Under the pieces are notes generated by a model. The model was not told the DNA's origin. It saw only the letters and a program-made list of their open reading frames with translations, and made no database searches. A stretch of DNA of 64,000 bases, taken from the NCBI GenBank assembly GCA_015060245.1, contig SUYU01000004.1:81658-145657 (forward strand). Direction: 5' to 3'. Position numbers and translations under genes: made by a program. Below are positions 1-64,000 of this stretch, one piece after another. The number at the start of each line of letters is the position of its first letter. The stretch's first letter is position 1. Origin of the DNA: Bacteroidales bacterium (GTDB lineage Bacteria > Bacteroidota > Bacteroidia > Bacteroidales > UBA932).

Positions 1-650
1 AGGGATTAGGTGGTATTTTAAATGACTTGTATGGTGTATATGATAGGGCAGAGGAAATAGATTTTGAAAATTTGCCCCAAAAGTTTGTCATTAAAACAAC
101 AGATGGTGGAGGTGGCAATACTATAATAATTTGTACTGATAAGAAGGCCTTGGATATTAAGAGTACAATAAAAAGAGTAAACTCATGGTTAAATGCCAAG
201 GAGGTTAATGCCGGTAGGGAATGGGCTTATACTAAAATACAAAAGTCAAGGATTGTAGTAGAAAAATTTTTAGAGAATTATAATAATCCAGAAGCAGGTA
301 TAGAAGATTTTAAAATACTATGTTTTCATGGTAAACCTGAATATGTTATAGTAGATACAGATAGGTATATTGGCCATAAACGAGACTTTTATGACTTAAA
401 CTGGAATAAGTTAAATATTAAAAGTGATTGTATGCAACTTGAGGATGAATATCCCAAGCCAACTAACTTATCTCAAATGTTGGAAGTAGCCAAAGTTTTG
501 TCAGAGGATTTTCCTGCTGTTAGAGTTGATTTATATAATGTGTCCGGTAAGATTATTTTTGGAGAACTGACTTTTTATCCTTGGAGTGGTTATGTCCAAT
601 TTGATCCGGATGAATTTGATTATGAGTTAGGAGAAAAGTTTAAGATTTAA
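1..650 (+). CDS. TupA-like ATP-grasp protein, 5' end cut by window
   Basis: The reading frame is open back to the window edge (it reads LGGILND before the track's TTG start), so the track start is artificial and the gene begins outside. The visible 210 or so residues match the TupA-like ATP-grasp family found in polysaccharide loci: LYGVYD near the front, KTTDGGGGN (the nucleotide-binding loop), GREWAY, DFKILCFHGKPEY, and the C-terminal RVDLYN and GELTFYP blocks that carry metal and ATP ligands. Such proteins probably ligate an amino acid or similar group to a sugar or polymer in the cytoplasm; the substrate is not known. The base composition is AT-rich, like the next two genes, which suggests a recently exchanged polysaccharide segment. 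Confidence 0.8.
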   Translation, partial: GLGGILNDLYGVYDRAEEIDFENLPQKFVIKTTDGGGGNTIIICTDKKALDIKSTIKRVNSWLNAKEVNAGREWAYTKIQKSRIVVEKFLENYNNPEAGIEDFKILCFHGKPEYVIVDTDRYIGHKRDFYDLNWNKLNIKSDCMQLEDEYPKPTNLSQMLEVAKVLSEDFPAVRVDLYNVSGKIIFGELTFYPWSGYVQFDPDEFDYELGEKFKI

Positions 651-692
651 TATGAAAATTCTTTATCAAATACAGAGTGTAAGGTTGTTTAA

Positions 693-944
693 GGAATAGG
701 GATTGGGGCAGCATATTTAGTTGGTGAAAATTTCTCTTGCATACATTGTACTACACTTGGTGCAAAAGAAGGTAAGAGGCCTATTATAGGAGATAATGTA
801 ACATTAGGAGCAACAGTTACTATAATAGGAGATGTTCACATAGGAAATAATGTAATTATCGGTGCAGGAACGGTTGTTGTTAAAGATATTCCTGATAATT
901 GTGTTGTTGTAGGAAACCCAGCGAGAATTATTAAGAGAATTTAA
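693..944 (+). pseudogene. 3' remnant of serine O-acetyltransferase-like gene
   Basis: An open frame that starts after a TAA (690-692) and ends at TAA 942-944 encodes about 83 residues of left-handed beta-helix hexapeptide repeats: [22 protein letters not shown], then [28 protein letters not shown] and the closing NPARIIKRI. This is the C-terminal half of a CysE/WcaB-type serine or sugar acetyltransferase. No ATG, GTG or TTG lies at a usable position, and the N-terminal helical half and the catalytic His region are missing. A 15-codon ORF (652-699) just upstream overlaps in another frame and could be debris of the 5' end. The ORF track misses this remnant because it has no start. I call it a decayed gene within the polysaccharide locus. 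Confidence 0.75.
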
Positions 945-984
945 TAGTCTATACTAATATTCTCATTTGTTATAAGAAAGTTTT

Positions 985-2112
985 ATGGGAAAAAAGATAT
1001 TTATAGTCGTAAATCAAGATTTTTTCTTCTTAAGTCATCGGCTTCCGATAGGTCTTGCCGCTAAAGATAGAGGATATGATGTTACAGTTGTTTGTGAGGA
1101 TACAGGCGTTTCAGAACAAATTAGAAATTACGGAATAAATACTGTTGATTTACCCATAAATAAAGCCGGAACAGATTTAAAGGATGAAATACGAACTCTT
1201 TTTTTTCTAATTCGTTTATTTAGAGAAGAAAAGCCTGATATTGTCCATTTGGTTGGATTGAAAATTATCCTTTGGGGAAGCATTGCTTGCAGAGTGGCAG
1301 GTGTGAAATCTATGGTTAGTGCCGTTTGTGGATTGGGGGTACTTTTTGATGAACAGCATTCTAATTCACTGATGTCACGTTCAATTTTAAAAGTATTGAG
1401 AATTACACATAGGAAAAATAATCTTGCTGTAATTTTTCAGAATAAGGATGATAAGAGTATATTCCTTAATGCTAAAATTATGAAAGAAGAGCAGTGCGCT
1501 TTTACCAATGGATCGGGTATAAATCTAAAGAATTATGATTATACACCAGAACCTAGTGAAGGTCCTATAAATGTAATTTTTACAGCAAGAATGGTTGAGG
1601 ATAAGGGTACAATGGTATTGATTGATGCTGCCAGAAAGTTGGAATCACAATATAGGGGAAAGATACAATTTCTGCTATGTGGAGGTCTTGATACTAATCC
1701 TAATGGAATCACCAGAGAAATGCTGGAAAATAGTTGTGATGGAGAATATATTCAATGGCTTGGACATAGGAAGGATGTGCTTGATTTGTTGAAAAAATCA
1801 CATATAATGGCTTTCCCATCCTGGTATAGAGAGGGATTGCCAAAATCCGTAATAGAAGCAGAGGCCGTTGGCAGACCAATTATTACTACTGATTCCGTTG
1901 GTTGCAGAGATACCGTTGAGGATGGTGTAAATGGTTTTATAATACCAATTAAAGATTCAGATGCCCTTGCTGATGCTTTGAAAAAACTTGTAGACGACTC
2001 TGATTTAAGAAAACGAATGGGGCTTAATGCCAGAAAATTTGCGGTAAGAAATTTCAATATTGACGATGTGGTTAGAGTGCATTTGGGTATTTATGATTCC
2101 TTTGTTAATTAG
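985..2112 (+). CDS. GT4-family glycosyltransferase
   Basis: A 375-residue GT-B enzyme of family GT4. The N-terminal domain begins IFIVVNQDFFFLSHRLP, the pattern of undecaprenyl-linked GalNAc/galactosyl transferases such as PglA/WbpH relatives. The C-terminal Rossmann domain has VIFTARMVEDKG, then WLGHRKDV and the EX7E donor site in REGLPKSVIEAEAVGRP. It should add one sugar to a lipid-linked polysaccharide intermediate at the cytoplasmic face of the inner membrane. It follows the acetyltransferase remnant and lies 15 bases before the nucleotidyltransferase. Its AT-rich composition differs from the genes after 2128. Donor and acceptor cannot be read from sequence. Confidence 0.85.
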   Translation: MGKKIFIVVNQDFFFLSHRLPIGLAAKDRGYDVTVVCEDTGVSEQIRNYGINTVDLPINKAGTDLKDEIRTLFFLIRLFREEKPDIVHLVGLKIILWGSIACRVAGVKSMVSAVCGLGVLFDEQHSNSLMSRSILKVLRITHRKNNLAVIFQNKDDKSIFLNAKIMKEEQCAFTNGSGINLKNYDYTPEPSEGPINVIFTARMVEDKGTMVLIDAARKLESQYRGKIQFLLCGGLDTNPNGITREMLENSCDGEYIQWLGHRKDVLDLLKKSHIMAFPSWYREGLPKSVIEAEAVGRPIITTDSVGCRDTVEDGVNGFIIPIKDSDALADALKKLVDDSDLRKRMGLNARKFAVRNFNIDDVVRVHLGIYDSFVN

Positions 2113-2127
2113 TGTCAACTAATTCTT

Positions 2128-3033
2128 ATGAAACCAACTTTATTGATATTGGCAGCGGGTATGGGGAGCCGTTATGGCGGTTTGAAGCAGTTGGATGGTG
2201 TTGGTCCAAGCGGTGAGACCATTATGGATTATTCGGTCTTTGATGCGGCTCGTGCTGGTTTTGGCAAAATTGTATTTGTTATAAGAAAACATTTCAGAGA
2301 GGAGTTTGAGCAGAAGGTTGTCCCTAAATACAAAAAGATTGTAGATGTTGAACTGGTTGAACAGGAAATGGACAAACTTCCAACAGGCTTTAGTCTCAAT
2401 CCCAATAGGGTAAAACCCTGGGGGACCGGTCATGCCACGCTTATGGCCGCAGATGTTATTGATACTCCGTTTGCTGTAATAAATGCAGATGATTTTTATG
2501 GCGCAAAATCTTTTCAGGTTCTTGCAGATTTCTTGAGGGCGCAGATAGGGGAGAAGGGCAAGTACTGTATGGTGGGATTTTACCTTAATAAGACTTTGTC
2601 TGAAAGCGGAGAGGTGTCGCGTGGAATATGTACTGTAGATGATAATCATTATCTCACCACAGTTGAGGAGCACCATAAGGTAAAGGAAAAAGAGGGGGTA
2701 ATAACGGGTGTTGGAATGAACGGTTTAGAGAGAGTATTGAATGGCAATGAGTATGCTTCAATGAATATGTGGGGCTTTACTCCTGATGTATTTGAGTATG
2801 GGCTTCAGATGTTCAGAGATTTTCTGAAGAAAAGCGCAGATGACCTTACAAAAGAGTTTTATATACCATATGTTGTTAATACAACTATCAATCAGGGACT
2901 TGCAAGTGTAAAAGTGTTAAGTAGCCCAGATCAGTGGTTTGGAGTCACATATAAAGAAGACAGGCCTGCTGTGATGGAACGGTTAAGGACAATGGTGGCC
3001 GATGGCCTCTATCCCAATCCTCTTTTTGAGTGA
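2128..3033 (+). CDS. Sugar nucleotidyltransferase-family protein
   Basis: A 301-residue NTP_transferase protein. The N-terminal signature LAAGMGSRYGGLKQLDGVG is the nucleotide-binding loop of sugar-1-phosphate nucleotidyltransferases, and FAVINADDFYG is the metal-binding Asp region. This long form is common in Bacteroidales and is often annotated only as nucleotidyltransferase; it may make an NDP-sugar or NDP-alditol for surface glycan synthesis. It starts 15 bases after the GT4 gene, so the two may share a transcript, but its composition is less AT-rich and closer to the chromosomal average. The substrate is unknown. Confidence 0.85.
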   Translation: MKPTLLILAAGMGSRYGGLKQLDGVGPSGETIMDYSVFDAARAGFGKIVFVIRKHFREEFEQKVVPKYKKIVDVELVEQEMDKLPTGFSLNPNRVKPWGTGHATLMAADVIDTPFAVINADDFYGAKSFQVLADFLRAQIGEKGKYCMVGFYLNKTLSESGEVSRGICTVDDNHYLTTVEEHHKVKEKEGVITGVGMNGLERVLNGNEYASMNMWGFTPDVFEYGLQMFRDFLKKSADDLTKEFYIPYVVNTTINQGLASVKVLSSPDQWFGVTYKEDRPAVMERLRTMVADGLYPNPLFE

Positions 3034-3110
3034 ATGAAATAAGCATTTATATATATTTCAATTATTTGTAATTTTTTATCATTTTTGCAGAATAATTACT
3101 AAAGAATTTG

Positions 3111-3974
3111 ATGTTAACCTTAACTTTCCATACTACAAATAAAGATTCATGGCTTTCCAAAATTATGGAATACAGAAATTGTATTCAGAGTGGGGACTGT
3201 GATGCTGTTATCTTTACATTTCCCGGTATTGAAGTTAAGAATCTTAAACCAGTTCACATAGTTTCTCTTGCCTGTCTTATAGAACATATCAACAGGTTCA
3301 ATGTCAATATAAAAGTAGATAGAAAAACGGCTGTTGGAGATTATTTATATAGGACCCTAAAATTTAGAGAGTATTGGGCAGGAGGTCGAGACCATTCTCA
3401 CATTGAGGATGAGAATATATTAAATCTGTGGAGACTTAAAGAGGAACAAAAAGAACTATATGGTAATGAGGTGGCAAATTATTTGAAAACCAAGTTCAAA
3501 TCGGATAAGGATCTTTCGGCCGTAAAACTCTCTATTACAGAAGCATTTTATAATGTTTGCGACCATGCAGATGCCAAAGGGAATGCATTCTCTTTTATAT
3601 TGTTTGATCCTGATAAACAAATATTACAGATTGCCGTTTGTGATTTTGGCATAGGAATTGGTAATTCGGTTAGAACAATTCTTCCATATGTAACTGATGA
3701 GGAGGCTTTACGAAAAGCCATAGAACCCAAATTTACTGTAAGGTCAAAGGTGCATAATAGCGGAATGGGATTGTACACGATTAGGGGTAGTAGTACTGAA
3801 GACCAGAATATGCTTATCTTAAGTAATGGGGCCTTCCTGATGACGAAGGGGGAATCTATCAGAACTCAAAAAATGGATTTTGAATTTCAAGGCACTCTAG
3901 TGTATTACAAAATAAACTTGAATCACTATGAGGTTGCTGAAACATTAGATATATTGGATTTTGATTATTTATAA
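3111..3974 (+). CDS. GHKL/HATPase-fold ATP-binding regulatory protein
   Basis: The track begins at TTG 3108; I prefer the ATG one codon later. About 287 residues. The C-terminal half has a GHKL ATPase: N box EAFYNVCDHA, G1 box VCDFGIGIGN, and G2 box SGMGLYTI. There is no His-phosphotransfer box and no membrane segment, so it is not a classical sensor kinase; it looks like a cytoplasmic anti-sigma/SpoIIAB-like or similar ATP-binding switch. The first 120 residues or so resemble no domain I recognise with certainty (possibly STAS-like). The next gene, 15 bases on, encodes a STAS-like DUF4325 protein, and a terminator follows, so these two form their own unit inside the polysaccharide locus. The target is unknown. 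Confidence 0.75.
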   Translation: MLTLTFHTTNKDSWLSKIMEYRNCIQSGDCDAVIFTFPGIEVKNLKPVHIVSLACLIEHINRFNVNIKVDRKTAVGDYLYRTLKFREYWAGGRDHSHIEDENILNLWRLKEEQKELYGNEVANYLKTKFKSDKDLSAVKLSITEAFYNVCDHADAKGNAFSFILFDPDKQILQIAVCDFGIGIGNSVRTILPYVTDEEALRKAIEPKFTVRSKVHNSGMGLYTIRGSSTEDQNMLILSNGAFLMTKGESIRTQKMDFEFQGTLVYYKINLNHYEVAETLDILDFDYL

Positions 3975-3989
3975 TTAGAGGAGGTTAGT

Positions 3990-4265
3990 ATGTGCACAAT
4001 AAATATAGCCTATATACTTAAGGATTCAGATTATCCTACAGCCGGGGCAAAATTGTATGATTTAATTATTGCCAAGTATGACACTGAGGATTCTATAACT
4101 TTAGACCTTGTGGATGTTGACGCATTGCCTTCAATGTTTTTGAATACATCTATAGGGAAACTGATTTCAGATAAAGGAAAAATGGCTTTGAAGAAAATCA
4201 GGTTCTCAAATATTACAAAAAGTCAGGCTGAGAGAATTAAAGACTACGTAGCAAAAGTATCATAA
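3990..4265 (+). CDS. STAS-like protein, DUF4325 family
   Basis: A 91-residue protein with a strong Shine-Dalgarno (GAGGAGG) just before the ATG. The pattern SITLDLVDVDALPSMFLNTSIGKLI matches the STAS-like DUF4325 fold, in which a short strand ending in Asp residues leads into a helix. DUF4325 proteins commonly sit beside HATPase proteins, as here, and are thought to act as a partner in an anti-sigma/anti-anti-sigma-like switch. It lies 15 bases after the ATPase gene and just before an intrinsic terminator. The pairing is seen; the function is inferred. Confidence 0.7.
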   Translation: MCTINIAYILKDSDYPTAGAKLYDLIIAKYDTEDSITLDLVDVDALPSMFLNTSIGKLISDKGKMALKKIRFSNITKSQAERIKDYVAKVS

Positions 4266-4276
4266 TATCATAAGAT

Positions 4277-4302
4277 AAAGCACCTTTCGGGGTGCTTTTT
4301 TG
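4277..4302 (+). terminator. Intrinsic terminator after STAS-like gene
   Basis: An 8-bp perfect stem (AAAGCACC / GGTGCTTT) with a 6-base loop is followed by a T run. It ends the ATPase/STAS-like pair and separates it from the flippase gene. Confidence 0.85.
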
Positions 4303-4393
4303 TATCAGAAGATATTATACTTATTCGTATAATTTTAATGTAATCTTTGAAAGGTCATGATAATTTCAGTAATTTCGTATCTTTAATTTTATT

Positions 4394-5830
4394 ATGGCAG
4401 GTGTTGGAAAAAATAGGACTTTTGTAGGGGTAGCATGGAGTGCGGTGGAGCGGTTTTCTGTGCAGGGAATCAAATTTTTGTTGCAGTTGGTCATTGCCAG
4501 GCTGTTGTTGCCTTCGGATTACGGGCTTATAGCAATGTTGGCCATTTTTATGGAGGTGGCACAGTGTTTCATTGATTCGGGTTTTGGCAATGCGCTCATT
4601 CAGAAGCAGGACAGGACCCAGACCGATTATTCTACTGTTTTCTATTTCAATATTGCAGTTGGTGTTTCCATGTATCTTCTTATGGTGCTGGCATCGCCTT
4701 TCATAGCAAGGTTTTATGAACAGCCCATATTGCAACAGATTATACTCTGGTGGGGATTGAACCTTATAATCAACTCTTTTGCCATTGTTCAGCGTACAAT
4801 ACTTACTGTTGCAATAAATTTTAAACTGCAAGCCATAATATCGGTTATTGGTGTTGTAATAAGCGGCATTGTGGCACTCTATATGGCCTATGCCGGTTAT
4901 GGAGTTTGGGCTCTGGTTGTGCAGTCGTTGCTCAATTCTGCCATAGGAACGCTCCTGTTGTGGTTGCTGGTAAGGTGGCACCCTTCGTGGAAGTTCTCTG
5001 CGAGTTCATTCAGGAGCCTCTTTTCGTTCGGGTCAAAACTTCTGGCCAGTTCGTTGCTGCACACTGTTTATACAAACCTCTATACACTTGTCATTGGCAA
5101 GGCTTTCAATGCTTCGCAGTTGGGCCTCTTTTCAAAGGCCTCAAGCATTTCAAAGTTGCCCTCTCTGAACATTACCAATATTCTCAACAGGGTGCTGTAT
5201 CCTGTTCTTTGTGAGGTACAGGATGATGACCGTAAGGTTACCGACAAGTTCTATCTCTATATAAGGCTCAGTTCACTTATTGTTTTTCCGCTCATGGTGG
5301 GGCTTGCAGTTGTTGCGGAGCCTGCTGTGCTTCTTGTGCTTTCAGAGAAGTGGTTGCCTTGCGTGCCTTATCTGCAGATATTGTCAATAGCATATATGTG
5401 GGATCCAGTAATGAACCTTACATGTTCTGTATTGAATGTAAAGCACCGTAGCGACCTTATGTTGCGGGCAGAGATTGTAAAGAAGGTGGTTGCCATAGTA
5501 ATATTGGTTGTAACAATTCCGTTTGGCGTAGAGATCATGTGTTACGGATTGCTTTGTTACTCATTTATTGACCTGTTCATCATAACACAATATACAAAAC
5601 GCATTTTGCCTGAGATAACTTTCTTTAACCATGTGAAAAAGATTCTTCCAATATTGCTTCAGTCTCTCTTTATGGGGGTGATTGTATGGATTTGGATGCT
5701 GATGTTTGATAATCTCTTTGTGCAGTTGTTTGGAGGAGTTTTTGTAGGTAGTGTTGTATATTTGACAAGTATATTTATTTTTTGCAAAAGTGAGACAAAA
5801 ATATTTTTGGAATTGTTTGCTAAACGGTAG
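4394..5830 (+). CDS. Wzx/WzxC-type polysaccharide flippase (MOP superfamily)
   Basis: A 478-residue polytopic membrane protein with about 12-14 hydrophobic segments. The N-terminus GVAWSAVERFSVQGIKFLLQ and LLLPSDYGLIAML are typical of the PST/WzxC lipopolysaccharide flippases. It should move undecaprenyl-linked repeat units across the inner membrane. It begins the second part of the polysaccharide locus and is followed 15 bases later by a GT2 gene, so 4394-8675 reads as one operon of four genes. An ORF within it in another frame (4906-5214) and one antisense (4355-4981) are shadows. Confidence 0.88.
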   Translation: MAGVGKNRTFVGVAWSAVERFSVQGIKFLLQLVIARLLLPSDYGLIAMLAIFMEVAQCFIDSGFGNALIQKQDRTQTDYSTVFYFNIAVGVSMYLLMVLASPFIARFYEQPILQQIILWWGLNLIINSFAIVQRTILTVAINFKLQAIISVIGVVISGIVALYMAYAGYGVWALVVQSLLNSAIGTLLLWLLVRWHPSWKFSASSFRSLFSFGSKLLASSLLHTVYTNLYTLVIGKAFNASQLGLFSKASSISKLPSLNITNILNRVLYPVLCEVQDDDRKVTDKFYLYIRLSSLIVFPLMVGLAVVAEPAVLLVLSEKWLPCVPYLQILSIAYMWDPVMNLTCSVLNVKHRSDLMLRAEIVKKVVAIVILVVTIPFGVEIMCYGLLCYSFIDLFIITQYTKRILPEITFFNHVKKILPILLQSLFMGVIVWIWMLMFDNLFVQLFGGVFVGSVVYLTSIFIFCKSETKIFLELFAKR

Positions 5831-5845
5831 ATATGTTGGAGAATA

Positions 5846-6766
5846 ATGGATTATTTGTATAAAATATCAGTTGTCGTACCCGTATATAATGCGGGTAAAT
5901 ATCTTCATAGGTGTTTGGATTCGCTTGTTAATCAGGCTTTTAGTGGGTATGAGATTGTGCTTGTGAATGATGGGAGTACCGATGATTCAGGAAAAATATG
6001 CGATGCTTATGCTGCTCAATATCCCAATATAACCGTTTTCAATAAGGAGAATGGAGGAGTAAGTTCTGCCCGTCAGTGCGGATTGGATAATTCCAGAGGC
6101 GAGTATCTGCTCTATGTCGATTCTGATGACTGGATTGAGTTGGACATGTTGGCCGATATGTACAATAGTGCCGTTGAAACTAACTCTGATATAGTCTATT
6201 GCGATTTTTATAGGGAATTCAAAAACGAAACACGTTATGCTTATCAGGGCGTTGATGGTTCATATTTGCTTGAACTCTTCAATCACACAAGAGATGGGGT
6301 CTTATGGAACAAACTGATAAGGAGAGAGTGCTTTACCTCCAATAATATTGCCTTTGACAATAAAATCAATTTGTGGGAGGATTTATATATATGTTGCAGG
6401 ATATTGTTGAAAGGTGCTACCGTAAAATATTTGAATAAGGCTTATTATCATTATGATTGTTATTCAAACCCAAATTCCATTTTGAGAAATGAATCAATCA
6501 AAGACATATATAGCCTTATGAATTTTGTGTCGTATTTTGAGGAAATTTTAGATGACAAGAATTTGCTCAGGGTAAGCAAAGCCACAATTAAAGATAAGGT
6601 ATTCAAGAAGAGATATATGCCAATTTTCAAGTGGATTATGTTATATAAGGAAATTAATGTATGGTATATCGAAACTTATAAAGGTGATACAAAAAATCCT
6701 ATAACACTTGCGATGATTGGAATGATAAAATTGTACCGTTTTTTATTTGATAGAAGTTTAAATTAG
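5846..6766 (+). CDS. GT2-family glycosyltransferase
   Basis: A 306-residue GT-A enzyme: SVVVPVYNAGKYLHRCLDSL, VNDGSTDDSG (nucleotide binding), KENGGVSSARQCGLD, and the DXD-type YVDSDDWIE. NLWEDLYICCRILL marks the acceptor/catalytic Asp region (ED motif). It should transfer one sugar to the lipid-linked glycan at the cytoplasmic membrane. It is placed between the flippase and a GT8 gene, with short gaps that point to one transcript. Confidence 0.88.
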   Translation: MDYLYKISVVVPVYNAGKYLHRCLDSLVNQAFSGYEIVLVNDGSTDDSGKICDAYAAQYPNITVFNKENGGVSSARQCGLDNSRGEYLLYVDSDDWIELDMLADMYNSAVETNSDIVYCDFYREFKNETRYAYQGVDGSYLLELFNHTRDGVLWNKLIRRECFTSNNIAFDNKINLWEDLYICCRILLKGATVKYLNKAYYHYDCYSNPNSILRNESIKDIYSLMNFVSYFEEILDDKNLLRVSKATIKDKVFKKRYMPIFKWIMLYKEINVWYIETYKGDTKNPITLAMIGMIKLYRFLFDRSLN

Positions 6767-6779
6767 TATTGTTCTGGAT

Positions 6780-7712
6780 ATGGATATTGTTTTTTGTACC
6801 GACAAGAATTATATAATGCCAACTGGTGTATTGATGACTTCCATATGTGTCAATAATGCATGTCATGACATAATGTTTCATGTTGTATGTAATCCGAATG
6901 TCACCCAAAATGACAAGGATGATTTGACATCCATAACTCTAAAATATGGAAAGAAGATAGCCTTCTATAATGTGGATGCGGCATCGGTTACTGATTTTTC
7001 TGTAGGAAGGAAAGGACAGCCGGGCCATATTACCATTGCTACCTATTATAGGTTGCTTCTGCCAATATTACTGCCGCAGGAGGTGAAAAAAGTGTTGTAT
7101 CTCGATTCCGACATTATTGTAAGAGGAGATATTGGACCATTATTTGACACCGATTTGGGCAATGCTGCCGTGGGGGCTGTTGCAGATATGTCAGAGGGCC
7201 AAATATATATGTATAACAGATTGAGATATTCTTATCAATTTGGTTATTTCAATGCCGGTGTATTGCTCATTAATTTGGAGTATTGGAGAAAGAACAATAT
7301 TTTGGGTGAGTGTGTTGAATTTGCAAAACAATATCCCGAGAGGATCAAATTACATGACCAGGATATTTTAAATTACTTGTTGAGAGAACGGAAAAGGGCT
7401 TTGCCTTTGACATATAATTTTCAGGAAGGTTTTTTATATACCGAGGTTGCTGTCTCTTTAGAAAAATATGAAGATGAGATATTTGCAACAGAGAGTGATC
7501 CTGCAATAATTCATTATACAGCAATCAAGCCTTGGTTCAAACTGTGTGACAATCCATATAGAGGGGTATTTTTGGAGTATAAGTCTTTGACAAAATGGAA
7601 AGATATGCCTTTGGTTCCTGTGACCCTTAAAGAGAAATTGAAGAAGATTTGTATAAAATATGGGATACTTAATTTTGCGGTGCGTTCATATAGGAACATT
7701 AAATTGAATTAG
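6780..7712 (+). CDS. GT8-family glycosyltransferase
   Basis: A 310-residue GT-A enzyme of family GT8 (LgtC/galactosyl- or glucosyltransferase type). Motifs: IVFCTDKNYIMPTGVLMTSI at the start, VLYLDSDIIVRGDI with the metal-binding DSD, YFNAGVLLINLEYWR, LHDQDILN, and IIHYTAIKPW near the C-terminus. It should add a hexose, probably galactose or glucose, to the growing glycan with retention of configuration. The stop codon abuts the ATG of the next gene (7713), showing tight coupling. Confidence 0.88.
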   Translation: MDIVFCTDKNYIMPTGVLMTSICVNNACHDIMFHVVCNPNVTQNDKDDLTSITLKYGKKIAFYNVDAASVTDFSVGRKGQPGHITIATYYRLLLPILLPQEVKKVLYLDSDIIVRGDIGPLFDTDLGNAAVGAVADMSEGQIYMYNRLRYSYQFGYFNAGVLLINLEYWRKNNILGECVEFAKQYPERIKLHDQDILNYLLRERKRALPLTYNFQEGFLYTEVAVSLEKYEDEIFATESDPAIIHYTAIKPWFKLCDNPYRGVFLEYKSLTKWKDMPLVPVTLKEKLKKICIKYGILNFAVRSYRNIKLN

Positions 7713-8675
7713 ATGGAAAAATTGCTCTCAATAATAGTACCTGTATACAATACCGAAGAGTATCTGTGCCGATGTCTTGAATCCATTTTTGACAAAAATG
7801 CAGATAGCGCTCTTTATGAGGTTATTGCAGTTAATGATGGTAGTCCCGACAATTCAATGCACATACTTCGGGGCTTTTGTGGCATTTATAGCAATATGGT
7901 GCTCATTGATAAGGAGAATGGAGGGGTCTCTTCTGCAAGAAATCTTGCTTTGCAAAGGGCTGCTGGAAAGTATGTGGCTTTTGTTGATTCTGATGATGCA
8001 ATTTTTGATGGGGCCCTTGTGCATTTGTTGGATGTGCTCAGGGAATGCAAGGATGATATTGTTGTAATGCGTTCTTTTATGCACGCAGATATTGAGCGGT
8101 ATGGCTGGAGTAAAATATTTAACAATGCGGAGGTTGAAAAACCGGTATCGGTCATAAACAGAAAATATTCACGTGGATCTGTATGTGGATGTGCCTTTTC
8201 CACATCCTTGTTGAGGAGTAATGGAATATTGTTTCCTGAGGGTGTAAGAAATGGTGAGGATACTATCTTTTTCTTTATGTCACTATTCTGGGCAGATTCT
8301 GTAAGGTTTCAGGATATTAAGTTTTATAATGTGATTGGCAGGGAGGGTAGTGCCTCAAATACCTATACGGCACAAAGGTTGGATTCATCAGTTTTGGGGG
8401 TGAAGTTTGTATGCGGGCTTATTGAAAGATTCTCATCTGATGAGAAAGTTGACATTTTCAAATATCTCAAATATATTTTGATTGATTCTATTGTAAAAGC
8501 CACAATCAGTACACCGGGTTGCGGATACAAATATTTGAGGAAACTTGGGCTTGATAAGTTAAGAGAGTCAGACTGTAGAAAAATAACGTACGCAAAATAT
8601 AAGATGGCAGTAATGAACAGATCATTATTGCTATATTATATTCTTGTTATGTTCAAAAAATCAGTACTGAAATAG
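7713..8675 (+). CDS. GT2-family glycosyltransferase
   Basis: A 320-residue GT-A enzyme: LSIIVPVYNTEEYLCRCLES, VNDGSPDNS, DKENGGVSSARN, FVDSDDAIF and the acceptor-side NGEDTIFF. It begins directly after the stop of the GT8 gene. It is the last + strand gene of the polysaccharide locus and converges with rmuC, with only 17 bases between the two stop codons; no clear terminator is visible there. Confidence 0.87.
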   Translation: MEKLLSIIVPVYNTEEYLCRCLESIFDKNADSALYEVIAVNDGSPDNSMHILRGFCGIYSNMVLIDKENGGVSSARNLALQRAAGKYVAFVDSDDAIFDGALVHLLDVLRECKDDIVVMRSFMHADIERYGWSKIFNNAEVEKPVSVINRKYSRGSVCGCAFSTSLLRSNGILFPEGVRNGEDTIFFFMSLFWADSVRFQDIKFYNVIGREGSASNTYTAQRLDSSVLGVKFVCGLIERFSSDEKVDIFKYLKYILIDSIVKATISTPGCGYKYLRKLGLDKLRESDCRKITYAKYKMAVMNRSLLLYYILVMFKKSVLK

Positions 8676-8692
8676 CAGGATATAGGCAGTAC

Positions 8693-10126
8693 CTATTCAA
8701 TCTCCAGCAGTTGTTTGCTCTCTTCGGGCTCAAGACTCTCAACTGAGCGCAGTTTGCGCTGTATGGCGCGTGTGCGTGTTCCAATGAGGGTGTCCATGTC
8801 GTTCAAACCACCCTGGATCTTGTTCTTGGCTTTGTCGAGCAGACCTCCAAAGGTCTCGAATTCGGTCTTTACCGCACCGAGTGTCTCCCATACTTCGCTG
8901 CTTCGTTTTTGTATTGCCAAAGTCTTGAAACCAATCTGCAGGCTGTTGAGAATTGCTGCCAAAGTGGTTGGTCCTGTGATTATTACATTGTATTGGCGTT
9001 GTATGTGCTCAAGCAGGTCGGCCTTGCGTACCACCTCTGCGTATATTCCCTCAAACGGCAGGAACATAATTGCAAAGTTTGTTGTGTATGGCGGTTCAAC
9101 ATACTTGCTTGAGATCTCTTTTGCATTGAGTTTGATTGCGTTGTCAAGTTCCTTCTGGGCCGCCTCAACTGCCGTAGGGTCGGCAAGGTCGTATGCGTTC
9201 TGCAGTTTTTCATAAACATCTTTAGGAAATTTGGCATCTATCGGGAGCCAGATATTTGGAATCTCATCTGAACTGCCTGGCAATTTTACGGCAAACTCCA
9301 CAACCTCGCGGCTTCCTTTTCTGGTTATGACATTGGCCGAATATTGGTCTGGGGCAAGGATATTTTCAAGCAGCATCTGCAATTGTATCTCACCCAAACC
9401 TCCACGCATCTTCACATTTCCAAGCACCTTCTTGAGGCCTCCCACATCATGTGCAAGGCTCTTCATTTCACCCAAACCCTGCTGCACCTCATTAAGTTGT
9501 TTGCCTACGGTCTCAAAACTCTTTCCAAGCCTCTCTGCAAGGGTCTTGTCAAGTTTTTCGGCCACAGTTACCCTAATGTTTTCAAGGCGTTCATCTGTAC
9601 TCTTGAGCAGTTGGTTCTGGGTTTTGTCAAGACGCTCAAGGCTCTCTTTCTGGGTCTTGTCAAACTGCTCCAGGGTGTTTTTCTGTGATTTTTCGAGTTG
9701 AGCAAAGGCCTCTTTCTGCGATTTCTCAAGTTGGTCAAAGGAGTCTTTCTGACTCTTGCCGAGTTGGTCAAATGAGTCCTTCTGGCTTTTGCTCATTATA
9801 GAAAATACTTGCGTCTGGGTCTCCCTGAGTTCCTTTCTGGCTGCAGATTCTGCCTCCCTGTACTCCCTTTCAAACTCTCTGAACTCTCTGCCAAAATTCT
9901 GCTGCCTCTCTGCAAAGAGTTGCATGCCCTCGCCAAACTTCTGCATACCCTTGCCGAACTCCTGCATTCCGGCCTCCAGAGCCTGCACCCTGTTGCCATA
10001 TTCGGCAAGAATCTTTTCACTCTCTTTCCTGCTCTTGAGAATTTTTGCCTGCAATACAATTACTGTAACAGTTGCAATAACTGCAATAAGCAACAGAACA
10101 ATAGCGCCAGTTACAAGATGCTCCAT
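8693..10126 (-). CDS. rmuC: RmuC-family DNA recombination protein
   Basis: A 477-residue protein. Residues 8-26 form an N-terminal membrane anchor, followed by a long coiled coil (about 35-215) and the conserved RmuC nuclease-like domain (about 220-430) with GGLGEIQLQMLLENIL, WLPIDAKFPKDVYEKL and FLPFEGIYAEV. RmuC is thought to limit inversions between repeats by cutting unusual DNA. The coiled coil is unusual: six 11-residue units of the form KSQKDSFDQLE (residues 113-178), preceded by 7-residue units such as GMQEFGK (53-87). It is the downstream gene of a likely pair with the CaCA antiporter. Confidence 0.9.
   Translation of the reverse strand: MEHLVTGAIVLLLIAVIATVTVIVLQAKILKSRKESEKILAEYGNRVQALEAGMQEFGKGMQKFGEGMQLFAERQQNFGREFREFEREYREAESAARKELRETQTQVFSIMSKSQKDSFDQLGKSQKDSFDQLEKSQKEAFAQLEKSQKNTLEQFDKTQKESLERLDKTQNQLLKSTDERLENIRVTVAEKLDKTLAERLGKSFETVGKQLNEVQQGLGEMKSLAHDVGGLKKVLGNVKMRGGLGEIQLQMLLENILAPDQYSANVITRKGSREVVEFAVKLPGSSDEIPNIWLPIDAKFPKDVYEKLQNAYDLADPTAVEAAQKELDNAIKLNAKEISSKYVEPPYTTNFAIMFLPFEGIYAEVVRKADLLEHIQRQYNVIITGPTTLAAILNSLQIGFKTLAIQKRSSEVWETLGAVKTEFETFGGLLDKAKNKIQGGLNDMDTLIGTRTRAIQRKLRSVESLEPEESKQLLEIE
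9593..9790 (-). repeat. In-frame 33-bp tandem repeats in rmuC (six hendecads)
   Basis: Six consecutive units of 33 bases encode KSQKDSFDQLG, KSQKDSFDQLE, KSQKEAFAQLE, KSQKNTLEQFD, KTQKESLERLD and KTQNQLLKSTD. The first units are most alike and the later ones drift, as expected for internal duplication. Eleven-residue periodicity fits a right-handed or straight coiled coil. Copy number could differ between strains. Confidence 0.85.
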
Positions 10127-10156
10127 GATTGTAAATCAAATGTTTGTTCCCTGTGA

Positions 10157-11158
10157 TTATTTGTTGAGTGTAAGAATGATGTATCCTACATAAATAAGTA
10201 TGAACAATATTGCTTCGGCGCGGTCAAGCGTACGTTTTTTGAAGGTAAAGGCGGTAATGAAGAGCAATATTGTTGAAATGATCAATGTGCTGAAATCAAG
10301 GTTGCCAATGTTGTTCATTCCCAGTGGGTGGATTACAGCACTGCCGCCAAGAATAAGGAATATGTTGGCTACATTTGAACCGATTACATTGCCAAGTGCA
10401 AGGTCTGCGTTTTTCTTTACTGCCGCAACTGCGCACGAGGCAAGTTCGGGAAGCGATGTTCCGCCGGCCATTATGGTTACGGCTATTACAGCATCTGATA
10501 CGCCAAGCATCTTTGCAAGTGAACTGGCTGAGTCCACAAACAGATTGCCACCATATACAAGGCCTGCCAATCCTCCAACAACCATGATGAGGGCAAGCCA
10601 CATTGGGCGCTCTTTGGTTTCTCCTTCAGCATTCGCAGCATTTGCAGCGGACATCTCTGCCTTGGCTTCCGAAAGGGCAGGGGCGTTTTGTGTCTGTGAA
10701 GAGTATATTGTGTAGGCCATAAATACTCCAAAGAGACTCAGGAGCATGAGGCCGTCGGTACGGCTTATGATATTGGCAGAAGCACCGTCAAGCAGTACGT
10801 CGGAACCTGCAAAAATAAGGGTTGCAGCGGCAAGCAGTGCAAAAGGAATATCTTTCTTGATGTTGTTGCCGGTAAGCGGAAGCGGCATGATAAGGGCTGT
10901 GACACCCAAGATCATAAGAGTATTGAATAGATTTGAACCTACAACATTTCCTACGGCAATGTCGGCATTTCCTTGTGCGGCAGAGAGAAAACTTACTACC
11001 ATTTCTGGTGTTGAGGTTCCTATGCCCACTATGGTCATACCAATTACAAATTCAGAGATTCCCCATTTTTTTGCTATTGCGCTTGCGCCATCTACAAGGT
11101 AATTTGCGCCCAAAAGGATAAGGGCGAGTCCTGCTATTAGAATGAGAATATTTATCAT
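10157..11158 (-). CDS. CaCA-family calcium/sodium antiporter
   Basis: A 333-residue inner-membrane protein with two homologous halves of about five transmembrane segments. Each half has the alpha-repeat: GNVVGSNLFNTLMILG in the first and GNVIGSNVANIFLILG in the second, together with GIGTSTPEMVVS and AGGTSLPELAS, whose acidic residues bind the cations. This is the YrbG-type Na+/Ca2+ or K+-independent exchanger family. It lies 30 bases upstream of rmuC in the same direction. It fits the sodium-linked physiology suggested elsewhere in the window. Confidence 0.9.
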   Translation of the reverse strand: MINILILIAGLALILLGANYLVDGASAIAKKWGISEFVIGMTIVGIGTSTPEMVVSFLSAAQGNADIAVGNVVGSNLFNTLMILGVTALIMPLPLTGNNIKKDIPFALLAAATLIFAGSDVLLDGASANIISRTDGLMLLSLFGVFMAYTIYSSQTQNAPALSEAKAEMSAANAANAEGETKERPMWLALIMVVGGLAGLVYGGNLFVDSASSLAKMLGVSDAVIAVTIMAGGTSLPELASCAVAAVKKNADLALGNVIGSNVANIFLILGGSAVIHPLGMNNIGNLDFSTLIISTILLFITAFTFKKRTLDRAEAILFILIYVGYIILTLNK

Positions 11159-11252
11159 ATTGATAATTAGTGTGTTATATTAATGTATGCTTGTTGTTGA
11201 TATCTTTTTTCAATTGTATCTTTTATGTAGATGCAAATGTACGATAATTTAT

Positions 11253-11260
11253 TATCTTTG
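11253..11260 (+). promoter_or_regulatory. Bacteroidota -7 box before phosphatase gene
   Basis: TATCTTTG matches the TAnnTTTG -7 element and lies about 54 bases before the ATG at 11314. No clear TTTG -33 element is seen at 19-21 bases upstream, so this is a weak call. Confidence 0.4.
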
Positions 11261-11313
11261 TCTTCCTTAAATTGCCTTTTGGCAAAGGTTCACCAAAACT
11301 TAACATTTGTTTT

Positions 11314-11787
11314 ATGAAGAAAATTCTTTTTGTGTGTATGGGAAATATCTGCAGATCTGCAGCGGCAGAGGCTGTTTTGAAGAAGTATATTGCAGATAAG
11401 GGTTTGGAGAATGAGTATATGGTTGATTCTGCAGGCATTATAGGTTGCCATGTTGGGGAACCGGCCGACAGCCGTATGATTTCGGCTGCTGCGGAGCGCG
11501 GCTATAATGTTGATTCCATTGCAAGAAGGGTGTCGTCACAGGATTTTGACCGCTTTGACGCTGTAATTGCCATGGATAACAACAACGTGTCTGATTTGCG
11601 CACCTTGTGCCGTACTTATGAGCACAACAAGAAACTCTGCAAACTTACCGACTTTTCATCTGCAAGGTTTATGGAGAAATACAGGATGACCGAGGTGCCT
11701 GACCCATATTATGGTGGCCCCGACGGCTTTACGCTTGTGCTTGACATGCTTGAAGATGCCATGCCCCAGATTTTGTCGAGGGTGTAG
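11314..11787 (+). CDS. Low-molecular-weight protein-tyrosine phosphatase
   Basis: The track ORF begins at 11272, but the family N-terminus MKKILFVCMGNICRSA starts at the ATG 11314, giving 157 residues, the usual size. The P-loop CX5R is C8-R14 (the residue after the Ser is Ala where Pro is usual). The general-acid loop is EVPDPYYGG near the C-terminus. It hydrolyses phosphotyrosine or small aryl phosphates in the cytoplasm. Wzb-type relatives regulate capsule export by acting on a Wzc kinase, but there is no wzc beside it and the capsule genes are 2.6 kb away, so a general role is equally likely. Convergent with the LolA-like gene across a shared terminator. Confidence 0.9.
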   Translation: MKKILFVCMGNICRSAAAEAVLKKYIADKGLENEYMVDSAGIIGCHVGEPADSRMISAAAERGYNVDSIARRVSSQDFDRFDAVIAMDNNNVSDLRTLCRTYEHNKKLCKLTDFSSARFMEKYRMTEVPDPYYGGPDGFTLVLDMLEDAMPQILSRV

Positions 11788-11848
11788 CATCAGGTGAGCA
11801 TATCTTTCGCAAGCATGTGGGATTATTCCGGCATCCACGAAAAATAGA

Positions 11849-11880
11849 AACCCCAAAAGTCACATCTGACTTTTGGGGTT
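11849..11880. terminator. Bidirectional terminator between phosphatase gene and lipid operon
   Basis: A perfect 14-bp inverted repeat (AACCCCAAAAGTCA / TGACTTTTGGGGTT) with a CATC loop lies between two convergent genes. On both strands A-rich sequence precedes and T-rich sequence follows, so it can end transcription both ways. Confidence 0.9.
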
Positions 11881-11905
11881 CTTCTCTTATTTGGGCACTG
11901 TGGTA

Positions 11906-12502
11906 CTATTTCATCTGTTTCACAGGTGTGTCATATACGGTAAAGTTGCCGTTGGCCTCCTCCATTTTCATTACACATAGTGTAAGGTCTTTCTTGCTGT
12001 AACTCAACTCAAGTTTTACATACTGGCTCTTGGCTCCTTTGCCTTTTGTAATCATGAATACGTAATATTGTGGTGTCTCAAAGAACTTTACCTCTGCCGA
12101 ATTCTCCTTTGCAACACCGTCAACGTCGCCGCCGATGCTCAGAAGCAGGGTATTCTTGAGGTTGCCCATACGGCTGTCCTGTTTGGTAGAGATCTTGTTT
12201 GTCTTTTTGCCCCTTACCATAGTGATATTGTCGCCGCTTATCTCAAGAAGATCGCCGGCAGGGGAGGTGTACTCCATCTTCAAACCGTTGGGACGAGTGT
12301 ATGTAAGGTTTCCTTTGCTTACAAGTTCATTCTCCATCATTACCATATGTTTGGTCTGGGTAAACGGACAGGTAACTGTTGTAAATTTTGCATTGGCTGC
12401 AGCAATCTTGTCAATTGCAGCTTTGCACTCCGATGCATATTGTGCAAATGCTCCTGAACAGCATAGAAGCACTGCAATCATTGTAATGAAAATCCTCTTC
12501 AT
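11906..12502 (-). CDS. LolA-like outer-membrane lipoprotein/lipid carrier
   Basis: A 198-residue protein with a clear signal peptide (MKRIFITMIAVLLCCSGAFAQ, cut after AFA) and the LolA fold pattern: FTQTKHMVMMENELVSKGNLTYTRP, then LKMEYTSP and ITMVRGKK. Such LolA-like proteins are found in aryl-polyene and flexirubin clusters, where they probably carry the lipid product, not lipoproteins, through the periplasm to the outer membrane. It is the last gene of the operon, followed by the bidirectional terminator. The cell-wide LolA may be elsewhere; this assignment to lipid export is inferred from context. Confidence 0.85.
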   Translation of the reverse strand: MKRIFITMIAVLLCCSGAFAQYASECKAAIDKIAAANAKFTTVTCPFTQTKHMVMMENELVSKGNLTYTRPNGLKMEYTSPAGDLLEISGDNITMVRGKKTNKISTKQDSRMGNLKNTLLLSIGGDVDGVAKENSAEVKFFETPQYYVFMITKGKGAKSQYVKLELSYSKKDLTLCVMKMEEANGNFTVYDTPVKQMK

Positions 12503-12555
12503 AATTCAATATATTTCAGTTGTGTATCAGGCCACTGGGCCTCATATTGGCCTGT

Positions 12556-13293
12556 TTATGAGTAAAGGCCTCCGTTGATTGAGATAACCTCTCCTGTGAT
12601 GTATGAAGCATCTTTTGAGGCAAGAAAACCTACAAGGGCAGCCACCTCTTCAGGGTTTCCGAATCTGCCTGCAGGAATCTGTGCTACAAGTTCCTCTTCG
12701 TTGAGACCCTCAACCATATCGGTCTTGATGAATCCAGGTGCAATGGCATTCACTGTTACACCCCTTTTGCCTACCTCCTGAGCCAAAGCCTTTGTAGCGG
12801 CAATTATACCGCCTTTTGCAGCAGAGTAGTTGGTCTGTCCGGGAAGACCTTTAAGGCCGCTGAGCGATGCCATGTTTATTACCCTTCCGAATTTCTTTCT
12901 CAACATTGGCTGGATAAGCGGCTGGGTAACATTGTAGAATGCGTTAAGTCCAATGCCAAGTACCTTGTACCAATCCTCCGACGGCATAAGCGGAAGTATG
13001 TTGTCTTTTCTTATACCCGCATTGTTTACAAGAACCTCAATATATTCTCCCTTGTGGGCAGCCTGCCATCCTGTGATTGCGGCAACTGTCTGCTCAAGGT
13101 TTGAGACATCAAATTTCAAAAGTTCACCTGTGCCGCCGGCCTCTTCAATCAGTTTGATTGTAGCCTCGGCCTGTGCCTCATTTGAAACGTAGTTCACTAT
13201 TACATTATATCCCATAGAGGCAAGTTTAACGCTGACTGCCCTTCCTATTCCGCGGCTTCCGCCGGTTACCAATGCATGTTTCATATTTTTCAA
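12556..13293 (-). CDS. FabG-like 3-oxoacyl-ACP reductase
   Basis: A 245-residue short-chain dehydrogenase. NADP-binding TGGSRGIGRA near the N-terminus, NNAG in the middle, and the catalytic Ser (NMASLSG) and Tyr-Lys (NYSAAKGG), with INGGLYS at the end. The initiator may be either the first ATG or the one three codons later (MKHALVTGG). It would reduce the ketone formed by the ketosynthase on each elongation cycle. Its equivalent in aryl-polyene systems is ApeQ. It sits between the CrtI-like oxidoreductase (120 bases upstream, with tandem repeats in the gap) and the LolA-like gene. Confidence 0.88.
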   Translation of the reverse strand: MKNMKHALVTGGSRGIGRAVSVKLASMGYNVIVNYVSNEAQAEATIKLIEEAGGTGELLKFDVSNLEQTVAAITGWQAAHKGEYIEVLVNNAGIRKDNILPLMPSEDWYKVLGIGLNAFYNVTQPLIQPMLRKKFGRVINMASLSGLKGLPGQTNYSAAKGGIIAATKALAQEVGKRGVTVNAIAPGFIKTDMVEGLNEEELVAQIPAGRFGNPEEVAALVGFLASKDASYITGEVISINGGLYS

Positions 13294-13302
13294 GTTTTAT
13301 TT

Positions 13303-13419
13303 GTTTTCAATCAAGTTTAACGTTTTCCAATTACGGTTATTGTGTTTTCAATTTTAACGTTTTCCTACCACGGTTATTGTGTTTCCAATCAAGTTTATCG
13401 TTTTCCAATTCAGTTATTC
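13303..13419. repeat. Three imperfect 37-41-bp tandem repeats
   Basis: Three adjacent copies start at 13303, 13344 and 13381 with GTTTTCAA(TCAAG)TTTAACGTTTTCC, the first two ending ACGGTTATTGT. The second lacks four bases and the third is degenerate and runs into the 3' end of the oxidoreductase gene. They fill the intergenic gap between that gene and the FabG-like gene in the middle of the operon. Confidence 0.8.
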
Positions 13420-14991
13420 AAACTTCAGGCCATCTGCTGCGGCCTCCATTCCAATAATCTCTGCGCAGGTAAAGAATGAGGTCATGCTTACTCCAAGTAC
13501 ACCATGAAGATTGAGGTTCTGTCCGGTAAGGAAAAGGTCCGGAACAGGAGTCTTTGGTGTGAGGAGAGTAAGCATAAGGTTGCTGTAGTCTTTCCTGATG
13601 CCGTATGCACTTCCGCAGGCTGTTGCAGTGTAGTCTTTGTATGTAAGCGGAGTGCTTGTGTATGAGGCTATTATATTCTCCTTCAGGCCAGGTATTATGC
13701 TCTGCGCAAATTCAATGCACTGCTCCGCCTTTGCCTCTTTGAGTGCCAGGTACTCATCTCCTCTATGGCCCACTTTTGTGCCACTGAAGCGCTCCACTTC
13801 TCCCCAGGTCATTGGGGTAAGAAGATCCAATTGCCCTGCATATGCCTCCTGACAGGTTGATACGTCTTTGGAGTAGTAACTCATGAGCATGGAACGTACG
13901 CCTTGAGGATGGCCGTTTTGAGCATCTGTTGCAGTTGTGCCGCTCCAGAGACTCTCTCCATTGGCCAGATTATGTATATATCTGTTCCGGTTCAGGTATT
14001 TGACCGAATTCTCTTTGAGGGCCAGATTTACCGTAAACATTCCTGTGGTATTCTCCAGACGGTTGATGCGGTTGCGGTATACCTTCCTCACGTGTGCGCT
14101 CTCCTTTATAAGTTCAAGGGTTGCCGACGGATGGAGGTTTGATATTACCTTTTTTGCAAATACATCAATTGTTTCATTGACTTTGAGTTGCAGGCCATTC
14201 TCCTGCTGCTCCCTGATTTCAGTAACCTTGGCTCTTGTACACACAACTCCGCCCATCTTTTCAATGGAGTGGCAAAGTGAGTCGGAAACCATATTTCCGC
14301 CACCTGCAAGCCTGTATGCGCTCTGTATGAATGAACTGTTTATCTGTGCGTAGGTGTAGAGCGGAAGGGCAGGGGTGAGTTCCATCTTCAAGGATGTACC
14401 GGCCAGCACTTCGCGCAAAAGAGGATCGGTTATTGTCTCATTTACAAACTCATAAGCAGAACGCGCAAAGAGTGACTGCGTATATATTGCACCATCATCC
14501 TTGGGCGAAAAACTCTTTGGAAGCGCATCTCCAACCTCCTTTAGAAGCGCCGTATACTTTTTAATGTTCTCTTTCTGATGCGGAAAATACTCTGTCATTC
14601 TTGCTGCAAAGGCCTGATAACCGTTGGCAAACATATATGATTTGCCGTTTACAACCACCTCATCAAATGCGTCGGCATCCATCTTCTGCCAAGGCAGATG
14701 CATAAGTCCAAAGTAGTTGAAGAGAGCATTGAGCGGTTGTCCTTCATCAAGGCCTCCTACATAGTGGAGTCCTGTATCAAATTCGGCCACCCTGGCATGT
14801 GTGCTTGACGCAGGTCTATTTACCTTTCTTCCAAAACTCTGCAGACAGCCTCCCAAAAGGGCATTCTGTTCAAGAATGCACACCTTCAACCCCTTTTTTG
14901 AGAGGATATAACCGCACTGGAGACCTCCGAGACCTCCACCGATGATTGCAACATCAAAGCCTTTGCCGTTAATCTCTTCTGCCTTTACCAT
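13414..14991 (-). CDS. CrtI/phytoene-desaturase-like FAD oxidoreductase
   Basis: A 525-residue flavoprotein. The N-terminal dinucleotide fold reads FDVAIIGGGLGGLQCGYILSK, followed by LEQNALLGGC; the C-terminal FAD-binding region is LFLTGQNLNLHGVLG. It belongs to the COG1233 family with phytoene desaturases and retinol saturases, which act on long polyene or isoprenoid chains. In flexirubin and related clusters a similar gene occurs next to an MMPL exporter. Here it might desaturate or reduce the acyl chain or a tethered alcohol; the reaction is not known. It overlaps the end of the MMPL gene by 23 bases, so the two are translationally coupled. Confidence 0.85.
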   Translation of the reverse strand: MVKAEEINGKGFDVAIIGGGLGGLQCGYILSKKGLKVCILEQNALLGGCLQSFGRKVNRPASSTHARVAEFDTGLHYVGGLDEGQPLNALFNYFGLMHLPWQKMDADAFDEVVVNGKSYMFANGYQAFAARMTEYFPHQKENIKKYTALLKEVGDALPKSFSPKDDGAIYTQSLFARSAYEFVNETITDPLLREVLAGTSLKMELTPALPLYTYAQINSSFIQSAYRLAGGGNMVSDSLCHSIEKMGGVVCTRAKVTEIREQQENGLQLKVNETIDVFAKKVISNLHPSATLELIKESAHVRKVYRNRINRLENTTGMFTVNLALKENSVKYLNRNRYIHNLANGESLWSGTTATDAQNGHPQGVRSMLMSYYSKDVSTCQEAYAGQLDLLTPMTWGEVERFSGTKVGHRGDEYLALKEAKAEQCIEFAQSIIPGLKENIIASYTSTPLTYKDYTATACGSAYGIRKDYSNLMLTLLTPKTPVPDLFLTGQNLNLHGVLGVSMTSFFTCAEIIGMEAAADGLKFE

Positions 14992-17515
14992 TTTTGTATT
15001 TCATATATAGGTTGAACAGGAACGGTTCAACGGTGTATGTTATTATAATGGTAGATGCCATGCCTATAAGTGTAGCAACTCCAATGGAACTGATGGCAGG
15101 ATGGGTTGCAAACATGAGCGAAGCAATGGCAATGATGAGCACAACGGCTGAGAAGAATATTGCGGTCTTGTGGAATCTGAGCAGGTCGGAGGCGTTGTCT
15201 GAATTACCTGCAAGATCTTCTTCGCTCTTTTTGCGGCTTCTGTTGAGAAGGCCGTCCATGACAAAGATGCTGTAATCTACGCCAATTCCAAAGATGAAGG
15301 TTGAGATTACAATATTTATGAGGTTGAACTGCAAGCCGAGGACTCCCATAATTCCCAACACAATATACCAACTCATGCTCATAGGCAGGAATGCTATAAG
15401 TGCTATAACAGGATTCCTGAATGAAAGCAACAGTACAACAAGTACAAAGATTGAGGAGATGGCAAGAACAACATTGAAGTCTTCATTGAGCATCTCAACC
15501 ATATTCTGTGTATAGAAGAAAGGATCTACAACTATCATGTTGTTTGACGGTATCTGTGGAGTCTCCTTTACAAGTTTGTTGCTCACAGGAAGTATATTTT
15601 CAGGTTTGGCCTGTACCGATGTAAATACGAGGTAGGTGCTGTCGGTAACCTCTACAAGGTTGGCCATAAGACCGTCGGGAATAATATTGGCACCGACAAT
15701 GCTGTTGTATTCAAAATCACGCTCCAGCGCCTCTACAAACGGATCAAACATCTGCTCCTTGAAACCATACTCCTTGCCTGCCTTTTTGAGGATTGACTGA
15801 ATGTTTTTCTGCCTTTGAGGGGTCCAGTACTCGCTCCACAATGCAATTCTGCCATTTGCTGTAGAGGATGGAAGAAGGAGCATTGCTGAATTGCTGTATT
15901 TTTCAATCAGACCTTCAGAGGCAAGTTCCGCGCATCTGTTGCCCAATATTGTATTGTATTCAAGAGCAGAATCGAGATCCTTTGAGAGTACAGCAAAGTA
16001 TTTGCTCTCAAGGCCCGGCATTGTCTTTTCTGCAAGCATATGGCCGCTTCGCATTACGTCTGGATCATTGTAGCCGATATTCTTGAGATTTGAGTCAAAG
16101 GTTACCCATTTGCCGGTAAAGAGTGATATTACAAAGATTACGGCAATGAGTGCAACCAGCCATTTATGCTTTTCATACGGGTATGTATTGATCTTTTCAA
16201 TGGCAGCAATTGCCTTATGGTTAAGTCTGTTCCTTTCAGGTTTGAAGAAGTGTGGCAGGAATATCAGACAACAGAGTGTTGTTCCTACCATTCCAAGTGA
16301 CGCAAACATTCCAAAGTCCCAAAGCAGTTCGGATTTTGTGAACAGAAGGCCGGCAAAGGCACCAATGGTGGTAAGACTGCCGAGTATTACCGGTTTGGTC
16401 TGCTCCCTTATTACGCGTTCAGGGTCGCTTACGTATTTGTAGTGGGTAAGTACATGCAGGCAGTAACTCAATGCCACACCGAGCACTATTGCACCGATTC
16501 CAAGCGCCATGAGCGACATTCCACCTTTAATGAAGTACATTCCTGTAAGTGCGAAAAATGCACCATAGACTACAGGAAGCAGCAGCATTACAAGTGTGCT
16601 TTTGTTTCTGAAACAGAACCATATGATAAGACACACGAGTGCGAGTGAAAAACTCAATGTTGTGGCAAGGTCACTCTTTATCTGGCGGCTGTTGAACACA
16701 CTCTGCACAGGGGCTCCATGGAAGAGTATCTCCACGTTTGGATATTGCGCCTCAATTGCCTCTATCTCCTGTTCAAGATTCTCTACGAGGTATGTACCGG
16801 TTTTTGAGTCAAAGGCTTTGAAGTTAGGGGAGAGGAAGGCCAATGCTATGGTGCTGTCGGGTGTAAAGAAGTGGCTTTCAAGGATTTTATATGTTCCTCC
16901 CATCATGCTGGCAATGCCGCTGTTTTGCTGCGCAAATATTTTGCGCAAGACCAACGGATCATTCCTTATTATGTCATAGTAGGCCATGCCCTCTGCCGAT
17001 GTCAGAGTCTGGAGATTTTCATACATGGCCTGATTTGCGTACTCCTGTGTTATGACAGTGTCAATTGCTTCGTAAAATGGTCTGTCAAGGAACTGAGGTA
17101 CATTCTCAAAGAGGAATCCGAGGGCATCCTGAAGCATGTAGCCGTCGAGCCTGTACATAAGGTCTGCAATATACATTGTGGCAGTATCGTGCAGAAGCAA
17201 TGAATCGCAGAAAGCATCACACACTTCAGTCAAGGTGTAGTAATCGGCCTGTTGCCATGTTGAATCCGGCATATCTGCAGGCTTTTCCCTGGCTATGAAC
17301 TCAAGGAATATCTTATCTTTTACCTTGAGGTTGTTGAATGCAAATCCGGCAGATTTGCTCTCTTCTGTAGCAGGAAGCAGTTTAGAGATGTCTTCCTGAT
17401 ATTGGACTTTACTTCCAAAAAAGATAAAAAGCGCTGTAGAGATCAACAGCACTGCATAAAAGAGGCCCTTGTGGCCCTTGAAATACCGGTATAGTTTTAT
17501 CGCTGATTCTGTCAT
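14969..17515 (-). CDS. MMPL/RND-family lipid exporter
   Basis: An 848-residue membrane protein with the RND/MMPL layout: one N-terminal segment, a large periplasmic loop (about 50-270), a block of five segments with ALGIGAIVLGVALSYCLHVLTHY, a second periplasmic loop (about 470-690), and a second block of segments with FIFGIGVDYSIFVMDGLL. The FGIGVDYSIF type motif is typical of MMPL proteins. These move lipids or polyenes from the inner membrane into the periplasm using the ion gradient. In this operon it would hand the product to the LolA-like carrier. Confidence 0.9.
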   Translation of the reverse strand: MTESAIKLYRYFKGHKGLFYAVLLISTALFIFFGSKVQYQEDISKLLPATEESKSAGFAFNNLKVKDKIFLEFIAREKPADMPDSTWQQADYYTLTEVCDAFCDSLLLHDTATMYIADLMYRLDGYMLQDALGFLFENVPQFLDRPFYEAIDTVITQEYANQAMYENLQTLTSAEGMAYYDIIRNDPLVLRKIFAQQNSGIASMMGGTYKILESHFFTPDSTIALAFLSPNFKAFDSKTGTYLVENLEQEIEAIEAQYPNVEILFHGAPVQSVFNSRQIKSDLATTLSFSLALVCLIIWFCFRNKSTLVMLLLPVVYGAFFALTGMYFIKGGMSLMALGIGAIVLGVALSYCLHVLTHYKYVSDPERVIREQTKPVILGSLTTIGAFAGLLFTKSELLWDFGMFASLGMVGTTLCCLIFLPHFFKPERNRLNHKAIAAIEKINTYPYEKHKWLVALIAVIFVISLFTGKWVTFDSNLKNIGYNDPDVMRSGHMLAEKTMPGLESKYFAVLSKDLDSALEYNTILGNRCAELASEGLIEKYSNSAMLLLPSSTANGRIALWSEYWTPQRQKNIQSILKKAGKEYGFKEQMFDPFVEALERDFEYNSIVGANIIPDGLMANLVEVTDSTYLVFTSVQAKPENILPVSNKLVKETPQIPSNNMIVVDPFFYTQNMVEMLNEDFNVVLAISSIFVLVVLLLSFRNPVIALIAFLPMSMSWYIVLGIMGVLGLQFNLINIVISTFIFGIGVDYSIFVMDGLLNRSRKKSEEDLAGNSDNASDLLRFHKTAIFFSAVVLIIAIASLMFATHPAISSIGVATLIGMASTIIITYTVEPFLFNLYMKYKNGKGRRD

Positions 17516-17525
17516 GTCATATATG

Positions 17526-17552
17526 AAAAAGCACCGGCTTATTTTGCCGGTG
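17526..17552 (-). terminator. Attenuator-like hairpin between hot-dog gene and exporter gene
   Basis: On the minus strand CACCGGC-AAAATAA-GCCGGTG, followed by CTTTTTC, spans the stop codon of the second hot-dog gene and ends just before the exporter ATG. It has the shape of an intrinsic terminator but lies inside the operon, so it may reduce read-through from biosynthesis to export genes. Confidence 0.55.
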
Positions 17553-17940
17553 TAAGTTCTCCACTTATATCCAAATATTTGACTTCAGGATTCTCCAGGG
17601 TACAAACTGAAGCCTTGATTTTGTATATCTGCGTTGGGTCATCTTCTGCAGCAGGTGCAAGTGCAATATCAATCTCAAGATCCCTGCTCTTTTGAGGGGA
17701 CATAACCTCCAGAAGCCTGTATTGCTTCACATAACTGAAGGTCAGTTCTTTATTGCACAATTGCATGGCACACTCCTTTACCATCTGCATGCTGCATACG
17801 CCCGGACATACCGGCTCGCCGGGAAAGTGTCCCTGGTATACAGGATGCTCCTCTATAAGTTCAACCCTGAATTTTCCCGACAAACTCTCCTGTGACAAAG
17901 TGGTGCCTGTTATTTTGAAATATGTGTTGAGTAGATTCAT
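17539..17940 (-). CDS. Hot-dog dehydratase-like protein, His-only half site
   Basis: A 133-residue FabZ/ApeI-like hot-dog protein. GHFPGEPVCPGV carries the catalytic His (H38). The acidic residue of the FabZ pair, 14 residues later, is Gln here (Q52 in CSMQMVKE), so the canonical His/Glu couple is incomplete. The preceding gene, 12 bases upstream, encodes a second hot-dog protein with the Glu but without the His. In FabZ the active site is shared across the dimer, so the two may form a heterodimer with one complete site. It would dehydrate the 3-hydroxyacyl-ACP intermediate. Confidence 0.8.
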   Translation of the reverse strand: MNLLNTYFKITGTTLSQESLSGKFRVELIEEHPVYQGHFPGEPVCPGVCSMQMVKECAMQLCNKELTFSYVKQYRLLEVMSPQKSRDLEIDIALAPAAEDDPTQIYKIKASVCTLENPEVKYLDISGELTPAK

Positions 17941-17952
17941 TTTAAGGAAGTT

Positions 17953-18366
17953 TTATCCTCTTATAAATATTTTCATCTGACAAGTGGCTGCAACCTCTCC
18001 ATTTACAGACGTGCCGGCACTTATAAGTGTAATGCCCATGGCCTCCGATACCACTTTTATCTCTGTTGAAAGGGTATCTCCAACTTTGGGCAAAAAGTTG
18101 AGTGTGAACTTCTTCACCTCTCCAATAAATCCTACAGGAGCCTCCTTGCCCTGTGATTTGTATTTGTACCCCTCCATAGCCGAGGCCGATTGTGCCATGT
18201 GTTCAATTATTCCGGCCTCACACATCCTCTCTCCGTTGAGGAACATATTGTCCTCTCTGACAGACAACAGTGTAGTGGCACCCTCTGCGGATGCACTACA
18301 CAATTTGTCTACCATCATAATAGGATTGCGTTGAGGGATAAGGTCACTAATTGTCCATTCTCTCAT
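17953..18366 (-). CDS. Hot-dog dehydratase-like protein (ApeP type), Glu-only half site
   Basis: The track begins at 18456, inside the ACP gene; the family start is MREWTISDLIPQRNP at 18366, giving 137 residues and a 20-base overlap with the ACP gene. The opening IPQRNPIMMVD matches the FabZ/ApeP N-terminus, and EAGIIEHMAQS has the Glu (E55) of the catalytic pair. The GHFPG segment is replaced by MFLNGERMC, so no catalytic His is present, as in ApeP-type COG4706 proteins. It probably acts with the next gene product as a split dehydratase on ACP-bound chains. Confidence 0.8.
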   Translation of the reverse strand: MREWTISDLIPQRNPIMMVDKLCSASAEGATTLLSVREDNMFLNGERMCEAGIIEHMAQSASAMEGYKYKSQGKEAPVGFIGEVKKFTLNFLPKVGDTLSTEIKVVSEAMGITLISAGTSVNGEVAATCQMKIFIRG

Positions 18367-18592
18367 AAACGAAATCGTAAAGTTGTCCGAAAGTCTTGAT
18401 GGAAGCCACCTCTGTGCCTTTGATTTTAACACCGAATGTCTCCTCAATAAGAGCAACCATGTCTACAAGGCTAAGGCTGTCCAAATCCAATGATTTTTTG
18501 ATGTCAGCCTCTGGAGTGATAACTTCTGTTTCAACTTCAAACTCTTCTGCCAAAACCTCAATGGTCTTTGCAATCATTTCTTCTTTAGTCAT
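18347..18592 (-). CDS. Acyl carrier protein
   Basis: An 81-residue acidic four-helix carrier. The phosphopantetheine attachment Ser is S39 in LDLDSLSLVD. It is a dedicated ACP, distinct from the housekeeping AcpP by its location, and would carry the growing chain between ketosynthase, reductase and dehydratase. The gene is 58 bases after the ketosynthase gene and overlaps the following dehydratase gene by 20 bases. Confidence 0.92.
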   Translation of the reverse strand: MTKEEMIAKTIEVLAEEFEVETEVITPEADIKKSLDLDSLSLVDMVALIEETFGVKIKGTEVASIKTFGQLYDFVYERMDN

Positions 18593-18650
18593 AGTATTGT
18601 ATCTTAATAAATTAGTGAATTGTTTCTGTTAGTTGTGCAAACCTGGCACT

Positions 18651-19871
18651 TTACAGGTTCCTTATTATAAGTGTAGAGTTTGTTCCTCCAAAACCGAATG
18701 AGTTTGAAAGGAATGTGTCAAACTTCTTCTCCACTCTCTTGCCTGGGATGTTCAATTTTGCAGAATCCTCATCGGGGTTCTCAAAGTTGATGTTTGCACC
18801 AATGAAATCATTTTTCATCATAAGTGTAGAGTAGATGATCTCAGAAGCGCCTGCCATCCACATCTCGTGGCCGGTCTGTGATTTGGTTGATGTAACCTCT
18901 GGCATATTGTCTCCAAACACCTGGTAGATAGCCTTGGCCTCGTTTGCGTCACCTTTAGGTGTTGATGTTGCGTGTGCATTGATATAGCCAATCTCCCTCT
19001 TGTCTATGTTGGCAAGTCTTAGAGCCATTTCCAAAGAGCGTGCAGGGCCGTCAACATTAGGAACCGAAATATGGTCGCCGTTTGAAGAGAAGCCGTAACT
19101 CAATACCTCTGCAATAATAGGGGCACCCCTTCTTACTGCGCTCTCATAACTCTCTATGATGACAGTAGCGGCTCCACCACCCGGAACAAGACCGTCACGG
19201 TCGCGGTCAAAAGGTCGTGATGCCTTTGTAGGGTCGCTCTCTCTGATTGAGAATGCGCTTATGCCGTCAAAACTTCCAATCGAGAATGGGTTTACCTCCT
19301 GTGCACCACCGCAGATTACCATATCCTGAAGGCCGTTCTTAATGAGCAATGCTCCCAAACCGATTGCGTGAGAACCACTTGCGCATGCTCCGGAAACGGT
19401 AAGGTTCATGCCTTTTAGTTTGAAGATACAAGCAAGGTTCATTGTAACGGTTGAGTTCATTGACTGGAAAATTGCACCTGAACCAACAAGTGTGGTATCT
19501 CTCTTCTCGCGCATTGTATCAACACTTTTTACAACAGGATCTGCACTGCTGTCGTTTCCATAAAGGATACCTACCTCGTGTGAATTCAAATAATCCTGGT
19601 CAATGTTTGCATGTCTGAGGGCATCAACTGTAGCGCAATAGGCATATTTTGCCTGCTCCGGCATATATACTCTCTGACTTCTGCTAAGTTCCTTTTTCAA
19701 ATCAGGAATCTCAAGATGTGCAGTAAGTGCAGATCTGAAACCCATCTCTTTTCTTACAGGGTCAAATATAATTCCCGATTTTCCGTGATATAGAGAATCT
19801 CTTACCTCATCAAGTGTCTTGCCCAAGCAAGAGTAGATTCCCATACCTGTAATAACAACTCTTCTTTCCAT
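18651..19871 (-). CDS. Beta-ketoacyl-ACP synthase (FabF-like)
   Basis: A 406-residue thiolase-fold ketosynthase. Active-site Cys is C163 in SGACASGSHAIG, with His residues H300 (NAHATSTPKGD) and H335 (SQTGHEMWMAGASE). The segment after the second His departs from the usual GHLLGAAG. All three catalytic residues are present, so it should be active. Type II aryl-polyene systems pair such a ketosynthase with a chain-length factor lacking the Cys; no such partner is seen here, so it may act as a homodimer. It lies between the acyltransferase and ACP genes. Confidence 0.92.
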   Translation of the reverse strand: MERRVVITGMGIYSCLGKTLDEVRDSLYHGKSGIIFDPVRKEMGFRSALTAHLEIPDLKKELSRSQRVYMPEQAKYAYCATVDALRHANIDQDYLNSHEVGILYGNDSSADPVVKSVDTMREKRDTTLVGSGAIFQSMNSTVTMNLACIFKLKGMNLTVSGACASGSHAIGLGALLIKNGLQDMVICGGAQEVNPFSIGSFDGISAFSIRESDPTKASRPFDRDRDGLVPGGGAATVIIESYESAVRRGAPIIAEVLSYGFSSNGDHISVPNVDGPARSLEMALRLANIDKREIGYINAHATSTPKGDANEAKAIYQVFGDNMPEVTSTKSQTGHEMWMAGASEIIYSTLMMKNDFIGANINFENPDEDSAKLNIPGKRVEKKFDTFLSNSFGFGGTNSTLIIRNL

Positions 19872-19929
19872 ATATTGTATAATTTTTGTTTTCTTCTATT
19901 TCTATTCTTCTCCCGACAATCTATTCCAA

Positions 19930-21294
19930 CTATTTTTTCTTGAATACTATATCAAGTCTCTTCCACAATTCATCATGCAATTGCTGCAACTCTTTGCCTT
20001 TTGCAGAGGCAGAAGAGCGTAGCCATCTCAAATCCCGTGCAATCTTTACAATAAATTTGGTGTATTTGCATGCAATAATGGCCAATAACGGCAGTAGTGC
20101 TACATGGGCGAGTGCCAATAGCCATGAACCGGTGCTGAAAAATGTGATCAGCAGTGTGGCAATAGTGAATATTGGAATGAAAAACAGTACGTTGAATGCA
20201 AAATAGTATGTTCCGAGGAACATGATGTCGGTACTCATTTTCTTATGCATCAACTTTGGAATTGCATAGAGGAAGAGAGCAGGCCACAATGAGAAGATGT
20301 ATACCTCAATAAATACTATTGCCAATAGCGCCTTAAGCAGAGTGCATATGGCCGAAGATCTCTTTTCCAATGCTTCACTTCTGATTCCCAATTTCTTGAC
20401 ACCCTCTTTTTCTCGGGATGCCAGATCATATATGGCAGCAGCCTGTTCCGGATTCTCGCGGTTGAACTCATCAAGTCTTTTGCAGAACTCCTTGTCAGAG
20501 ACAAGCATATCAGGAAGGTAATTTGTGTCGGTACCTTTTTGCGCTGCATAACTCTTTCCGTATGTTGTGCGGATGTAATCTATTGAGTCATAGTTGTCCA
20601 GATCCTCAATATTGAGCATAAGGGCGCTTATCTTCTCCTTTACAAGGGCGTTGATCTCTCTCTTCACAGTGCGAGGTTTGCTCTTGTAGCGCTCATAATA
20701 TGGCTTCAATGAGATAGGCTCGCCAAACTTGACCATAAACTGGCCTTGGATATCAGTATAGTTCGTATAGTGGTTGCAAGAAGGGAGGATAAAGATTTCT
20801 GTATTGAAATTATCCATCTCCGCTGCCTCAAATGCAAGTTTAAGGTAACCTTGGGAGAAGTGTCCCAACCATCTTTTGTCCTGATGGCCGGCCTCGGGGA
20901 ACATGATTATGGTCCTTCCTTCTACAAGTTCACGCTCGGTTACTTTAAAGGTTTCGTCATTTTGTCCCAAGGCACCCTCTCCTTCATAATCAAGACGGAA
21001 TGCAGGAAGCAATCCTATTGACCTGAGGAACTTGTTTGCAATAGGGTGGATGGCAAAGACATCGGCCCTTGTTATGAAATGAGGCTTTCTGTCCCTGATT
21101 GTAAAGAGTACTCCAAGCGGGTCATTAAGGCAGTTCTGATGGTTCGAAACAACAATTACTGGTGTTCCGTCAGCCGGAATGTTCTCATAATTTATGGAGT
21201 ATGTCTTTTGGTAATATACCTTGTTGTGGGTAAACCTCAAGTATGATTTAAATATACTGTAGATTAATCCAGGTTTATTATTTTTTTGACTCAT
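19930..21294 (-). CDS. PlsC-type acyltransferase with C-terminal membrane domain
   Basis: A 454-residue protein. Residues 20-215 form a 1-acyl-glycerol-3-phosphate acyltransferase (PlsC) domain: VVSNHQNCLNDPLG (the catalytic His/Asp site, spaced as in other Bacteroidota homologues), then IIMFPEAGHQ and FILPSCNHY. The C-terminal half, from about 325 to 415, has three or four membrane segments. Such acyltransferases occur in flexirubin/aryl-polyene clusters and probably attach the finished chain to a lipid or glycan head group in the inner membrane. It is the first gene of the operon, with the promoter about 55 bases upstream. Confidence 0.88.
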   Translation of the reverse strand: MSQKNNKPGLIYSIFKSYLRFTHNKVYYQKTYSINYENIPADGTPVIVVSNHQNCLNDPLGVLFTIRDRKPHFITRADVFAIHPIANKFLRSIGLLPAFRLDYEGEGALGQNDETFKVTERELVEGRTIIMFPEAGHQDKRWLGHFSQGYLKLAFEAAEMDNFNTEIFILPSCNHYTNYTDIQGQFMVKFGEPISLKPYYERYKSKPRTVKREINALVKEKISALMLNIEDLDNYDSIDYIRTTYGKSYAAQKGTDTNYLPDMLVSDKEFCKRLDEFNRENPEQAAAIYDLASREKEGVKKLGIRSEALEKRSSAICTLLKALLAIVFIEVYIFSLWPALFLYAIPKLMHKKMSTDIMFLGTYYFAFNVLFFIPIFTIATLLITFFSTGSWLLALAHVALLPLLAIIACKYTKFIVKIARDLRWLRSSASAKGKELQQLHDELWKRLDIVFKKK

Positions 21295-21342
21295 AGTTTC
21301 TTATAATTATTCTCTTGTTTAGCGCCGAGAACATTTAACCCA

Positions 21343-21373
21343 CAAAGTTAATCAATTTAGATTGTATTTCAAA
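21343..21373 (-). promoter_or_regulatory. Promoter of the lipid operon
   Basis: On the minus strand TTTG, 19 bases, then TAACTTTG: an exact match to the Bacteroidota sigma consensus TTTG-N19-TAnnTTTG. The -7 box is about 50 bases before the first ATG (21294). It should drive all nine genes of the lipid operon. Confidence 0.85.
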
Positions 21374-21484
21374 ATGATGGAACTTGTCGGCCACTCTATA
21401 TATTTGACAAACAGGGTGATAGGCTGTTTTTTTTAATAGGGGAGAAATGCAGCATAAGAGGGACTGCTCCCCAGACCGCCCATT

Positions 21485-21525
21485 AAACAACACCCCCTGC
21501 CGGAATATGCTCTGGCAGGGGGCTC
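21485..21525 (-). terminator. Terminator after carB
   Basis: A 9-bp GC-rich stem CCCCCTGCC / GGCAGGGGG with a 12-base loop is followed on the minus strand by TGTTGTTT. It ends carAB about 75 bases after the carB stop. A smaller hairpin (GATGGCT/AGCCATC) lies just upstream. The rest of 21374-21599 holds no gene I can see. Confidence 0.8.
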
Positions 21526-21599
21526 TTATTGTAGATGGCTTTTGAGCCATCCTTATGTGTATTGGGAGTTATAAACTCCTGTGTTTAAGTTTATGGTTG

Positions 21600-24500
21600 T
21601 TATGAGTTGTACTCATCCCAACTCTTGATCTGAATCTTCTCAAGAGGAATGTTGCAGAATGCGTTGATGAATGCACTTGCAAGTCTTGCATTGGTAATAA
21701 GAGGAATGTTGAAGTCAACAGAGGCTCTTCTTACCTTGTAGCCATTCTCAAGTTCCACTTGGGTCAAGTTTTTAGGAATGTTTACAACCATATCAATCTT
21801 GCCGTTCTGAAGCATATCCATTACCTGTGGCTCCATACCCTGCTCACTTGGCCAGTAAACCTGTGTTGCAGGAATATTGTTTTCAACAAGATATCTGAAT
21901 GAACCGCCGGTAGCGTAGATGTTGTAGCCGTTCTTTGTCAAAGTCTTTGCTGCACTCAAAAGTTCTGCCTTCTGTTTAGCGCTACCTGTTGACATAAGGA
22001 TATTCTTTTTAGGAATCTTATAGCCCACAGAGAGCATAGATTTGAGGATAGCCTCATTTGAATCATCGCCAATACATCCTACCTCACCTGTTGAAGCCAT
22101 GTCTACACCAAGTACTGGGTCGGCTTTCTGAAGTCTTGAGAATGAGAACTGTGAAGCCTTGACACCAACGTAATCCAAGTCGAATGCGCTCTTGTTAGGA
22201 GCCTCTACAGGCTCGCCAATCATAACTTTGGTAGCAAGTTCAATGAGGTTGATTCTAAGAACCTTTGATACAAAAGGAAAACTTCTTGAGGCTCTCAAGT
22301 TACACTCAATTACCTTAATATCGTTATCTTTTGCAAGGAACTGTATGTTGAACGGACCTGAAATCTTCAAAGCCTCGGCAATCTTTCTTGCAATTTTCTT
22401 GATTCTTCTTGCTGTCTCAAGGTAAATCTTCTGAGGAGGGAACTGGATTGTTGCATCACCCGAGTGGACACCTGCAAACTCAATGTGCTCTGATATTGCG
22501 TATGCCAAAACCTCTCCGTTCTTTGCAACAGCGTCAAATTCAATCTCTTTTGCTCCCTGGATAAACTCACTTACCACTACCGGATGTTTCTTTGATACGT
22601 TTGCAGCAAGTTGAAGGAACTGCTCAAGTTCGGTCTTGTTTGAACATACGTTCATGGCAGCACCCGAAAGCACGTATGAAGGTCTTACAAGCACAGGGAA
22701 GCCAACATTGTCTACAAAGTCATAAACATCAGACATTGTTGAGAGTTCTTTCCAGCGTGGCTGGTCAATGCCAAGTCTATCCAGCATTGAAGAGAAGCGG
22801 TGTCTGTCCTCCGCATTGTCAATTGACTCTGCAGATGTACCCATAATCGGAACATTGGCATTGTCGAGTTTCAATGCAAGGTTGTTAGGAATCTGTCCAC
22901 CTACAGATACAACCACACCGTGAGGTTTCTCAAGGTCGTAGATATCCATTACCCTTTCAAAGGTAAGTTCGTCAAAATACAACCTGTCGCACATGTCATA
23001 GTCTGTAGATACAGTCTCCGGGTTGTAGTTGATCATTACGCCTCTCCATCCGCAGTTCTGGATAGTCTTGAGCGCATTTACGCTACACCAGTCGAACTCA
23101 ACGGAACTTCCAATCCTGTATGCACCAGAACCAAGCACAATAATTGATTTCTTGTCATCTGTGTAATCGATGTCATGTTTTGTGCCGTTGTAGGTCAAGT
23201 AGAGGTAGTTGGTCATTGCAGGATACTCTGCAGCCAATGTATCTATCTGTTTTACAACAGGAAGGATGTTGTATTTAATTCTGTAATCCCTTACAATCTT
23301 AAGGTAAAGGTCTGTGTCAATGGTGTCTTTATATACAAGTCTTCCTATCTGGAAATCTGAAAAACCCTGACGTTTTGCCTTCTTTACAAGTTCGTAAGGT
23401 ACATCATCTATCTTTTCATATCCCGACAACTCCTTGTCAGTAAGTATCAGACCATACAGTTTGTGAAGGAACCATTTGTCAATCTTTGTAAGGTCATGTA
23501 TCTGGTCAACGGTATATCCAGCCTTGAAGGCCTTTGAAATTACGAAGATACGGTTGTCGGTAGGCTCTCTCAATGCTTTGTCGATATCATCAACCTTGAT
23601 ATCCCTGTTGGCAGTGAAACCGTGTGCGCCCTGGCCGATCATTCTCAAACCCTTCTGGATAGTCTCCTCAAATGTACGTCCGATTGCCATAACCTCACCC
23701 ACACTCTTCATGCTGCTGCCGATCTCGCGGCTTACACCCTGGAATTTAGACAAGTCCCAACGAGGAATCTTACATACAACATAGTCAAGTGCCGGCTCAA
23801 ACATGGCAGGAGTATTTCTTGTAACCGAGTTCTTTAACTCAAACAAACCATAACCCAAGCCAAGTTTTGCTGCAACAAAAGCAAGAGGGTAGCCTGTTGC
23901 CTTTGATGCAAGTGCAGATGAACGGCTTAAACGGGCATTGACCTCAATAACCCTGTAATCCTCTGAAATAAGGTCAAATGCGTACTGTACATTACACTCG
24001 CCTACAATTCCTATATGTTTTACAATTCTGATTGCAATGCTTCTCAATTTGTTGATTTCATGGTCGGTAAGAGTCTGACACGGAGCAACAACGATACTCT
24101 CTCCGGTATGTATGCCAAGAGGGTCAAAGTTCTCCATGTTACAAACTGTGATACAGTTGTCATATTTGTCCCTTACAACCTCAAACTCAATCTCTTTCCA
24201 TCCTTTCAAAGATTTCTCCACAAGAACCTGTGGCGAGAATGTGAATGATTTCTCTGCAAGTTTGATAAGTTCCTCCCTGTTGTTGCAGAAGCCGCTGCCC
24301 AATCCTCCAAGTGCGTATGCGGCACGTATGATTACAGGGTAGCCCAAATCCTCTGCAGCCTGGAGAGCATCTTCAATATTCTCTACAGCGTGGCTCTTTA
24401 TGGTCTTTACATCAATCTCATCAAGTTTTCTGATGAAAAGATCCCTGTCTTCGGTATCCATGATTGCCTGGACCGGTGTGCCGAGAACCTGAAGGTCGTA

Positions 24501-24821
24501 TTTCTCAAGGATGCCGCTCTTGTAGAGTTCAACACCGCAGTTGAGGGCTGTCTGGCCACCGAAAGCCAAAAGGATGCCTTGTGGCTGCTCCTTCTTTATT
24601 ACCTCCTCTACAAAGTAAGGGGTAACGGGCAAGAAGTATATTTTGTCTGCAATTCCTTCTGATGTCTGGACAGTTGCAATATTAGGGTTGATAAGAACAG
24701 TCTCTATTCCCTCTTCACGCATTGCCTTCAATGCCTGTGAACCAGAATAGTCAAACTCACCGGCCTCACCAATCTTTAGTGCACCGGAACCCAATAGAAG
24801 TACTTTTGAAATTTTACCCAT
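21600..24821 (-). CDS. carB: Carbamoyl-phosphate synthase large subunit
   Basis: The track starts at 24851 within carA; the family start is MGKISKVLLLGSGALKIGE at 24821, giving 1073 residues, the usual size. Two homologous ATP-grasp halves are seen: the first with LVEKSLKGWKEIEFEVVRD and EVNARLSRSSALASKATGYP, the second with VVSEFIQGAKEIEFDAVAK and ECNLRASRSFPFVSKV, then a C-terminal MGS-like regulatory domain (YATGGSFRYL). It makes carbamoyl phosphate from bicarbonate, ammonia and two ATP for arginine and pyrimidine synthesis. It starts 4 bases after the carA stop. Confidence 0.96.
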   Translation of the reverse strand: MGKISKVLLLGSGALKIGEAGEFDYSGSQALKAMREEGIETVLINPNIATVQTSEGIADKIYFLPVTPYFVEEVIKKEQPQGILLAFGGQTALNCGVELYKSGILEKYDLQVLGTPVQAIMDTEDRDLFIRKLDEIDVKTIKSHAVENIEDALQAAEDLGYPVIIRAAYALGGLGSGFCNNREELIKLAEKSFTFSPQVLVEKSLKGWKEIEFEVVRDKYDNCITVCNMENFDPLGIHTGESIVVAPCQTLTDHEINKLRSIAIRIVKHIGIVGECNVQYAFDLISEDYRVIEVNARLSRSSALASKATGYPLAFVAAKLGLGYGLFELKNSVTRNTPAMFEPALDYVVCKIPRWDLSKFQGVSREIGSSMKSVGEVMAIGRTFEETIQKGLRMIGQGAHGFTANRDIKVDDIDKALREPTDNRIFVISKAFKAGYTVDQIHDLTKIDKWFLHKLYGLILTDKELSGYEKIDDVPYELVKKAKRQGFSDFQIGRLVYKDTIDTDLYLKIVRDYRIKYNILPVVKQIDTLAAEYPAMTNYLYLTYNGTKHDIDYTDDKKSIIVLGSGAYRIGSSVEFDWCSVNALKTIQNCGWRGVMINYNPETVSTDYDMCDRLYFDELTFERVMDIYDLEKPHGVVVSVGGQIPNNLALKLDNANVPIMGTSAESIDNAEDRHRFSSMLDRLGIDQPRWKELSTMSDVYDFVDNVGFPVLVRPSYVLSGAAMNVCSNKTELEQFLQLAANVSKKHPVVVSEFIQGAKEIEFDAVAKNGEVLAYAISEHIEFAGVHSGDATIQFPPQKIYLETARRIKKIARKIAEALKISGPFNIQFLAKDNDIKVIECNLRASRSFPFVSKVLRINLIELATKVMIGEPVEAPNKSAFDLDYVGVKASQFSFSRLQKADPVLGVDMASTGEVGCIGDDSNEAILKSMLSVGYKIPKKNILMSTGSAKQKAELLSAAKTLTKNGYNIYATGGSFRYLVENNIPATQVYWPSEQGMEPQVMDMLQNGKIDMVVNIPKNLTQVELENGYKVRRASVDFNIPLITNARLASAFINAFCNIPLEKIQIKSWDEYNS

Positions 24822-24825
24822 TGTA

Positions 24826-25899
24826 TTACAACATTTTAAAGAATTCATCAAATATTTGGTTTGTTACTGGTGAAACACCTGCCGCCTGCGGATTGAACTG
24901 TGCAGAGAAGAATGGTTTGCTCTTGTGTCTGATACCTTCGCAAGTGTTGTCATTCATATTTACAAACAGAGGTTCCCAGTCAGATGGAAGAGACTCCATG
25001 TCAACGGCATAACCGTGGTTCTGTGATGTTATGAAGCAACTTGTGGTGTTGGCCATTCTTACAGGCTGGTTATGACCCCTATGTCCATATTTCAATTTGA
25101 AAACCTTTGCTCCGGCAGCCAATGCAAGCAGTTGGTTACCCATGCACACACCGCATACAGGTTTGCCCTTTTCCATTGCTGCAGATATGTTCTTGATTGT
25201 CTCTGTGCAGAAGTTAGGGTCACCTGGACCATTGGATATGCACAATCCGTCATACTCCAACTCGTTGAAATTGTAGTTCCAAGGAACTCTGATCACTTCA
25301 ACGCCATTATCAAGAAGCCAGCGGATGATGCTGTTTCTTGTACCGCAATCTACAAGCACAACCTTTTTGTCGGCATTGCCGTATCTTGTAACCTCACTGC
25401 AACTCGCTTTGGCAACCATATTCTCTTCGTTGGGATTCTCTACAGGGAAATCTGCCGATGCCCCTTCAGGAACAATTCTTCCCAGCATTGAACCATTCTC
25501 CCTGAGGGTCTTTGTAAGTTCTCTTGTGTCAACGCCATAAATGCCCGGAACCTTCTCCTCCTTAAGCCACTCGTCAAGGCTTTTTGCAGCATTCCAGTGA
25601 CTGTAATTGAATGAGTAGTCTGTTATAACCAGTGCTTTTACGTGAATCTTTCCAGATTCAAAGAATTTCTCTATGCCGTTCTCTTTTTCATCCGAAGGTA
25701 CACCATAGTTTCCAAGGATAGGATATGTTGATACCAGAATCTGTCCGGAATAGGACGGGTCTGTAAGTGTTTCAGGATATCCTACCATTGCTGTGCTGAA
25801 AACAACTTCGCCATTTGCAGGTTGGTCGTAACCGAAAGAATAGCCCTCAAACTCAAGGCCATTCTCCAGAATAAGTTTAACTTTTTTAGTTGATTGCAT
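24826..25899 (-). CDS. carA: Carbamoyl-phosphate synthase small subunit, altered glutaminase site
   Basis: Start set at ATG 25899 (MQSTKKVKLILENG), since the track's extra 15 residues reach into the promoter. 357 residues: the N-terminal CPSase domain (STAMVGYPETLTDPSY, VDTRELTKTLRENG) and the class I glutamine amidotransferase domain (ISNGPGDPNF, GVCMGNQLLALAAG with Cys252, SQNHGYAVD). In most relatives the triad is completed by His and Glu in an HPE motif; here the codons read FNPQAAG, so His is Asn336 and Glu is Gln338. The Cys remains. The glutaminase may be impaired, with free ammonia used by CarB instead. Confidence 0.93.
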   Translation of the reverse strand: MQSTKKVKLILENGLEFEGYSFGYDQPANGEVVFSTAMVGYPETLTDPSYSGQILVSTYPILGNYGVPSDEKENGIEKFFESGKIHVKALVITDYSFNYSHWNAAKSLDEWLKEEKVPGIYGVDTRELTKTLRENGSMLGRIVPEGASADFPVENPNEENMVAKASCSEVTRYGNADKKVVLVDCGTRNSIIRWLLDNGVEVIRVPWNYNFNELEYDGLCISNGPGDPNFCTETIKNISAAMEKGKPVCGVCMGNQLLALAAGAKVFKLKYGHRGHNQPVRMANTTSCFITSQNHGYAVDMESLPSDWEPLFVNMNDNTCEGIRHKSKPFFSAQFNPQAAGVSPVTNQIFDEFFKML

Positions 25900-25914
25900 C
25901 TTTATATGAAGTAT

Positions 25915-25945
25915 GAAATTTACGAAGTTTACAAAATTGGGCAAA
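25915..25945 (-). promoter_or_regulatory. Promoter of carAB
   Basis: Minus strand TTTG, 19 bases, TAAATTTC: one mismatch in the last position of the Bacteroidota -7 box. It lies 16 bases upstream of the carA start and directly follows the dipeptidase terminator. Confidence 0.65.
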
Positions 25946-25956
25946 AGTAATAAAAA

Positions 25957-25983
25957 AAGGAGGTTTTTGCAATAAACCTCCTT
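25957..25983 (-). terminator. Terminator of the C69 dipeptidase gene
   Basis: On the minus strand AAGGAGGTTT and AAACCTCCTT pair over a 7-base loop and continue into a run of seven T. It lies about 75 bases after the dipeptidase stop and just before the carA promoter. Confidence 0.9.
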
Positions 25984-26056
25984 ATGAAATTTGTGTAAAA
26001 AAACAATTATTTATTGTAAATATCTTTCCTTCAGAAAAATACTTTTTTGGTACGTT

Positions 26057-27733
26057 TTACATGCCTCTTGCAAAAATTGACCAAAGGTCTGCTTTGAGTT
26101 CCTCCCATGTATTTCTTGTTGAAGCCTCAAATCTGCGGGTGAACTCATTCAGCATTGCAATGGCTTCATCTTTTTTGCCCGCTTTGATAAGTTCATTGGC
26201 CTGGGCCTCTACCTTCTTGCACTCTTCCATCATTATTTTTTCATAATCGAGTACTTTAGGCTCAATGAGATGGCGTGTCTTGTCCCAGTTTATTGTAGCA
26301 ATTCTGTTCGATTCCCTGTATGACCATACTGCTGCATCCTCCCTGTAACGGTGCTGTCCGCATACATCAAATCCTTTAGGCAGTTCTGTAGAGCCGCAAT
26401 AGATAGGGGAGCGCGGGGTCTGGGCAGGGTTGTCAAAAGCAAAGTATGCAACACCGCCAATTTCATCCGGCAACCAGTCTCTCAATTGGATAATATGAGA
26501 GTATGAGCATTGGATTACAGCAATTGTGCGGAATCTTGGTGCAATACCAGGCTTTATCTGATTGAAAAGTGCCCTCAAGTCATTAGGCATGAAGGTTGAA
26601 ACCGGGCAAACAGTATCCTTGAAATTTATATACTCTCCGTTGTGCTGCCTTACTCTTCTGTCAACCACAACATCCATTCCCTGCACCTGGTCAAATTCGG
26701 TTCCGTCATAAGTCTGGCGGTATAGTGCAAACATATCCTCTGGAGTTACTTTCTTGTCCGGTTTGACTGAGAAAGGAAGTTCATCCGCATCATATTTTAG
26801 ACCGAGCGAAGGAGCCAATGTGTTGAATATGAAGTATTCACGTACACTGAAAGGTTTTGCTTCATCAGATACCATCTTGTAGAATTTGAATTCACTTGTG
26901 CCGTCCCAAAGGCCCATATGGATCGTTCTCTCCTTAAGGTCAGAAGCATACATGAAATTGTCGGGATCATTAAAGTCAACAATGCCTATTCTTGGTATGT
27001 TTGCAGATACGCCCACATGGTCATCGGGAATGCGCTGTGCTACCCAAAGTGCGCCCGGCTTGTCAAATTTTGAAGGTTTCTTCTTTTTGCCTTTCTCGGC
27101 AGGTACATCTTTCTTGTCAAAGTTTGTTCCATATATCTCAAAATGCCACACCTCATTCTTGTCGGCAATAGTAAGGCACTCTCCATTGTCGCCATAACCG
27201 TACTCCTCGGCAAGTGCTCCAATAAGCCTTATGGCGTCACGTGCTGTTGTACACCTTTCCAGAGCGATACGCTCAAGTTCTTCAATAAGGAAGAGTCCAT
27301 TTGTGTCTTTTAAAGATCTTTTGCCGACAGTTGTAGTTTCTCCCATTGCCAACTGCTTCTCATTCAGACACGGATATGCTACATTAAGAAAAGCATATGT
27401 TTCCCCGTCAATTGCCGGAATTCTTCCCTTTTCTACTTTGCCACGTATGTCATGAGGCTCCTCTGTGTGGAGAGCGCCAGTGTAGATTGGTTGTGTGTCA
27501 CCGGCCTGGTATTTTTTGCGTTTTTCCATAGTGAGCCATGTCCTGTAGTTTGAATCACAGGTATGGGCTGTCATTACAGAGCCGTCGGCACTTGCTTTTT
27601 TGCCAACCATAATTGATGTGCAACTCTCGGCCTCATTCTCATCGTAAGGGTTGAAGGCTACCGGCTGCTGCGCCTGCAAACCTATTGCAAATAGGGCGCA
27701 GACAATTGCTGATAAACTCTTTTTTAGATTCAT
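26057..27733 (-). CDS. C69-family dipeptidase
   Basis: A 558-residue protein with a signal peptide (MNLKKSLSAIVCALFAIGLQAQ) and a propiece; the N-terminal nucleophile after processing is probably Cys38 (ESCTSIMVGKKAS), as in PepD-type peptidases of family C69. Later blocks ECLTIADKNEVWHFEIYG and WVAQRIPDDHVGVSANIPRIG are characteristic. It should release amino acids from dipeptides in the periplasm or at the surface. A single transcription unit with its own terminator. On the minus strand TATATTTG (27850-27857) may be the -7 box. Confidence 0.92.
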   Translation of the reverse strand: MNLKKSLSAIVCALFAIGLQAQQPVAFNPYDENEAESCTSIMVGKKASADGSVMTAHTCDSNYRTWLTMEKRKKYQAGDTQPIYTGALHTEEPHDIRGKVEKGRIPAIDGETYAFLNVAYPCLNEKQLAMGETTTVGKRSLKDTNGLFLIEELERIALERCTTARDAIRLIGALAEEYGYGDNGECLTIADKNEVWHFEIYGTNFDKKDVPAEKGKKKKPSKFDKPGALWVAQRIPDDHVGVSANIPRIGIVDFNDPDNFMYASDLKERTIHMGLWDGTSEFKFYKMVSDEAKPFSVREYFIFNTLAPSLGLKYDADELPFSVKPDKKVTPEDMFALYRQTYDGTEFDQVQGMDVVVDRRVRQHNGEYINFKDTVCPVSTFMPNDLRALFNQIKPGIAPRFRTIAVIQCSYSHIIQLRDWLPDEIGGVAYFAFDNPAQTPRSPIYCGSTELPKGFDVCGQHRYREDAAVWSYRESNRIATINWDKTRHLIEPKVLDYEKIMMEECKKVEAQANELIKAGKKDEAIAMLNEFTRRFEASTRNTWEELKADLWSIFARGM

Positions 27734-27921
27734 GATTATCTGTTTTTAGTTGTTTGCTTTTATATTGATTGTGCTATTCTATATCTCTGTGTTGGGCAAA
27801 ATTTTGTATCTGCCGTTTGATGAAATGGCCCATTTGGTTGGGACGAGTACAAATATAAACAAATAATGCCGTATCTTTACACATGAAAATTAAAATAGTT
27901 TGCACATAAAGTCAACATTGT

Positions 27922-28908
27922 ATGTATTTTGCTTTAGGTCTGATGTTTGTTGGGATATTTGTGGGACGCTTGTTCTTGAAGGTTGCAAAGATCTCTGTTT
28001 CGGCACTTCTGATGGCCGTGATATGCCTACTGCTCTTTATTTTGGGACTTGAGTTGGGATATAATGACAATCTTATTTCAAAATTTGCATCAATTGGAGC
28101 GGCATCATCCGTTATTGCGCTCTCTGCCATATTTGGAAGTTGTGTGGCCGCCAAGGTGCTGTACAGTTATATTTTGAAGAATCCGTCGGGGGAAAGTGCT
28201 GAATTAGGCTACGGCGGCAAGGTTGATGTTTCTCAAAACAGTACAGTCAGGCAATATGAAAATTCAGATGGGCATAATGGGGGAGGTGCTTGGAGTGGTA
28301 CCATTATGATCATAGGAGCGTTTGCAGCAGGGCTTGTTCTGGCGATGTTTGATCTTATGCCTTACGGCCAGGAACTTGCAGGATGCTCAAAGATTGTTCT
28401 GTACCTTCTAATGTTCCTTGTTGGAATGAACCTTGGGCTTGATCCTGCAATTGTCTCCACTATAAAAGCGCAGCCTAAAAGAGTACTCTTTTTACCCTTT
28501 TTTACAATGCTCGGCACCTTTGCCGGAGCGGTTGCCGCTTATGCTTTCCTTGCCCTTTTGGGCGGTGGAATATCTCTGCTTGACACCCTTTCAGTAAGCA
28601 GCGGATTCGGATACTATTCATTGTCAAGCATATTCCTCAATGAGGCCAGAGGTGCAGAACTCGGCACAATTGCCCTGGCTGCAAACATTATACGCGAACT
28701 GCTTACCATTCTCCTTGCTCCGTATATGGTAAAACTCTTTGGCAAATTTGCTCCCATATCTTCAGGAGGAGCAACCTCTATGGATACAACCCTTCCTATA
28801 ATACAGAAGAGTTGCGGCAACCGGTTTGTGCCTTTGTCAATATATCATGGAATTGTTGTTGACTTTTCGGTGCCGTTTTTCCTTACACTTTTCCTTTCTC
28901 TCCATTAG
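27922..28908 (+). CDS. lysO: LysO-family lysine exporter
   Basis: A 328-residue protein with about eight membrane segments. MYFALGLMFVGIFVGRL and LLLFILGLELGYND open the first LysO domain (DUF340), and FLVGMNLGLDP and SSGFGYYSLSSIFLNEARGAELGTIALA lie in the second, with the acidic residues thought to coordinate lysine transport. LysO exports lysine across the inner membrane. A polar insert of about 40 residues (SAELGYGGKV to NGGGAWSG) joins the halves, which makes it slightly longer than the E. coli protein. Divergent from the dipeptidase gene across 188 bases in which I see only a possible -7 box for that gene. Confidence 0.85.
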   Translation: MYFALGLMFVGIFVGRLFLKVAKISVSALLMAVICLLLFILGLELGYNDNLISKFASIGAASSVIALSAIFGSCVAAKVLYSYILKNPSGESAELGYGGKVDVSQNSTVRQYENSDGHNGGGAWSGTIMIIGAFAAGLVLAMFDLMPYGQELAGCSKIVLYLLMFLVGMNLGLDPAIVSTIKAQPKRVLFLPFFTMLGTFAGAVAAYAFLALLGGGISLLDTLSVSSGFGYYSLSSIFLNEARGAELGTIALAANIIRELLTILLAPYMVKLFGKFAPISSGGATSMDTTLPIIQKSCGNRFVPLSIYHGIVVDFSVPFFLTLFLSLH

Positions 28909-28919
28909 CGGTGCTGCCG

Positions 28920-29981
28920 TCATTTCTTCCGGCTTATTGCCCTCTGGTATGCCTTGGCATTGCGGTTGTGTTCCAATAGGGTAGAGGCAAACTTGTGGGT
29001 ACCGTCGAGATTGGCGTTTGCGCAGAAATAGAGATAGTTGTGCTTCTCATGGTTGAGTACTGCATCAATTCCCTTTGCGCTCGGTATTGTTATAGGGCCG
29101 GGAGGAAGTCCGGTATGTTTGTATGTATTGTAGGGTGAGTCAACTTTCAGATGTTTGAAAAGTATTCTCCTTATGGTTGGATCATTGAGGGCATATTTTA
29201 CTGTAGGATCGGCCTCGAGTTTCATTCCGCGTTTTAGCCTGTTCACATATACCCCTGCAATTGCAGGAAGTTCAGGACCGTAGTTGCTCTCCTCGCAGAC
29301 TATTGATGCCAAAGTGGAAACCTCCTCTTTGCTGAGTCCAAGTTCATTGGCCTTTGCAGTGCGCTCCTCATTCCAGAACTTTGAGTGCTCCTTTGCCATT
29401 CGCTCTGTAAACTCTTGGGGAGAGACGCTCCAGTAGATTTCGTATGTATCTGGAATGAATATTGAAATGAATGTCTCTTTGGTAAGGCCATATTTTGACC
29501 ATGTCTCAGGGGTGTTGAAACAGGTGATGAAATCGAGCGAATCGGCCATCAGACGCTTGCCCAGGATGGATGCCAACTTCTCTGCACCCCTTATGTTGCC
29601 GCTTAATGTGAGCCTGTATGGTGTCTGCCATCCGTTGCGGAGAGCCCTTGCAATTTCTGTATTGTTTGTGCCGTTTTTGAACACGTATCTTCCAGGCTGG
29701 AGTCTTGTACTGGGATTCTCCTTGGCAAATGCCCTTTCAAATCTCTTTATGTTCAGAAGATGCTTGTCAAGTGTATCCACAAGCGATGCGTAAGAGGTTT
29801 GCGGAGTAATGTAAAGGGTGAATTTCTCTTGAACATTACTCTTGTATCTTGTTGTGTATGCATCATATAAGGCAAATGCCGCAATGCATGCCGCAAACAA
29901 TGCGCCTGCTGTAAACCACTTGACCAACCTTTTTTTGTATTGTTTGCTGTTTCCTTTATGCTCAGACTGTTTCTTCTTCAT
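28920..29981 (-). CDS. mltG: Endolytic murein transglycosylase MltG
   Basis: 353 residues: a basic cytoplasmic tail, one membrane anchor (about 23-40), a LysM-like domain, and the YceG/MltG catalytic domain with SIVCEESNYGPELPAIAGVYVNRL (Glu230 by position) and ADPTVKYAL and NTYKHTGLPPGPI. MltG cuts newly made glycan strands at the inner membrane and so sets chain length. Its start is preceded by a row of heptamer repeats (29989-30030), which occupies the place where a ribosome-binding site would be. The gene is followed closely by the convergent lysO. Confidence 0.93.
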   Translation of the reverse strand: MKKKQSEHKGNSKQYKKRLVKWFTAGALFAACIAAFALYDAYTTRYKSNVQEKFTLYITPQTSYASLVDTLDKHLLNIKRFERAFAKENPSTRLQPGRYVFKNGTNNTEIARALRNGWQTPYRLTLSGNIRGAEKLASILGKRLMADSLDFITCFNTPETWSKYGLTKETFISIFIPDTYEIYWSVSPQEFTERMAKEHSKFWNEERTAKANELGLSKEEVSTLASIVCEESNYGPELPAIAGVYVNRLKRGMKLEADPTVKYALNDPTIRRILFKHLKVDSPYNTYKHTGLPPGPITIPSAKGIDAVLNHEKHNYLYFCANANLDGTHKFASTLLEHNRNAKAYQRAISRKK

Positions 29982-29988
29982 ACTTACT

Positions 29989-30030
29989 TACTTCTTACTT
30001 CTTACTTCTTACTTTTTGCTTCTTGCTTCA
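29989..30030. repeat. Heptamer tandem repeats in the mltG leader
   Basis: Six consecutive 7-base units on the + strand: TACTTCT three times, then TACTTTT, TGCTTCT and TGCTTCA, preceded by one more partial unit. On the transcribed strand they read as AGAAGTA and lie 7-49 bases before the mltG ATG. Confidence 0.85.
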
Positions 30031-30115
30031 TCGCCACCTTTTAGTGGATTCCTGGTTGCTTCTTTCTTTATTCTTGCTCAATCTTCATTCTTGCCAACCA
30101 AATGTATGAATGGCA

Positions 30116-31216
30116 TTACTTCTGGAGGTTCAATATTGTGCCCACCTCTGCTTTAGAACCATATTCCATGTTATTGAGTTCATAAAGTTTGAGCAGTTTA
30201 ATCCCCAATTTTTGTGAAATGCCGTACATGGTATCGCCCTCCTGTACCACATATGCCGATTTTTCGCCTTCATTCCTCTTTGCCTCAAGGTATATTATTG
30301 TTCCCGACGGAATTGGGGCACTCTTTCTCAAATCATTGAATTTCAATAACTCTTTAGTGAAAAGATTATATTCTTTGGCTATTGACTGGTATGTTTCTGT
30401 GCCATTGGCAATGATGTATTGCAGACCATTGTTCGTGAAAATCTGCCTGTCTAGCGTATAATTATATAAAGGACTGCTTTCTACCCATACTGCCGAACCG
30501 GGATCTCCAATCTGGGGAGTTTCTGGGGGCAATATAATGCCAATCTCTGAATTCTTGTCGGCAGATGAAGACTTGCCTGCCCTCTTTTCTGCTTTTCTGG
30601 CTGCCTTTTCTGCCTTGCGGTTAGCCTTGTCTATTTTTGCGCGCTCTTTTCTGAGCCTCTTTGACTCTTTCATTGAAAAGTTTTCACCGTCAAGCCTGTA
30701 GAGTTCATTCTTTTCAATGATATCTATGAGCATTTGTGCATATTGCGGATTGGTTGCATAGCCTGCAGCCTTGAGTCCGTGGGCCCAGGCTTTATAGTCT
30801 GTTCTTTTAAGGTCAAAAAGTGACTGGTATCTTCTGCCGTTGCGCAGAAATTCTGAATGGTCTTTGAAAGAGTCTTCGGCATGGTTGTACTTCCTGAAGC
30901 ACTCGCCGCGCTCATCATCATTATGATAAATCCTTTTGCCCTTCCAGTTATGGCACTTTATGCCAAAGTGGTTGTTGGCCTTTACTGCAAGCCTGGAGTT
31001 GCCGTTTCCGCTCTCAAGGCATGCCTGGGCCATAATTATGCTGGCCGGAATACCATACTGGTTCATTTGCCGTATGGCAATGTGGCTGTATTGTTGAATA
31101 TACTCTTTTCTGGAAATTTCGCGCGCCAATGCCCTTGAACCAAATGGCAGCAGAAGGGTTACAATGTATATGAGTGCAATCCTCAATAAATTTGTTGTGT
31201 TAAAAAAGCATTTCAT
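30116..31216 (-). CDS. Glucosaminidase with LysM domains
   Basis: 366 residues with a signal peptide (first 32). Residues 33-175 form a glucosaminidase domain: GIPASIIMAQACLESGNG with the catalytic Glu, NNHFGIKC, YNHAEDSFKDHSEFL and the later YATNPQYAQ. Then a Lys/Ala-rich linker (KAERKARK-type, 190-220) and two LysM-like repeats: TYQSIAKEYNLFTKELLKFN and YVVQEGDTMYGISQKLG. It should cleave peptidoglycan in the periplasm, bound through LysM. It shares a divergent intergenic region with cytidine deaminase. Confidence 0.92.
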   Translation of the reverse strand: MKCFFNTTNLLRIALIYIVTLLLPFGSRALAREISRKEYIQQYSHIAIRQMNQYGIPASIIMAQACLESGNGNSRLAVKANNHFGIKCHNWKGKRIYHNDDERGECFRKYNHAEDSFKDHSEFLRNGRRYQSLFDLKRTDYKAWAHGLKAAGYATNPQYAQMLIDIIEKNELYRLDGENFSMKESKRLRKERAKIDKANRKAEKAARKAEKRAGKSSSADKNSEIGIILPPETPQIGDPGSAVWVESSPLYNYTLDRQIFTNNGLQYIIANGTETYQSIAKEYNLFTKELLKFNDLRKSAPIPSGTIIYLEAKRNEGEKSAYVVQEGDTMYGISQKLGIKLLKLYELNNMEYGSKAEVGTILNLQK

Positions 31217-31253
31217 TGCGGTAAACCATCAGCGGCAATTATAAAAATCTGCG

Positions 31254-31284
31254 CAAAATTACTATTTTTGTATTACCCTTGAAA
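31254..31284 (-). promoter_or_regulatory. Promoter of the glucosaminidase gene
   Basis: Minus strand TTTC, 19 bases, TAATTTTG: one mismatch to the Bacteroidota consensus. On the other strand TATTTTTG (31263-31270) may be the -7 box for cytidine deaminase, so the two promoters overlap. Confidence 0.6.
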
Positions 31285-31340
31285 TTAAAGTTATCAACAT
31301 TGGCAAGGGACACATATTTCAGTATAAGGAGGAGTGACAT

Positions 31341-31820
31341 ATGGAAAAAAAAGAACTCAAGATCAACTATACATCCTACAAAAGCATTGATGAATTGCCA
31401 CATGATGAGAGATTGCTCCTCAATAAGGCCATTGAGGCAACTTCCGGCTCATACTCACCGTATTCAGGCTTTTCAGTCGGTGCGGCGGTTGAAATGGCAA
31501 ATGGAGAGATCATTTCTGCTGCAAATCAAGAAAATGCAGCCTATCCAAGCGGAATGTGCGCAGAACGCTCGGCACTCTTTTATGCCCATTCAAAATATCC
31601 TGATCTCCCCGTCAGGGCCATTGCCATAGTTGCATCACACAACGGACAGATTACCCCGCAACCCACATATCCGTGCGGAGCATGTTGCCAGGTGCTCTCT
31701 GAAACTCAATCGCGCAGCGGTTCACCTGTAAAAATAGTCATAGGAAGTGCAACAGGGGCAATTGTACTGGGTTCAGTGTCGGCATTATTGCCTTTTGCCT
31801 TTGACAACTATCCGAAGTAG
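31341..31820 (+). CDS. cdd: Cytidine deaminase
   Basis: 159 residues. Zinc ligands and catalytic Glu are in MCAERSA and PCGACCQVL; the substrate region SPYSGFSVGAAVE and QENAAYPSG is also present. It deaminates cytidine and deoxycytidine to uridine forms in pyrimidine salvage. A strong Shine-Dalgarno AAGGAGG lies 8 bases before the ATG, which rules out the longer out-of-frame ORF at 31279. Confidence 0.93.
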   Translation: MEKKELKINYTSYKSIDELPHDERLLLNKAIEATSGSYSPYSGFSVGAAVEMANGEIISAANQENAAYPSGMCAERSALFYAHSKYPDLPVRAIAIVASHNGQITPQPTYPCGACCQVLSETQSRSGSPVKIVIGSATGAIVLGSVSALLPFAFDNYPK

Positions 31821-31839
31821 AAATAGGGGTAAAGGATGA

Positions 31840-31989
31840 GGTGAGTTTGAAAAAGTTGATGAGATTGATTATGCGGGTGAAGAGATTAATGTTAAGGTTG
31901 TTGCCAATGATGGTAGAAGTTGCAATGGCAAGTATTTGTATTTGAGTGCTATGGGAGGCAAAGGGGATGTTTATGTAACCAAGAGTTGA
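31840..31989 (+). pseudogene. Short coding-like remnant, unknown protein
   Basis: Between a TGA (31837-31839) and a TGA (31987-31989) one frame reads GEFEKVDEIDYAGEEINVK and then VVANDGRSCNGKYLYLSAMGG, with amino-acid use that looks like real coding sequence. It has no start codon at its front. I do not recognise the family. It may be the end of a decayed gene between cdd and the SRP RNA gene. Confidence 0.35.
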
Positions 31990-32043
31990 AATTGTGGATT
32001 GCCCCGTATTGCGATTTGGGGAGAGAGTTTCACTTCCGGGTAC

Positions 32044-32148
32044 AAAAAAAAGGGTAAGCTGAATATATCGCACCGCTACAACCACATACCCTTGCTGCCT
32101 TCCGGCCCTGGGGGAGTTCTGCAGGAGCTGGTCGTATATGACTTACCC
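32044..32148 (-). ncRNA. ffs: Signal recognition particle RNA (small 4.5S type)
   Basis: On the minus strand the conserved tip CAGGGCCGGAAGGCAGCAAGGG matches the SRP RNA apical loop and symmetric internal loop that bind Ffh. The 5' end GGGTAAG pairs with CTTACCC at the 3' end, giving one long hairpin of about 97 nt, followed by a T run (32044-32050) that acts as terminator. It targets membrane proteins co-translationally together with Ffh. The ORF track shows only spurious frames across it (31999-32214 and 32076-32438). Confidence 0.92.
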
Positions 32149-32153
32149 GACTG

Positions 32154-32184
32154 CAAAGGTAAGCAAATTTCCATTAAAAACAAG
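32154..32184 (-). promoter_or_regulatory. Promoter of the SRP RNA gene
   Basis: Minus strand CTTG, 19 bases, TACCTTTG; the RNA 5' G (32148) lies 6 bases after the -7 box, the expected distance. This supports both the promoter form and the RNA 5' end. Confidence 0.8.
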
Positions 32185-32238
32185 TTTGTAAGCGTTAATT
32201 TTGTAAATTTGTAGTTTTCAAACTCTATTCTTGACTGT

Positions 32239-33693
32239 ATGACAAAGGAAAATAAAATTCTATATAATTCACATTCAGAAAAATCGGAGGCCGGTGCAGT
32301 TCCTGCAAAAGATGTTACAGGTGCAAATGAAGGTTTCAAGCCGTTGAAAATTGCAGTAGGACTCTCTGGCGGCGTGGATTCAAGTGTGGCTGCACTGCTG
32401 TTGAAGCAGGCCGGCCATAATGTAGTTGCGCTGTTCATGCAGAACTGGCATGATACAACTGGTACACTTCATGGTGATTGTGAGTGGGAGGAGGACAAGT
32501 TCGTGGCAGAGATGGTTGCAAAGAAGATTGGAATTCCTTTCCATTTTGTGGATTTGAGCGAAACGTACAGGAAAAGGGTTGTGGATTATATGTTCAGCGA
32601 GTATGAGAAGGGGCGTACTCCCAATCCTGATGTGCTGTGCAACAGGGAGATAAAATTTGATGCTTTCCTCCAGTGTGCCCTCGAACTTGGAGTGGATTAC
32701 GTTGCAACCGGACATTACTGCAAGAAGGATGAGTTTGTAAATGAGAATGGTGAGACTATTTACAGGATACTTGCCGGTGACGACAAGAACAAGGATCAGA
32801 GTTATTTCTTGTGCCAACTCTCACAGGAGCAACTCTCAAGGGCCCTATTTCCAATAGGTGACATTGACAAGCCCACCGTTCGCAGATTGGCCAAGGAGGC
32901 CGGTTTGCCAAGTGCAGACAAGAAGGATTCACAGGGAATCTGCTTTGTGGGCAAGGTTGACCTGCCGGTCTTCCTTCAGCAGAAATTAAAACCCAAAGAG
33001 GGTAAAGTTGTGGAGATCTTTGCAACGGAGCAGGAGAGGGAGCCTTACACTGAGGCGGCTCTGAGGCCAGGAGAGACTGTTGCAGAGGCTCTTGCCCGGG
33101 CGCAGAATGTTCAGAACTCCCCAAATGCCTCCAATACCCCAAATGCCCAGAATTACGAGAATCTCCAGAATACCCAAAATGTCGGGATGAGTGACGTTAC
33201 CAAAGGCCATCAAGTGCAGGAGTATACCCACGAAGAACTTGAAGCATTGGCCGCTCCTGTACATTATAAGCCTTCAGATGGAAAGGTCATCGGCAAACAT
33301 ATCGGGGCCCAGTTTTATACAATCGGGCAGCGCAAGGGGTTGAACATTGGCGGTCATAAAGAGTCTATTTTTGTGATTTCTACGGATATAGAAAATAATA
33401 TCATTTATGTGGGCGAAGGTCATTCACATCCTGGACTATACAGGCGCGGACTTAAGATTGCCATGGATGAGGTGCATTGGATAAGGGAAGACCTCAAGAT
33501 GCAGGTAGGGGAGACTCGCCGCTATCTTGTGCGTATCCGCTACCGCCAGCCGTTGCAGGAGGCTACTTTATATCAGTATCCCGACGGATTGTACATTATC
33601 TTTGACAAACCACAAAGAGGAATATCTGCAGGCCAGTTTGCCGCATGGTATACCCGCGGCGAGGAGGAGATGATAGGGTCGGGTGTAATATGA
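32239..33693 (+). CDS. mnmA: tRNA 2-thiouridine(34) synthase MnmA with insertion
   Basis: 484 residues, against about 360 usual. The PP-loop GLSGGVDSSV is at 41-50, so there is an N-terminal extension of about 36 residues. Catalytic Cys134 (NPDVLCNREIKF) and Cys235 (SQGICFVGK) are both present, as are KDQSYFLCQL and GAQFYTIGQRKGLNIGG. Between residues 261 and 346 an insert of about 85 residues interrupts the central domain, including a stretch rich in Asn, Gln and Pro (289-315). It adds sulfur to U34 of Lys, Glu and Gln tRNAs. Two -7-like boxes (32196-32203, 32204-32211) lie upstream. Confidence 0.93.
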   Translation: MTKENKILYNSHSEKSEAGAVPAKDVTGANEGFKPLKIAVGLSGGVDSSVAALLLKQAGHNVVALFMQNWHDTTGTLHGDCEWEEDKFVAEMVAKKIGIPFHFVDLSETYRKRVVDYMFSEYEKGRTPNPDVLCNREIKFDAFLQCALELGVDYVATGHYCKKDEFVNENGETIYRILAGDDKNKDQSYFLCQLSQEQLSRALFPIGDIDKPTVRRLAKEAGLPSADKKDSQGICFVGKVDLPVFLQQKLKPKEGKVVEIFATEQEREPYTEAALRPGETVAEALARAQNVQNSPNASNTPNAQNYENLQNTQNVGMSDVTKGHQVQEYTHEELEALAAPVHYKPSDGKVIGKHIGAQFYTIGQRKGLNIGGHKESIFVISTDIENNIIYVGEGHSHPGLYRRGLKIAMDEVHWIREDLKMQVGETRRYLVRIRYRQPLQEATLYQYPDGLYIIFDKPQRGISAGQFAAWYTRGEEEMIGSGVI

Positions 33694-33734
33694 TTGTATC
33701 TTCGGGCACTTGTGCCGTTTCTTTGCAATTGTGC

Positions 33735-34529
33735 CTATACTTCAACAGAGAGGCCGTCGTAGGCGGCAAAGACGTTTTCAGGCAGTTCCCCGCTTAACTC
33801 TTCATGTGTGCCTATCTGGTGCGAGAGATGCGTAAGGTAACTGCGCTTTGCTCCGACGCGCGAAATCACATCAAGGGCCTCAGAGAGAGAGAAGTGCGAG
33901 ATATGCGTAGTATGGCGGATGGTGTTTATTACAAAGAGTTCAAGACCTTTGAGTTTGCTGTATTCCGACTCCGGAAGCATGCTTCCATCTGTGAGGTAGG
34001 CAATGTTTCCTATTCTGAAACCGAGTATAGGAAGTTTGTAGTGGAATACCCTTATGGGGGTAACTGTTATTGAGGAGGTAGAGCCGTCGGGAAGAGTCTT
34101 GGTAATTTCAAACGGATTCTCATCAATTGTCCTTAACTCATATTCTGGTACACCAGGGTATTTGAACTCCGCAAATGCGTAGGAATACTCCATTTTAAGG
34201 CTCTGTTGAACACGATTTTCTGCATAAATCGGGAATGCCGCCTTGCGGAAATAGTTGAAGGCGCGTATATCGTCCAGACCTCCGGTATGGTCTTTATGCT
34301 GGTGAGTGAGAAGCACTGCATCTGCATCATGGATCTTCTCCCTCAACATCTGTTGCCTGAAGTCGGGACCGCAATCTATGATAATTCTGAAGCCCTCATG
34401 CTCTATGAGCGCGGAGGTGCGCAGCCTCTTGTCCTTTGGGTCTGCAGATTGGCATACATGACAATCGCACCCTATCATTGGTACTCCCTGAGATGTTCCT
34501 GTGCCTAAAAATGTGATCTTGCTCTTCAT
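33735..34529 (-). CDS. MBL-fold metal-dependent hydrolase (PhnP-like)
   Basis: 264 residues. TGTSQGVPMIGCDCHVC opens the fold with a Cys pair typical of the PhnP subgroup; the metal-binding motif is LLTHQHKDHTGGLDDIR, and IIDCGPDFRQQ, LTDGS and LTHLSHQIG supply the remaining ligands. Relatives are phosphoribosyl cyclic phosphodiesterases or tRNA-processing-like hydrolases; in Bacteroidales the gene is common, the substrate unknown. Divergent from the methyltransferase gene; facing TACCTTTG boxes lie in the 90-base gap. Confidence 0.87.
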   Translation of the reverse strand: MKSKITFLGTGTSQGVPMIGCDCHVCQSADPKDKRLRTSALIEHEGFRIIIDCGPDFRQQMLREKIHDADAVLLTHQHKDHTGGLDDIRAFNYFRKAAFPIYAENRVQQSLKMEYSYAFAEFKYPGVPEYELRTIDENPFEITKTLPDGSTSSITVTPIRVFHYKLPILGFRIGNIAYLTDGSMLPESEYSKLKGLELFVINTIRHTTHISHFSLSEALDVISRVGAKRSYLTHLSHQIGTHEELSGELPENVFAAYDGLSVEV

Positions 34530-34618
34530 TCTGCAAAGGTAGAAAATTTTAGTTACCTTTGTCCTTTACATTCTACGGAGCGATAAAGTTTAACAGAGAG
34601 TTTATTTTTTTGTAACAG

Positions 34619-35323
34619 ATGAGCGGTATTCTATATCTTATTCCATCTCCTCTTGGCGACAACGAGCCCAGGGAGGTGATTCCGGCACCGGTTTTTGAAC
34701 TGTTGCCGCATTTGCAGCACTTTGTTGTGGAGGAACTCAGGACTGTAAGACGTTATTTGTCAAGGGCAGGTCTCAAGGGAAAGATTGCCGAACTCAATCT
34801 GTATGAACTCAATGAACATACATTGCAGAAAGATGTTGAGTCATATGTACAGATACTTAAGGAGGGCAATGATATAGGACTCATTTCGGAGGCGGGTTTG
34901 CCTGCTGTTGCTGATCCTGGCGCATTGCTTGTTGAACTTGCCCACAAGAATGATATTGAGGTGAGGCCATTTGTGGGGCCATCTTCGTTGATGCTTGCCC
35001 TTATGGCAAGCGGCCTTAACGGCCAGTGCTTTGCATTTACCGGTTATTTGCCTGTAAAACCCGATGAGAGGAGGGCAAAGATCAAGACCATTGAGAAGGT
35101 CTCAATGCAGTTGAAACAGAGCCAGATAATGATAGAGACACCATACAGGAATGACCAGTTGTTTGCCGACCTGCTTGCTGTATGCGGTGCAAATACCAGA
35201 ATCTGCGTAGCGGCAGAGATTACATTGCCTACGCAGTTCATAAAGACAAAAACTGTCGCCCAATGGAAAAAGAGTCCGGTAACAATAGGAAAACGTCCAT
35301 GTGTATTTGTGCTGCTGGCATAG
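34619..35323 (+). CDS. Tetrapyrrole-methylase-family SAM methyltransferase (RsmI-related)
   Basis: 234 residues. ILYLIPSPLGDNEP at the front, VEELRTVRRYL, the glycine-rich DIGLISEAGLPAVADPGA and FVGPSSLMLALMASGL match the RsmI/tetrapyrrole (corrin/porphyrin) methylase fold. RsmI 2'-O-methylates C1402 of 16S rRNA, but its own start is usually GxLYLVxTPIGN and this protein is of the short Bacteroidota variety, so the target is uncertain. It precedes folB by 58 bases in the same direction. Confidence 0.82.
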   Translation: MSGILYLIPSPLGDNEPREVIPAPVFELLPHLQHFVVEELRTVRRYLSRAGLKGKIAELNLYELNEHTLQKDVESYVQILKEGNDIGLISEAGLPAVADPGALLVELAHKNDIEVRPFVGPSSLMLALMASGLNGQCFAFTGYLPVKPDERRAKIKTIEKVSMQLKQSQIMIETPYRNDQLFADLLAVCGANTRICVAAEITLPTQFIKTKTVAQWKKSPVTIGKRPCVFVLLA

Positions 35324-35381
35324 TGCATATGGCAATAATGTATATAAGTTGGAATATTTGAGTAGAAAGTGATATATATTT

Positions 35382-35741
35382 ATGAAGAGAATTGGAAGAA
35401 TAGAACTTGTTGATATGGAGTTTTTCTCAAATCATGGTTGTTTTGAAGAGGAGAGGATAATCGGAAACAGGTTTATTGTAAATTGCGCTGTTGAGTATGA
35501 CTGTACAGCCGCTGCCGGAAGTGACAATATAGAGGATGCATTGAACTATCAGTTGCTATATGATATAGTTAAGAGAGAGATGGCCATTCCTTCACATCTG
35601 CTTGAGCATGTTGCCGGAAGAATCCTGGATGCCATCAAGCAGAGATTCCCGTATGTGCTTTATGCAAAGGTATGTGTTGATAAAAACAATCCTCCGCTCG
35701 GCGGCAAGGTGGGTGCATCAAGGGTTGTAATGGAGTTGTAG
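35382..35741 (+). CDS. folB: Dihydroneopterin aldolase
   Basis: 119 residues, normal for FolB. IELVDMEFFSNHGCFEEERIIGNRF holds the catalytic region, with the substrate Glu in LLEHVAGRIL and the Lys in the KVCVDKNNPPLGG turn. It converts 7,8-dihydroneopterin to 6-hydroxymethyl-dihydropterin in folate synthesis. It is followed 40 bases later by the mtaB ATG and likely shares its transcript. Confidence 0.92.
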   Translation: MKRIGRIELVDMEFFSNHGCFEEERIIGNRFIVNCAVEYDCTAAAGSDNIEDALNYQLLYDIVKREMAIPSHLLEHVAGRILDAIKQRFPYVLYAKVCVDKNNPPLGGKVGASRVVMEL

Positions 35742-35781
35742 AGCAGTGTTTTTACAGGTGACTGGTTTTAAATTTTTAAGT

Positions 35782-37158
35782 ATGGATATTTCCAATAATA
35801 ATATACTTGGGCCGACAGTTGGAGGCAAGGGCAGGAGTGTGGCATTCGTTACATTAGGCTGCAAACTCAATTTCTCTGAAACATCAACCATTGCACAACA
35901 TTTTATTGAGGCTGGTTATGAGCGTGTGGCACAGAACAAGCCTGCTGACATATACGTTATAAATACTTGCTCGGTAACAGAACATGCCGACAAAAAGTGC
36001 AGGAACTTCATACGTAAACTCCACAAGCAGAACCCCGATGCAATAATTGCCGTAACCGGATGCTATGCCCAGTTGAAGCCTCAGGAGATTCTTGATATAG
36101 AGGGTGTTGATATGGTTGTAGGGGCAGACCGCAAAGGTGATCTGTTTCAGTTGGTAAACGAAAACCTCAAGCCGTCGGCTTCAGATAATGATATTCATGC
36201 CAATGAGGCTTCTGATACCAAAGCCGATTCTGTACTCTCTGCAACAAACACTCATGCACGCTTTTCATATTCATGTGCCATTTCAGAGGTAAAGAGTATC
36301 TTCCCTGCCTTTTCTCAGGGAGAGAGAACCAGATCATTCCTCAAGGTGCAGGATGGATGTGATTACCGCTGTTCATACTGTACGATTCCTCTTGCAAGGG
36401 GCAGGAGCAGGAATTTGAGCATTGCAACCATAGTGGAACAGGCAAAGAGGATTGCAGCCAAGGGAATGGTTGAGGTTGTGCTCACAGGAGTAAATACCGG
36501 CGATTTTGGAAAAACTACAGGAGAAAAGTTCATAGATCTGCTAAAGGCGCTCAATGAGGTTGAGGGCATAGAGAGGTACCGTATCTCCTCAATCGAGCCA
36601 AATCTTCTCAATGAAGAGACAATCCGCTGGATAGCAAGCGGAACAAAATTCCAGAACCATTTTCATATTCCGCTCCAGAGCGGTTGTGACAAGATATTGG
36701 CAAAGATGCGCCGTCGTTACAACACCGCAATGTTTTATGATAAAATCTCAATGATAAGGGATATAATGGGTGATGTATTCTTTGGCATTGATGTGATTGT
36801 GGGCTTCCCAGGTGAGAGCGACGAGGATTTTGAAGCAACATATAACTTCTTGAAAGATAAGGTAAAACCTGCATTTATACATGTATTTCCTTACTCCCGA
36901 CGGGCTGATACCGATGCTGCTGTAATGCCTGACCAGGTTCAGGAGAGCATAAAGACCCGCAGGGTGGAGGCCCTTACAGAGTTGAGTGACCGTCTGCACA
37001 AGGAGTATTGCAGCAGATACGAGGGAACAACACAACAGGTACTCTTTGAATCAACACAGAAAGGAGGCATGATGTATGGTTACACCGGCAATTATATAAA
37101 GGTGGAGCGCAAGTATGACAAGTCTCTTATAGGAAAGATTTCAGAGATGACTATATAA
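35782..37158 (+). CDS. mtaB: tRNA t6A37 methylthiotransferase MtaB
   Basis: Start chosen at ATG 35782 (MDISNNN); the track's GTG at 35746 adds a poor N-terminus. 458 residues. N-terminal UPF0004 domain with the three cluster Cys: GCKLNFSE, NTCSVTEHADKKC and TGCYAQL; radical-SAM motif CDYRCSYC in DGCDYRCSYCTIP; C-terminal TRAM-like region. It converts t6A37 of tRNA to ms2t6A. TsaD, which makes the t6A substrate, is encoded at 41858. An insert of about 35 residues (SDNDIHANEASDTK) precedes the radical-SAM domain. Confidence 0.92.
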   Translation: MDISNNNILGPTVGGKGRSVAFVTLGCKLNFSETSTIAQHFIEAGYERVAQNKPADIYVINTCSVTEHADKKCRNFIRKLHKQNPDAIIAVTGCYAQLKPQEILDIEGVDMVVGADRKGDLFQLVNENLKPSASDNDIHANEASDTKADSVLSATNTHARFSYSCAISEVKSIFPAFSQGERTRSFLKVQDGCDYRCSYCTIPLARGRSRNLSIATIVEQAKRIAAKGMVEVVLTGVNTGDFGKTTGEKFIDLLKALNEVEGIERYRISSIEPNLLNEETIRWIASGTKFQNHFHIPLQSGCDKILAKMRRRYNTAMFYDKISMIRDIMGDVFFGIDVIVGFPGESDEDFEATYNFLKDKVKPAFIHVFPYSRRADTDAAVMPDQVQESIKTRRVEALTELSDRLHKEYCSRYEGTTQQVLFESTQKGGMMYGYTGNYIKVERKYDKSLIGKISEMTI

Positions 37159-37181
37159 TCAAGTCCGGAGGTTTGAGAAAA

Positions 37182-40100
37182 TTATTGGGCTATGGGGCCA
37201 TCAGGGGTATCATCAGTTGGGATGATGCCCTTTTTCTTTAGCCTGGCCTCTTTGCGCTCCATTTTTTTGCGCTCCTTTTCGCGCTTTTCATACTCCTTCT
37301 GCTCCTTGCTTTTCTTTCGGAAAATATCCTTGAAGCGGTAAAACTCCTGCTGGTAACTTAAACCGATTCCGCTCCTTTGGCTGTCATCCAGATAATTGGA
37401 GTACTGGTCAGCGGCGTGGGAGAAGAGGTTCATGCGCATTTTTCCGCTCTTGTCCAGTTTTAGTTCTACATCCACATTGCCTATGACACCTCTGTTGGTT
37501 GAACTCTGGTATGGGTCATTTCCAATGCTTCCGTTGATTGAGAGCCTGTTGTTGAAGAGTTGTGTTGAGACTGCAACATCAAAGATATCAGTTCCCTTGT
37601 CGCCCGGCTGATAGTTGAAACCAAGGTCAAGGGGTATGCCCAGTTGCTGCAGTATTGTGTTTATCTGGTTGCTCAGAATCTCTGATACGTTCGAGTAGAG
37701 GATTGTTGAGTTGTTGGTAATGCCCGATTGCTCATCCGGGAGGAATCCTCCGGAGATGAGAAGTGCGGCAAACTGTTTCTGAATCTTGCCTTCGGTATTG
37801 AGTGCGCTTTCAACCCTCACTTTGGTTGTAGGGTCAAGGTCCGGTATATCAATATTGAACTTGAGTTCGGGATTCATAAGATTTCCGCTCATTATTATTT
37901 CGCAGTTTACAGTACGTCTTGTACTTACCGAACTTGTATCTGCAATAAGTGTGTTAATTGCGGCTTTGGTCCTGTAAATTGCTGTAAGGTTGAGTGTTGT
38001 GTTGTCAATTCCTCCATTGAAATGGATTGTACCTCCCGGCTGGATTATGAAATCCTTTGTTGCAAATCCAAATCCCGACAATACAAACTTGTAGTTGCCC
38101 TCATTGATCACGTAGTCTCCGAATATGTCAAAAACACTCTTGGAAGGGTTGATGTCAAGGTTTATAAGACCGCTTCCGTTTGCGCGGATTATGTCACCCA
38201 GTGATTTGTTTATTTCAATGAAGACCTCTGCGTCGGGGTTGGCATTGGCGCGCAGCAGCACCTGCATCTGTGATGCGCTCCTGGCCTTTGTCCTGTTTTG
38301 CATAAGGGAGTCATAGAAGTCTGTAACCCTCTTGCTCTCCGGCTCCTTGAATGTGAGAAGGTTTGTTTGTGTTGCTGTTTCAGTAGAACTTAACGGTATA
38401 TGAAGTGCGGTCTTCTCATCAGGACGCACATTTATGTCAAGCAAAATGTTGCTGAATGGGCCCTTTACACCAAATGAGCCTGTTGCATAGGCATTTCCAT
38501 AAAAATACTCATTGTCGCTCTCCCTGGTGTTGAGGCACTCAAGATTCTTGAATCTTATGTTGGCATCAATTCTGGCATCCCTGAAATAGTTGTAGTGCAG
38601 GCCTCCGGTAACGTTGCCTTTATTTCCATATTTGTCGGAAACTTCAAGACCGTCGGCAAAAATGCCCTTTTCATTGAGTATAACCGGGCCGTTCAGTGTA
38701 TACGGAACATTGGTGTAATTTACGGTAAAGTTGAAATTGTCAAACCGGCAGTTTTCGCCGTTGAGGCTCAATTGGTCAAGCGGACCGCTCAAATTCACGT
38801 TGCCCGAGAATGTTCCTGCCGATTTTGATATTATGTCAGCCAAAAACGGTTCAAAATAGGTCACCGACAGATTGTCAAGCGAGCCCTCAAGATTGAGGTA
38901 ATTGCCTTCCGGCTTGAAGTAGCCCGAGACCATCATGTTTCTTCTGCCGTTGAGTTTTGAGTTTACAAGTATATTGAAACGCTTTTGGGGCTGGTACCAT
39001 TTGCTCATAATCTTCATTACTCCCACAGGATTCCTGTATACATATACCGAATCTCCTGTAAGGTCAAGGAATACGTTTGAGTTGTTTCCAAAGGTTGAGA
39101 CTCTGGCATTGCCCGAAAAGAATCCTTCAATATTGAAAGGCCTGTTGAGGAAGAGGTTGAAGACCTTTATGTCAAATTGGTTGAGGCCAAGGTTAAGTGA
39201 GTCCATTTTTGTTTTTGAGAGGAGTCCGTCGGCACTCAGATACTGGTTGCCGTTGGTGAGCCTGAATCCTTCAATAGCAACGGAACTGTCGGCCAAAATG
39301 ATGTTTGACGGATTGAGTTGCCATCTGTTGCCTTTGAGCATTATATGGGAGTTGCTGTCAAGAGTAAAACGAATTGAATCCTTCAAAAATCCTATTTTGG
39401 TGCCTATAAGGGCGTTGCTCATCTCCTGTGATGTGTTCCTGATGGCAAAAAGTGCATCAAAGAGATTCTCTTTGCCCTTTAGGGTAAAGATTGAACTGTC
39501 CATCCTCATGCCGGCAACCCTTATGTTGTCGCCCTTCATGCGGATACTGAGCAGTGAATCCCTGTTGTCCAACTCAAGGTTGAGTCCCTTTATGAAGTTG
39601 CGGTTGTAGACAATTCCTCCGGAGTTAAGTGAGAAGTCAAAAAGGTTGTCGCTCCCAATGCCGGTCTCAATTTCTGTATTCTCCTCTATGTAGAGCCCCG
39701 GAAGTATGAACTGGCATAGGGCAGAGGAGTTGTTTGTCTTTACCTTGAGTCTGTATGAATTGCCGTCATTGTATATCTCTTCAAGTTTGTCGGCAGAAAG
39801 CGTACCGCTGTTTTCCGAAAAGAGGTTGCCGGCATTCTTGTACATTGTCACTGCTACAAGTTTCTTTACAAAAGAGGTTGCCGGTGCGGTTCCGTCAAAC
39901 TCGGCGTCTATAAATGGGGCGGTCAGCAAAATGTTGTAATTATGGTTTCCTGCATGTGAAGTGAGTTTGACAGGACCAAGTTTGTGCTCGCCATTGCTGT
40001 TGCGGTATGTTGCACTCATTACATTTATATTGCCGACAATATCCTTCTGGGCAGTCGTGGTAAAGTTTGCGGTGGTACGCAAATTTACTACAGATATGGT

Positions 40101-41810
40101 ATCCCTTTTGTCAAAATTGAGTGCAGCAAGATTGGCATGAGGTATGTCTGCAAAGAAATTGTACTTGCTCTCCTTTTTTGTGTCAAAGGAGAAGAGCCCC
40201 TGGAACATGAAGTCAAGGTTGGGGTCATGGCATACTATACGGCCGTCAAAGTAGCGGTTGTTGTATTTGCCTACTGCTGCAATGTTTGAGTAGTTGTAAC
40301 CGTTGAAACCAAGTTTTTCTACCCTTACGCTGTCTATTGAAAGGGTTAGGCCGCTCCGTTTTGTTACAAGGGCTGAGATGGCGCCCTTCATGTCAACTTC
40401 TCCAAGTATATCGGCCGATATCACCTTGCCCACATCAAAATTGTGGCTTGTAGCATTTCCCTTTATTACAAAACCATTGAGTTTGGGGTCATTCTTCAGA
40501 AGCATGTCAACATCAATGCTTCCAACCTGTGATGTGAGTGATCCGTGAGCCACAAAGTCATCAGGAAGTCCAATGAGTGAGCCCTTGAATATGTATCTGA
40601 TGCCCGGTGCAAGTCTCTTGAAGAACTCTATGCCCGATTTTCCGCTGATTGCACCCACAACCCTTGAGATATCGTTGCTTGTGGTATAACTATCTTTTAT
40701 CTCCACAACTGTCATGGTCTGTTCAATGTCTGGCAGACCGGTCATCCTTACTGACAGATCAACCATAGTCTCGCCTGACTTTGATCTTACCTCGATGGAA
40801 CGGCTTCTCAAATCGCAAACAGGACCGCTCACTTTGCCGTTTATATAGAGCCCGAGGGTGCTTGTGTACAGACTTGGCGCTATTCTTCCTATAGTCTTGA
40901 AACTCAAATATGAGTTGTTGAGTTCTGCATCAAGTTCAACCAGTTCGGTAAATTCACCCAGGTCTCTGGGTGAGGTGTATTTCATGCTGAAGAAGTCTGC
41001 ATTTACCCGTGAGAAGTTGTCGGCAATCACCAGGTCGTTTATACGGGCCTCTGTTGCGCTCAACTCTATATTTCCATTGAGTTCCCTCAATGCAAAACCG
41101 CTGCGGTCACAGCCGCTGATCTTCTTGATGTGGCCAAAAATTGTATCCCTTTCAACCCTTACATTGTTTATGTCAATATTTATGTTCCGGACATCAAGGT
41201 TGGCAAAATTTATTATGCTGTCACCCTTTGAAATGAACTTGTCGGGATTATTTAAAATGAATCTGAAATCTTTTATCTTAAGCGAGTTGGCCAAAAGTTT
41301 TATAGGGAATCCCTTTTTTGTGGTATCCTTCTCCCTCTCGGGGTCAATTTTGAATATTCTTGCAAGGTTTGTCCTGCCCTGTCCGCCCTCATTCTGAATG
41401 GCAAAGAGACCATCCTGTATATATATCCGGTTGAGGCTTACCTTCAGTTTCATGAGGTCTGTACTCTTGAGTGATACAGAAATTTTGCCGCAGTGGAGCA
41501 GTGTATCGGTCTGGTTGAAGTTGCGCTTCAGTGAGTCAAGATGGGCAGAGTGTTCAGTTGAGACTATTGATACGTCCTGAAGAATAATCTTGTTGAAGAA
41601 GATGAAGTATATTTTTCCAATATCTATCTTGCCGTTGATCTGTTTGGATGCAGTCTTTACAATCTCCTTAATGATAAGGGTTTGCGTTGCCGGAAACTGC
41701 AGCGCAATATATCCTGTGACCTGAATTGTTATCAGGGCAATAAGGAGCCAGACAAATATTTTCTTGAGCGTTTTGATAAATTTGTGGAATAAATGCATTT
41801 TAAATAACAA
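37182..41810 (-). CDS. tamB: TamB-like envelope lipid-transport/assembly protein
   Basis: 1542 residues. An N-terminal membrane anchor (about 16-34, VWLLIALITIQVTGYIAL) is followed by the AsmA/TamB beta-taco fold of many short beta repeats across the periplasm. The C-terminal TamB (DUF490) domain is marked by DYVINEGNYKFVLSGFGFATKDFIIQPGGTIHFNGG and QINTILQQLGIPLDLGFNYQPG. The last 45 residues are charged (KKSKEQKEYEKREKERKK). TamB-like proteins carry phospholipids to the outer membrane. The true start may be the ATG four codons later (MHLFHKF). No tamA lies beside it. Divergent from tsaD. Confidence 0.9.
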   Translation of the reverse strand: MLFKMHLFHKFIKTLKKIFVWLLIALITIQVTGYIALQFPATQTLIIKEIVKTASKQINGKIDIGKIYFIFFNKIILQDVSIVSTEHSAHLDSLKRNFNQTDTLLHCGKISVSLKSTDLMKLKVSLNRIYIQDGLFAIQNEGGQGRTNLARIFKIDPEREKDTTKKGFPIKLLANSLKIKDFRFILNNPDKFISKGDSIINFANLDVRNINIDINNVRVERDTIFGHIKKISGCDRSGFALRELNGNIELSATEARINDLVIADNFSRVNADFFSMKYTSPRDLGEFTELVELDAELNNSYLSFKTIGRIAPSLYTSTLGLYINGKVSGPVCDLRSRSIEVRSKSGETMVDLSVRMTGLPDIEQTMTVVEIKDSYTTSNDISRVVGAISGKSGIEFFKRLAPGIRYIFKGSLIGLPDDFVAHGSLTSQVGSIDVDMLLKNDPKLNGFVIKGNATSHNFDVGKVISADILGEVDMKGAISALVTKRSGLTLSIDSVRVEKLGFNGYNYSNIAAVGKYNNRYFDGRIVCHDPNLDFMFQGLFSFDTKKESKYNFFADIPHANLAALNFDKRDTISVVNLRTTANFTTTAQKDIVGNINVMSATYRNSNGEHKLGPVKLTSHAGNHNYNILLTAPFIDAEFDGTAPATSFVKKLVAVTMYKNAGNLFSENSGTLSADKLEEIYNDGNSYRLKVKTNNSSALCQFILPGLYIEENTEIETGIGSDNLFDFSLNSGGIVYNRNFIKGLNLELDNRDSLLSIRMKGDNIRVAGMRMDSSIFTLKGKENLFDALFAIRNTSQEMSNALIGTKIGFLKDSIRFTLDSNSHIMLKGNRWQLNPSNIILADSSVAIEGFRLTNGNQYLSADGLLSKTKMDSLNLGLNQFDIKVFNLFLNRPFNIEGFFSGNARVSTFGNNSNVFLDLTGDSVYVYRNPVGVMKIMSKWYQPQKRFNILVNSKLNGRRNMMVSGYFKPEGNYLNLEGSLDNLSVTYFEPFLADIISKSAGTFSGNVNLSGPLDQLSLNGENCRFDNFNFTVNYTNVPYTLNGPVILNEKGIFADGLEVSDKYGNKGNVTGGLHYNYFRDARIDANIRFKNLECLNTRESDNEYFYGNAYATGSFGVKGPFSNILLDINVRPDEKTALHIPLSSTETATQTNLLTFKEPESKRVTDFYDSLMQNRTKARSASQMQVLLRANANPDAEVFIEINKSLGDIIRANGSGLINLDINPSKSVFDIFGDYVINEGNYKFVLSGFGFATKDFIIQPGGTIHFNGGIDNTTLNLTAIYRTKAAINTLIADTSSVSTRRTVNCEIIMSGNLMNPELKFNIDIPDLDPTTKVRVESALNTEGKIQKQFAALLISGGFLPDEQSGITNNSTILYSNVSEILSNQINTILQQLGIPLDLGFNYQPGDKGTDIFDVAVSTQLFNNRLSINGSIGNDPYQSSTNRGVIGNVDVELKLDKSGKMRMNLFSHAADQYSNYLDDSQRSGIGLSYQQEFYRFKDIFRKKSKEQKEYEKREKERKKMERKEARLKKKGIIPTDDTPDGPIAQ

Positions 41811-41830
41811 AAATAATTAAAAAAACTGAG

Positions 41831-41838
41831 TAGATTTG
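41831..41838 (+). promoter_or_regulatory. -7 box before tsaD
   Basis: TAGATTTG lies 19 bases before the tsaD ATG in the 47-base divergent gap from tamB. No TTTG is found at the expected -33 position, so the call is tentative. Confidence 0.4.
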
Positions 41839-41857
41839 TAAAAATTTTAACATCTGT

Positions 41858-42883
41858 ATGAGTTATTTGATTTTAGGTATAGAATCTTCATGTGATGATA
41901 CGTCTGCTGCAGTTTTGAGGGATGAGTTTCTGCTCTCAAATGTTATGGCCAGCCAGGATGTTCACCGCAATTATGGTGGCGTTATTCCTGAACTTGCCTC
42001 AAGGGCGCATCAGATAAATATACTGCCGGTCGTGGACCAGGCAATAAAGCAGGCCGGTGTAAAACTGGAGGATATTGATGCCATAGCCTTTACCAGAGGG
42101 CCGGGACTGCTCGGATCACTCCTTGTAGGAACATCGTTTGCAAAGGGGCTCTCCCTTGCCATAAACAAACCCCTTGTAGAGGTCAACCATCTTCAGGGAC
42201 ATATTCTTTCACACTTCATAAAACAAGCCGGCAAGGAGAATCGTTCTCCGGAATTTCCTTTTTTGGCACTTTTGGTTTCTGGCGGCCATACACAGATTGT
42301 AAAGGTTACTGATTATTTGAATTTTGAGGTGATTGGCCATACAATCGATGATGCTGTGGGAGAGGCATTTGACAAGTGTGCCAAAATGATGGGACTCGGT
42401 TATCCGGGAGGTCCTGTCGTTGACAGACTCGCAAAGGAGGGTGATGAGAACCGTTTCAAATTCTCCAAACCTCACATTGCAGGACTGGATTACAGTTTCA
42501 GTGGAATAAAGACATCGCTGCTCTACTTTTTGAGGGACCAACTCAAGGAGAATGAGAATTTCATAGAGGAGAACAAGGCCGATATATGCGCCTCATTCCA
42601 GAAGCATCTTATTGACATTCTTCTTGACAAACTGATTAAGGCTGTCAAGCAGACCGGTATAAGGACCATTACCCTCGGAGGTGGTGTGTCGGCGAATTCG
42701 GGCCTGCGTAACAGAATTGAGTATGAGGGCCAAAAGCGTGGTTGGAATACATTTATTCCTGAATTCAAGTTTACTACCGACAATGCAGCCATGATTGCAA
42801 TGAGCGGATTATGCAAATTCCGCCTTGGAATGACATGTGAAATAGATGTTCCGCCCATATCAAGGGCTGCGGAGATGAAGTAG
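41858..42883 (+). CDS. tsaD: tRNA t6A37 threonylcarbamoyltransferase TsaD
   Basis: 341 residues, the usual length. GIESSCDDTSAAVL at the N-terminus, the metal-binding VNHLQGHILSHF (HxxxH), LLVSGGHTQIV, and the C-terminal TLGGGVSANSGLRNR and TTDNAAMIA. TsaD transfers threonylcarbamoyl from TC-AMP to A37 of tRNAs reading ANN codons, working with TsaB and TsaE, which are not in this window. Its product is the substrate of MtaB, encoded 5 kb before it. Confidence 0.96.
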   Translation: MSYLILGIESSCDDTSAAVLRDEFLLSNVMASQDVHRNYGGVIPELASRAHQINILPVVDQAIKQAGVKLEDIDAIAFTRGPGLLGSLLVGTSFAKGLSLAINKPLVEVNHLQGHILSHFIKQAGKENRSPEFPFLALLVSGGHTQIVKVTDYLNFEVIGHTIDDAVGEAFDKCAKMMGLGYPGGPVVDRLAKEGDENRFKFSKPHIAGLDYSFSGIKTSLLYFLRDQLKENENFIEENKADICASFQKHLIDILLDKLIKAVKQTGIRTITLGGGVSANSGLRNRIEYEGQKRGWNTFIPEFKFTTDNAAMIAMSGLCKFRLGMTCEIDVPPISRAAEMK

Positions 42884-42960
42884 TGACGCCATTTGAACAA
42901 TGCCTTTGCCGTTGTTACCGGTATTTTATAAAGAGAAAGAGATATTAATCCATATATCAG

Positions 42961-44580
42961 ATGAGAGAAGTAGAGGTCGTATTCAATGCCATAAAGCCAC
43001 CGCGTGAGGAGGAGTTGCTCTCTGCAGCAGCGAGAAAGGCGGGGCTTACCCCAAAACAGGTAACAAGTCACCAGGTTGTAAAGCGTTCGCTTGATGCGCG
43101 CGGCTCTTCTGTACAGTACAGGTACAGGGTTCAGGTTGCGGCAAAAGGGGAGGAGCAGGTTCAGAAATATGAACTTGCGCCATATCTGAATGTTTCAGAC
43201 GCACCTCAGGAAAAGAGTGTGGTTATAGTGGGAGCAGGTCCTGCAGGTCTCTTTGCGGCCCTGTCTCTGCTTCAGCATGGCTTAAAACCAATTATTCTTG
43301 AGCGCGGAAAGGATGTGCATGCACGTAAATTTGATATGGCAAAACTCTCCAAGGAGGGAGTTGTTGACCCCAATTCAAATTACTGTTTTGGCGAAGGTGG
43401 TGCCGGAACATTCTCCGACGGCAAACTCTACACCCGTTCAAACAAGAGGGGCGACATAAGAAAAGTACTTCACCAGTTTGTGCAGTTCGGTGCCGACAGT
43501 TCTATACTTATAGAGTCCCATGCCCATATCGGCAGCGACAGATTGCCCCGAATAATTGAGGCAATGCGAAATTGTATAATTGAGCATGGTGGAGAGGTCC
43601 ATTTCAATACAAGGGCTGTGGATTTTGTCAGGGGCGAAGAGGGCAACTGGAGTGTTATCTGTGAGAGGATTGCGTCCGCTGAGTCTCAAATGTCAGATTC
43701 CCGTGACGATGCGGTGGCAGGCTCTTCAAAAGAAATGATCTCTTTTGAGGCTCCCAATATAATTTTGGCAACAGGCCACTCGGCAAGGGATGTTTATGAG
43801 TTATTCAACAGCAAGGGCTGGGATATTGAGGCCAAAGGCTTTGCTCTTGGTGTAAGGGCTGAGCATCCCCAGCAGTTGATAAATAATATACAATATAGGG
43901 GCAAATATCATCCTTCACTTCCTGCGGCAGAGTATTCTCTTGTATGTCAGGTAGATGGAAGAGGCGTTTTCTCATTCTGCATGTGCCCTGGCGGAATTCT
44001 GGTGCCGTCGGCAACAGGGCCTGGTGAAGGAGTGCTTAATGGAATGAGCAATTCAATGCGTAATTCAAAGTGGGCGAATGCCGGTATTGTTGTTTCTGTA
44101 AATCCCGAAGATGTGCCGGAGTATGCCTCATACGGTCCGTTGCAGTTGTTGCGTTTTCAGCAGGATGTTGAGCGCAAGATGTTTGAACATACAGGTTCAA
44201 TCAAGGCTCCTGCCCAGAGAATGAATGACTTTGTAAAGGGAAAACTCTCTGCCGATTTGCCAAAGACATCCTATGTTCCCGGTGCAGTCTCTGCACCCCT
44301 ACATGAACTTTTGCCCCCTTTTGTGGCCGACAGATTGAGAAAAGCCTTTCTTGAATTCAACAAGAAGATGCATGGCTACTACACATCTGATGCACTCCTG
44401 TTGGGTGTGGAGTCAAGAACTTCTTCACCTGTACGTATACCGCGGGATGCGGAGACCATGCAACATGTTTCCCTTAAAGGAGTATATCCTTGCGGTGAGG
44501 GTGCCGGTTACTCCGGCGGAATTGTCTCTTCTGCCCTTGACGGTATAAATGCTGCCGAGAAGATTGCAGCAAGTGTGTAA
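42961..44580 (+). CDS. FAD-dependent dehydrogenase, COG2509 family
   Basis: 539 residues. An N-terminal domain of about 85 residues (REEELLSAAARKAGLTPKQV) precedes the dinucleotide fold VVIVGAGPAGLFAALSL; then ILERGKDVHARKFD, NYCFGEGGAGTFSDGKLYTR and the C-terminal YPCGEGAGYSGGIVSSALDG. These match the uncharacterised COG2509 dehydrogenases, widespread in anaerobes. The reaction is unknown. It is 77 bases after tsaD and ends before a strong terminator. Confidence 0.88.
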   Translation: MREVEVVFNAIKPPREEELLSAAARKAGLTPKQVTSHQVVKRSLDARGSSVQYRYRVQVAAKGEEQVQKYELAPYLNVSDAPQEKSVVIVGAGPAGLFAALSLLQHGLKPIILERGKDVHARKFDMAKLSKEGVVDPNSNYCFGEGGAGTFSDGKLYTRSNKRGDIRKVLHQFVQFGADSSILIESHAHIGSDRLPRIIEAMRNCIIEHGGEVHFNTRAVDFVRGEEGNWSVICERIASAESQMSDSRDDAVAGSSKEMISFEAPNIILATGHSARDVYELFNSKGWDIEAKGFALGVRAEHPQQLINNIQYRGKYHPSLPAAEYSLVCQVDGRGVFSFCMCPGGILVPSATGPGEGVLNGMSNSMRNSKWANAGIVVSVNPEDVPEYASYGPLQLLRFQQDVERKMFEHTGSIKAPAQRMNDFVKGKLSADLPKTSYVPGAVSAPLHELLPPFVADRLRKAFLEFNKKMHGYYTSDALLLGVESRTSSPVRIPRDAETMQHVSLKGVYPCGEGAGYSGGIVSSALDGINAAEKIAASV

Positions 44581-44628
44581 ATCTGTTTTTAACAGGTGCT
44601 TATTTGGCAAACAGACCCAATATATTTA

Positions 44629-44682
44629 CAAAAAAAGCGTGTGACTGAGAAGTATTCCACTTTTTCAGCCACACGCTTTTTG
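44629..44682. terminator. Bidirectional terminator after FAD dehydrogenase gene
   Basis: A 12-bp stem AAAAAGCGTGTG / CACACGCTTTTT encloses a 26-base loop that can itself fold. It lies between the convergent dehydrogenase and SlyD-like genes, with A-rich and T-rich ends suited to both directions. Confidence 0.85.
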
Positions 44683-44755
44683 GAGGGATAAATTATCCTA
44701 TTTTGCGATTTTCGCCGGTGAAACGGCAATATGCCAATGCCGGCTTTGATATTCA

Positions 44756-45307
44756 TTAATGGCAGCCGCCGCAACCGCATGATGAGCAGTCACCTGCAGA
44801 TGAGCATCCGCCGCCGCATGAACTTACCTTCTCATTGAAAAGGCCGTTTGTAAGTTCAGTCTCGGTAGCCTCCCTGATCTCTTCAACCTTACCTGAGAAG
44901 TGAAGTGATGCACCTGCAAGAGGGTGGTTGAAGTTCATTACGATTGTATTCTCCTTGACCTCGTCAATTGCTCCCTGAAGTCGGTTGCCCTCAGAATCCA
45001 TCATAGGAAGAACGTTGCCTACAAAAAGGACATTCTCCTGGATTTTGCCGTCAATCTCAAATACAGATTTCGGCAACTCTACAATTGCATCCTCATTAAC
45101 GTTGCCGTATGCGTCTGGAGCGTCAAGTGTAAAGTCAAAAGTATCTCCAACCTTTTTGCCTTTGATGTTCTCCTCAAATTTAGGAAGAAGGTAACCTGTT
45201 CCAAAGATGAACATCATGGGTTTCTCTGCTTTTACAGTCTCAATGATATCGCCGTCAACCTCAAGAGTGTATGAAAGCGATACAACTTTATTCAAATCAA
45301 TTGTCAT
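44756..45307 (-). CDS. SlyD-like FKBP peptidyl-prolyl isomerase
   Basis: 183 residues. The FKBP part has VSLSYTLEVDGDII, FIFGTGYLLPKFEENIKGKKVGD (the insert-in-flap region begins here) and MNFNHPLAGASLHFSGKV, typical of SlyD. The last 22 residues are a metal-binding tail with six Cys and a final His (SSCGGGCSSAGDCSS), where SlyD of E. coli has a His/Cys-rich tail that binds nickel. It acts as a chaperone and prolyl isomerase, possibly with a metal-storage role. Confidence 0.9.
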   Translation of the reverse strand: MTIDLNKVVSLSYTLEVDGDIIETVKAEKPMMFIFGTGYLLPKFEENIKGKKVGDTFDFTLDAPDAYGNVNEDAIVELPKSVFEIDGKIQENVLFVGNVLPMMDSEGNRLQGAIDEVKENTIVMNFNHPLAGASLHFSGKVEEIREATETELTNGLFNEKVSSCGGGCSSAGDCSSCGCGGCH

Positions 45308-45380
45308 AATTTTTTATCCTTTATATTATTATAATTTTCAATTTTTTGGCCGGCCGTTTCAGGCCTTGCCGTTCGGTCTG

Positions 45381-45412
45381 CAAATGTGACTCTATTTTTT
45401 GATTATACCAAA
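45381..45412 (-). promoter_or_regulatory. Possible promoter of the SlyD-like gene
   Basis: Minus strand TTTG, 20 bases, CACATTTG, one mismatch in the -7 box. It lies just after the stop of the nhaC-like gene. Confidence 0.45.
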
Positions 45413-45422
45413 TATCTTGGAA

Positions 45423-46904
45423 CTATTTTTCTCTACCCTTTCTGAATACATTCATTACAGGTTTGCCGAACTGGTATATTTTGTAACCGACAACTGCAAA
45501 AAGAATTGAAACTATAGGGGAGAGATAGTTGAAGAAGCAGTATGGCAAATATGTAAGTGTTGGAACGCCCAGCACGCTTGACTGCACAACTCCGCATGTG
45601 TTCCATGGAATTAGAACAGATGTAACGGTAGCCGAGTCTTCAAGTGAACGGCTCAACAGGCGTGCCTCGTATCCATTCTCCTTATATACCTGTGAAAACA
45701 TCTTTCCGGGTATCAATATTGACATGTACTGGTCTGAAATAACGATATTGCAGAAAATGCAGGTTCCGATTGTTGATGATACAAGGCTTGCTGCGCTCTT
45801 CATTGCTCCGGCAATCTTCTGGGTAACTGCGTTAATGTAACCGGCTGACTCCATTACACCACCAAAAGCCACAACGCAGAGAATGAGCCAGATTGTTGTC
45901 ATCATGCCACCCATTCCATTTGTGGATGCCAATCCGTTGAGTATCTCATTTCCTGTCTCTATATCGACATGTGATGAGAGCATTTTCATTGGAACGTAAA
46001 TGTATCTCATGGGGTCGCCCTCGGCGTATGGTGATATCTGGTTTATGATATCAGGCTGTGCAAACATTGCCACTGCAGTTGCAACAACTGCAGAAAGAAA
46101 TAGTGTGATGAATGGCGACAATTTCTTGAAAATCAAGAAAATTGTAAAGCATGGAATCAGAAGCAGCCAAAGGGAGATGTTGTAGGTGCTTGCGATTTCG
46201 GCACACTGCTCCTCCACGTCAAGAACAGCATTTGTAGGGATGAAAAATCCGGCTATGCCAAATATTATGGCAACAATAAGAAATGAGGGTAAATTTGTCA
46301 GTGCCATATATTTGATATGTTTGTAAAGATCCACTCCGGAGATGCTTGCAGCCAGGTTTGTGGTATCAGAGAGTGGCGAGAGTTTGTCTCCAAGGTATGC
46401 TCCTGAAATAATCGCTCCCGCAAGCCACCCTGTATGGAATCCGAGTATCTCTCCGGTACTTATCATTGCTACTCCAATTGTTCCTATTGTGGTCCAGGAA
46501 CTGCCGGCCATCAAAGATATAACTCCGGTAAAGAGAAATACAATGAGCAGAAAAATTGAAGGGTTTATGATTTTCAGTCCGTAATAAATAAGTGTAGGCA
46601 CTACACCGGATTGTATCCACGATGCTGTGAGGGCACCAATCATAAGAAGTATGAAAATTGCACCTCCTGTATTGGAGAGATTCTTGAGTATACCCTCTTC
46701 AATCTTCTCCCATGGAATCTTCAAATGGAAGATTGCAACAAGCGCTCCTATTATGGCTGCTGTTACAAGAGCCACTTGTGAGGGGCCTGAAGTGAGGTCA
46801 TCCTGAAAGAGATATACTCCAACGGCCATCATAATTATCAACAGCACTACGGGCAGCAGTGCAAGAAATAGGGTAGGTTCTTTTGAGACTTTTTCCTTAT
46901 TCAT
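45423..46904 (-). CDS. nhaC: NhaC-type Na+/H+ antiporter
   Basis: 493 residues, about 11-12 membrane segments. SGAYLGDKLSPLSDTTNLAASISGVDLYKHI is the hallmark of the NhaC family, and LMAGSSWTTIGTIGVAMI and IGTCIFCNIVISDQYMSILIPGKMF are further conserved blocks. It exchanges Na+ for H+ at the inner membrane, or a related pair such as malate/lactate in close relatives. It lies 10 bases after the PmbA stop. Confidence 0.9.
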   Translation of the reverse strand: MNKEKVSKEPTLFLALLPVVLLIIMMAVGVYLFQDDLTSGPSQVALVTAAIIGALVAIFHLKIPWEKIEEGILKNLSNTGGAIFILLMIGALTASWIQSGVVPTLIYYGLKIINPSIFLLIVFLFTGVISLMAGSSWTTIGTIGVAMISTGEILGFHTGWLAGAIISGAYLGDKLSPLSDTTNLAASISGVDLYKHIKYMALTNLPSFLIVAIIFGIAGFFIPTNAVLDVEEQCAEIASTYNISLWLLLIPCFTIFLIFKKLSPFITLFLSAVVATAVAMFAQPDIINQISPYAEGDPMRYIYVPMKMLSSHVDIETGNEILNGLASTNGMGGMMTTIWLILCVVAFGGVMESAGYINAVTQKIAGAMKSAASLVSSTIGTCIFCNIVISDQYMSILIPGKMFSQVYKENGYEARLLSRSLEDSATVTSVLIPWNTCGVVQSSVLGVPTLTYLPYCFFNYLSPIVSILFAVVGYKIYQFGKPVMNVFRKGREK

Positions 46905-46914
46905 ATCTGTAATC

Positions 46915-48267
46915 CTATAATCCTGTAAAATCTACATCTTCAAATGCAAGTGACGGAATCTGCCATCTTGTTGCACTCCTGGCATCGTTTCCGGTAAAAA
47001 TGAGGTTGTTCCACAACTGGATAATGTTTCCGGTTATGTTCATCTCCCTTATAGGGTGTAAAATTGCACCATCTTTTATGAAGAATCCCTCAACACCGTA
47101 GGAGAAGTCTCCGGTGGTTGTGTTGCAGTTTCCCCCGTTGAAGCCAGTTACAAGTATTCCGGTATCAATGATTTTTATCATTTCATTCAGCGACAGACTC
47201 TTGTGTTCATCCTTGTATGCTGCTGACGAAAATTTTGGTACCGACGGCCCCTCTATTGTAGCGGCCACACCCAATTTATTGGCGTAGTAACTGTTTATGA
47301 AGTAAGTGTTTATTTTTCCATTTTCAATGATTGCCATGTTCCGGGTGGCTATACCCTCACCGTCGAAATATCTCGAACCGCTCATGCCATACTCATGGGG
47401 AGTGTCAATTAGGTTCATCTTCTCTGAAAAGACCCTTTCGCCCAGTTTGTTTAGAAGGAAAGAGTTTTTTTGCTGGATATTATCGCCACCCAATGCTGTA
47501 ATTATTGGAGAGATAAGCCTGCTTGAACATATATTCTCAACAATCATACGGTACTTGCCGCTTTTCATCTTTTTGGGGTTGAGTTTGGCAAGTGCCCTTT
47601 CAAGGGCTATATTGCCGCATCCTTCAATCTCAAGATTGTTGAACTTAAGGGTATTTTCGTACCACCATCCCTCAGGACGGGCATCGCCCCGCCCTTTAAC
47701 TGAACACTCTGAACTCACGGTAAATCCGCTCAATAGCGACTCTCCCTCAAAGCCTTGTGAATCAATCATATATTGGTAGTCGAGATAATCTCCGTACTCG
47801 CTGTTTGATGATATGAGTTTATTGCTTTTGCCTTGAGTCTGCTCATACACCATGAAGGCAATCTCCCTCTTTTTCTGGGAGTCAATTTCAAGAAAAGTGG
47901 GGTCAAACTGTCCGAGGTCATCGCCTTTCCCTTTGTAGTAGAGGGAACCGTCGGGAAGAGTGCGGCACTTGTCCTCTGCAAGCAGGGTAGTGGCTGCAAT
48001 TGCCTCTTTAATGAAGTGCTCAAGTTCTCCCTTTTCCATTCTGTTTGTTGAAAAGGCGCCATAGCGGCCCTTTGCATATATCTGGATATAAAGTGAGCGG
48101 TCATTGGCCATATGCAGCCTGTCAAGTTTGCCGTCAAGTACGGCAAATGCGTTCTGGATACCCATATTCAAGGATATGCGTACTGCGCCTGCGCCGTTGG
48201 CAAGAGCAGCGTCAAGGGCATATCTTGCGGTTTCAATCTCTTCTCTGTTTTGCAGGTATCTATTCAT
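46915..48267 (-). CDS. PmbA/TldE-like metalloprotease partner
   Basis: The track's TTG start (48282) is replaced by the ATG at 48267 (MNRYLQ), which has GGAGG 8 bases upstream and sits next to the tldD stop (8-base overlap). 450 residues of the TldD/PmbA fold: FSYGVEGFFIKDGAILHPIREMNITGN at the end matches the family. It lacks the HExxxH zinc motif found in TldD, as TldE does. TldD and TldE form a heterodimer that degrades unstructured peptides and matures some RiPPs. Confidence 0.9.
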   Translation of the reverse strand: MNRYLQNREEIETARYALDAALANGAGAVRISLNMGIQNAFAVLDGKLDRLHMANDRSLYIQIYAKGRYGAFSTNRMEKGELEHFIKEAIAATTLLAEDKCRTLPDGSLYYKGKGDDLGQFDPTFLEIDSQKKREIAFMVYEQTQGKSNKLISSNSEYGDYLDYQYMIDSQGFEGESLLSGFTVSSECSVKGRGDARPEGWWYENTLKFNNLEIEGCGNIALERALAKLNPKKMKSGKYRMIVENICSSRLISPIITALGGDNIQQKNSFLLNKLGERVFSEKMNLIDTPHEYGMSGSRYFDGEGIATRNMAIIENGKINTYFINSYYANKLGVAATIEGPSVPKFSSAAYKDEHKSLSLNEMIKIIDTGILVTGFNGGNCNTTTGDFSYGVEGFFIKDGAILHPIREMNITGNIIQLWNNLIFTGNDARSATRWQIPSLAFEDVDFTGL

Positions 48268-49684
48268 TTGTACATCCTCCAACTGTAAGTTTGTTTACCA
48301 GCACACTTGGCATTCCGCAGGAGACTGCGCAATACTGCTCCTTGCCGCAGGTCCAGGTGCTGTTGTCAATCCTGTTGTTGTTTGCAACGGCTGTGATCTC
48401 CTTAAGTGCCTGCGGGCCGTTTCCTATGATGTTTATGTCCTTAATTGGCTGTGTGAGTTTTCCGTTCTCAATCAGGTAGCCGCTCTTTACGAAGAATGTG
48501 AAATCTCCTGCTCCAATCTGAACCTGTCCATTGGTAAAATTATCGGCATAGATTCCATATTTTACCGAAGCAATGATATCCTCCTCCGGTATATTGCCTC
48601 CATCCATATATGTTGCCCTCATCCTCGGTATAGGTATATATCTGAATGACTCACGACGGCCGTTGCCGGTAGGGGCAGTATTGTAATATTTTGCACTTAT
48701 GCGGTCGTGCAGGTATGAGTTGAGTATTCCATCCTTTATAAGGTATGTCTTCTGGCCGGGAACACCCTCATCATCGTAGTTTACAGCGCCTCTGTTGGCC
48801 GAAATTGTTCCGTCATCAATGATGTTTATGCTTTTGTCGCACACCTGCTTGCCCATCTTGTCACAGAATATTGAGGTCTGTTTTCTATTGAAATCGGCTT
48901 CAAAAGCGTGTCCTACTGCTTCATGAAGAAGAATTCCCGAACTTCCGCTGCCCATGACCACGGGCATTACTCCTCCCTTTGGCTGTTTAGCCTTGAAAAG
49001 GAATGAGGTCTTTTCAATTGCCTCTTTGGCAAGAGCCTCTATGAGCATATCGTCTATTAGTTCAAAACCCATTCTGAAACTGCGAGATGCACTGCCGTTC
49101 TCAAGTTTTCCGTTCTCCTCCATCACGCAACTGCAAATTACCGAAACCATAGGACGCAAATCGGCGAATGTTTCGCCCAAAGAGTTGAAAAAGAGTATTT
49201 TGGTAAGTGAATCAGAAATCCTGGCGCTTACCTTTATAACCCTGTTGTCGAGTCCAAAGGCAATCTCATCCAATTTGTATAGATAGGGAATCTTGTCTGT
49301 TACCAGGGTTTCATCCCATCCCTTTGCAATAGGGTAGAAGTTGTTGCCCCGGAGCATTGTCACATTCTCCGGAACATTATATCTGGTACGGCTTCCTGTG
49401 GCAATTTTTGCTGCTGTACGTGCCGCTTCAATCATTTTGGGCATAGTGGTGATTTCGGAGTAGGCATAACCGGTCTGGTCACCGCTAATGACTCTTATTC
49501 CAACACCGTAATCTATATGTGAACCCACTGCATTTACCTGTTTGTCACGCAGTGCAAGTTCGTTGGCAATGGAGTGCTCAAAGTAGAGGTCGGCATAATC
49601 GCCTCCCTCTTCAAGCGCTATGTTTATGAGTTTTTTCAGATCCTCTTGTGTAACTCCAAATAAATTGAGGTAACTGTTGTACAT
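48260..49684 (-). CDS. tldD: TldD-like zinc metalloprotease
   Basis: 474 residues. The zinc motif HEAVGH is at 254-259 (LLHEAVGHAFEADF), and FTFFVKSGYLIENGKLTQPI closes the domain together with the GGCTNE C-terminus. It is the catalytic partner of the next gene product. The overlap of the two genes supports production in equal amounts. It follows the M14 peptidase gene by 43 bases, so a longer peptidase operon is possible. Confidence 0.93.
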   Translation of the reverse strand: MYNSYLNLFGVTQEDLKKLINIALEEGGDYADLYFEHSIANELALRDKQVNAVGSHIDYGVGIRVISGDQTGYAYSEITTMPKMIEAARTAAKIATGSRTRYNVPENVTMLRGNNFYPIAKGWDETLVTDKIPYLYKLDEIAFGLDNRVIKVSARISDSLTKILFFNSLGETFADLRPMVSVICSCVMEENGKLENGSASRSFRMGFELIDDMLIEALAKEAIEKTSFLFKAKQPKGGVMPVVMGSGSSGILLHEAVGHAFEADFNRKQTSIFCDKMGKQVCDKSINIIDDGTISANRGAVNYDDEGVPGQKTYLIKDGILNSYLHDRISAKYYNTAPTGNGRRESFRYIPIPRMRATYMDGGNIPEEDIIASVKYGIYADNFTNGQVQIGAGDFTFFVKSGYLIENGKLTQPIKDINIIGNGPQALKEITAVANNNRIDNSTWTCGKEQYCAVSCGMPSVLVNKLTVGGCTNE

Positions 49685-49727
49685 TGTTCTCTATCTAAAA
49701 TATTTCAAGTGATATATAGGTTACCCT

Positions 49728-51368
49728 CTATTTTCTTTTGAAGAGGATCATATCGGCCTTGTCACCTTTCCCAGTGGCATAATAGGTGTATGTGAACTTG
49801 CCGTCTGCCTCCTGATGGTGAGTGCCGAGCAATACCCACTCATTTATGCCTTCAGGGCTTATTTTCTCGGCAGTGCCTGCATTCCATTTGTAAACCTCAT
49901 ACTCTCCGGCTGGAAGGTTCTTTACCCTATATTTGACGGTAGCGCCATTCTTTTGTGCAAGAAGATATGATTTGCCGAAATAGATATGCTTCTGGTCTTT
50001 GGCCTTTGAAAAACCTTTGCCGCCTTTCTCCTCTACAAGAATTCTTTCAAAAGATGGAGTCTGAAGATAATCGCCCACTGCATAAACACTGTTCATTGCC
50101 TGGCTTCTGAGGTTTTCAAGAGATACCCATTCTCCCTCTGGCTTGTTGTTGTAGAATGTGTAAGGGGTCTCAAAGGTAATTGCAACGGTCTTGCCATTGA
50201 AATTGTCCCAGAACCAACCCTCAACATACCTTGACGCATGTTTGGAGAATTTGAGGTCATCTTTGCGGAAGTACGGGTTGTCGTTTATAGTAAGGTTGCA
50301 CAGCAACATGAGTTTTTTGTAGTATTCGTCTGAGGTGCTCTCTGCGCTGTGTACCCAGTATGTTACCTGGTCAAGGCTTTGTGAGTGCATGTTTAGCACA
50401 AGGTCAAGCGGTTTTTCTGCAGTTACCTTCTTGAGAAAGCCCAGAATGTTCTTTACCTCCTGCGCTGTAACAGAGTCTGGAGAGTTGTAATTGACCTCAA
50501 GGTTGATTCCATTGGTATTTGAACGGGATCTGCCCTCCTGGACGCCGTCGGGATTGGTAAAAGGAAGTATATAGAATATTGTGTTGTTCCTCAAATCCTG
50601 GGCATATCTGCTCTCCCCGGTGATTGTCTCAATCATCTGGTCAAGGTGCCAACTGCCCGGGGTCTCGCTTGTATGGATTCTGCCGTGTATGTAGACCCTT
50701 TTCTTTCCTTTATTATCCTTTTCACTGTTGGTGACGGTCAATAGGGGCATTACCCTGCCATTCTCGCTCTTGCCTATTGAACTTACCTCCACACACTCTC
50801 TCTTGCTCCACTCCTGAATGCGGCTATGAAGGTAACTCTCGGTGTACGGAATAAAATAGGCAATGTAAACCGAGTCAGACTCATATTTTTTTCTGATACG
50901 GCCATCCAAGGAGCACTCCTGCTTGCTGAATCTAACATAATCCTTGCCATTGTATGAGTAGAAGGGCCTTCTGGCGTCTGAGTTGTGCATATCAAGTATA
51001 ACCTCTGTATTCTTGACTCCTGTCATAAGGAAATGGTACCATCTGGCACTTGGCTGCAGTTGTGGGTTTGCAGGATTTTCCGGGTCAAATTTTGAGTACA
51101 CGTCGTATGAGTACATCTCATGTGTAGGCTGCATCTGGGCCGATACAACGGCTATATCCCTCAAACTCACACTGTCAAGTGAGCCTGATTCAAAATTGTT
51201 GAAGAACTTTATCCGGCATTTGGCAGCCTTGTCGTTGTACTTTACTCTATTGTTATGGTAATTCTCATTTTTTCCTGACAGCAACAACTCCGTAACCTGA
51301 TTCTGTGCGTAAGCCGCTGTACTCAATATTGCAGCAACTGCTGCCCCAATTATAAACTTTGCTTTCAT
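49728..51368 (-). CDS. M14-family zinc carboxypeptidase
   Basis: 546 residues with a signal peptide (MKAKFIIGAAVAAILSTAAYAQ). N-terminal beta domain, then the M14 catalytic domain: VYIHGRIHTSETPGSWHLDQM (HxxE zinc ligands), ILPFTNPDGVQEGRSRSNTNGINLEVNYN, LVLNMHSQSL with the third ligand, and AITFETPYTFYNN near the catalytic Glu. It should remove C-terminal residues from peptides in the periplasm. The C-terminal part is a beta domain without known function. It is 57 bases after the TIGR02757 gene. Confidence 0.9.
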   Translation of the reverse strand: MKAKFIIGAAVAAILSTAAYAQNQVTELLLSGKNENYHNNRVKYNDKAAKCRIKFFNNFESGSLDSVSLRDIAVVSAQMQPTHEMYSYDVYSKFDPENPANPQLQPSARWYHFLMTGVKNTEVILDMHNSDARRPFYSYNGKDYVRFSKQECSLDGRIRKKYESDSVYIAYFIPYTESYLHSRIQEWSKRECVEVSSIGKSENGRVMPLLTVTNSEKDNKGKKRVYIHGRIHTSETPGSWHLDQMIETITGESRYAQDLRNNTIFYILPFTNPDGVQEGRSRSNTNGINLEVNYNSPDSVTAQEVKNILGFLKKVTAEKPLDLVLNMHSQSLDQVTYWVHSAESTSDEYYKKLMLLCNLTINDNPYFRKDDLKFSKHASRYVEGWFWDNFNGKTVAITFETPYTFYNNKPEGEWVSLENLRSQAMNSVYAVGDYLQTPSFERILVEEKGGKGFSKAKDQKHIYFGKSYLLAQKNGATVKYRVKNLPAGEYEVYKWNAGTAEKISPEGINEWVLLGTHHQEADGKFTYTYYATGKGDKADMILFKRK

Positions 51369-51425
51369 ATACTTTTTATCTGTTTTTTGTCTGCTGTAAT
51401 CTCAATTTCCAAATTCTTTATCTTC

Positions 51426-52208
51426 TCACTTTTGCTTTTCCTTAAGTTTTGTGGCGGCATATGCAAAGAGTGCAAAATCTCCCTTGCATGGATCTTCGGG
51501 GAAAATGGTTTTAAGGAAATCCGTAATCTCTTGCGCAGTGGTAAAATCGGCACTTTTGCGCTCTGTAATACCAAGGTTTGTTGCGCTCCTGTGTACATGA
51601 ACATCAAGAGGAATGACCAGTTCTGAGGGTGAGGTGTTTTTCCACAGACCCAAATCAACAATGCCGTCATTTCTCACCATCCACCGGCGAAACATGTGAA
51701 TCTTCTTGTTGGCGGCCTTGGGATTGCTCTTCTGTGAGAATATCTCAACTCTTATCCTGTCGGCATCAAGTGTTTCAAGAGTCTCACTGCTGCTGTAGAA
51801 CTCTTTAAGATTTGAGCATATCATGGCAAACTCGCTCCATTTGATTGTTCTGTGGAGACTTGCACCATCATTCCTGTATTTTCCGGCCATCACATAACGG
51901 TAAGGCTGCCAATCCATCTCATCAAATGCCCTTTTGCAGTCCCTTATAATCATATCCCTTCTTCCCCAGGCAAGATGCGCTGCTATCACTCCAGCAATCT
52001 CAACATCCTTGAGTGATGGAACAAATCCAACGGTCCAATCTTCAGAACCGCAACCTGCCCGGCGACCCAAGCCGGAAATGCCGTGCTTACCCTGCATCAG
52101 ACGTGCAAAATGCTTGGGGAAGATTATGGGATCTCCCTCAAACCAGCGTTCGCTGTTGTATTGGTTGCTCAATTCAATGAGTTGGTTTATAGAATCTTGT
52201 GCAATCAT
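51426..52208 (-). CDS. TIGR02757-family protein
   Basis: 260 residues. FVPSLKDVEIAGVIAAHLAWGRR and RRWMVRNDGIVDLGLWK, with LVIPLDVHVHRSATNLGI, match the TIGR02757 (DUF2400) family of the HhH-GPD DNA-glycosylase superfamily, seen mostly in Bacteroidota. LDVH is at the place of the glycosylase Asp. Its role is not known; DNA repair is a guess from the fold. Confidence 0.85.
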   Translation of the reverse strand: MIAQDSINQLIELSNQYNSERWFEGDPIIFPKHFARLMQGKHGISGLGRRAGCGSEDWTVGFVPSLKDVEIAGVIAAHLAWGRRDMIIRDCKRAFDEMDWQPYRYVMAGKYRNDGASLHRTIKWSEFAMICSNLKEFYSSSETLETLDADRIRVEIFSQKSNPKAANKKIHMFRRWMVRNDGIVDLGLWKNTSPSELVIPLDVHVHRSATNLGITERKSADFTTAQEITDFLKTIFPEDPCKGDFALFAYAATKLKEKQK

Positions 52209-52232
52209 TGAATGATTTTATTCATTAACCTA

Positions 52233-52263
52233 CAAAACTACAAAAAACATAGGTATTTTGAAA
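52233..52263 (-). promoter_or_regulatory. Promoter of TIGR02757 gene
   Basis: Minus strand TTTC, 19 bases, TAGTTTTG: one mismatch to the Bacteroidota consensus. The -7 box is about 25 bases before the ATG. Confidence 0.65.
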
Positions 52264-52298
52264 GTATAAGAGAGTATACCTGTTGGGCTGGGAATAAA

Positions 52299-52327
52299 AA
52301 AAGACAACCCGTTTGAAGTTGTCTTTT
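52299..52327 (-). terminator. Terminator after L31 gene
   Basis: AAAAGACAAC / GTTGTCTTTT pair (10 bp, 9-base loop) and extend into a T run on the minus strand. It lies 20 bases after the rpmE2 stop and before the next promoter. Confidence 0.88.
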
Positions 52328-52347
52328 CCTTATATAATCCCGACAGA

Positions 52348-52593
52348 TTATTTTCTTTTGTAACGTTGGTAAAATTTATCAACTCTACCTGCAGTGTCAA
52401 CCAATTTCATCTTACCAGTATAGAATGGGTGAGATGTGTTTGAAATCTCCAATTTAACCAATGGATAAGTTACACCATCAATCTCAATTGTCTCTTTTGA
52501 GTTAACACAAGAACGTGTAATGAATACTGTCTCGTTTGACATATCCTTGAAAGCCACTAGGCGATAACTTTCGGGATGAATACCTTTTTTCAT
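52348..52593 (-). CDS. rpmE2: 50S ribosomal protein L31 type B
   Basis: 81 residues. MKKGIHPESYRLVAFKDMSN and the SHPFYTGKMKLVDTAGRVDKFYQRY block are typical. It is the type B, zinc-free form: the CxxC motif of type A is missing and only one Cys (SCVNSK) is present. It has its own promoter and terminator, so it is transcribed alone. Confidence 0.96.
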   Translation of the reverse strand: MKKGIHPESYRLVAFKDMSNETVFITRSCVNSKETIEIDGVTYPLVKLEISNTSHPFYTGKMKLVDTAGRVDKFYQRYKRK

Positions 52594-52633
52594 AATATTA
52601 ATACTATTTCTGTTATTGTAAATTTACGGGGTG

Positions 52634-52664
52634 CAAATGTAGCAATTTATTTTGACCCGGCAAA
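52634..52664 (-). promoter_or_regulatory. Promoter of rpmE2
   Basis: Minus strand TTTG, 19 bases, TACATTTG: an exact match to the Bacteroidota consensus. The -7 box is about 40 bases before the ATG. Confidence 0.85.
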
Positions 52665-52713
52665 TAGTTTTGCGATTTTTATCTTCACTTTCTGCAATTT
52701 ACATTTGGAAAAA

Positions 52714-53466
52714 CTACTCCCTGCTGCTTATCTTGCCAAGAAGTTTAAGAATTTCGAGATAGAGCCATACAAGTGTTACCATAAGACCAAATGCACCGTA
52801 CCACTCCATCTGCTTTGGTGCTCCCATTGCTGATGCCTGCTCAATGAAATTGAAATCCATTATCAGGCTGAATGCAGCAACTCCAGTGATGATTACGCTT
52901 ATTCCTATGCTCAATGGTGAACTGTCATGAAGGATTGAAACATCCACACCAAACAAAGAGAGCAGCATGCTACCCAAATAGAATATGCAAATTGTTATCA
53001 ATGAGGTTGTTATAACTTTTGCAAATGTGCCGTTTACCTTTATGAGTCCTGTCCTGTATATTGCAAACATCACTAATGCGCACAATAGTGTAAGGATTAC
53101 CGCATTTGAAACAATATTTGGGGCAGTCTCGGCAAATGCCGAATTGTATACCGCAGATACCGCACCAAGTACAAGACCTTCTGCCGCCGCATAAATGGGA
53201 GAGAGGAATGGTGCTGTATTAGGTTTGAAACTTATGATCATTGCTGTAATGAAACCAACGATCATGCCACCCCACATCCAACCTGATATTGAAGCGGGAT
53301 TAATGGCCTCATAGAAAATTTTCCAGGTGTATGCACCTGCTGCTATGACCATAAGCAAAAGAAGAAAGGCCTTGGTCATTGTTCCTTTGACTGTCATTAC
53401 GCCGCTCTGTGTAAAAGTTGCGGCGTTCTTTCTGAAAATAGTATCGTTCAATACCGGATTCGCCAT
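52714..53466 (-). CDS. Bax inhibitor-1/YccA-like membrane protein
   Basis: 250 residues, seven hydrophobic segments. The order of segments and the GMIVGFITAMIISFKP and APFLSPIYAAAEGLVLGAVS blocks match the large-subgroup YccA/BI-1 family with an N-terminal cytoplasmic extension. Such proteins may leak calcium or protons, or bind FtsH; the function in this group is not known. It is 25 bases after the NamZ-like gene. Confidence 0.85.
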   Translation of the reverse strand: MANPVLNDTIFRKNAATFTQSGVMTVKGTMTKAFLLLLMVIAAGAYTWKIFYEAINPASISGWMWGGMIVGFITAMIISFKPNTAPFLSPIYAAAEGLVLGAVSAVYNSAFAETAPNIVSNAVILTLLCALVMFAIYRTGLIKVNGTFAKVITTSLITICIFYLGSMLLSLFGVDVSILHDSSPLSIGISVIITGVAAFSLIMDFNFIEQASAMGAPKQMEWYGAFGLMVTLVWLYLEILKLLGKISSRE

Positions 53467-53491
53467 ATCTTTTAAAATTTAAATGTTGATT

Positions 53492-54727
53492 CTATTTTAT
53501 TCTGTAAAGTTGCTCATCTTCGTAAAGGAGATCCTTCTTGGTCTTCTTGATCCATTTCTGTTCCTCTACTTTTATGTGCTCCTTTATATCTCTCCATTCA
53601 CCCTGACCCTGTACATAATCAATGAGTTCTTTGTCGCCCAACAGCAGTTCAATTGCCGTTTTGTCATTCCCAGCCTCATATTTTCCGGGTCTGAACTCAA
53701 ATCCCTGACAGTTGTCATTGATAAAGCGCATTATACGCAAATTGTGTGCCAGTGCGTGGTACTGCATATTAGGATTGAGCAGAAGTTGGAATCCGAAGCA
53801 GCACTCATCTTTATATTTGTGGAAGACAGGAATAAACCTCATCCATCTTATGAAGACACCTTCGTCGTGCATGGGGTGTTCTGGAGCATTCCAATTTTCA
53901 AAGCCCATTTTTGTGTTGTAATCAGCCAGTTGCTCCATGAATGGAGCCCCAAAGAGTTCAAAAGGGCGGGTTGTACCTCTTCCTTCACTCACATTGGTAC
54001 CTTCCCAAAGACACTGTCCGCTATAAAAATGGGCAGTAAAGAGCCCAGGAAAGTTTGGCGACGGTGGTATGCTCCATGGCAAGAGGTCCTTGTTGCCCTG
54101 TGATGCCCTATAGGAGATGATATGCAAAGGAAATTTGGCATTTATCTCATTGTAAAGGTGGTATGCCAATTCTCCAAAGGTTAGTCCATGACGGTGTGGA
54201 ATTCCCTCTACACCTATAAACGAACGATAACCTGCACGAAGCATTGTCCCCTCAACCTGGCGTCCTGCAGGGTTTGGCCGGTCAACGATGTATACAGAGA
54301 GCGCAATCTCCTCCTTCTTCAGCACTTTGAACAGGTTAAGTACGGTACTGATATAGGTGTAATATCTGCAGCCCACGTCCTGCAGTTCAATTATAAGGGC
54401 ATCCAGATCTTCCAACTTGGTTACTGATGCATACAATGACTCCTCTGAATTGCCGTAGAGTGATACAAATTCAATACCCTCCGATATTGGAACCAATTTG
54501 TTGTATACTGCGGTCTCATTAAGTTTGACCTGATCCTGTAATTCTCCGAAAAGTCCATGTTCGGGTATGAATACCCTCTTGAGATTTCCCTTTTTGGCGT
54601 AGGATTCAAAGATGTATTCGCCGGTTTCGGGATGCCATGCTGTCTGATTACACAAAAGCCCAATCTTACCTCCCTTGAGGATAAGATCGGGTTGTTGTTG
54701 CAGTGGGGTAGTTCTGAATGAAAACAT
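53492..54727 (-). CDS. DUF1343/NamZ-like exo-N-acetylmuramidase
   Basis: 411 residues. GKIGLLCNQTAWHPETGEY, FIPEHGLFGELQDQ, DALIIELQDVGCRYYTYIST and VVDRPNPAGRQVEGTML are typical NamZ (DUF1343) blocks. NamZ removes MurNAc from non-reducing ends of peptidoglycan fragments. The start shows no signal peptide, whereas secreted relatives have one, so it may act in the cytoplasm in wall recycling. It is 10 bases after the glmM stop. Confidence 0.87.
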   Translation of the reverse strand: MFSFRTTPLQQQPDLILKGGKIGLLCNQTAWHPETGEYIFESYAKKGNLKRVFIPEHGLFGELQDQVKLNETAVYNKLVPISEGIEFVSLYGNSEESLYASVTKLEDLDALIIELQDVGCRYYTYISTVLNLFKVLKKEEIALSVYIVDRPNPAGRQVEGTMLRAGYRSFIGVEGIPHRHGLTFGELAYHLYNEINAKFPLHIISYRASQGNKDLLPWSIPPSPNFPGLFTAHFYSGQCLWEGTNVSEGRGTTRPFELFGAPFMEQLADYNTKMGFENWNAPEHPMHDEGVFIRWMRFIPVFHKYKDECCFGFQLLLNPNMQYHALAHNLRIMRFINDNCQGFEFRPGKYEAGNDKTAIELLLGDKELIDYVQGQGEWRDIKEHIKVEEQKWIKKTKKDLLYEDEQLYRIK

Positions 54728-54737
54728 CTTCTGCCCC

Positions 54738-56129
54738 TTATCCTATGATTGTGTCTATCTGTGAAATGATGGTTTGTGCCAATTGGTCTGCCTGTTGTTG
54801 GGTTGGACCTTCGGCATAGATTCTGATGATTGGTTCAGTGTTTGACTTTCTCAAATGTACCCAAGTCTTCTGGGCATCAAAATCAATCTTTACACCATCG
54901 ATATCTGTAACCCTCTCATTGGAATAGTTCTCCTTGATTGTGTTGAGAATCCTGTCAATCATATTCTTGTCAGAGAGTTCAATCTTGTTCTTTGAACTGA
55001 AATATGGTGGGTATGTGGCTCTCAATTCAGAAGCCTTTATGCCTTTATGTGCCAGATTGCTCAAGAATAGGGCAATTCCAATATATGCATCACGGCCATG
55101 GTGAAGAGCAGGATAGATTACACCGCCGTTGCCCTCTCCGCCAATTACTGCACCTACCTCCTTCATTTTGGTTGTGACGTTAACCTCTCCAACAGCCGAA
55201 GCATAGTGTTTCTCGCCATGCGCCTCTGTAACATCCTTAAGGGCACGAGATGACGAAAGGTTTGATACTGTGGCTCCTTTTCTGTTCTCAAGAACGTAAT
55301 CGGCAACAGAAACAAGAGTATACTCCTCTCCAAAAGCGTTTCCATCTTCACAAATGAGCGCAAGACGGTCAACATCAGGATCTACAGAGATTCCAAGGTG
55401 CGCACCCTCGCTTACAACTCTCTCCCGCAACTCAACAAGGTTTTCTGGAAGCGGCTCTGGGTTGTGAGGGAACTGTCCGTCAGGAGTACAGTTGATCCGG
55501 ATGCATTCAACACCCAACTTCTCAAGGAGTTTAGGCATTGTACAGCCTCCTACAGAATTTACTGCATCCAATACAACCTTGAACCCTTTTGCCTTGATGG
55601 CAGGTACGTCAACAAGAGAGTCTGCCAATACAGCATCTATATGCGCATCTGTAAAGTTCTTGGTAACCAATTTGCCCAATTTGTCAACATCATAGAATTC
55701 AAAGGCATCCTTTTCTGCTACTTGAAGAAGCGCCTCTCCCTCGGCAGCGTTAAGGAATTCACCCTTTTCATTCAACAGTTTAAGTGCATTCCACTGTTTT
55801 GGATTGTGTGATGCGGTCAGTATGATTCCTCCCTGAGCCTTCTCAAAGATGACTGCCATTTCAGTTGTAGGTGTAGAGGCAAGCCCGGCATTCACAACAT
55901 CAACGCCGCAAGCCAGCAATGTGCCGCATACAATTGATTCAACCATTTGGCCCGAGATGCGTGCATCGCGTCCTACTACTACTTTGTAATTCTCCAGACC
56001 TGGAAGTCTTCTTCTGAGTTCTACAGCATATGCCGCTGTAAATTTGACAATGTCAACAGGTGTCAGAGAGTCACCCTGCTCTCCGCCAATCGTTCCTCTG
56101 ATTCCAGAAATTGACTTGATAAGTGTCAT
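54738..56129 (-). CDS. glmM: Phosphoglucosamine mutase
   Basis: 463 residues. LTASHNPKQWNALK carries the phosphoserine, SVDPDVDRLAL the metal-binding DxDxDR, GGEGNGGVIYP the sugar-binding loop and RKSNTEPIIRIYAEG the phosphate-binding loop. The active Ser sits in TASHNP as in phosphoglucomutases and GlmM; the Bacteroidota type is close to archaeal-like GlmM, so phosphoglucomutase or phosphomannomutase activity is possible. It feeds UDP-GlcNAc synthesis. TATCTTTG (56175-56182, minus) may be the -7 box. Confidence 0.88.
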   Translation of the reverse strand: MTLIKSISGIRGTIGGEQGDSLTPVDIVKFTAAYAVELRRRLPGLENYKVVVGRDARISGQMVESIVCGTLLACGVDVVNAGLASTPTTEMAVIFEKAQGGIILTASHNPKQWNALKLLNEKGEFLNAAEGEALLQVAEKDAFEFYDVDKLGKLVTKNFTDAHIDAVLADSLVDVPAIKAKGFKVVLDAVNSVGGCTMPKLLEKLGVECIRINCTPDGQFPHNPEPLPENLVELRERVVSEGAHLGISVDPDVDRLALICEDGNAFGEEYTLVSVADYVLENRKGATVSNLSSSRALKDVTEAHGEKHYASAVGEVNVTTKMKEVGAVIGGEGNGGVIYPALHHGRDAYIGIALFLSNLAHKGIKASELRATYPPYFSSKNKIELSDKNMIDRILNTIKENYSNERVTDIDGVKIDFDAQKTWVHLRKSNTEPIIRIYAEGPTQQQADQLAQTIISQIDTIIG

Positions 56130-56244
56130 AATGTGGTCTCCTAAAAATGTCTATTATGCTTTTTCTTGAAACAGCAAAGATAGATATTTTTAAGGCTTGT
56201 TATTCCAATTTTCCAAATTTTTACCTCATTTTACAGACAAAAAA

Positions 56245-56275
56245 TTACCTCTGTTGCAATTCGCAACAGAGGTAA
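56245..56275 (-). terminator. Terminator of the V-ATPase operon
   Basis: A perfect 13-bp stem (TTACCTCTGTTGC / GCAACAGAGGTAA) over a 5-base loop, followed on the minus strand by ATTTTTTG. It is about 45 bases after the K-subunit stop. Confidence 0.92.
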
Positions 56276-56317
56276 CGGTAAATTGTAACTCCTTTGTTCC
56301 GGAATATTCTGATCAAA

Positions 56318-56794
<477 letters not shown>

Positions 56795-56848
56795 TTAATC
56801 TTTTTTTATCTCCCGACAATTATGTTTTGTCCCTGTCGGGAAGGGAGT

Positions 56849-58645
56849 CTATTTTTTCTCTGCTTTTTTAAGAGGGTTATATGCACGTCCTCCACCTTCA
56901 AATCCTGCATTCTTGTAGAACTCAATGAAAGTAAGACGCAACGGGTGTACAAATGCTCCAAGACTTGAAAGCAGCATTACAAATGTGTGGCCTATGATAA
57001 GCATTATTATCATGAGCAACCAACCGATGTAAGGCACTTCACCCAGAGTCATGGATATTGAGTTTATCACAAATCCAAGGATACCGCCTGATGTTGCAAG
57101 TCCGAAGAGACGGATATATGACAATACATCACCAAATACACCTGTAGAATCATACAGCGTAAATGTTCCCTTGAACAATCTTACAATAGGATTCTTTGCA
57201 TCTGAACCGAAGAGCACTATAAGCGCAAGGCCTGCGATTCCAATGTAGTTTACAAATGCAGGGTAATCAAATCCTGCCTCAACCGAGGCATAGGCAAGAG
57301 TTGCCCACGCTATTGAAACTGCCCAACCAAGACTGTTCAGACCAACCCTGTAGTTCTTCTTTATAAGGTTGTATACACATTGTATAAGTCTGGCAACTAT
57401 TATTTGGAATATACCGAACAATATTGCGAACCAGAACATCTGCATATCATTGAAGAAGAGTTCCGTAATGTTTTGCGGAATAGGGAAGAGTTCATACAGT
57501 TTGGCACCGAAGAAGGTTCCGCTGAGAGCCGGCATGATTACAGTACCCAATCCAAGCCATGCAATCAGTTTTCCATAGTTTGCATACTTCGGCATTTTGA
57601 AATTCACAAACAGGCCTGCCAAAATAAGCACAAGTCCGTATCCCATGTCTCCAAGACAGAATCCGAAGAAGAGCATGTAAAATGGAGCATAGAACATTGT
57701 AAGGTCAAGTTCTCCATATTTAGGAAGCATATAGAGTTCTCCAATAGGCTCATACAACTTTGCAAAGAAGTTGTTTTTGAGTTTGATAGGAGGGTTGTCC
57801 TCATTTTTTGCCTCTTCCTTGAGATAATACACATTCTGCTCTTCAAGGAATTTTACCACACTCTCATCAATATCTGTAGGGGCAAATGCCTCAAAGATGG
57901 CAATAGTATTGTCGGCCTTTTTTGAAGATCCTTCATTGGCGAGGTAGAGATCAAGGTCAGCAAAGAGTTCCTCTTTCCTCTCTTCTATATCGTCAATGCA
58001 GTTTGTAAGGGCAAGAAGAGTTGATTTGCATGAAGCCATTTTCTCTTCTGCCGCTTTGATTTCATCAAGCAATACATCTGCAGATGTTTGTGGAAAAGTT
58101 GCCTCCTGTACAGGCAATGAAGGCTTTTCATCATTCTGTGCAAGGATTACAAGATAGATCTTGCCTTCAGTTGCATTTACAGTGAATATCGGCCACTCAT
58201 TTTCCCACTCTTTCTCATATTTGGCCTTTGAGGCAGTATAGAAGAGCGGTTTATAGCCAAGAGCCTTTATATCAGAGATATTCTTTTCTGTAAAGGCTCC
58301 CCAAGGTTCCGCCATCTTGTATTCGGCCTTAAGGAGTGCAAGATTGTTCTTGGTACGCTCTATCTCAGCCGAAAGTTCCTGATATCTCTTTACAGGATTC
58401 TCTGTCAGTGGCTTTTCTGCAGGAATTGTAACCTTTGCAGCCAAGGATTCATCCTTAAGGCGTTTCAATGCCTTTGCTGCAGAGTTATACTGTGCAATCT
58501 CCTCAAATTTCTCCATTGAGAATGAGTCAATTGCGCGTTTTTGTCGGGTGACGTCTACAACACCAATCTCCTGGAGGCTTTTTAGAAAAGCATCTGCCTC
58601 TTTGTGAAATATCACAAATGAGTATTTTGTCATTTTCTTAATCAT
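56849..58645 (-). CDS. atpI: V/A-type ATPase I subunit (subunit a)
   Basis: 598 residues: a cytoplasmic N-terminal half with coiled coil (about 1-320), then seven or eight membrane helices. GDMGYGLVLILAG and GDVLSYIRLFGLATSGGILGFV are the family motifs; the second contains the Arg that faces the K-ring ion site. The ATG at 58645 has GAGGAGG upstream and overlaps the D-subunit stop by 8 bases, so it is preferred over a later ATG. It anchors the stator and forms the ion half-channels. Confidence 0.93.
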   Translation of the reverse strand: MIKKMTKYSFVIFHKEADAFLKSLQEIGVVDVTRQKRAIDSFSMEKFEEIAQYNSAAKALKRLKDESLAAKVTIPAEKPLTENPVKRYQELSAEIERTKNNLALLKAEYKMAEPWGAFTEKNISDIKALGYKPLFYTASKAKYEKEWENEWPIFTVNATEGKIYLVILAQNDEKPSLPVQEATFPQTSADVLLDEIKAAEEKMASCKSTLLALTNCIDDIEERKEELFADLDLYLANEGSSKKADNTIAIFEAFAPTDIDESVVKFLEEQNVYYLKEEAKNEDNPPIKLKNNFFAKLYEPIGELYMLPKYGELDLTMFYAPFYMLFFGFCLGDMGYGLVLILAGLFVNFKMPKYANYGKLIAWLGLGTVIMPALSGTFFGAKLYELFPIPQNITELFFNDMQMFWFAILFGIFQIIVARLIQCVYNLIKKNYRVGLNSLGWAVSIAWATLAYASVEAGFDYPAFVNYIGIAGLALIVLFGSDAKNPIVRLFKGTFTLYDSTGVFGDVLSYIRLFGLATSGGILGFVINSISMTLGEVPYIGWLLMIIMLIIGHTFVMLLSSLGAFVHPLRLTFIEFYKNAGFEGGGRAYNPLKKAEKK

Positions 58646-59249
58646 TGTTCTCTTCCTCCTCTTCTTGTTGGTGTCGGGTTTTAACTATTTTCTGAGATGC
58701 TTTTGAAAGATTCTCTTCATCTTCCATATATCTCTTGATTTTTCTAATTGCCTCCTGATAGCCTGGAATCTGAACCTTTTCGTAAAGATTTACCTTTTGG
58801 GTTGTCTTTTTACGTGTATAGTCAAGTATACGCATTTTTTCAAGGTATATCTCCGATTCAATTCCAATCTGGGCCAACTGCTGAAGAATTTCAACTCCAT
58901 CTGTGTACCAAAGCGGTTTTTTGAATATGTCAAACTTGTTGACTTCGTAAACCACATCCACAAGTGCCGGAGTCTTTACACCTGCAATCTTTTCAGTCTT
59001 GAGGATAACATCCTTTACTGTTATAAGACCCGGTGTGAATTCATTCCATAGTGCAGCCAAATACTCGTAGGCTTTTAAAGAGGCAGTTAATTTTTCCATA
59101 AGGTCATCGCTCATGGCCTTTGCACGCTTGACCTCGACCCTAAGCGCACTCTCCTTGTTCTTGAGGGTAGGGAGCGCATTGGTCCTGATCTTAAGTTGCT
59201 TGTTAAGGTCATTCAGTGATGTCTTGTTATATTGGAATTTTATTGCCAT
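58638..59249 (-). CDS. atpD: V/A-type ATPase D subunit
   Basis: 203 residues, a long coiled-coil hairpin: KFQYNKTSLNDLNKQLKIR and LPTLKNKESALRVEVKRAK at the front and TRKKTTQKVNLYEKVQIPGY near the end, as in V-ATPase D. It is the rotating central stalk. The acidic C-terminal tail ends EEEENND. It lies 6 bases after the B stop. Confidence 0.92.
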   Translation of the reverse strand: MAIKFQYNKTSLNDLNKQLKIRTNALPTLKNKESALRVEVKRAKAMSDDLMEKLTASLKAYEYLAALWNEFTPGLITVKDVILKTEKIAGVKTPALVDVVYEVNKFDIFKKPLWYTDGVEILQQLAQIGIESEIYLEKMRILDYTRKKTTQKVNLYEKVQIPGYQEAIRKIKRYMEDEENLSKASQKIVKTRHQQEEEEENND

Positions 59250-59255
59250 AAGTTA

Positions 59256-60581
59256 TCAGTTATTGCCTTTCCAGTATTTGTCAACAAGGTTTTGTTTGAT
59301 ACCCAACTCTTCCGGTTTGAAATATTTGCCAAACAGTTCCCATGCAGTGTCAAGCATCTGGTCAATCTTGATGTTAACGTCAATTGCAAGAAGTTTTGTT
59401 GAGTAGTCCTTTGCGTAGTCGAGACAGCGCAAGTCGTAGTCACTCAAATCAAAACCGTTCTCCAGTTTGGTCTTGGCGTTTGCAGCATCTGCGAACAGAC
59501 GCACACCTGTGTTCATTACCTGGCCGTGATCCTCTCTTGTCTGTTTTCCGATTACCAACTGTTTCAGACGTGACAACGAACGGAACGGGTCAATGATAAC
59601 CTTTCCTGTATCGGAGTCTGTCCTCAAGAACAACTGGCCCTCTGTGATGTAACCGGTGTTGTCCGGAATGGCGTGGGTAATGTCGCCGTCGTTCAAGGTA
59701 GTAACGGCAATGATTGTGATTGAACCGCCGTCTGGAAGTTGTACGGCCTTCTCGTAGATCTTTGCAAGGTCTGAATACAATGAACCAGGCATTGAATCTT
59801 TTGAAGGAATCTGGTCCATACGGTTACTAACAATCGACAATGCATCGGCATAAAGGGTCATGTCTGTAAGAAGCACAAGTACCTTCTCGTTCTTGTCAAC
59901 AGCAAAATACTCGGCTGCTGTAAGAGCCATATCAGGAATAAGCAGACGCTCTACCGGAGGCTGCTCGGTTGTGTTTACAAAACTGATGATCTTGTTCAAT
60001 GCGCCGGCATTCTCAAACATCTGTTTGAAATAGAGGTAGTCGTCATTGGTAAGACCCATACCGCCAAGGATAATCTTGTCTACATCGGCTCTCAACGCAA
60101 CGTTGGCCATAACCTGGTTGTAAGGCTGGTCAGGGTTGGCGAAGAAAGGAATTTTCTGTCCTGAAACAAGGGTGTTGTTAAGGTCAATTCCCGCAATACC
60201 GGTAGGGATAAGTTGTGAAGGCTGTTTTCTTCTGTAAGGGTTTACGCTTGGACCTCCGATGAATCTCTTTTCTCCCTCTACACGCGGACCATTGTCAATA
60301 GGATCTCCGTAAGCATTGAAGAAACGGCCGGCAAGTTGCTCGCTCACATTAAGTGCAGGCGGTTCTCCAAAGAAGATTACCTCAGAGTCTGTAGGAATAC
60401 CCTCTGTTCCCGAAAATACCTGCAGGGTAACAAGGTCTCCCTTGATTTTTACCACTTGAGCCAACCTTCCGTCCACGGTAGCAAGCTCATCATTTGATAC
60501 CCCTTGTGCCTTTAGGGCAACTGTAGCCTTTGTAATGGCCTCCAATTGGGTATATATTCTTTGAAATGCTTTAGTTGTCAT
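59256..60581 (-). CDS. atpB: V/A-type ATPase B subunit
   Basis: 441 residues. The nucleotide loop is degenerate (SGQKIPFFANPDQPYNQ), as in all regulatory B subunits. LIPDMALTAAEYF, VLLTDMTLYADAL and IPSKDSMPGSLYSDLAKIYEKA are conserved. It forms the A3B3 head with subunit A. The start overlaps the A stop by 11 bases. Confidence 0.95.
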   Translation of the reverse strand: MTTKAFQRIYTQLEAITKATVALKAQGVSNDELATVDGRLAQVVKIKGDLVTLQVFSGTEGIPTDSEVIFFGEPPALNVSEQLAGRFFNAYGDPIDNGPRVEGEKRFIGGPSVNPYRRKQPSQLIPTGIAGIDLNNTLVSGQKIPFFANPDQPYNQVMANVALRADVDKIILGGMGLTNDDYLYFKQMFENAGALNKIISFVNTTEQPPVERLLIPDMALTAAEYFAVDKNEKVLVLLTDMTLYADALSIVSNRMDQIPSKDSMPGSLYSDLAKIYEKAVQLPDGGSITIIAVTTLNDGDITHAIPDNTGYITEGQLFLRTDSDTGKVIIDPFRSLSRLKQLVIGKQTREDHGQVMNTGVRLFADAANAKTKLENGFDLSDYDLRCLDYAKDYSTKLLAIDVNIKIDQMLDTAWELFGKYFKPEELGIKQNLVDKYWKGNN

Positions 60582-62322
60582 GGTTGATTGCTTTATTTAG
60601 TTGCTCAAGATATTTATCAAAGTCAGCGCTCTTGTAAACTGAATAGTTCATCTGGCGCATTATGTTAATTATATTTTTGTAGAATGCTCCACAATCCTCA
60701 AAGTTCTCGAACTCTACCGGAGTATCGCATACCTCCAAAACCTTTTTAAGCATGAACTCCTGACGGTCCATTGGTGTAGAACAGTCAATTGAGTCAAAAG
60801 CATCCTGCTGAAGGATAATGAAGTCAATGAGTTCGCTCTTCCAGTATCTCATGTGGTACTCCATTGGAACACCGTCATCACCAAGGATGTTGATCTGCTC
60901 ATAGGCCTCTTTTCCTCTCAAAATCAAGTTTTTGGCTTTGTTTACATTCTCAACCCATTTTGAATCTACAGTCTTGTTCAGATACTCTGCAATCTCAGGA
61001 TAGTCAAGATATTTGGAGTATGAGTCAATCGGGTCAACTGCAGGGTATCTCTTTCTGTCGGCACGGCTCTGGTTAAGTGCGTAGAAGCAGCGTGCAGCCT
61101 TTTTGGTAGACTCGGTTACAGGCTCCTTAAGGTTACCGCCGGCAGGTGATACAGTACCGATGAATGTTACAGAACCGGTTTTGCCGTTATTGAGTGTTAC
61201 AATACCTGCCCTTGCATAGAAGTTTGAGATGATTGCAGGAAGGTCAACAGGGAATGCGTCTGCACCCGGAAGTTCCTCCATTCTGTTTGACATCTCCCTA
61301 AGAGCCTGAGCCCAACGCGAAGTGGAGTCTGCAAGCAAAAGCACTTTAAGACCCATTGCGCGGTAGTACTCTCCAATGGTCATTGCTGTGTATACAGATG
61401 CCTCACGGGCAGCCACCGGCATGTTTGATGTATTACAGATGATTGTAGTTCTCTCCATAAGGCTGCGGCCTGTTCTTGCATCTATCAATTCAGGGAACTC
61501 TGCAAAAATCTCCACAACCTCGTTGGCACGCTCACCGCAGGCCGCCATGATGATTACATCTGCTTCGCCCTGTTTTGCAATTGCATGCTGAAGTACTGTC
61601 TTGCCACAACCGAAAGGTCCTGGAATGAAACCTGTACCGCCCTCCGCCATTGGGTTGAGTGTATCAATACATCTCACACCTGTCTCCATAATTTTGTATG
61701 GACGAGGTTTCTCCTTGTATCCTCCGATGGCAACCTTTACCGGCCATTTCTGTACCATTGTTATGTTGTGCTCCTCACCGGTTTCATCAGTTACTACTGC
61801 TATTGTGTCAGTTACCTTGTAGTTTCCTGCCTTTGCAACGGATTTTACTGTGTAGTCACCCTTGAAACTGAAAGGTACCATTATCTTATGGGGCAACCAT
61901 CCCTCTTTTACCTCTCCAAGCCAATCAGCAGCCACTACCTTGTCGCCAGGTTGGGCAATAGGGGTGAACTCCCATTGTTTTTCCATATCAATAGGAGAGG
62001 TGTATTCTCCTTTTGTCAAAAATACTCCGGTCATTGTGGCAAGGTTGTTCTGCAAACCGTCGTAGTTGCTTGAAAGAAGGCCTGGAGCCAATGTTGCCTC
62101 AAGCATGTGGCCCATAAACTCTACGTCATTACCTTTCTTTACACCACGTGTGCTCTCGTAAACCTGAACTGATGCGCTCTTGCCGTTTACCTTTATGACC
62201 TCTGCCATCAGCCTGGTATCTCCAAGCCTGATATAGCATATTTCATTCTGTGCAACGGGACCATTGACCTCTACTGTAATCAGGTTGGCAATGATGCCCG
62301 TAACTTTTCCTGTGGTATTCAT
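60571..62322 (-). CDS. atpA: V/A-type ATPase A (catalytic) subunit
   Basis: 583 residues. Walker A GPFGCGKTVLQHA, the nonhomologous region before it, MAACGERANEVVEIFAEFPEL, and LADSTSRWAQALREMSNRMEELPG, all V-ATPase A signatures. It hydrolyses or makes ATP. It starts 4 bases after the DUF2764 stop. Subunit F, expected in many V-ATPases, is not in the operon. Confidence 0.96.
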   Translation of the reverse strand: MNTTGKVTGIIANLITVEVNGPVAQNEICYIRLGDTRLMAEVIKVNGKSASVQVYESTRGVKKGNDVEFMGHMLEATLAPGLLSSNYDGLQNNLATMTGVFLTKGEYTSPIDMEKQWEFTPIAQPGDKVVAADWLGEVKEGWLPHKIMVPFSFKGDYTVKSVAKAGNYKVTDTIAVVTDETGEEHNITMVQKWPVKVAIGGYKEKPRPYKIMETGVRCIDTLNPMAEGGTGFIPGPFGCGKTVLQHAIAKQGEADVIIMAACGERANEVVEIFAEFPELIDARTGRSLMERTTIICNTSNMPVAAREASVYTAMTIGEYYRAMGLKVLLLADSTSRWAQALREMSNRMEELPGADAFPVDLPAIISNFYARAGIVTLNNGKTGSVTFIGTVSPAGGNLKEPVTESTKKAARCFYALNQSRADRKRYPAVDPIDSYSKYLDYPEIAEYLNKTVDSKWVENVNKAKNLILRGKEAYEQINILGDDGVPMEYHMRYWKSELIDFIILQQDAFDSIDCSTPMDRQEFMLKKVLEVCDTPVEFENFEDCGAFYKNIINIMRQMNYSVYKSADFDKYLEQLNKAINHDN

Positions 62323-62326
62323 ATAT

Positions 62327-62941
62327 TTACTCTATTATTTTATTTTCTATTCCCTGGAATGTGCCTCTTACCTCATCCACCAATTTGCGGAACATCTCCC
62401 TGCCGGTCTCCCTGTCAAGTTTGTTCCATCTGTCAATAAGTTTGCCTTTAGCAAGAAATGCAAGGATAACATCCATACTGAAGATGCCGTACGGGTTGAG
62501 TTCTGTGATATAATCCCATTTGAACTTGTCCAGTTGCTGCTCTTTTTCAAGGATGTTCCTGTTGGCAAAGATTTCACCAAGCCTGGTGAGTTGCTCTTCT
62601 GTAAGGTCAAGTGTTGACTCCATGTTGGCCAAAACCTTGTATGAGTCACCCTCCCTTCCCAATTTCTGCGCTACAAAATCAACTTTCCTGTTTCTGATTT
62701 CAAGGTCCAATGCAAAATACTTCCTGATGAATCCGTTTTTGCATTTCATTGCAGCCCTGTAGAAATGTGGGGTAAGGTTCTCCTCCTTTGTGCCAAAATC
62801 AAACCACTCAATGAAGCGTCTGTCCTTATCTGTACTGCTGGTGTAAATGGATTCCCTTATGGCATCATAATCAAATCCCTTGTTCTCAGAATTGAGAATA
62901 AGTTCAGGCAAGCCGGCAATAATGTAGTGATAATTTCCCAT
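62327..62941 (-). CDS. DUF2764 protein, V-ATPase C-subunit-like
   Basis: 204 residues. YHYIIAGLPELILNSENKGFDY is the DUF2764 opening; the rest is all-helical. DUF2764 genes lie between atpE and atpA in Bacteroidota, spirochaetes and chlamydiae, where a classical subunit C is lacking, so the protein probably takes the place of C, linking rotor to ring. This is inferred from position. Confidence 0.85.
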   Translation of the reverse strand: MGNYHYIIAGLPELILNSENKGFDYDAIRESIYTSSTDKDRRFIEWFDFGTKEENLTPHFYRAAMKCKNGFIRKYFALDLEIRNRKVDFVAQKLGREGDSYKVLANMESTLDLTEEQLTRLGEIFANRNILEKEQQLDKFKWDYITELNPYGIFSMDVILAFLAKGKLIDRWNKLDRETGREMFRKLVDEVRGTFQGIENKIIE

Positions 62942-62960
62942 TATTGTTGATCATTAAGTG

Positions 62961-63569
62961 TTAGCCAAAAAGAAGTTCCCTTGTTTTAGGTCTTAAGTAT
63001 TCAGATATTATGTTCTCAAAATCCTTGTCTGTAAAACTTATCATGTAACCCTCACCTTTAGGGCCAATCTTGAATCCGCCAGCCACACTTCTGCTGAACT
63101 GGATATCAATTCCTGCCTTGCATGCCTGTGCAAGTTTTTCCTGTGCAAATTTTTCAAGTTCAGCCTTTTTGTCTGCCGGAAGAATTACCTCAAGAGCCAC
63201 AGGCTCTGATGATGCCGGATTGAATGCTGATACAATTGATGCCAGAATGGTCTTTATGAACTCAGTATCCTGAACAGCCTCTTTTACAGATTTGAGTGAT
63301 TTTGAAACTATTACACTCTCTATTTGTTGCTTTACAGCGGTAAATGCCTGTGATGATGCCATCTTGATGTCGTTCTCGGTCTTTGCCTTGAGTTCCGCAG
63401 CATCATCCTGTGCCTTTTTGATGATTGCTTCGGCCTCCTCTTTAGCCTTTGCTATAATCTGGGCAGCCTCATTTTTGGCATTTGCCTTCATCTGTTCGGC
63501 CTCTTGCTTGCCTTTTGACAAACCTTCGTTGTAGAGTTTGTCTGTTAACTCCTGAAGTTTATTTTGCAT
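62961..63569 (-). CDS. atpE: V/A-type ATPase E subunit
   Basis: 202 residues: a helical N-terminal coil rich in Ala, Lys and Glu (about 20-75, KEEAEAIIKKAQDDAAELK) and a globular C-terminal domain, as in E subunits of the peripheral stalk. It is the first gene of the operon, with AGGAGG 8 bases before the ATG. A TAACTTTG (63600-63607 minus) upstream may be the -7 box; the -33 element is weak. Confidence 0.88.
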   Translation of the reverse strand: MQNKLQELTDKLYNEGLSKGKQEAEQMKANAKNEAAQIIAKAKEEAEAIIKKAQDDAAELKAKTENDIKMASSQAFTAVKQQIESVIVSKSLKSVKEAVQDTEFIKTILASIVSAFNPASSEPVALEVILPADKKAELEKFAQEKLAQACKAGIDIQFSRSVAGGFKIGPKGEGYMISFTDKDFENIISEYLRPKTRELLFG

Positions 63570-63820
63570 ATGGTTAACCTCCTAAATTTTATTATCCACC
63601 AAAGTTAACAATTTATTTAAAACCAACGGATATTTATAAATTCTTTTGTGCCCTTTTTATCATATTTTGGGATAAATATGAAGATAATTTGTGTTTATGC
63701 TTAATTATTGTCATGTTACAATCCGCAAGAAGGTTTGAATTTGATTCAGCAAATGATGTTTCAATGAGCGATGAGTATTGCAATTTAAATCTGCGAGGAG
63801 TGACTTATGTCATACAAGAA

Positions 63821-63850
63821 AAGAAGGCAACCCTTCGGGATTGCCTTCTT
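63821..63850 (-). terminator. Terminator after OadB-type gene
   Basis: AAGAAGGCAA / TTGCCTTCTT form a 10-bp stem over a 10-base loop and end with TTTCTT on the minus strand. It separates the decarboxylase gene from the V-ATPase operon. The stretch 63570-63878 otherwise holds only the operon leader; the + strand ORF there appears spurious. Confidence 0.88.
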
Positions 63851-63878
63851 GAATATGGTTGTCTGTCAAAAGGACTTC

Positions 63879-64000
63879 TTAACCAAGGAATGCAAGCAAG
63901 ATACCTGCAGCAACAGCACTACCGATCACACCTGCCACGTTAGGACCCATGGCATGCATCAACAAGAAGTTTGTTTTGTCATATTCCAAACCTACGTTGT
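63879..64000 (-). CDS. OadB-type sodium-pumping decarboxylase beta subunit, 3' end
   Basis: Minus strand, cut by the window end. The last 39 residues include [17 protein letters not shown] and AGILLAFLG, the conserved C-terminus of oxaloacetate/methylmalonyl-CoA/glutaconyl-CoA decarboxylase beta subunits. These pump Na+ outward on decarboxylation. Which acid is used cannot be told from this end. It precedes the Na+-type V-ATPase operon. Confidence 0.85.

What the first reader, a model, noticed from the sequence alone, without database searches (positions are those of the whole stretch)
17539..18366. Split His/Glu catalytic pair across two adjacent hot-dog proteins
Seen: the second hot-dog protein keeps GHFPGEPVCPGV with His38 but has Gln52 where FabZ has Glu (exactly 14 residues later). 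The first has the Glu (E55 in GIIEHMAQ) but no GHFPG motif. Known: FabZ sites combine His from one chain and Glu from the other. Inference: the two gene products, encoded 12 bases apart, form an obligate heterodimer with one working composite site and one dead site, which would force a particular geometry on the chain-handling complex.
Basis: partly seen in the sequence, partly recalled or inferred. Interest (0 to 1): 0.72.

Follow-up and report, generated by a model that had tools for sequence, protein, structure and literature searches.

The report
Split dehydratase pair, ApeI/ApeP type
Two neighbouring genes most likely encode the two halves of one lipid or pigment dehydratase, one supplying the catalytic histidine and the other the glutamate; this arrangement is already known from the aryl-polyene enzymes ApeI/ApeP, but some relatives have kept the pair after losing the catalytic loop and the rest of the pathway, which is unexpected.

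Summary
HD1 (17953-18366, -) has E55 in GIIEHMAQ and no GHFPG; HD2 (17539-17940, -) has H38 in GHFPG and Q52 fourteen residues later; the genes lie 12 bases apart. The split is conserved: Glu in 16/16 HD1 relatives from intact clusters (GHF in none), His in 40/40 HD2 relatives. It is not new. HD1 is ApeP-like and HD2 is ApeI-like; the Xenorhabdus ApeI:P heterocomplex is solved (PDB 6QSR), and the literature describes ApeI/ApeP as heterodimers with a single active site. Enterobacterial ApeP and ApeI show the same split. An AlphaFold2 model of the read-through fusion gives one confident double hot-dog (pTM 0.89), but catalytic distances could not be measured. Differences: HD2 has Gln where ApeI keeps an acid, and the cluster is reduced, with no second ketosynthase. 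Less expected: five genomes of the same genus appear to have lost the rest of the cluster yet keep the pair under purifying selection, with the His motif gone in all five and Glu replaced in three.

The parts
17953..18366 (-). HD1, ApeP-like hot-dog subunit: donates Glu, no GHFPG motif
18202..18204 (-). codon of Glu55 in GIIEHMAQ, aligned to ApeP Glu and FabZ Glu
17539..17940 (-). HD2, ApeI-like hot-dog subunit: donates His in GHFPGEPVCPGV
17827..17829 (-). codon of His38
17785..17787 (-). codon of Gln52, at the place of the FabZ Glu
18347..18592 (-). acyl carrier protein; its 3' end overlaps the start of HD1
   Evidence: PP-binding 3.9e-12
18651..19871 (-). single cluster ketosynthase; Cys/His/His triad motifs read from the sequence
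19930..21294 (-). PlsC-type acyltransferase
   Evidence: PF01553 4.2e-14
14969..17515 (-). MMPL/RND-type exporter
   Evidence: PF03176 1.5e-23
13414..14991 (-). CrtD/phytoene-desaturase-like FAD oxidoreductase
12556..13293 (-). ketoreductase, over the cut-off for FlxB (flexirubin SDR reductase, NF053542)
   Evidence: 391 bits, cut-off 340
11906..12502 (-). LolA-like carrier, just under the cut-off for flexirubin LolA2 (NF053544)
   Evidence: 109.5 bits, cut-off 125

Best explanation
HD1 and HD2 are the two subunits of one heterodimeric beta-hydroxyacyl-ACP dehydratase of the ApeP/ApeI type, working in a reduced flexirubin/aryl-polyene-like type II pathway (KS, ACP, FlxB-type ketoreductase, MMPL exporter, LolA, PlsC, CrtD-like oxidoreductase). 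The chains associate side by side as a double hot-dog. H38 of HD2 and E55 of HD1 meet at the interface and form the only working site, which dehydrates the chain on the cluster ACP after each FlxB-type reduction. The second interface site has neither His (HD1 lacks it) nor an acid (HD2 has Gln52) and is dead. Shown here: the residues, their conservation, the homology to ApeP and ApeI, the cluster context and a confident double hot-dog model of the fused chains. Inferred: pairing in the cell, catalysis and substrate.
For: Profile comparison pairs HD1 with ApeP (score 58) and not with ApeI, and HD2 with ApeI (70) and not with ApeP; HD1-ApeP exceeds HD1-FabZ (52) and ApeP-FabZ (43). In these alignments HD1 E55 lies on the Glu of ApeP and FabZ, and HD2 H38 on the His of ApeI and FabZ. 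The HD2 profile's best solved structure is 6qsr_A, and HD1's profile reaches 6qsr_B. The entry is titled 'The Dehydratase Heterocomplex ApeI:P from Xenorhabdus doucetiae', and its ApeP chain is the best single-hot-dog structural match to the fused model (TMt 0.82, rmsd 1.8). Enterobacterial ApeP: Glu 82/82 and no GHF in register; ApeI: His 82/82. The read-through fusion is predicted with pLDDT 90.3 and pTM 0.89. The genes are adjacent, HD1 first, in 10/10 minimal clusters (window plus nine; gaps -23 to +28 nt). Pathway context. Prior report of single-site ApeI/ApeP heterodimers: PMC8041823.
Against: No binding or activity data exist for these proteins. Five of 40 HD2 relatives have Glu at the Q52 position, and ApeI itself usually has Asp there, so an HD2-like homodimer could be self-sufficient in those species. 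HD2 is about as close to FabZ (77) as to ApeI (70) by profile score.
Confidence: 0.85

Rival explanations
1. HadAB-like division of labour: HD2 carries all the catalysis and HD1 only binds the chain, so E55 is not catalytic.
For: In mycobacterial HadAB one subunit carries both catalytic residues and the other binds the chain (PMC4491049).
Against: HD2 has no acid at the FabZ-Glu position in 35/40 relatives, while the HD1 Glu is kept in 16/16 and in 82/82 ApeP. A mere binding subunit would not need an invariant Glu in exactly that register.
Confidence: 0.08
2. HD2 pairs with the housekeeping FabZ of the same genome, and HD1 has another role.
For: The genome has one canonical FabZ elsewhere (C26).
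Against: HD1 and HD2 are neighbours in 10/10 minimal clusters, and five genomes that lost most of the cluster kept exactly these two genes together. FabZ already has a full site and no need of a partner.
Confidence: 0.03
3. The two proteins act as independent homodimers (for example HD2 as a thioesterase-like hot-dog) and are only co-transcribed.
For: Hot-dog proteins commonly form homodimers; in most full flexirubin-type clusters examined the two genes lie 5.6-6.4 kb apart.
Against: The complementary loss of His in one and acid in the other is conserved across Bacteroidota and mirrors ApeI/ApeP, which form a solved heterocomplex.
Confidence: 0.04

Closest known systems
ApeI:ApeP dehydratase heterocomplex of aryl-polyene clusters (PDB 6QSR, Xenorhabdus doucetiae; E. 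coli CFT073 c1196/c1188; Acinetobacter ApeH/ApeP)
   Same: His in a GHF motif on one hot-dog protein, Glu without GHF on the other; two-way profile match; single-site heterodimer reported (PMC8041823)
   Different: The ApeI-like subunit has Gln at H+14 (Q 32/40 in Bacteroidota), whereas enterobacterial ApeI has D 72, E 9, N 1; genes adjacent here, about 7 kb apart in E. coli; the cluster lacks an ApeC-like chain length factor
Flexirubin clusters of Bacteroidota (Flavobacterium, Chitinophaga)
   Same: FlxB-type reductase over its cut-off, LolA2-like carrier, MMPL exporter, CrtD-like oxidoreductase, ACP, KS, the same two hot-dog families
   Different: Only one cluster KS; the whole genome has two KS (one FabF-like); no aromatic lyase or acyl-CoA ligase in the cluster
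FabZ
   Same: Hot-dog fold, His and Glu in the same alignment columns, His-to-acid spacing of 14
   Different: FabZ has both residues in each chain and two sites per homodimer
Mycobacterial HadAB
   Same: Two hot-dog proteins, heterodimer, one active site
   Different: Both catalytic residues (Asp36, His41) are on HadB; different motif

Membership tests
ApeI/ApeP heterodimeric dehydratase | ApeI-type subunit: hot-dog protein with the catalytic His in GHFxxxPxxPGV | tested here: met
   H38; His 40/40 in relatives; HD2-ApeI profile score 70; best PDB profile hit 6qsr_A
ApeI/ApeP heterodimeric dehydratase | ApeP-type subunit: hot-dog protein without GHF but with Glu in xxExMAQ | tested here: met
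   E55; Glu 16/16, GHF 0/16; HD1-ApeP score 58 over FabZ 52; 6qsr_B best single-domain structural match
ApeI/ApeP heterodimeric dehydratase | stable heterodimer with one composite site | tested here: inconclusive
   Fused-chain AF2 model confident (pLDDT 90.3, pTM 0.89), but tethered and without coordinates; no binding data
ApeI/ApeP heterodimeric dehydratase | dehydration of beta-hydroxyacyl-ACP by the pair | not testable with these tools
   needs an enzyme assay
Canonical aryl-polyene gene cluster | KS-chain length factor pair (ApeO-ApeC) and aromatic starter loading (ApeH) | tested here: not met
   only one KS in the cluster and two KS in the genome; the genome's single aromatic lyase and its acyl-CoA ligases lie on other contigs
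Flexirubin cluster | FlxB-type SDR reductase | tested here: met
   NF053542, 391 bits, cut-off 340
Flexirubin cluster | polyene priming genes (FlxA lyase, FlxY ligase) and several KS genes in the cluster | tested here: not met
   no such genes in the cluster, one cluster KS; DarA/DarB were not searched for by name
FabZ | His and Glu in one chain, over the curated FabZ cut-off | tested here: not met
   41 and 22 bits, cut-off 113; complementary residues missing
HadAB | hydratase-2 motif with the Asp-His dyad on one subunit | tested here: not met
   the HD2 motif is FabA/FabZ-type GHFPG; no hydratase-2 motif

The most novel reading that the evidence does not exclude
In part of this genus the ApeP/ApeI-like pair has been turned into a catalytically dead hot-dog heterodimer. 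Five genomes (G400, G401, G402, G404, G419) show no cluster ketosynthase and no cluster exporter anywhere, and where flanks could be compared the hot-dog pair lies alone between the same neighbours that flank the whole cluster in G411. In all five the GHFPG motif of HD2 is gone (deleted in four, overwritten in one), and in three the HD1 Glu is D, D or N. Yet both frames are intact, dN/dS is about 0.1-0.2, and the stripped HD2 is still predicted as a hot-dog (pLDDT 92.7). The dimer would have a non-enzymatic job, for example binding an acyl chain or ACP in connection with the DUF5686 protein encoded downstream.
Probability: 0.4. Interest if true: 0.65.

Novelty: new member of a known kind. Interest (0 to 1): 0.42.

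Why it matters
It moves the single-site ApeI/ApeP design from Proteobacteria to Bacteroidota, in a smaller cluster where the two residues are separated completely (Gln on the His subunit), so complementation between subunits could be tested with little background from either alone. The stripped pairs in sister genomes, if they are a working non-enzymatic dimer, would be a natural case of a metabolic heterodimer outliving its pathway.

Tried and rejected
Independent FabZ-like enzymes: rejected, both fall far below FabZ cut-offs and each lacks one catalytic residue. HadAB-type: rejected on motif. Pfam and NCBIfam gave no ApeI or ApeP model hit, so membership was tested by profile comparison. The 6QSR paper (Grammbitter 2019, JACS) is not in the library, so its residue-level conclusions could not be read; I rely on the PDB title and PMC8041823. 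The first fused alignment (A5) misplaced HD2 N-termini and was replaced by A6. Model coordinates are not exposed, so no distances. Four ApeP sequences containing 'GHF' were checked: it lies in another part of the protein, not at the motif. The E. coli stretch L063 has at its edge part of a gene annotated as an enterotoxin; it was not read or used. Pseudogene reading of the stripped pairs: intact frames in five genomes and dN/dS of 0.11 (HD2) and 0.18 (HD1) between G402 and G401 argue against it, though synonymous sites are near saturation in most comparisons.

Full report
Observation. Two hot-dog genes lie on the minus strand: HD1 at 17953-18366 (137 aa) and HD2 at 17539-17940 (133 aa), 12 bases apart and in frame. 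HD1 has E55 in GIIEHMAQ and no GHFPG. HD2 has H38 in GHFPGEPVCPGV and Q52 fourteen residues later.

Context. Upstream in the same direction are an ACP (overlapping the HD1 start), a ketosynthase and a PlsC-type acyltransferase. Downstream are an MMPL exporter, a CrtD-like FAD oxidoreductase, a ketoreductase over the NCBI cut-off for the flexirubin reductase FlxB, and a LolA protein just below the cut-off for the flexirubin LolA2. The genome has only two ketosynthases, this one and a FabF-like one. Its single aromatic lyase and its acyl-CoA ligases are on other contigs. The cluster is therefore flexirubin/aryl-polyene-like but reduced; its product is unknown. The genome also has one canonical FabZ elsewhere.

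Relatives. Homologues were gathered from Bacteroidota genomes and 80 enterobacterial aryl-polyene loci. In intact Bacteroidota clusters HD1 keeps Glu in 16/16 and has GHF in 0/16; HD2 keeps His in 40/40, with Q 32, E 5, L 1, S 1, A 1 at H+14. Enterobacterial ApeP has Glu in 82/82; ApeI has His in 82/82 and D 72, E 9, N 1 at H+14. Profile-profile comparison pairs HD1 with ApeP (58) over FabZ (52), and HD2 with ApeI (70) and FabZ (77); HD1 does not match ApeI and HD2 does not match ApeP. The alignments put HD1 E55 on the ApeP and FabZ Glu, and HD2 H38 on the ApeI and FabZ His.

Structure. The HD2 profile's best solved relative is 6qsr_A and HD1's profile reaches 6qsr_B. The two chains, read through the stop between them, are predicted as one confident double hot-dog (pLDDT 90.3, pTM 0.89; linker pLDDT below 50). 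In the PDB this model's best single-hot-dog match is 6qsr_B, 'The Dehydratase Heterocomplex ApeI:P from Xenorhabdus doucetiae' (TMt 0.82, rmsd 1.8), ahead of every FabZ; the top hit over both halves is the fatty-acid-synthase dehydratase model 2cf2_C (TMq 0.71). The fusion tethers the chains, and coordinates are not exposed, so the site itself was not measured.

What is known. Real differences here are the Gln at H+14, the adjacency of the two genes (10/10 minimal clusters; 5.6-6.4 kb apart in four of five full flexirubin-type clusters), and the small cluster. In four genomes placed in the same class, two tandem HD1-type genes, both with Glu and without GHF, accompany a single HD2 about 12 kb away, so one His subunit may serve two Glu subunits (inference).

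Stripped pairs. In five genomes of the same genus (G400, G401, G402, G404, G419) neither the cluster KS nor the MMPL exporter is found in the genome (only the FabF-like KS at about 34% identity, and one marginal partial exporter hit of E 1e-3 with a stop in G419). HD1 and HD2 are nonetheless still adjacent and open. In the intact genome G411 the whole cluster lies between a formate-THF-ligase-like gene and a DUF5686 gene; in G419 and G402 only HD1-HD2 remain between the same two genes (86-87% and 80-82% identity). The same DUF5686 gene follows the pair in G404 and G401 too. The HD2 GHFPG motif is deleted in four and overwritten in one; the HD1 Glu is D, D and N in G402, G401 and G419, and kept in G404 and G400. 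HD1 of three of these is also shortened at its N-terminus. dN/dS between G402 and G401 is 0.11 for HD2 and 0.18 for HD1. A DUF5686 tree puts G404 apart from the other stripped genomes, with active G411 and G417 grouping with the latter (support 0.94-0.96, long outgroup branch), which suggests the cluster was lost more than once, each time leaving the pair. The stripped HD2 of G402 is still predicted as a hot-dog (pLDDT 92.7), with weak best matches among FabA/FabZ and thioesterases. These genomes are estimated 84-90% complete, so absence of the other genes is likely but not certain.

Verdict. A correct and well-read observation of a known design: an ApeP/ApeI-type single-site heterodimeric dehydratase in a reduced flexirubin-like cluster. 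The new element is the stripped pair in sister genomes, whose function is unknown; a non-enzymatic acyl or ACP binding role is my inference only.

Noticed in passing
L074 9682-10496, L075 10030-10687, L076 10009-10669, L077 6291-7021, L099 about 1200-1869: Same-genus genomes keep an HD1-HD2 pair without the rest of the cluster, with the His loop gone and Glu often replaced, under purifying selection.
   Followed up: partly
L230 12602-13853, L231 733-1677, L232 13628-14595, L233 12445-13384: Four full flexirubin-type loci carry two tandem ApeP-like genes (both Glu, no GHF) and one ApeI-like gene about 12 kb away.
   Followed up: partly
L052 1390-2535: An HD2-like domain is fused to a family 2 glycosyltransferase domain; five similar long frames (371-392 aa) occur in other genomes of the genus.
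   Followed up: partly
L004, L005, L037, L038, L045 HD2 homologues: These HD2 relatives have Glu at the Q52 position and so could have a complete site as homodimers.
   Followed up: yes
L067 148-6800: G416 carries a second KS/ACP/ApeP-like set beside the minimal cluster on the same contig.
   Followed up: no
window 32048-32155 (-): Bacteroidales small SRP RNA (Rfam RF04183, 110.5 bits), which places the window in Bacteroidales.
   Followed up: no
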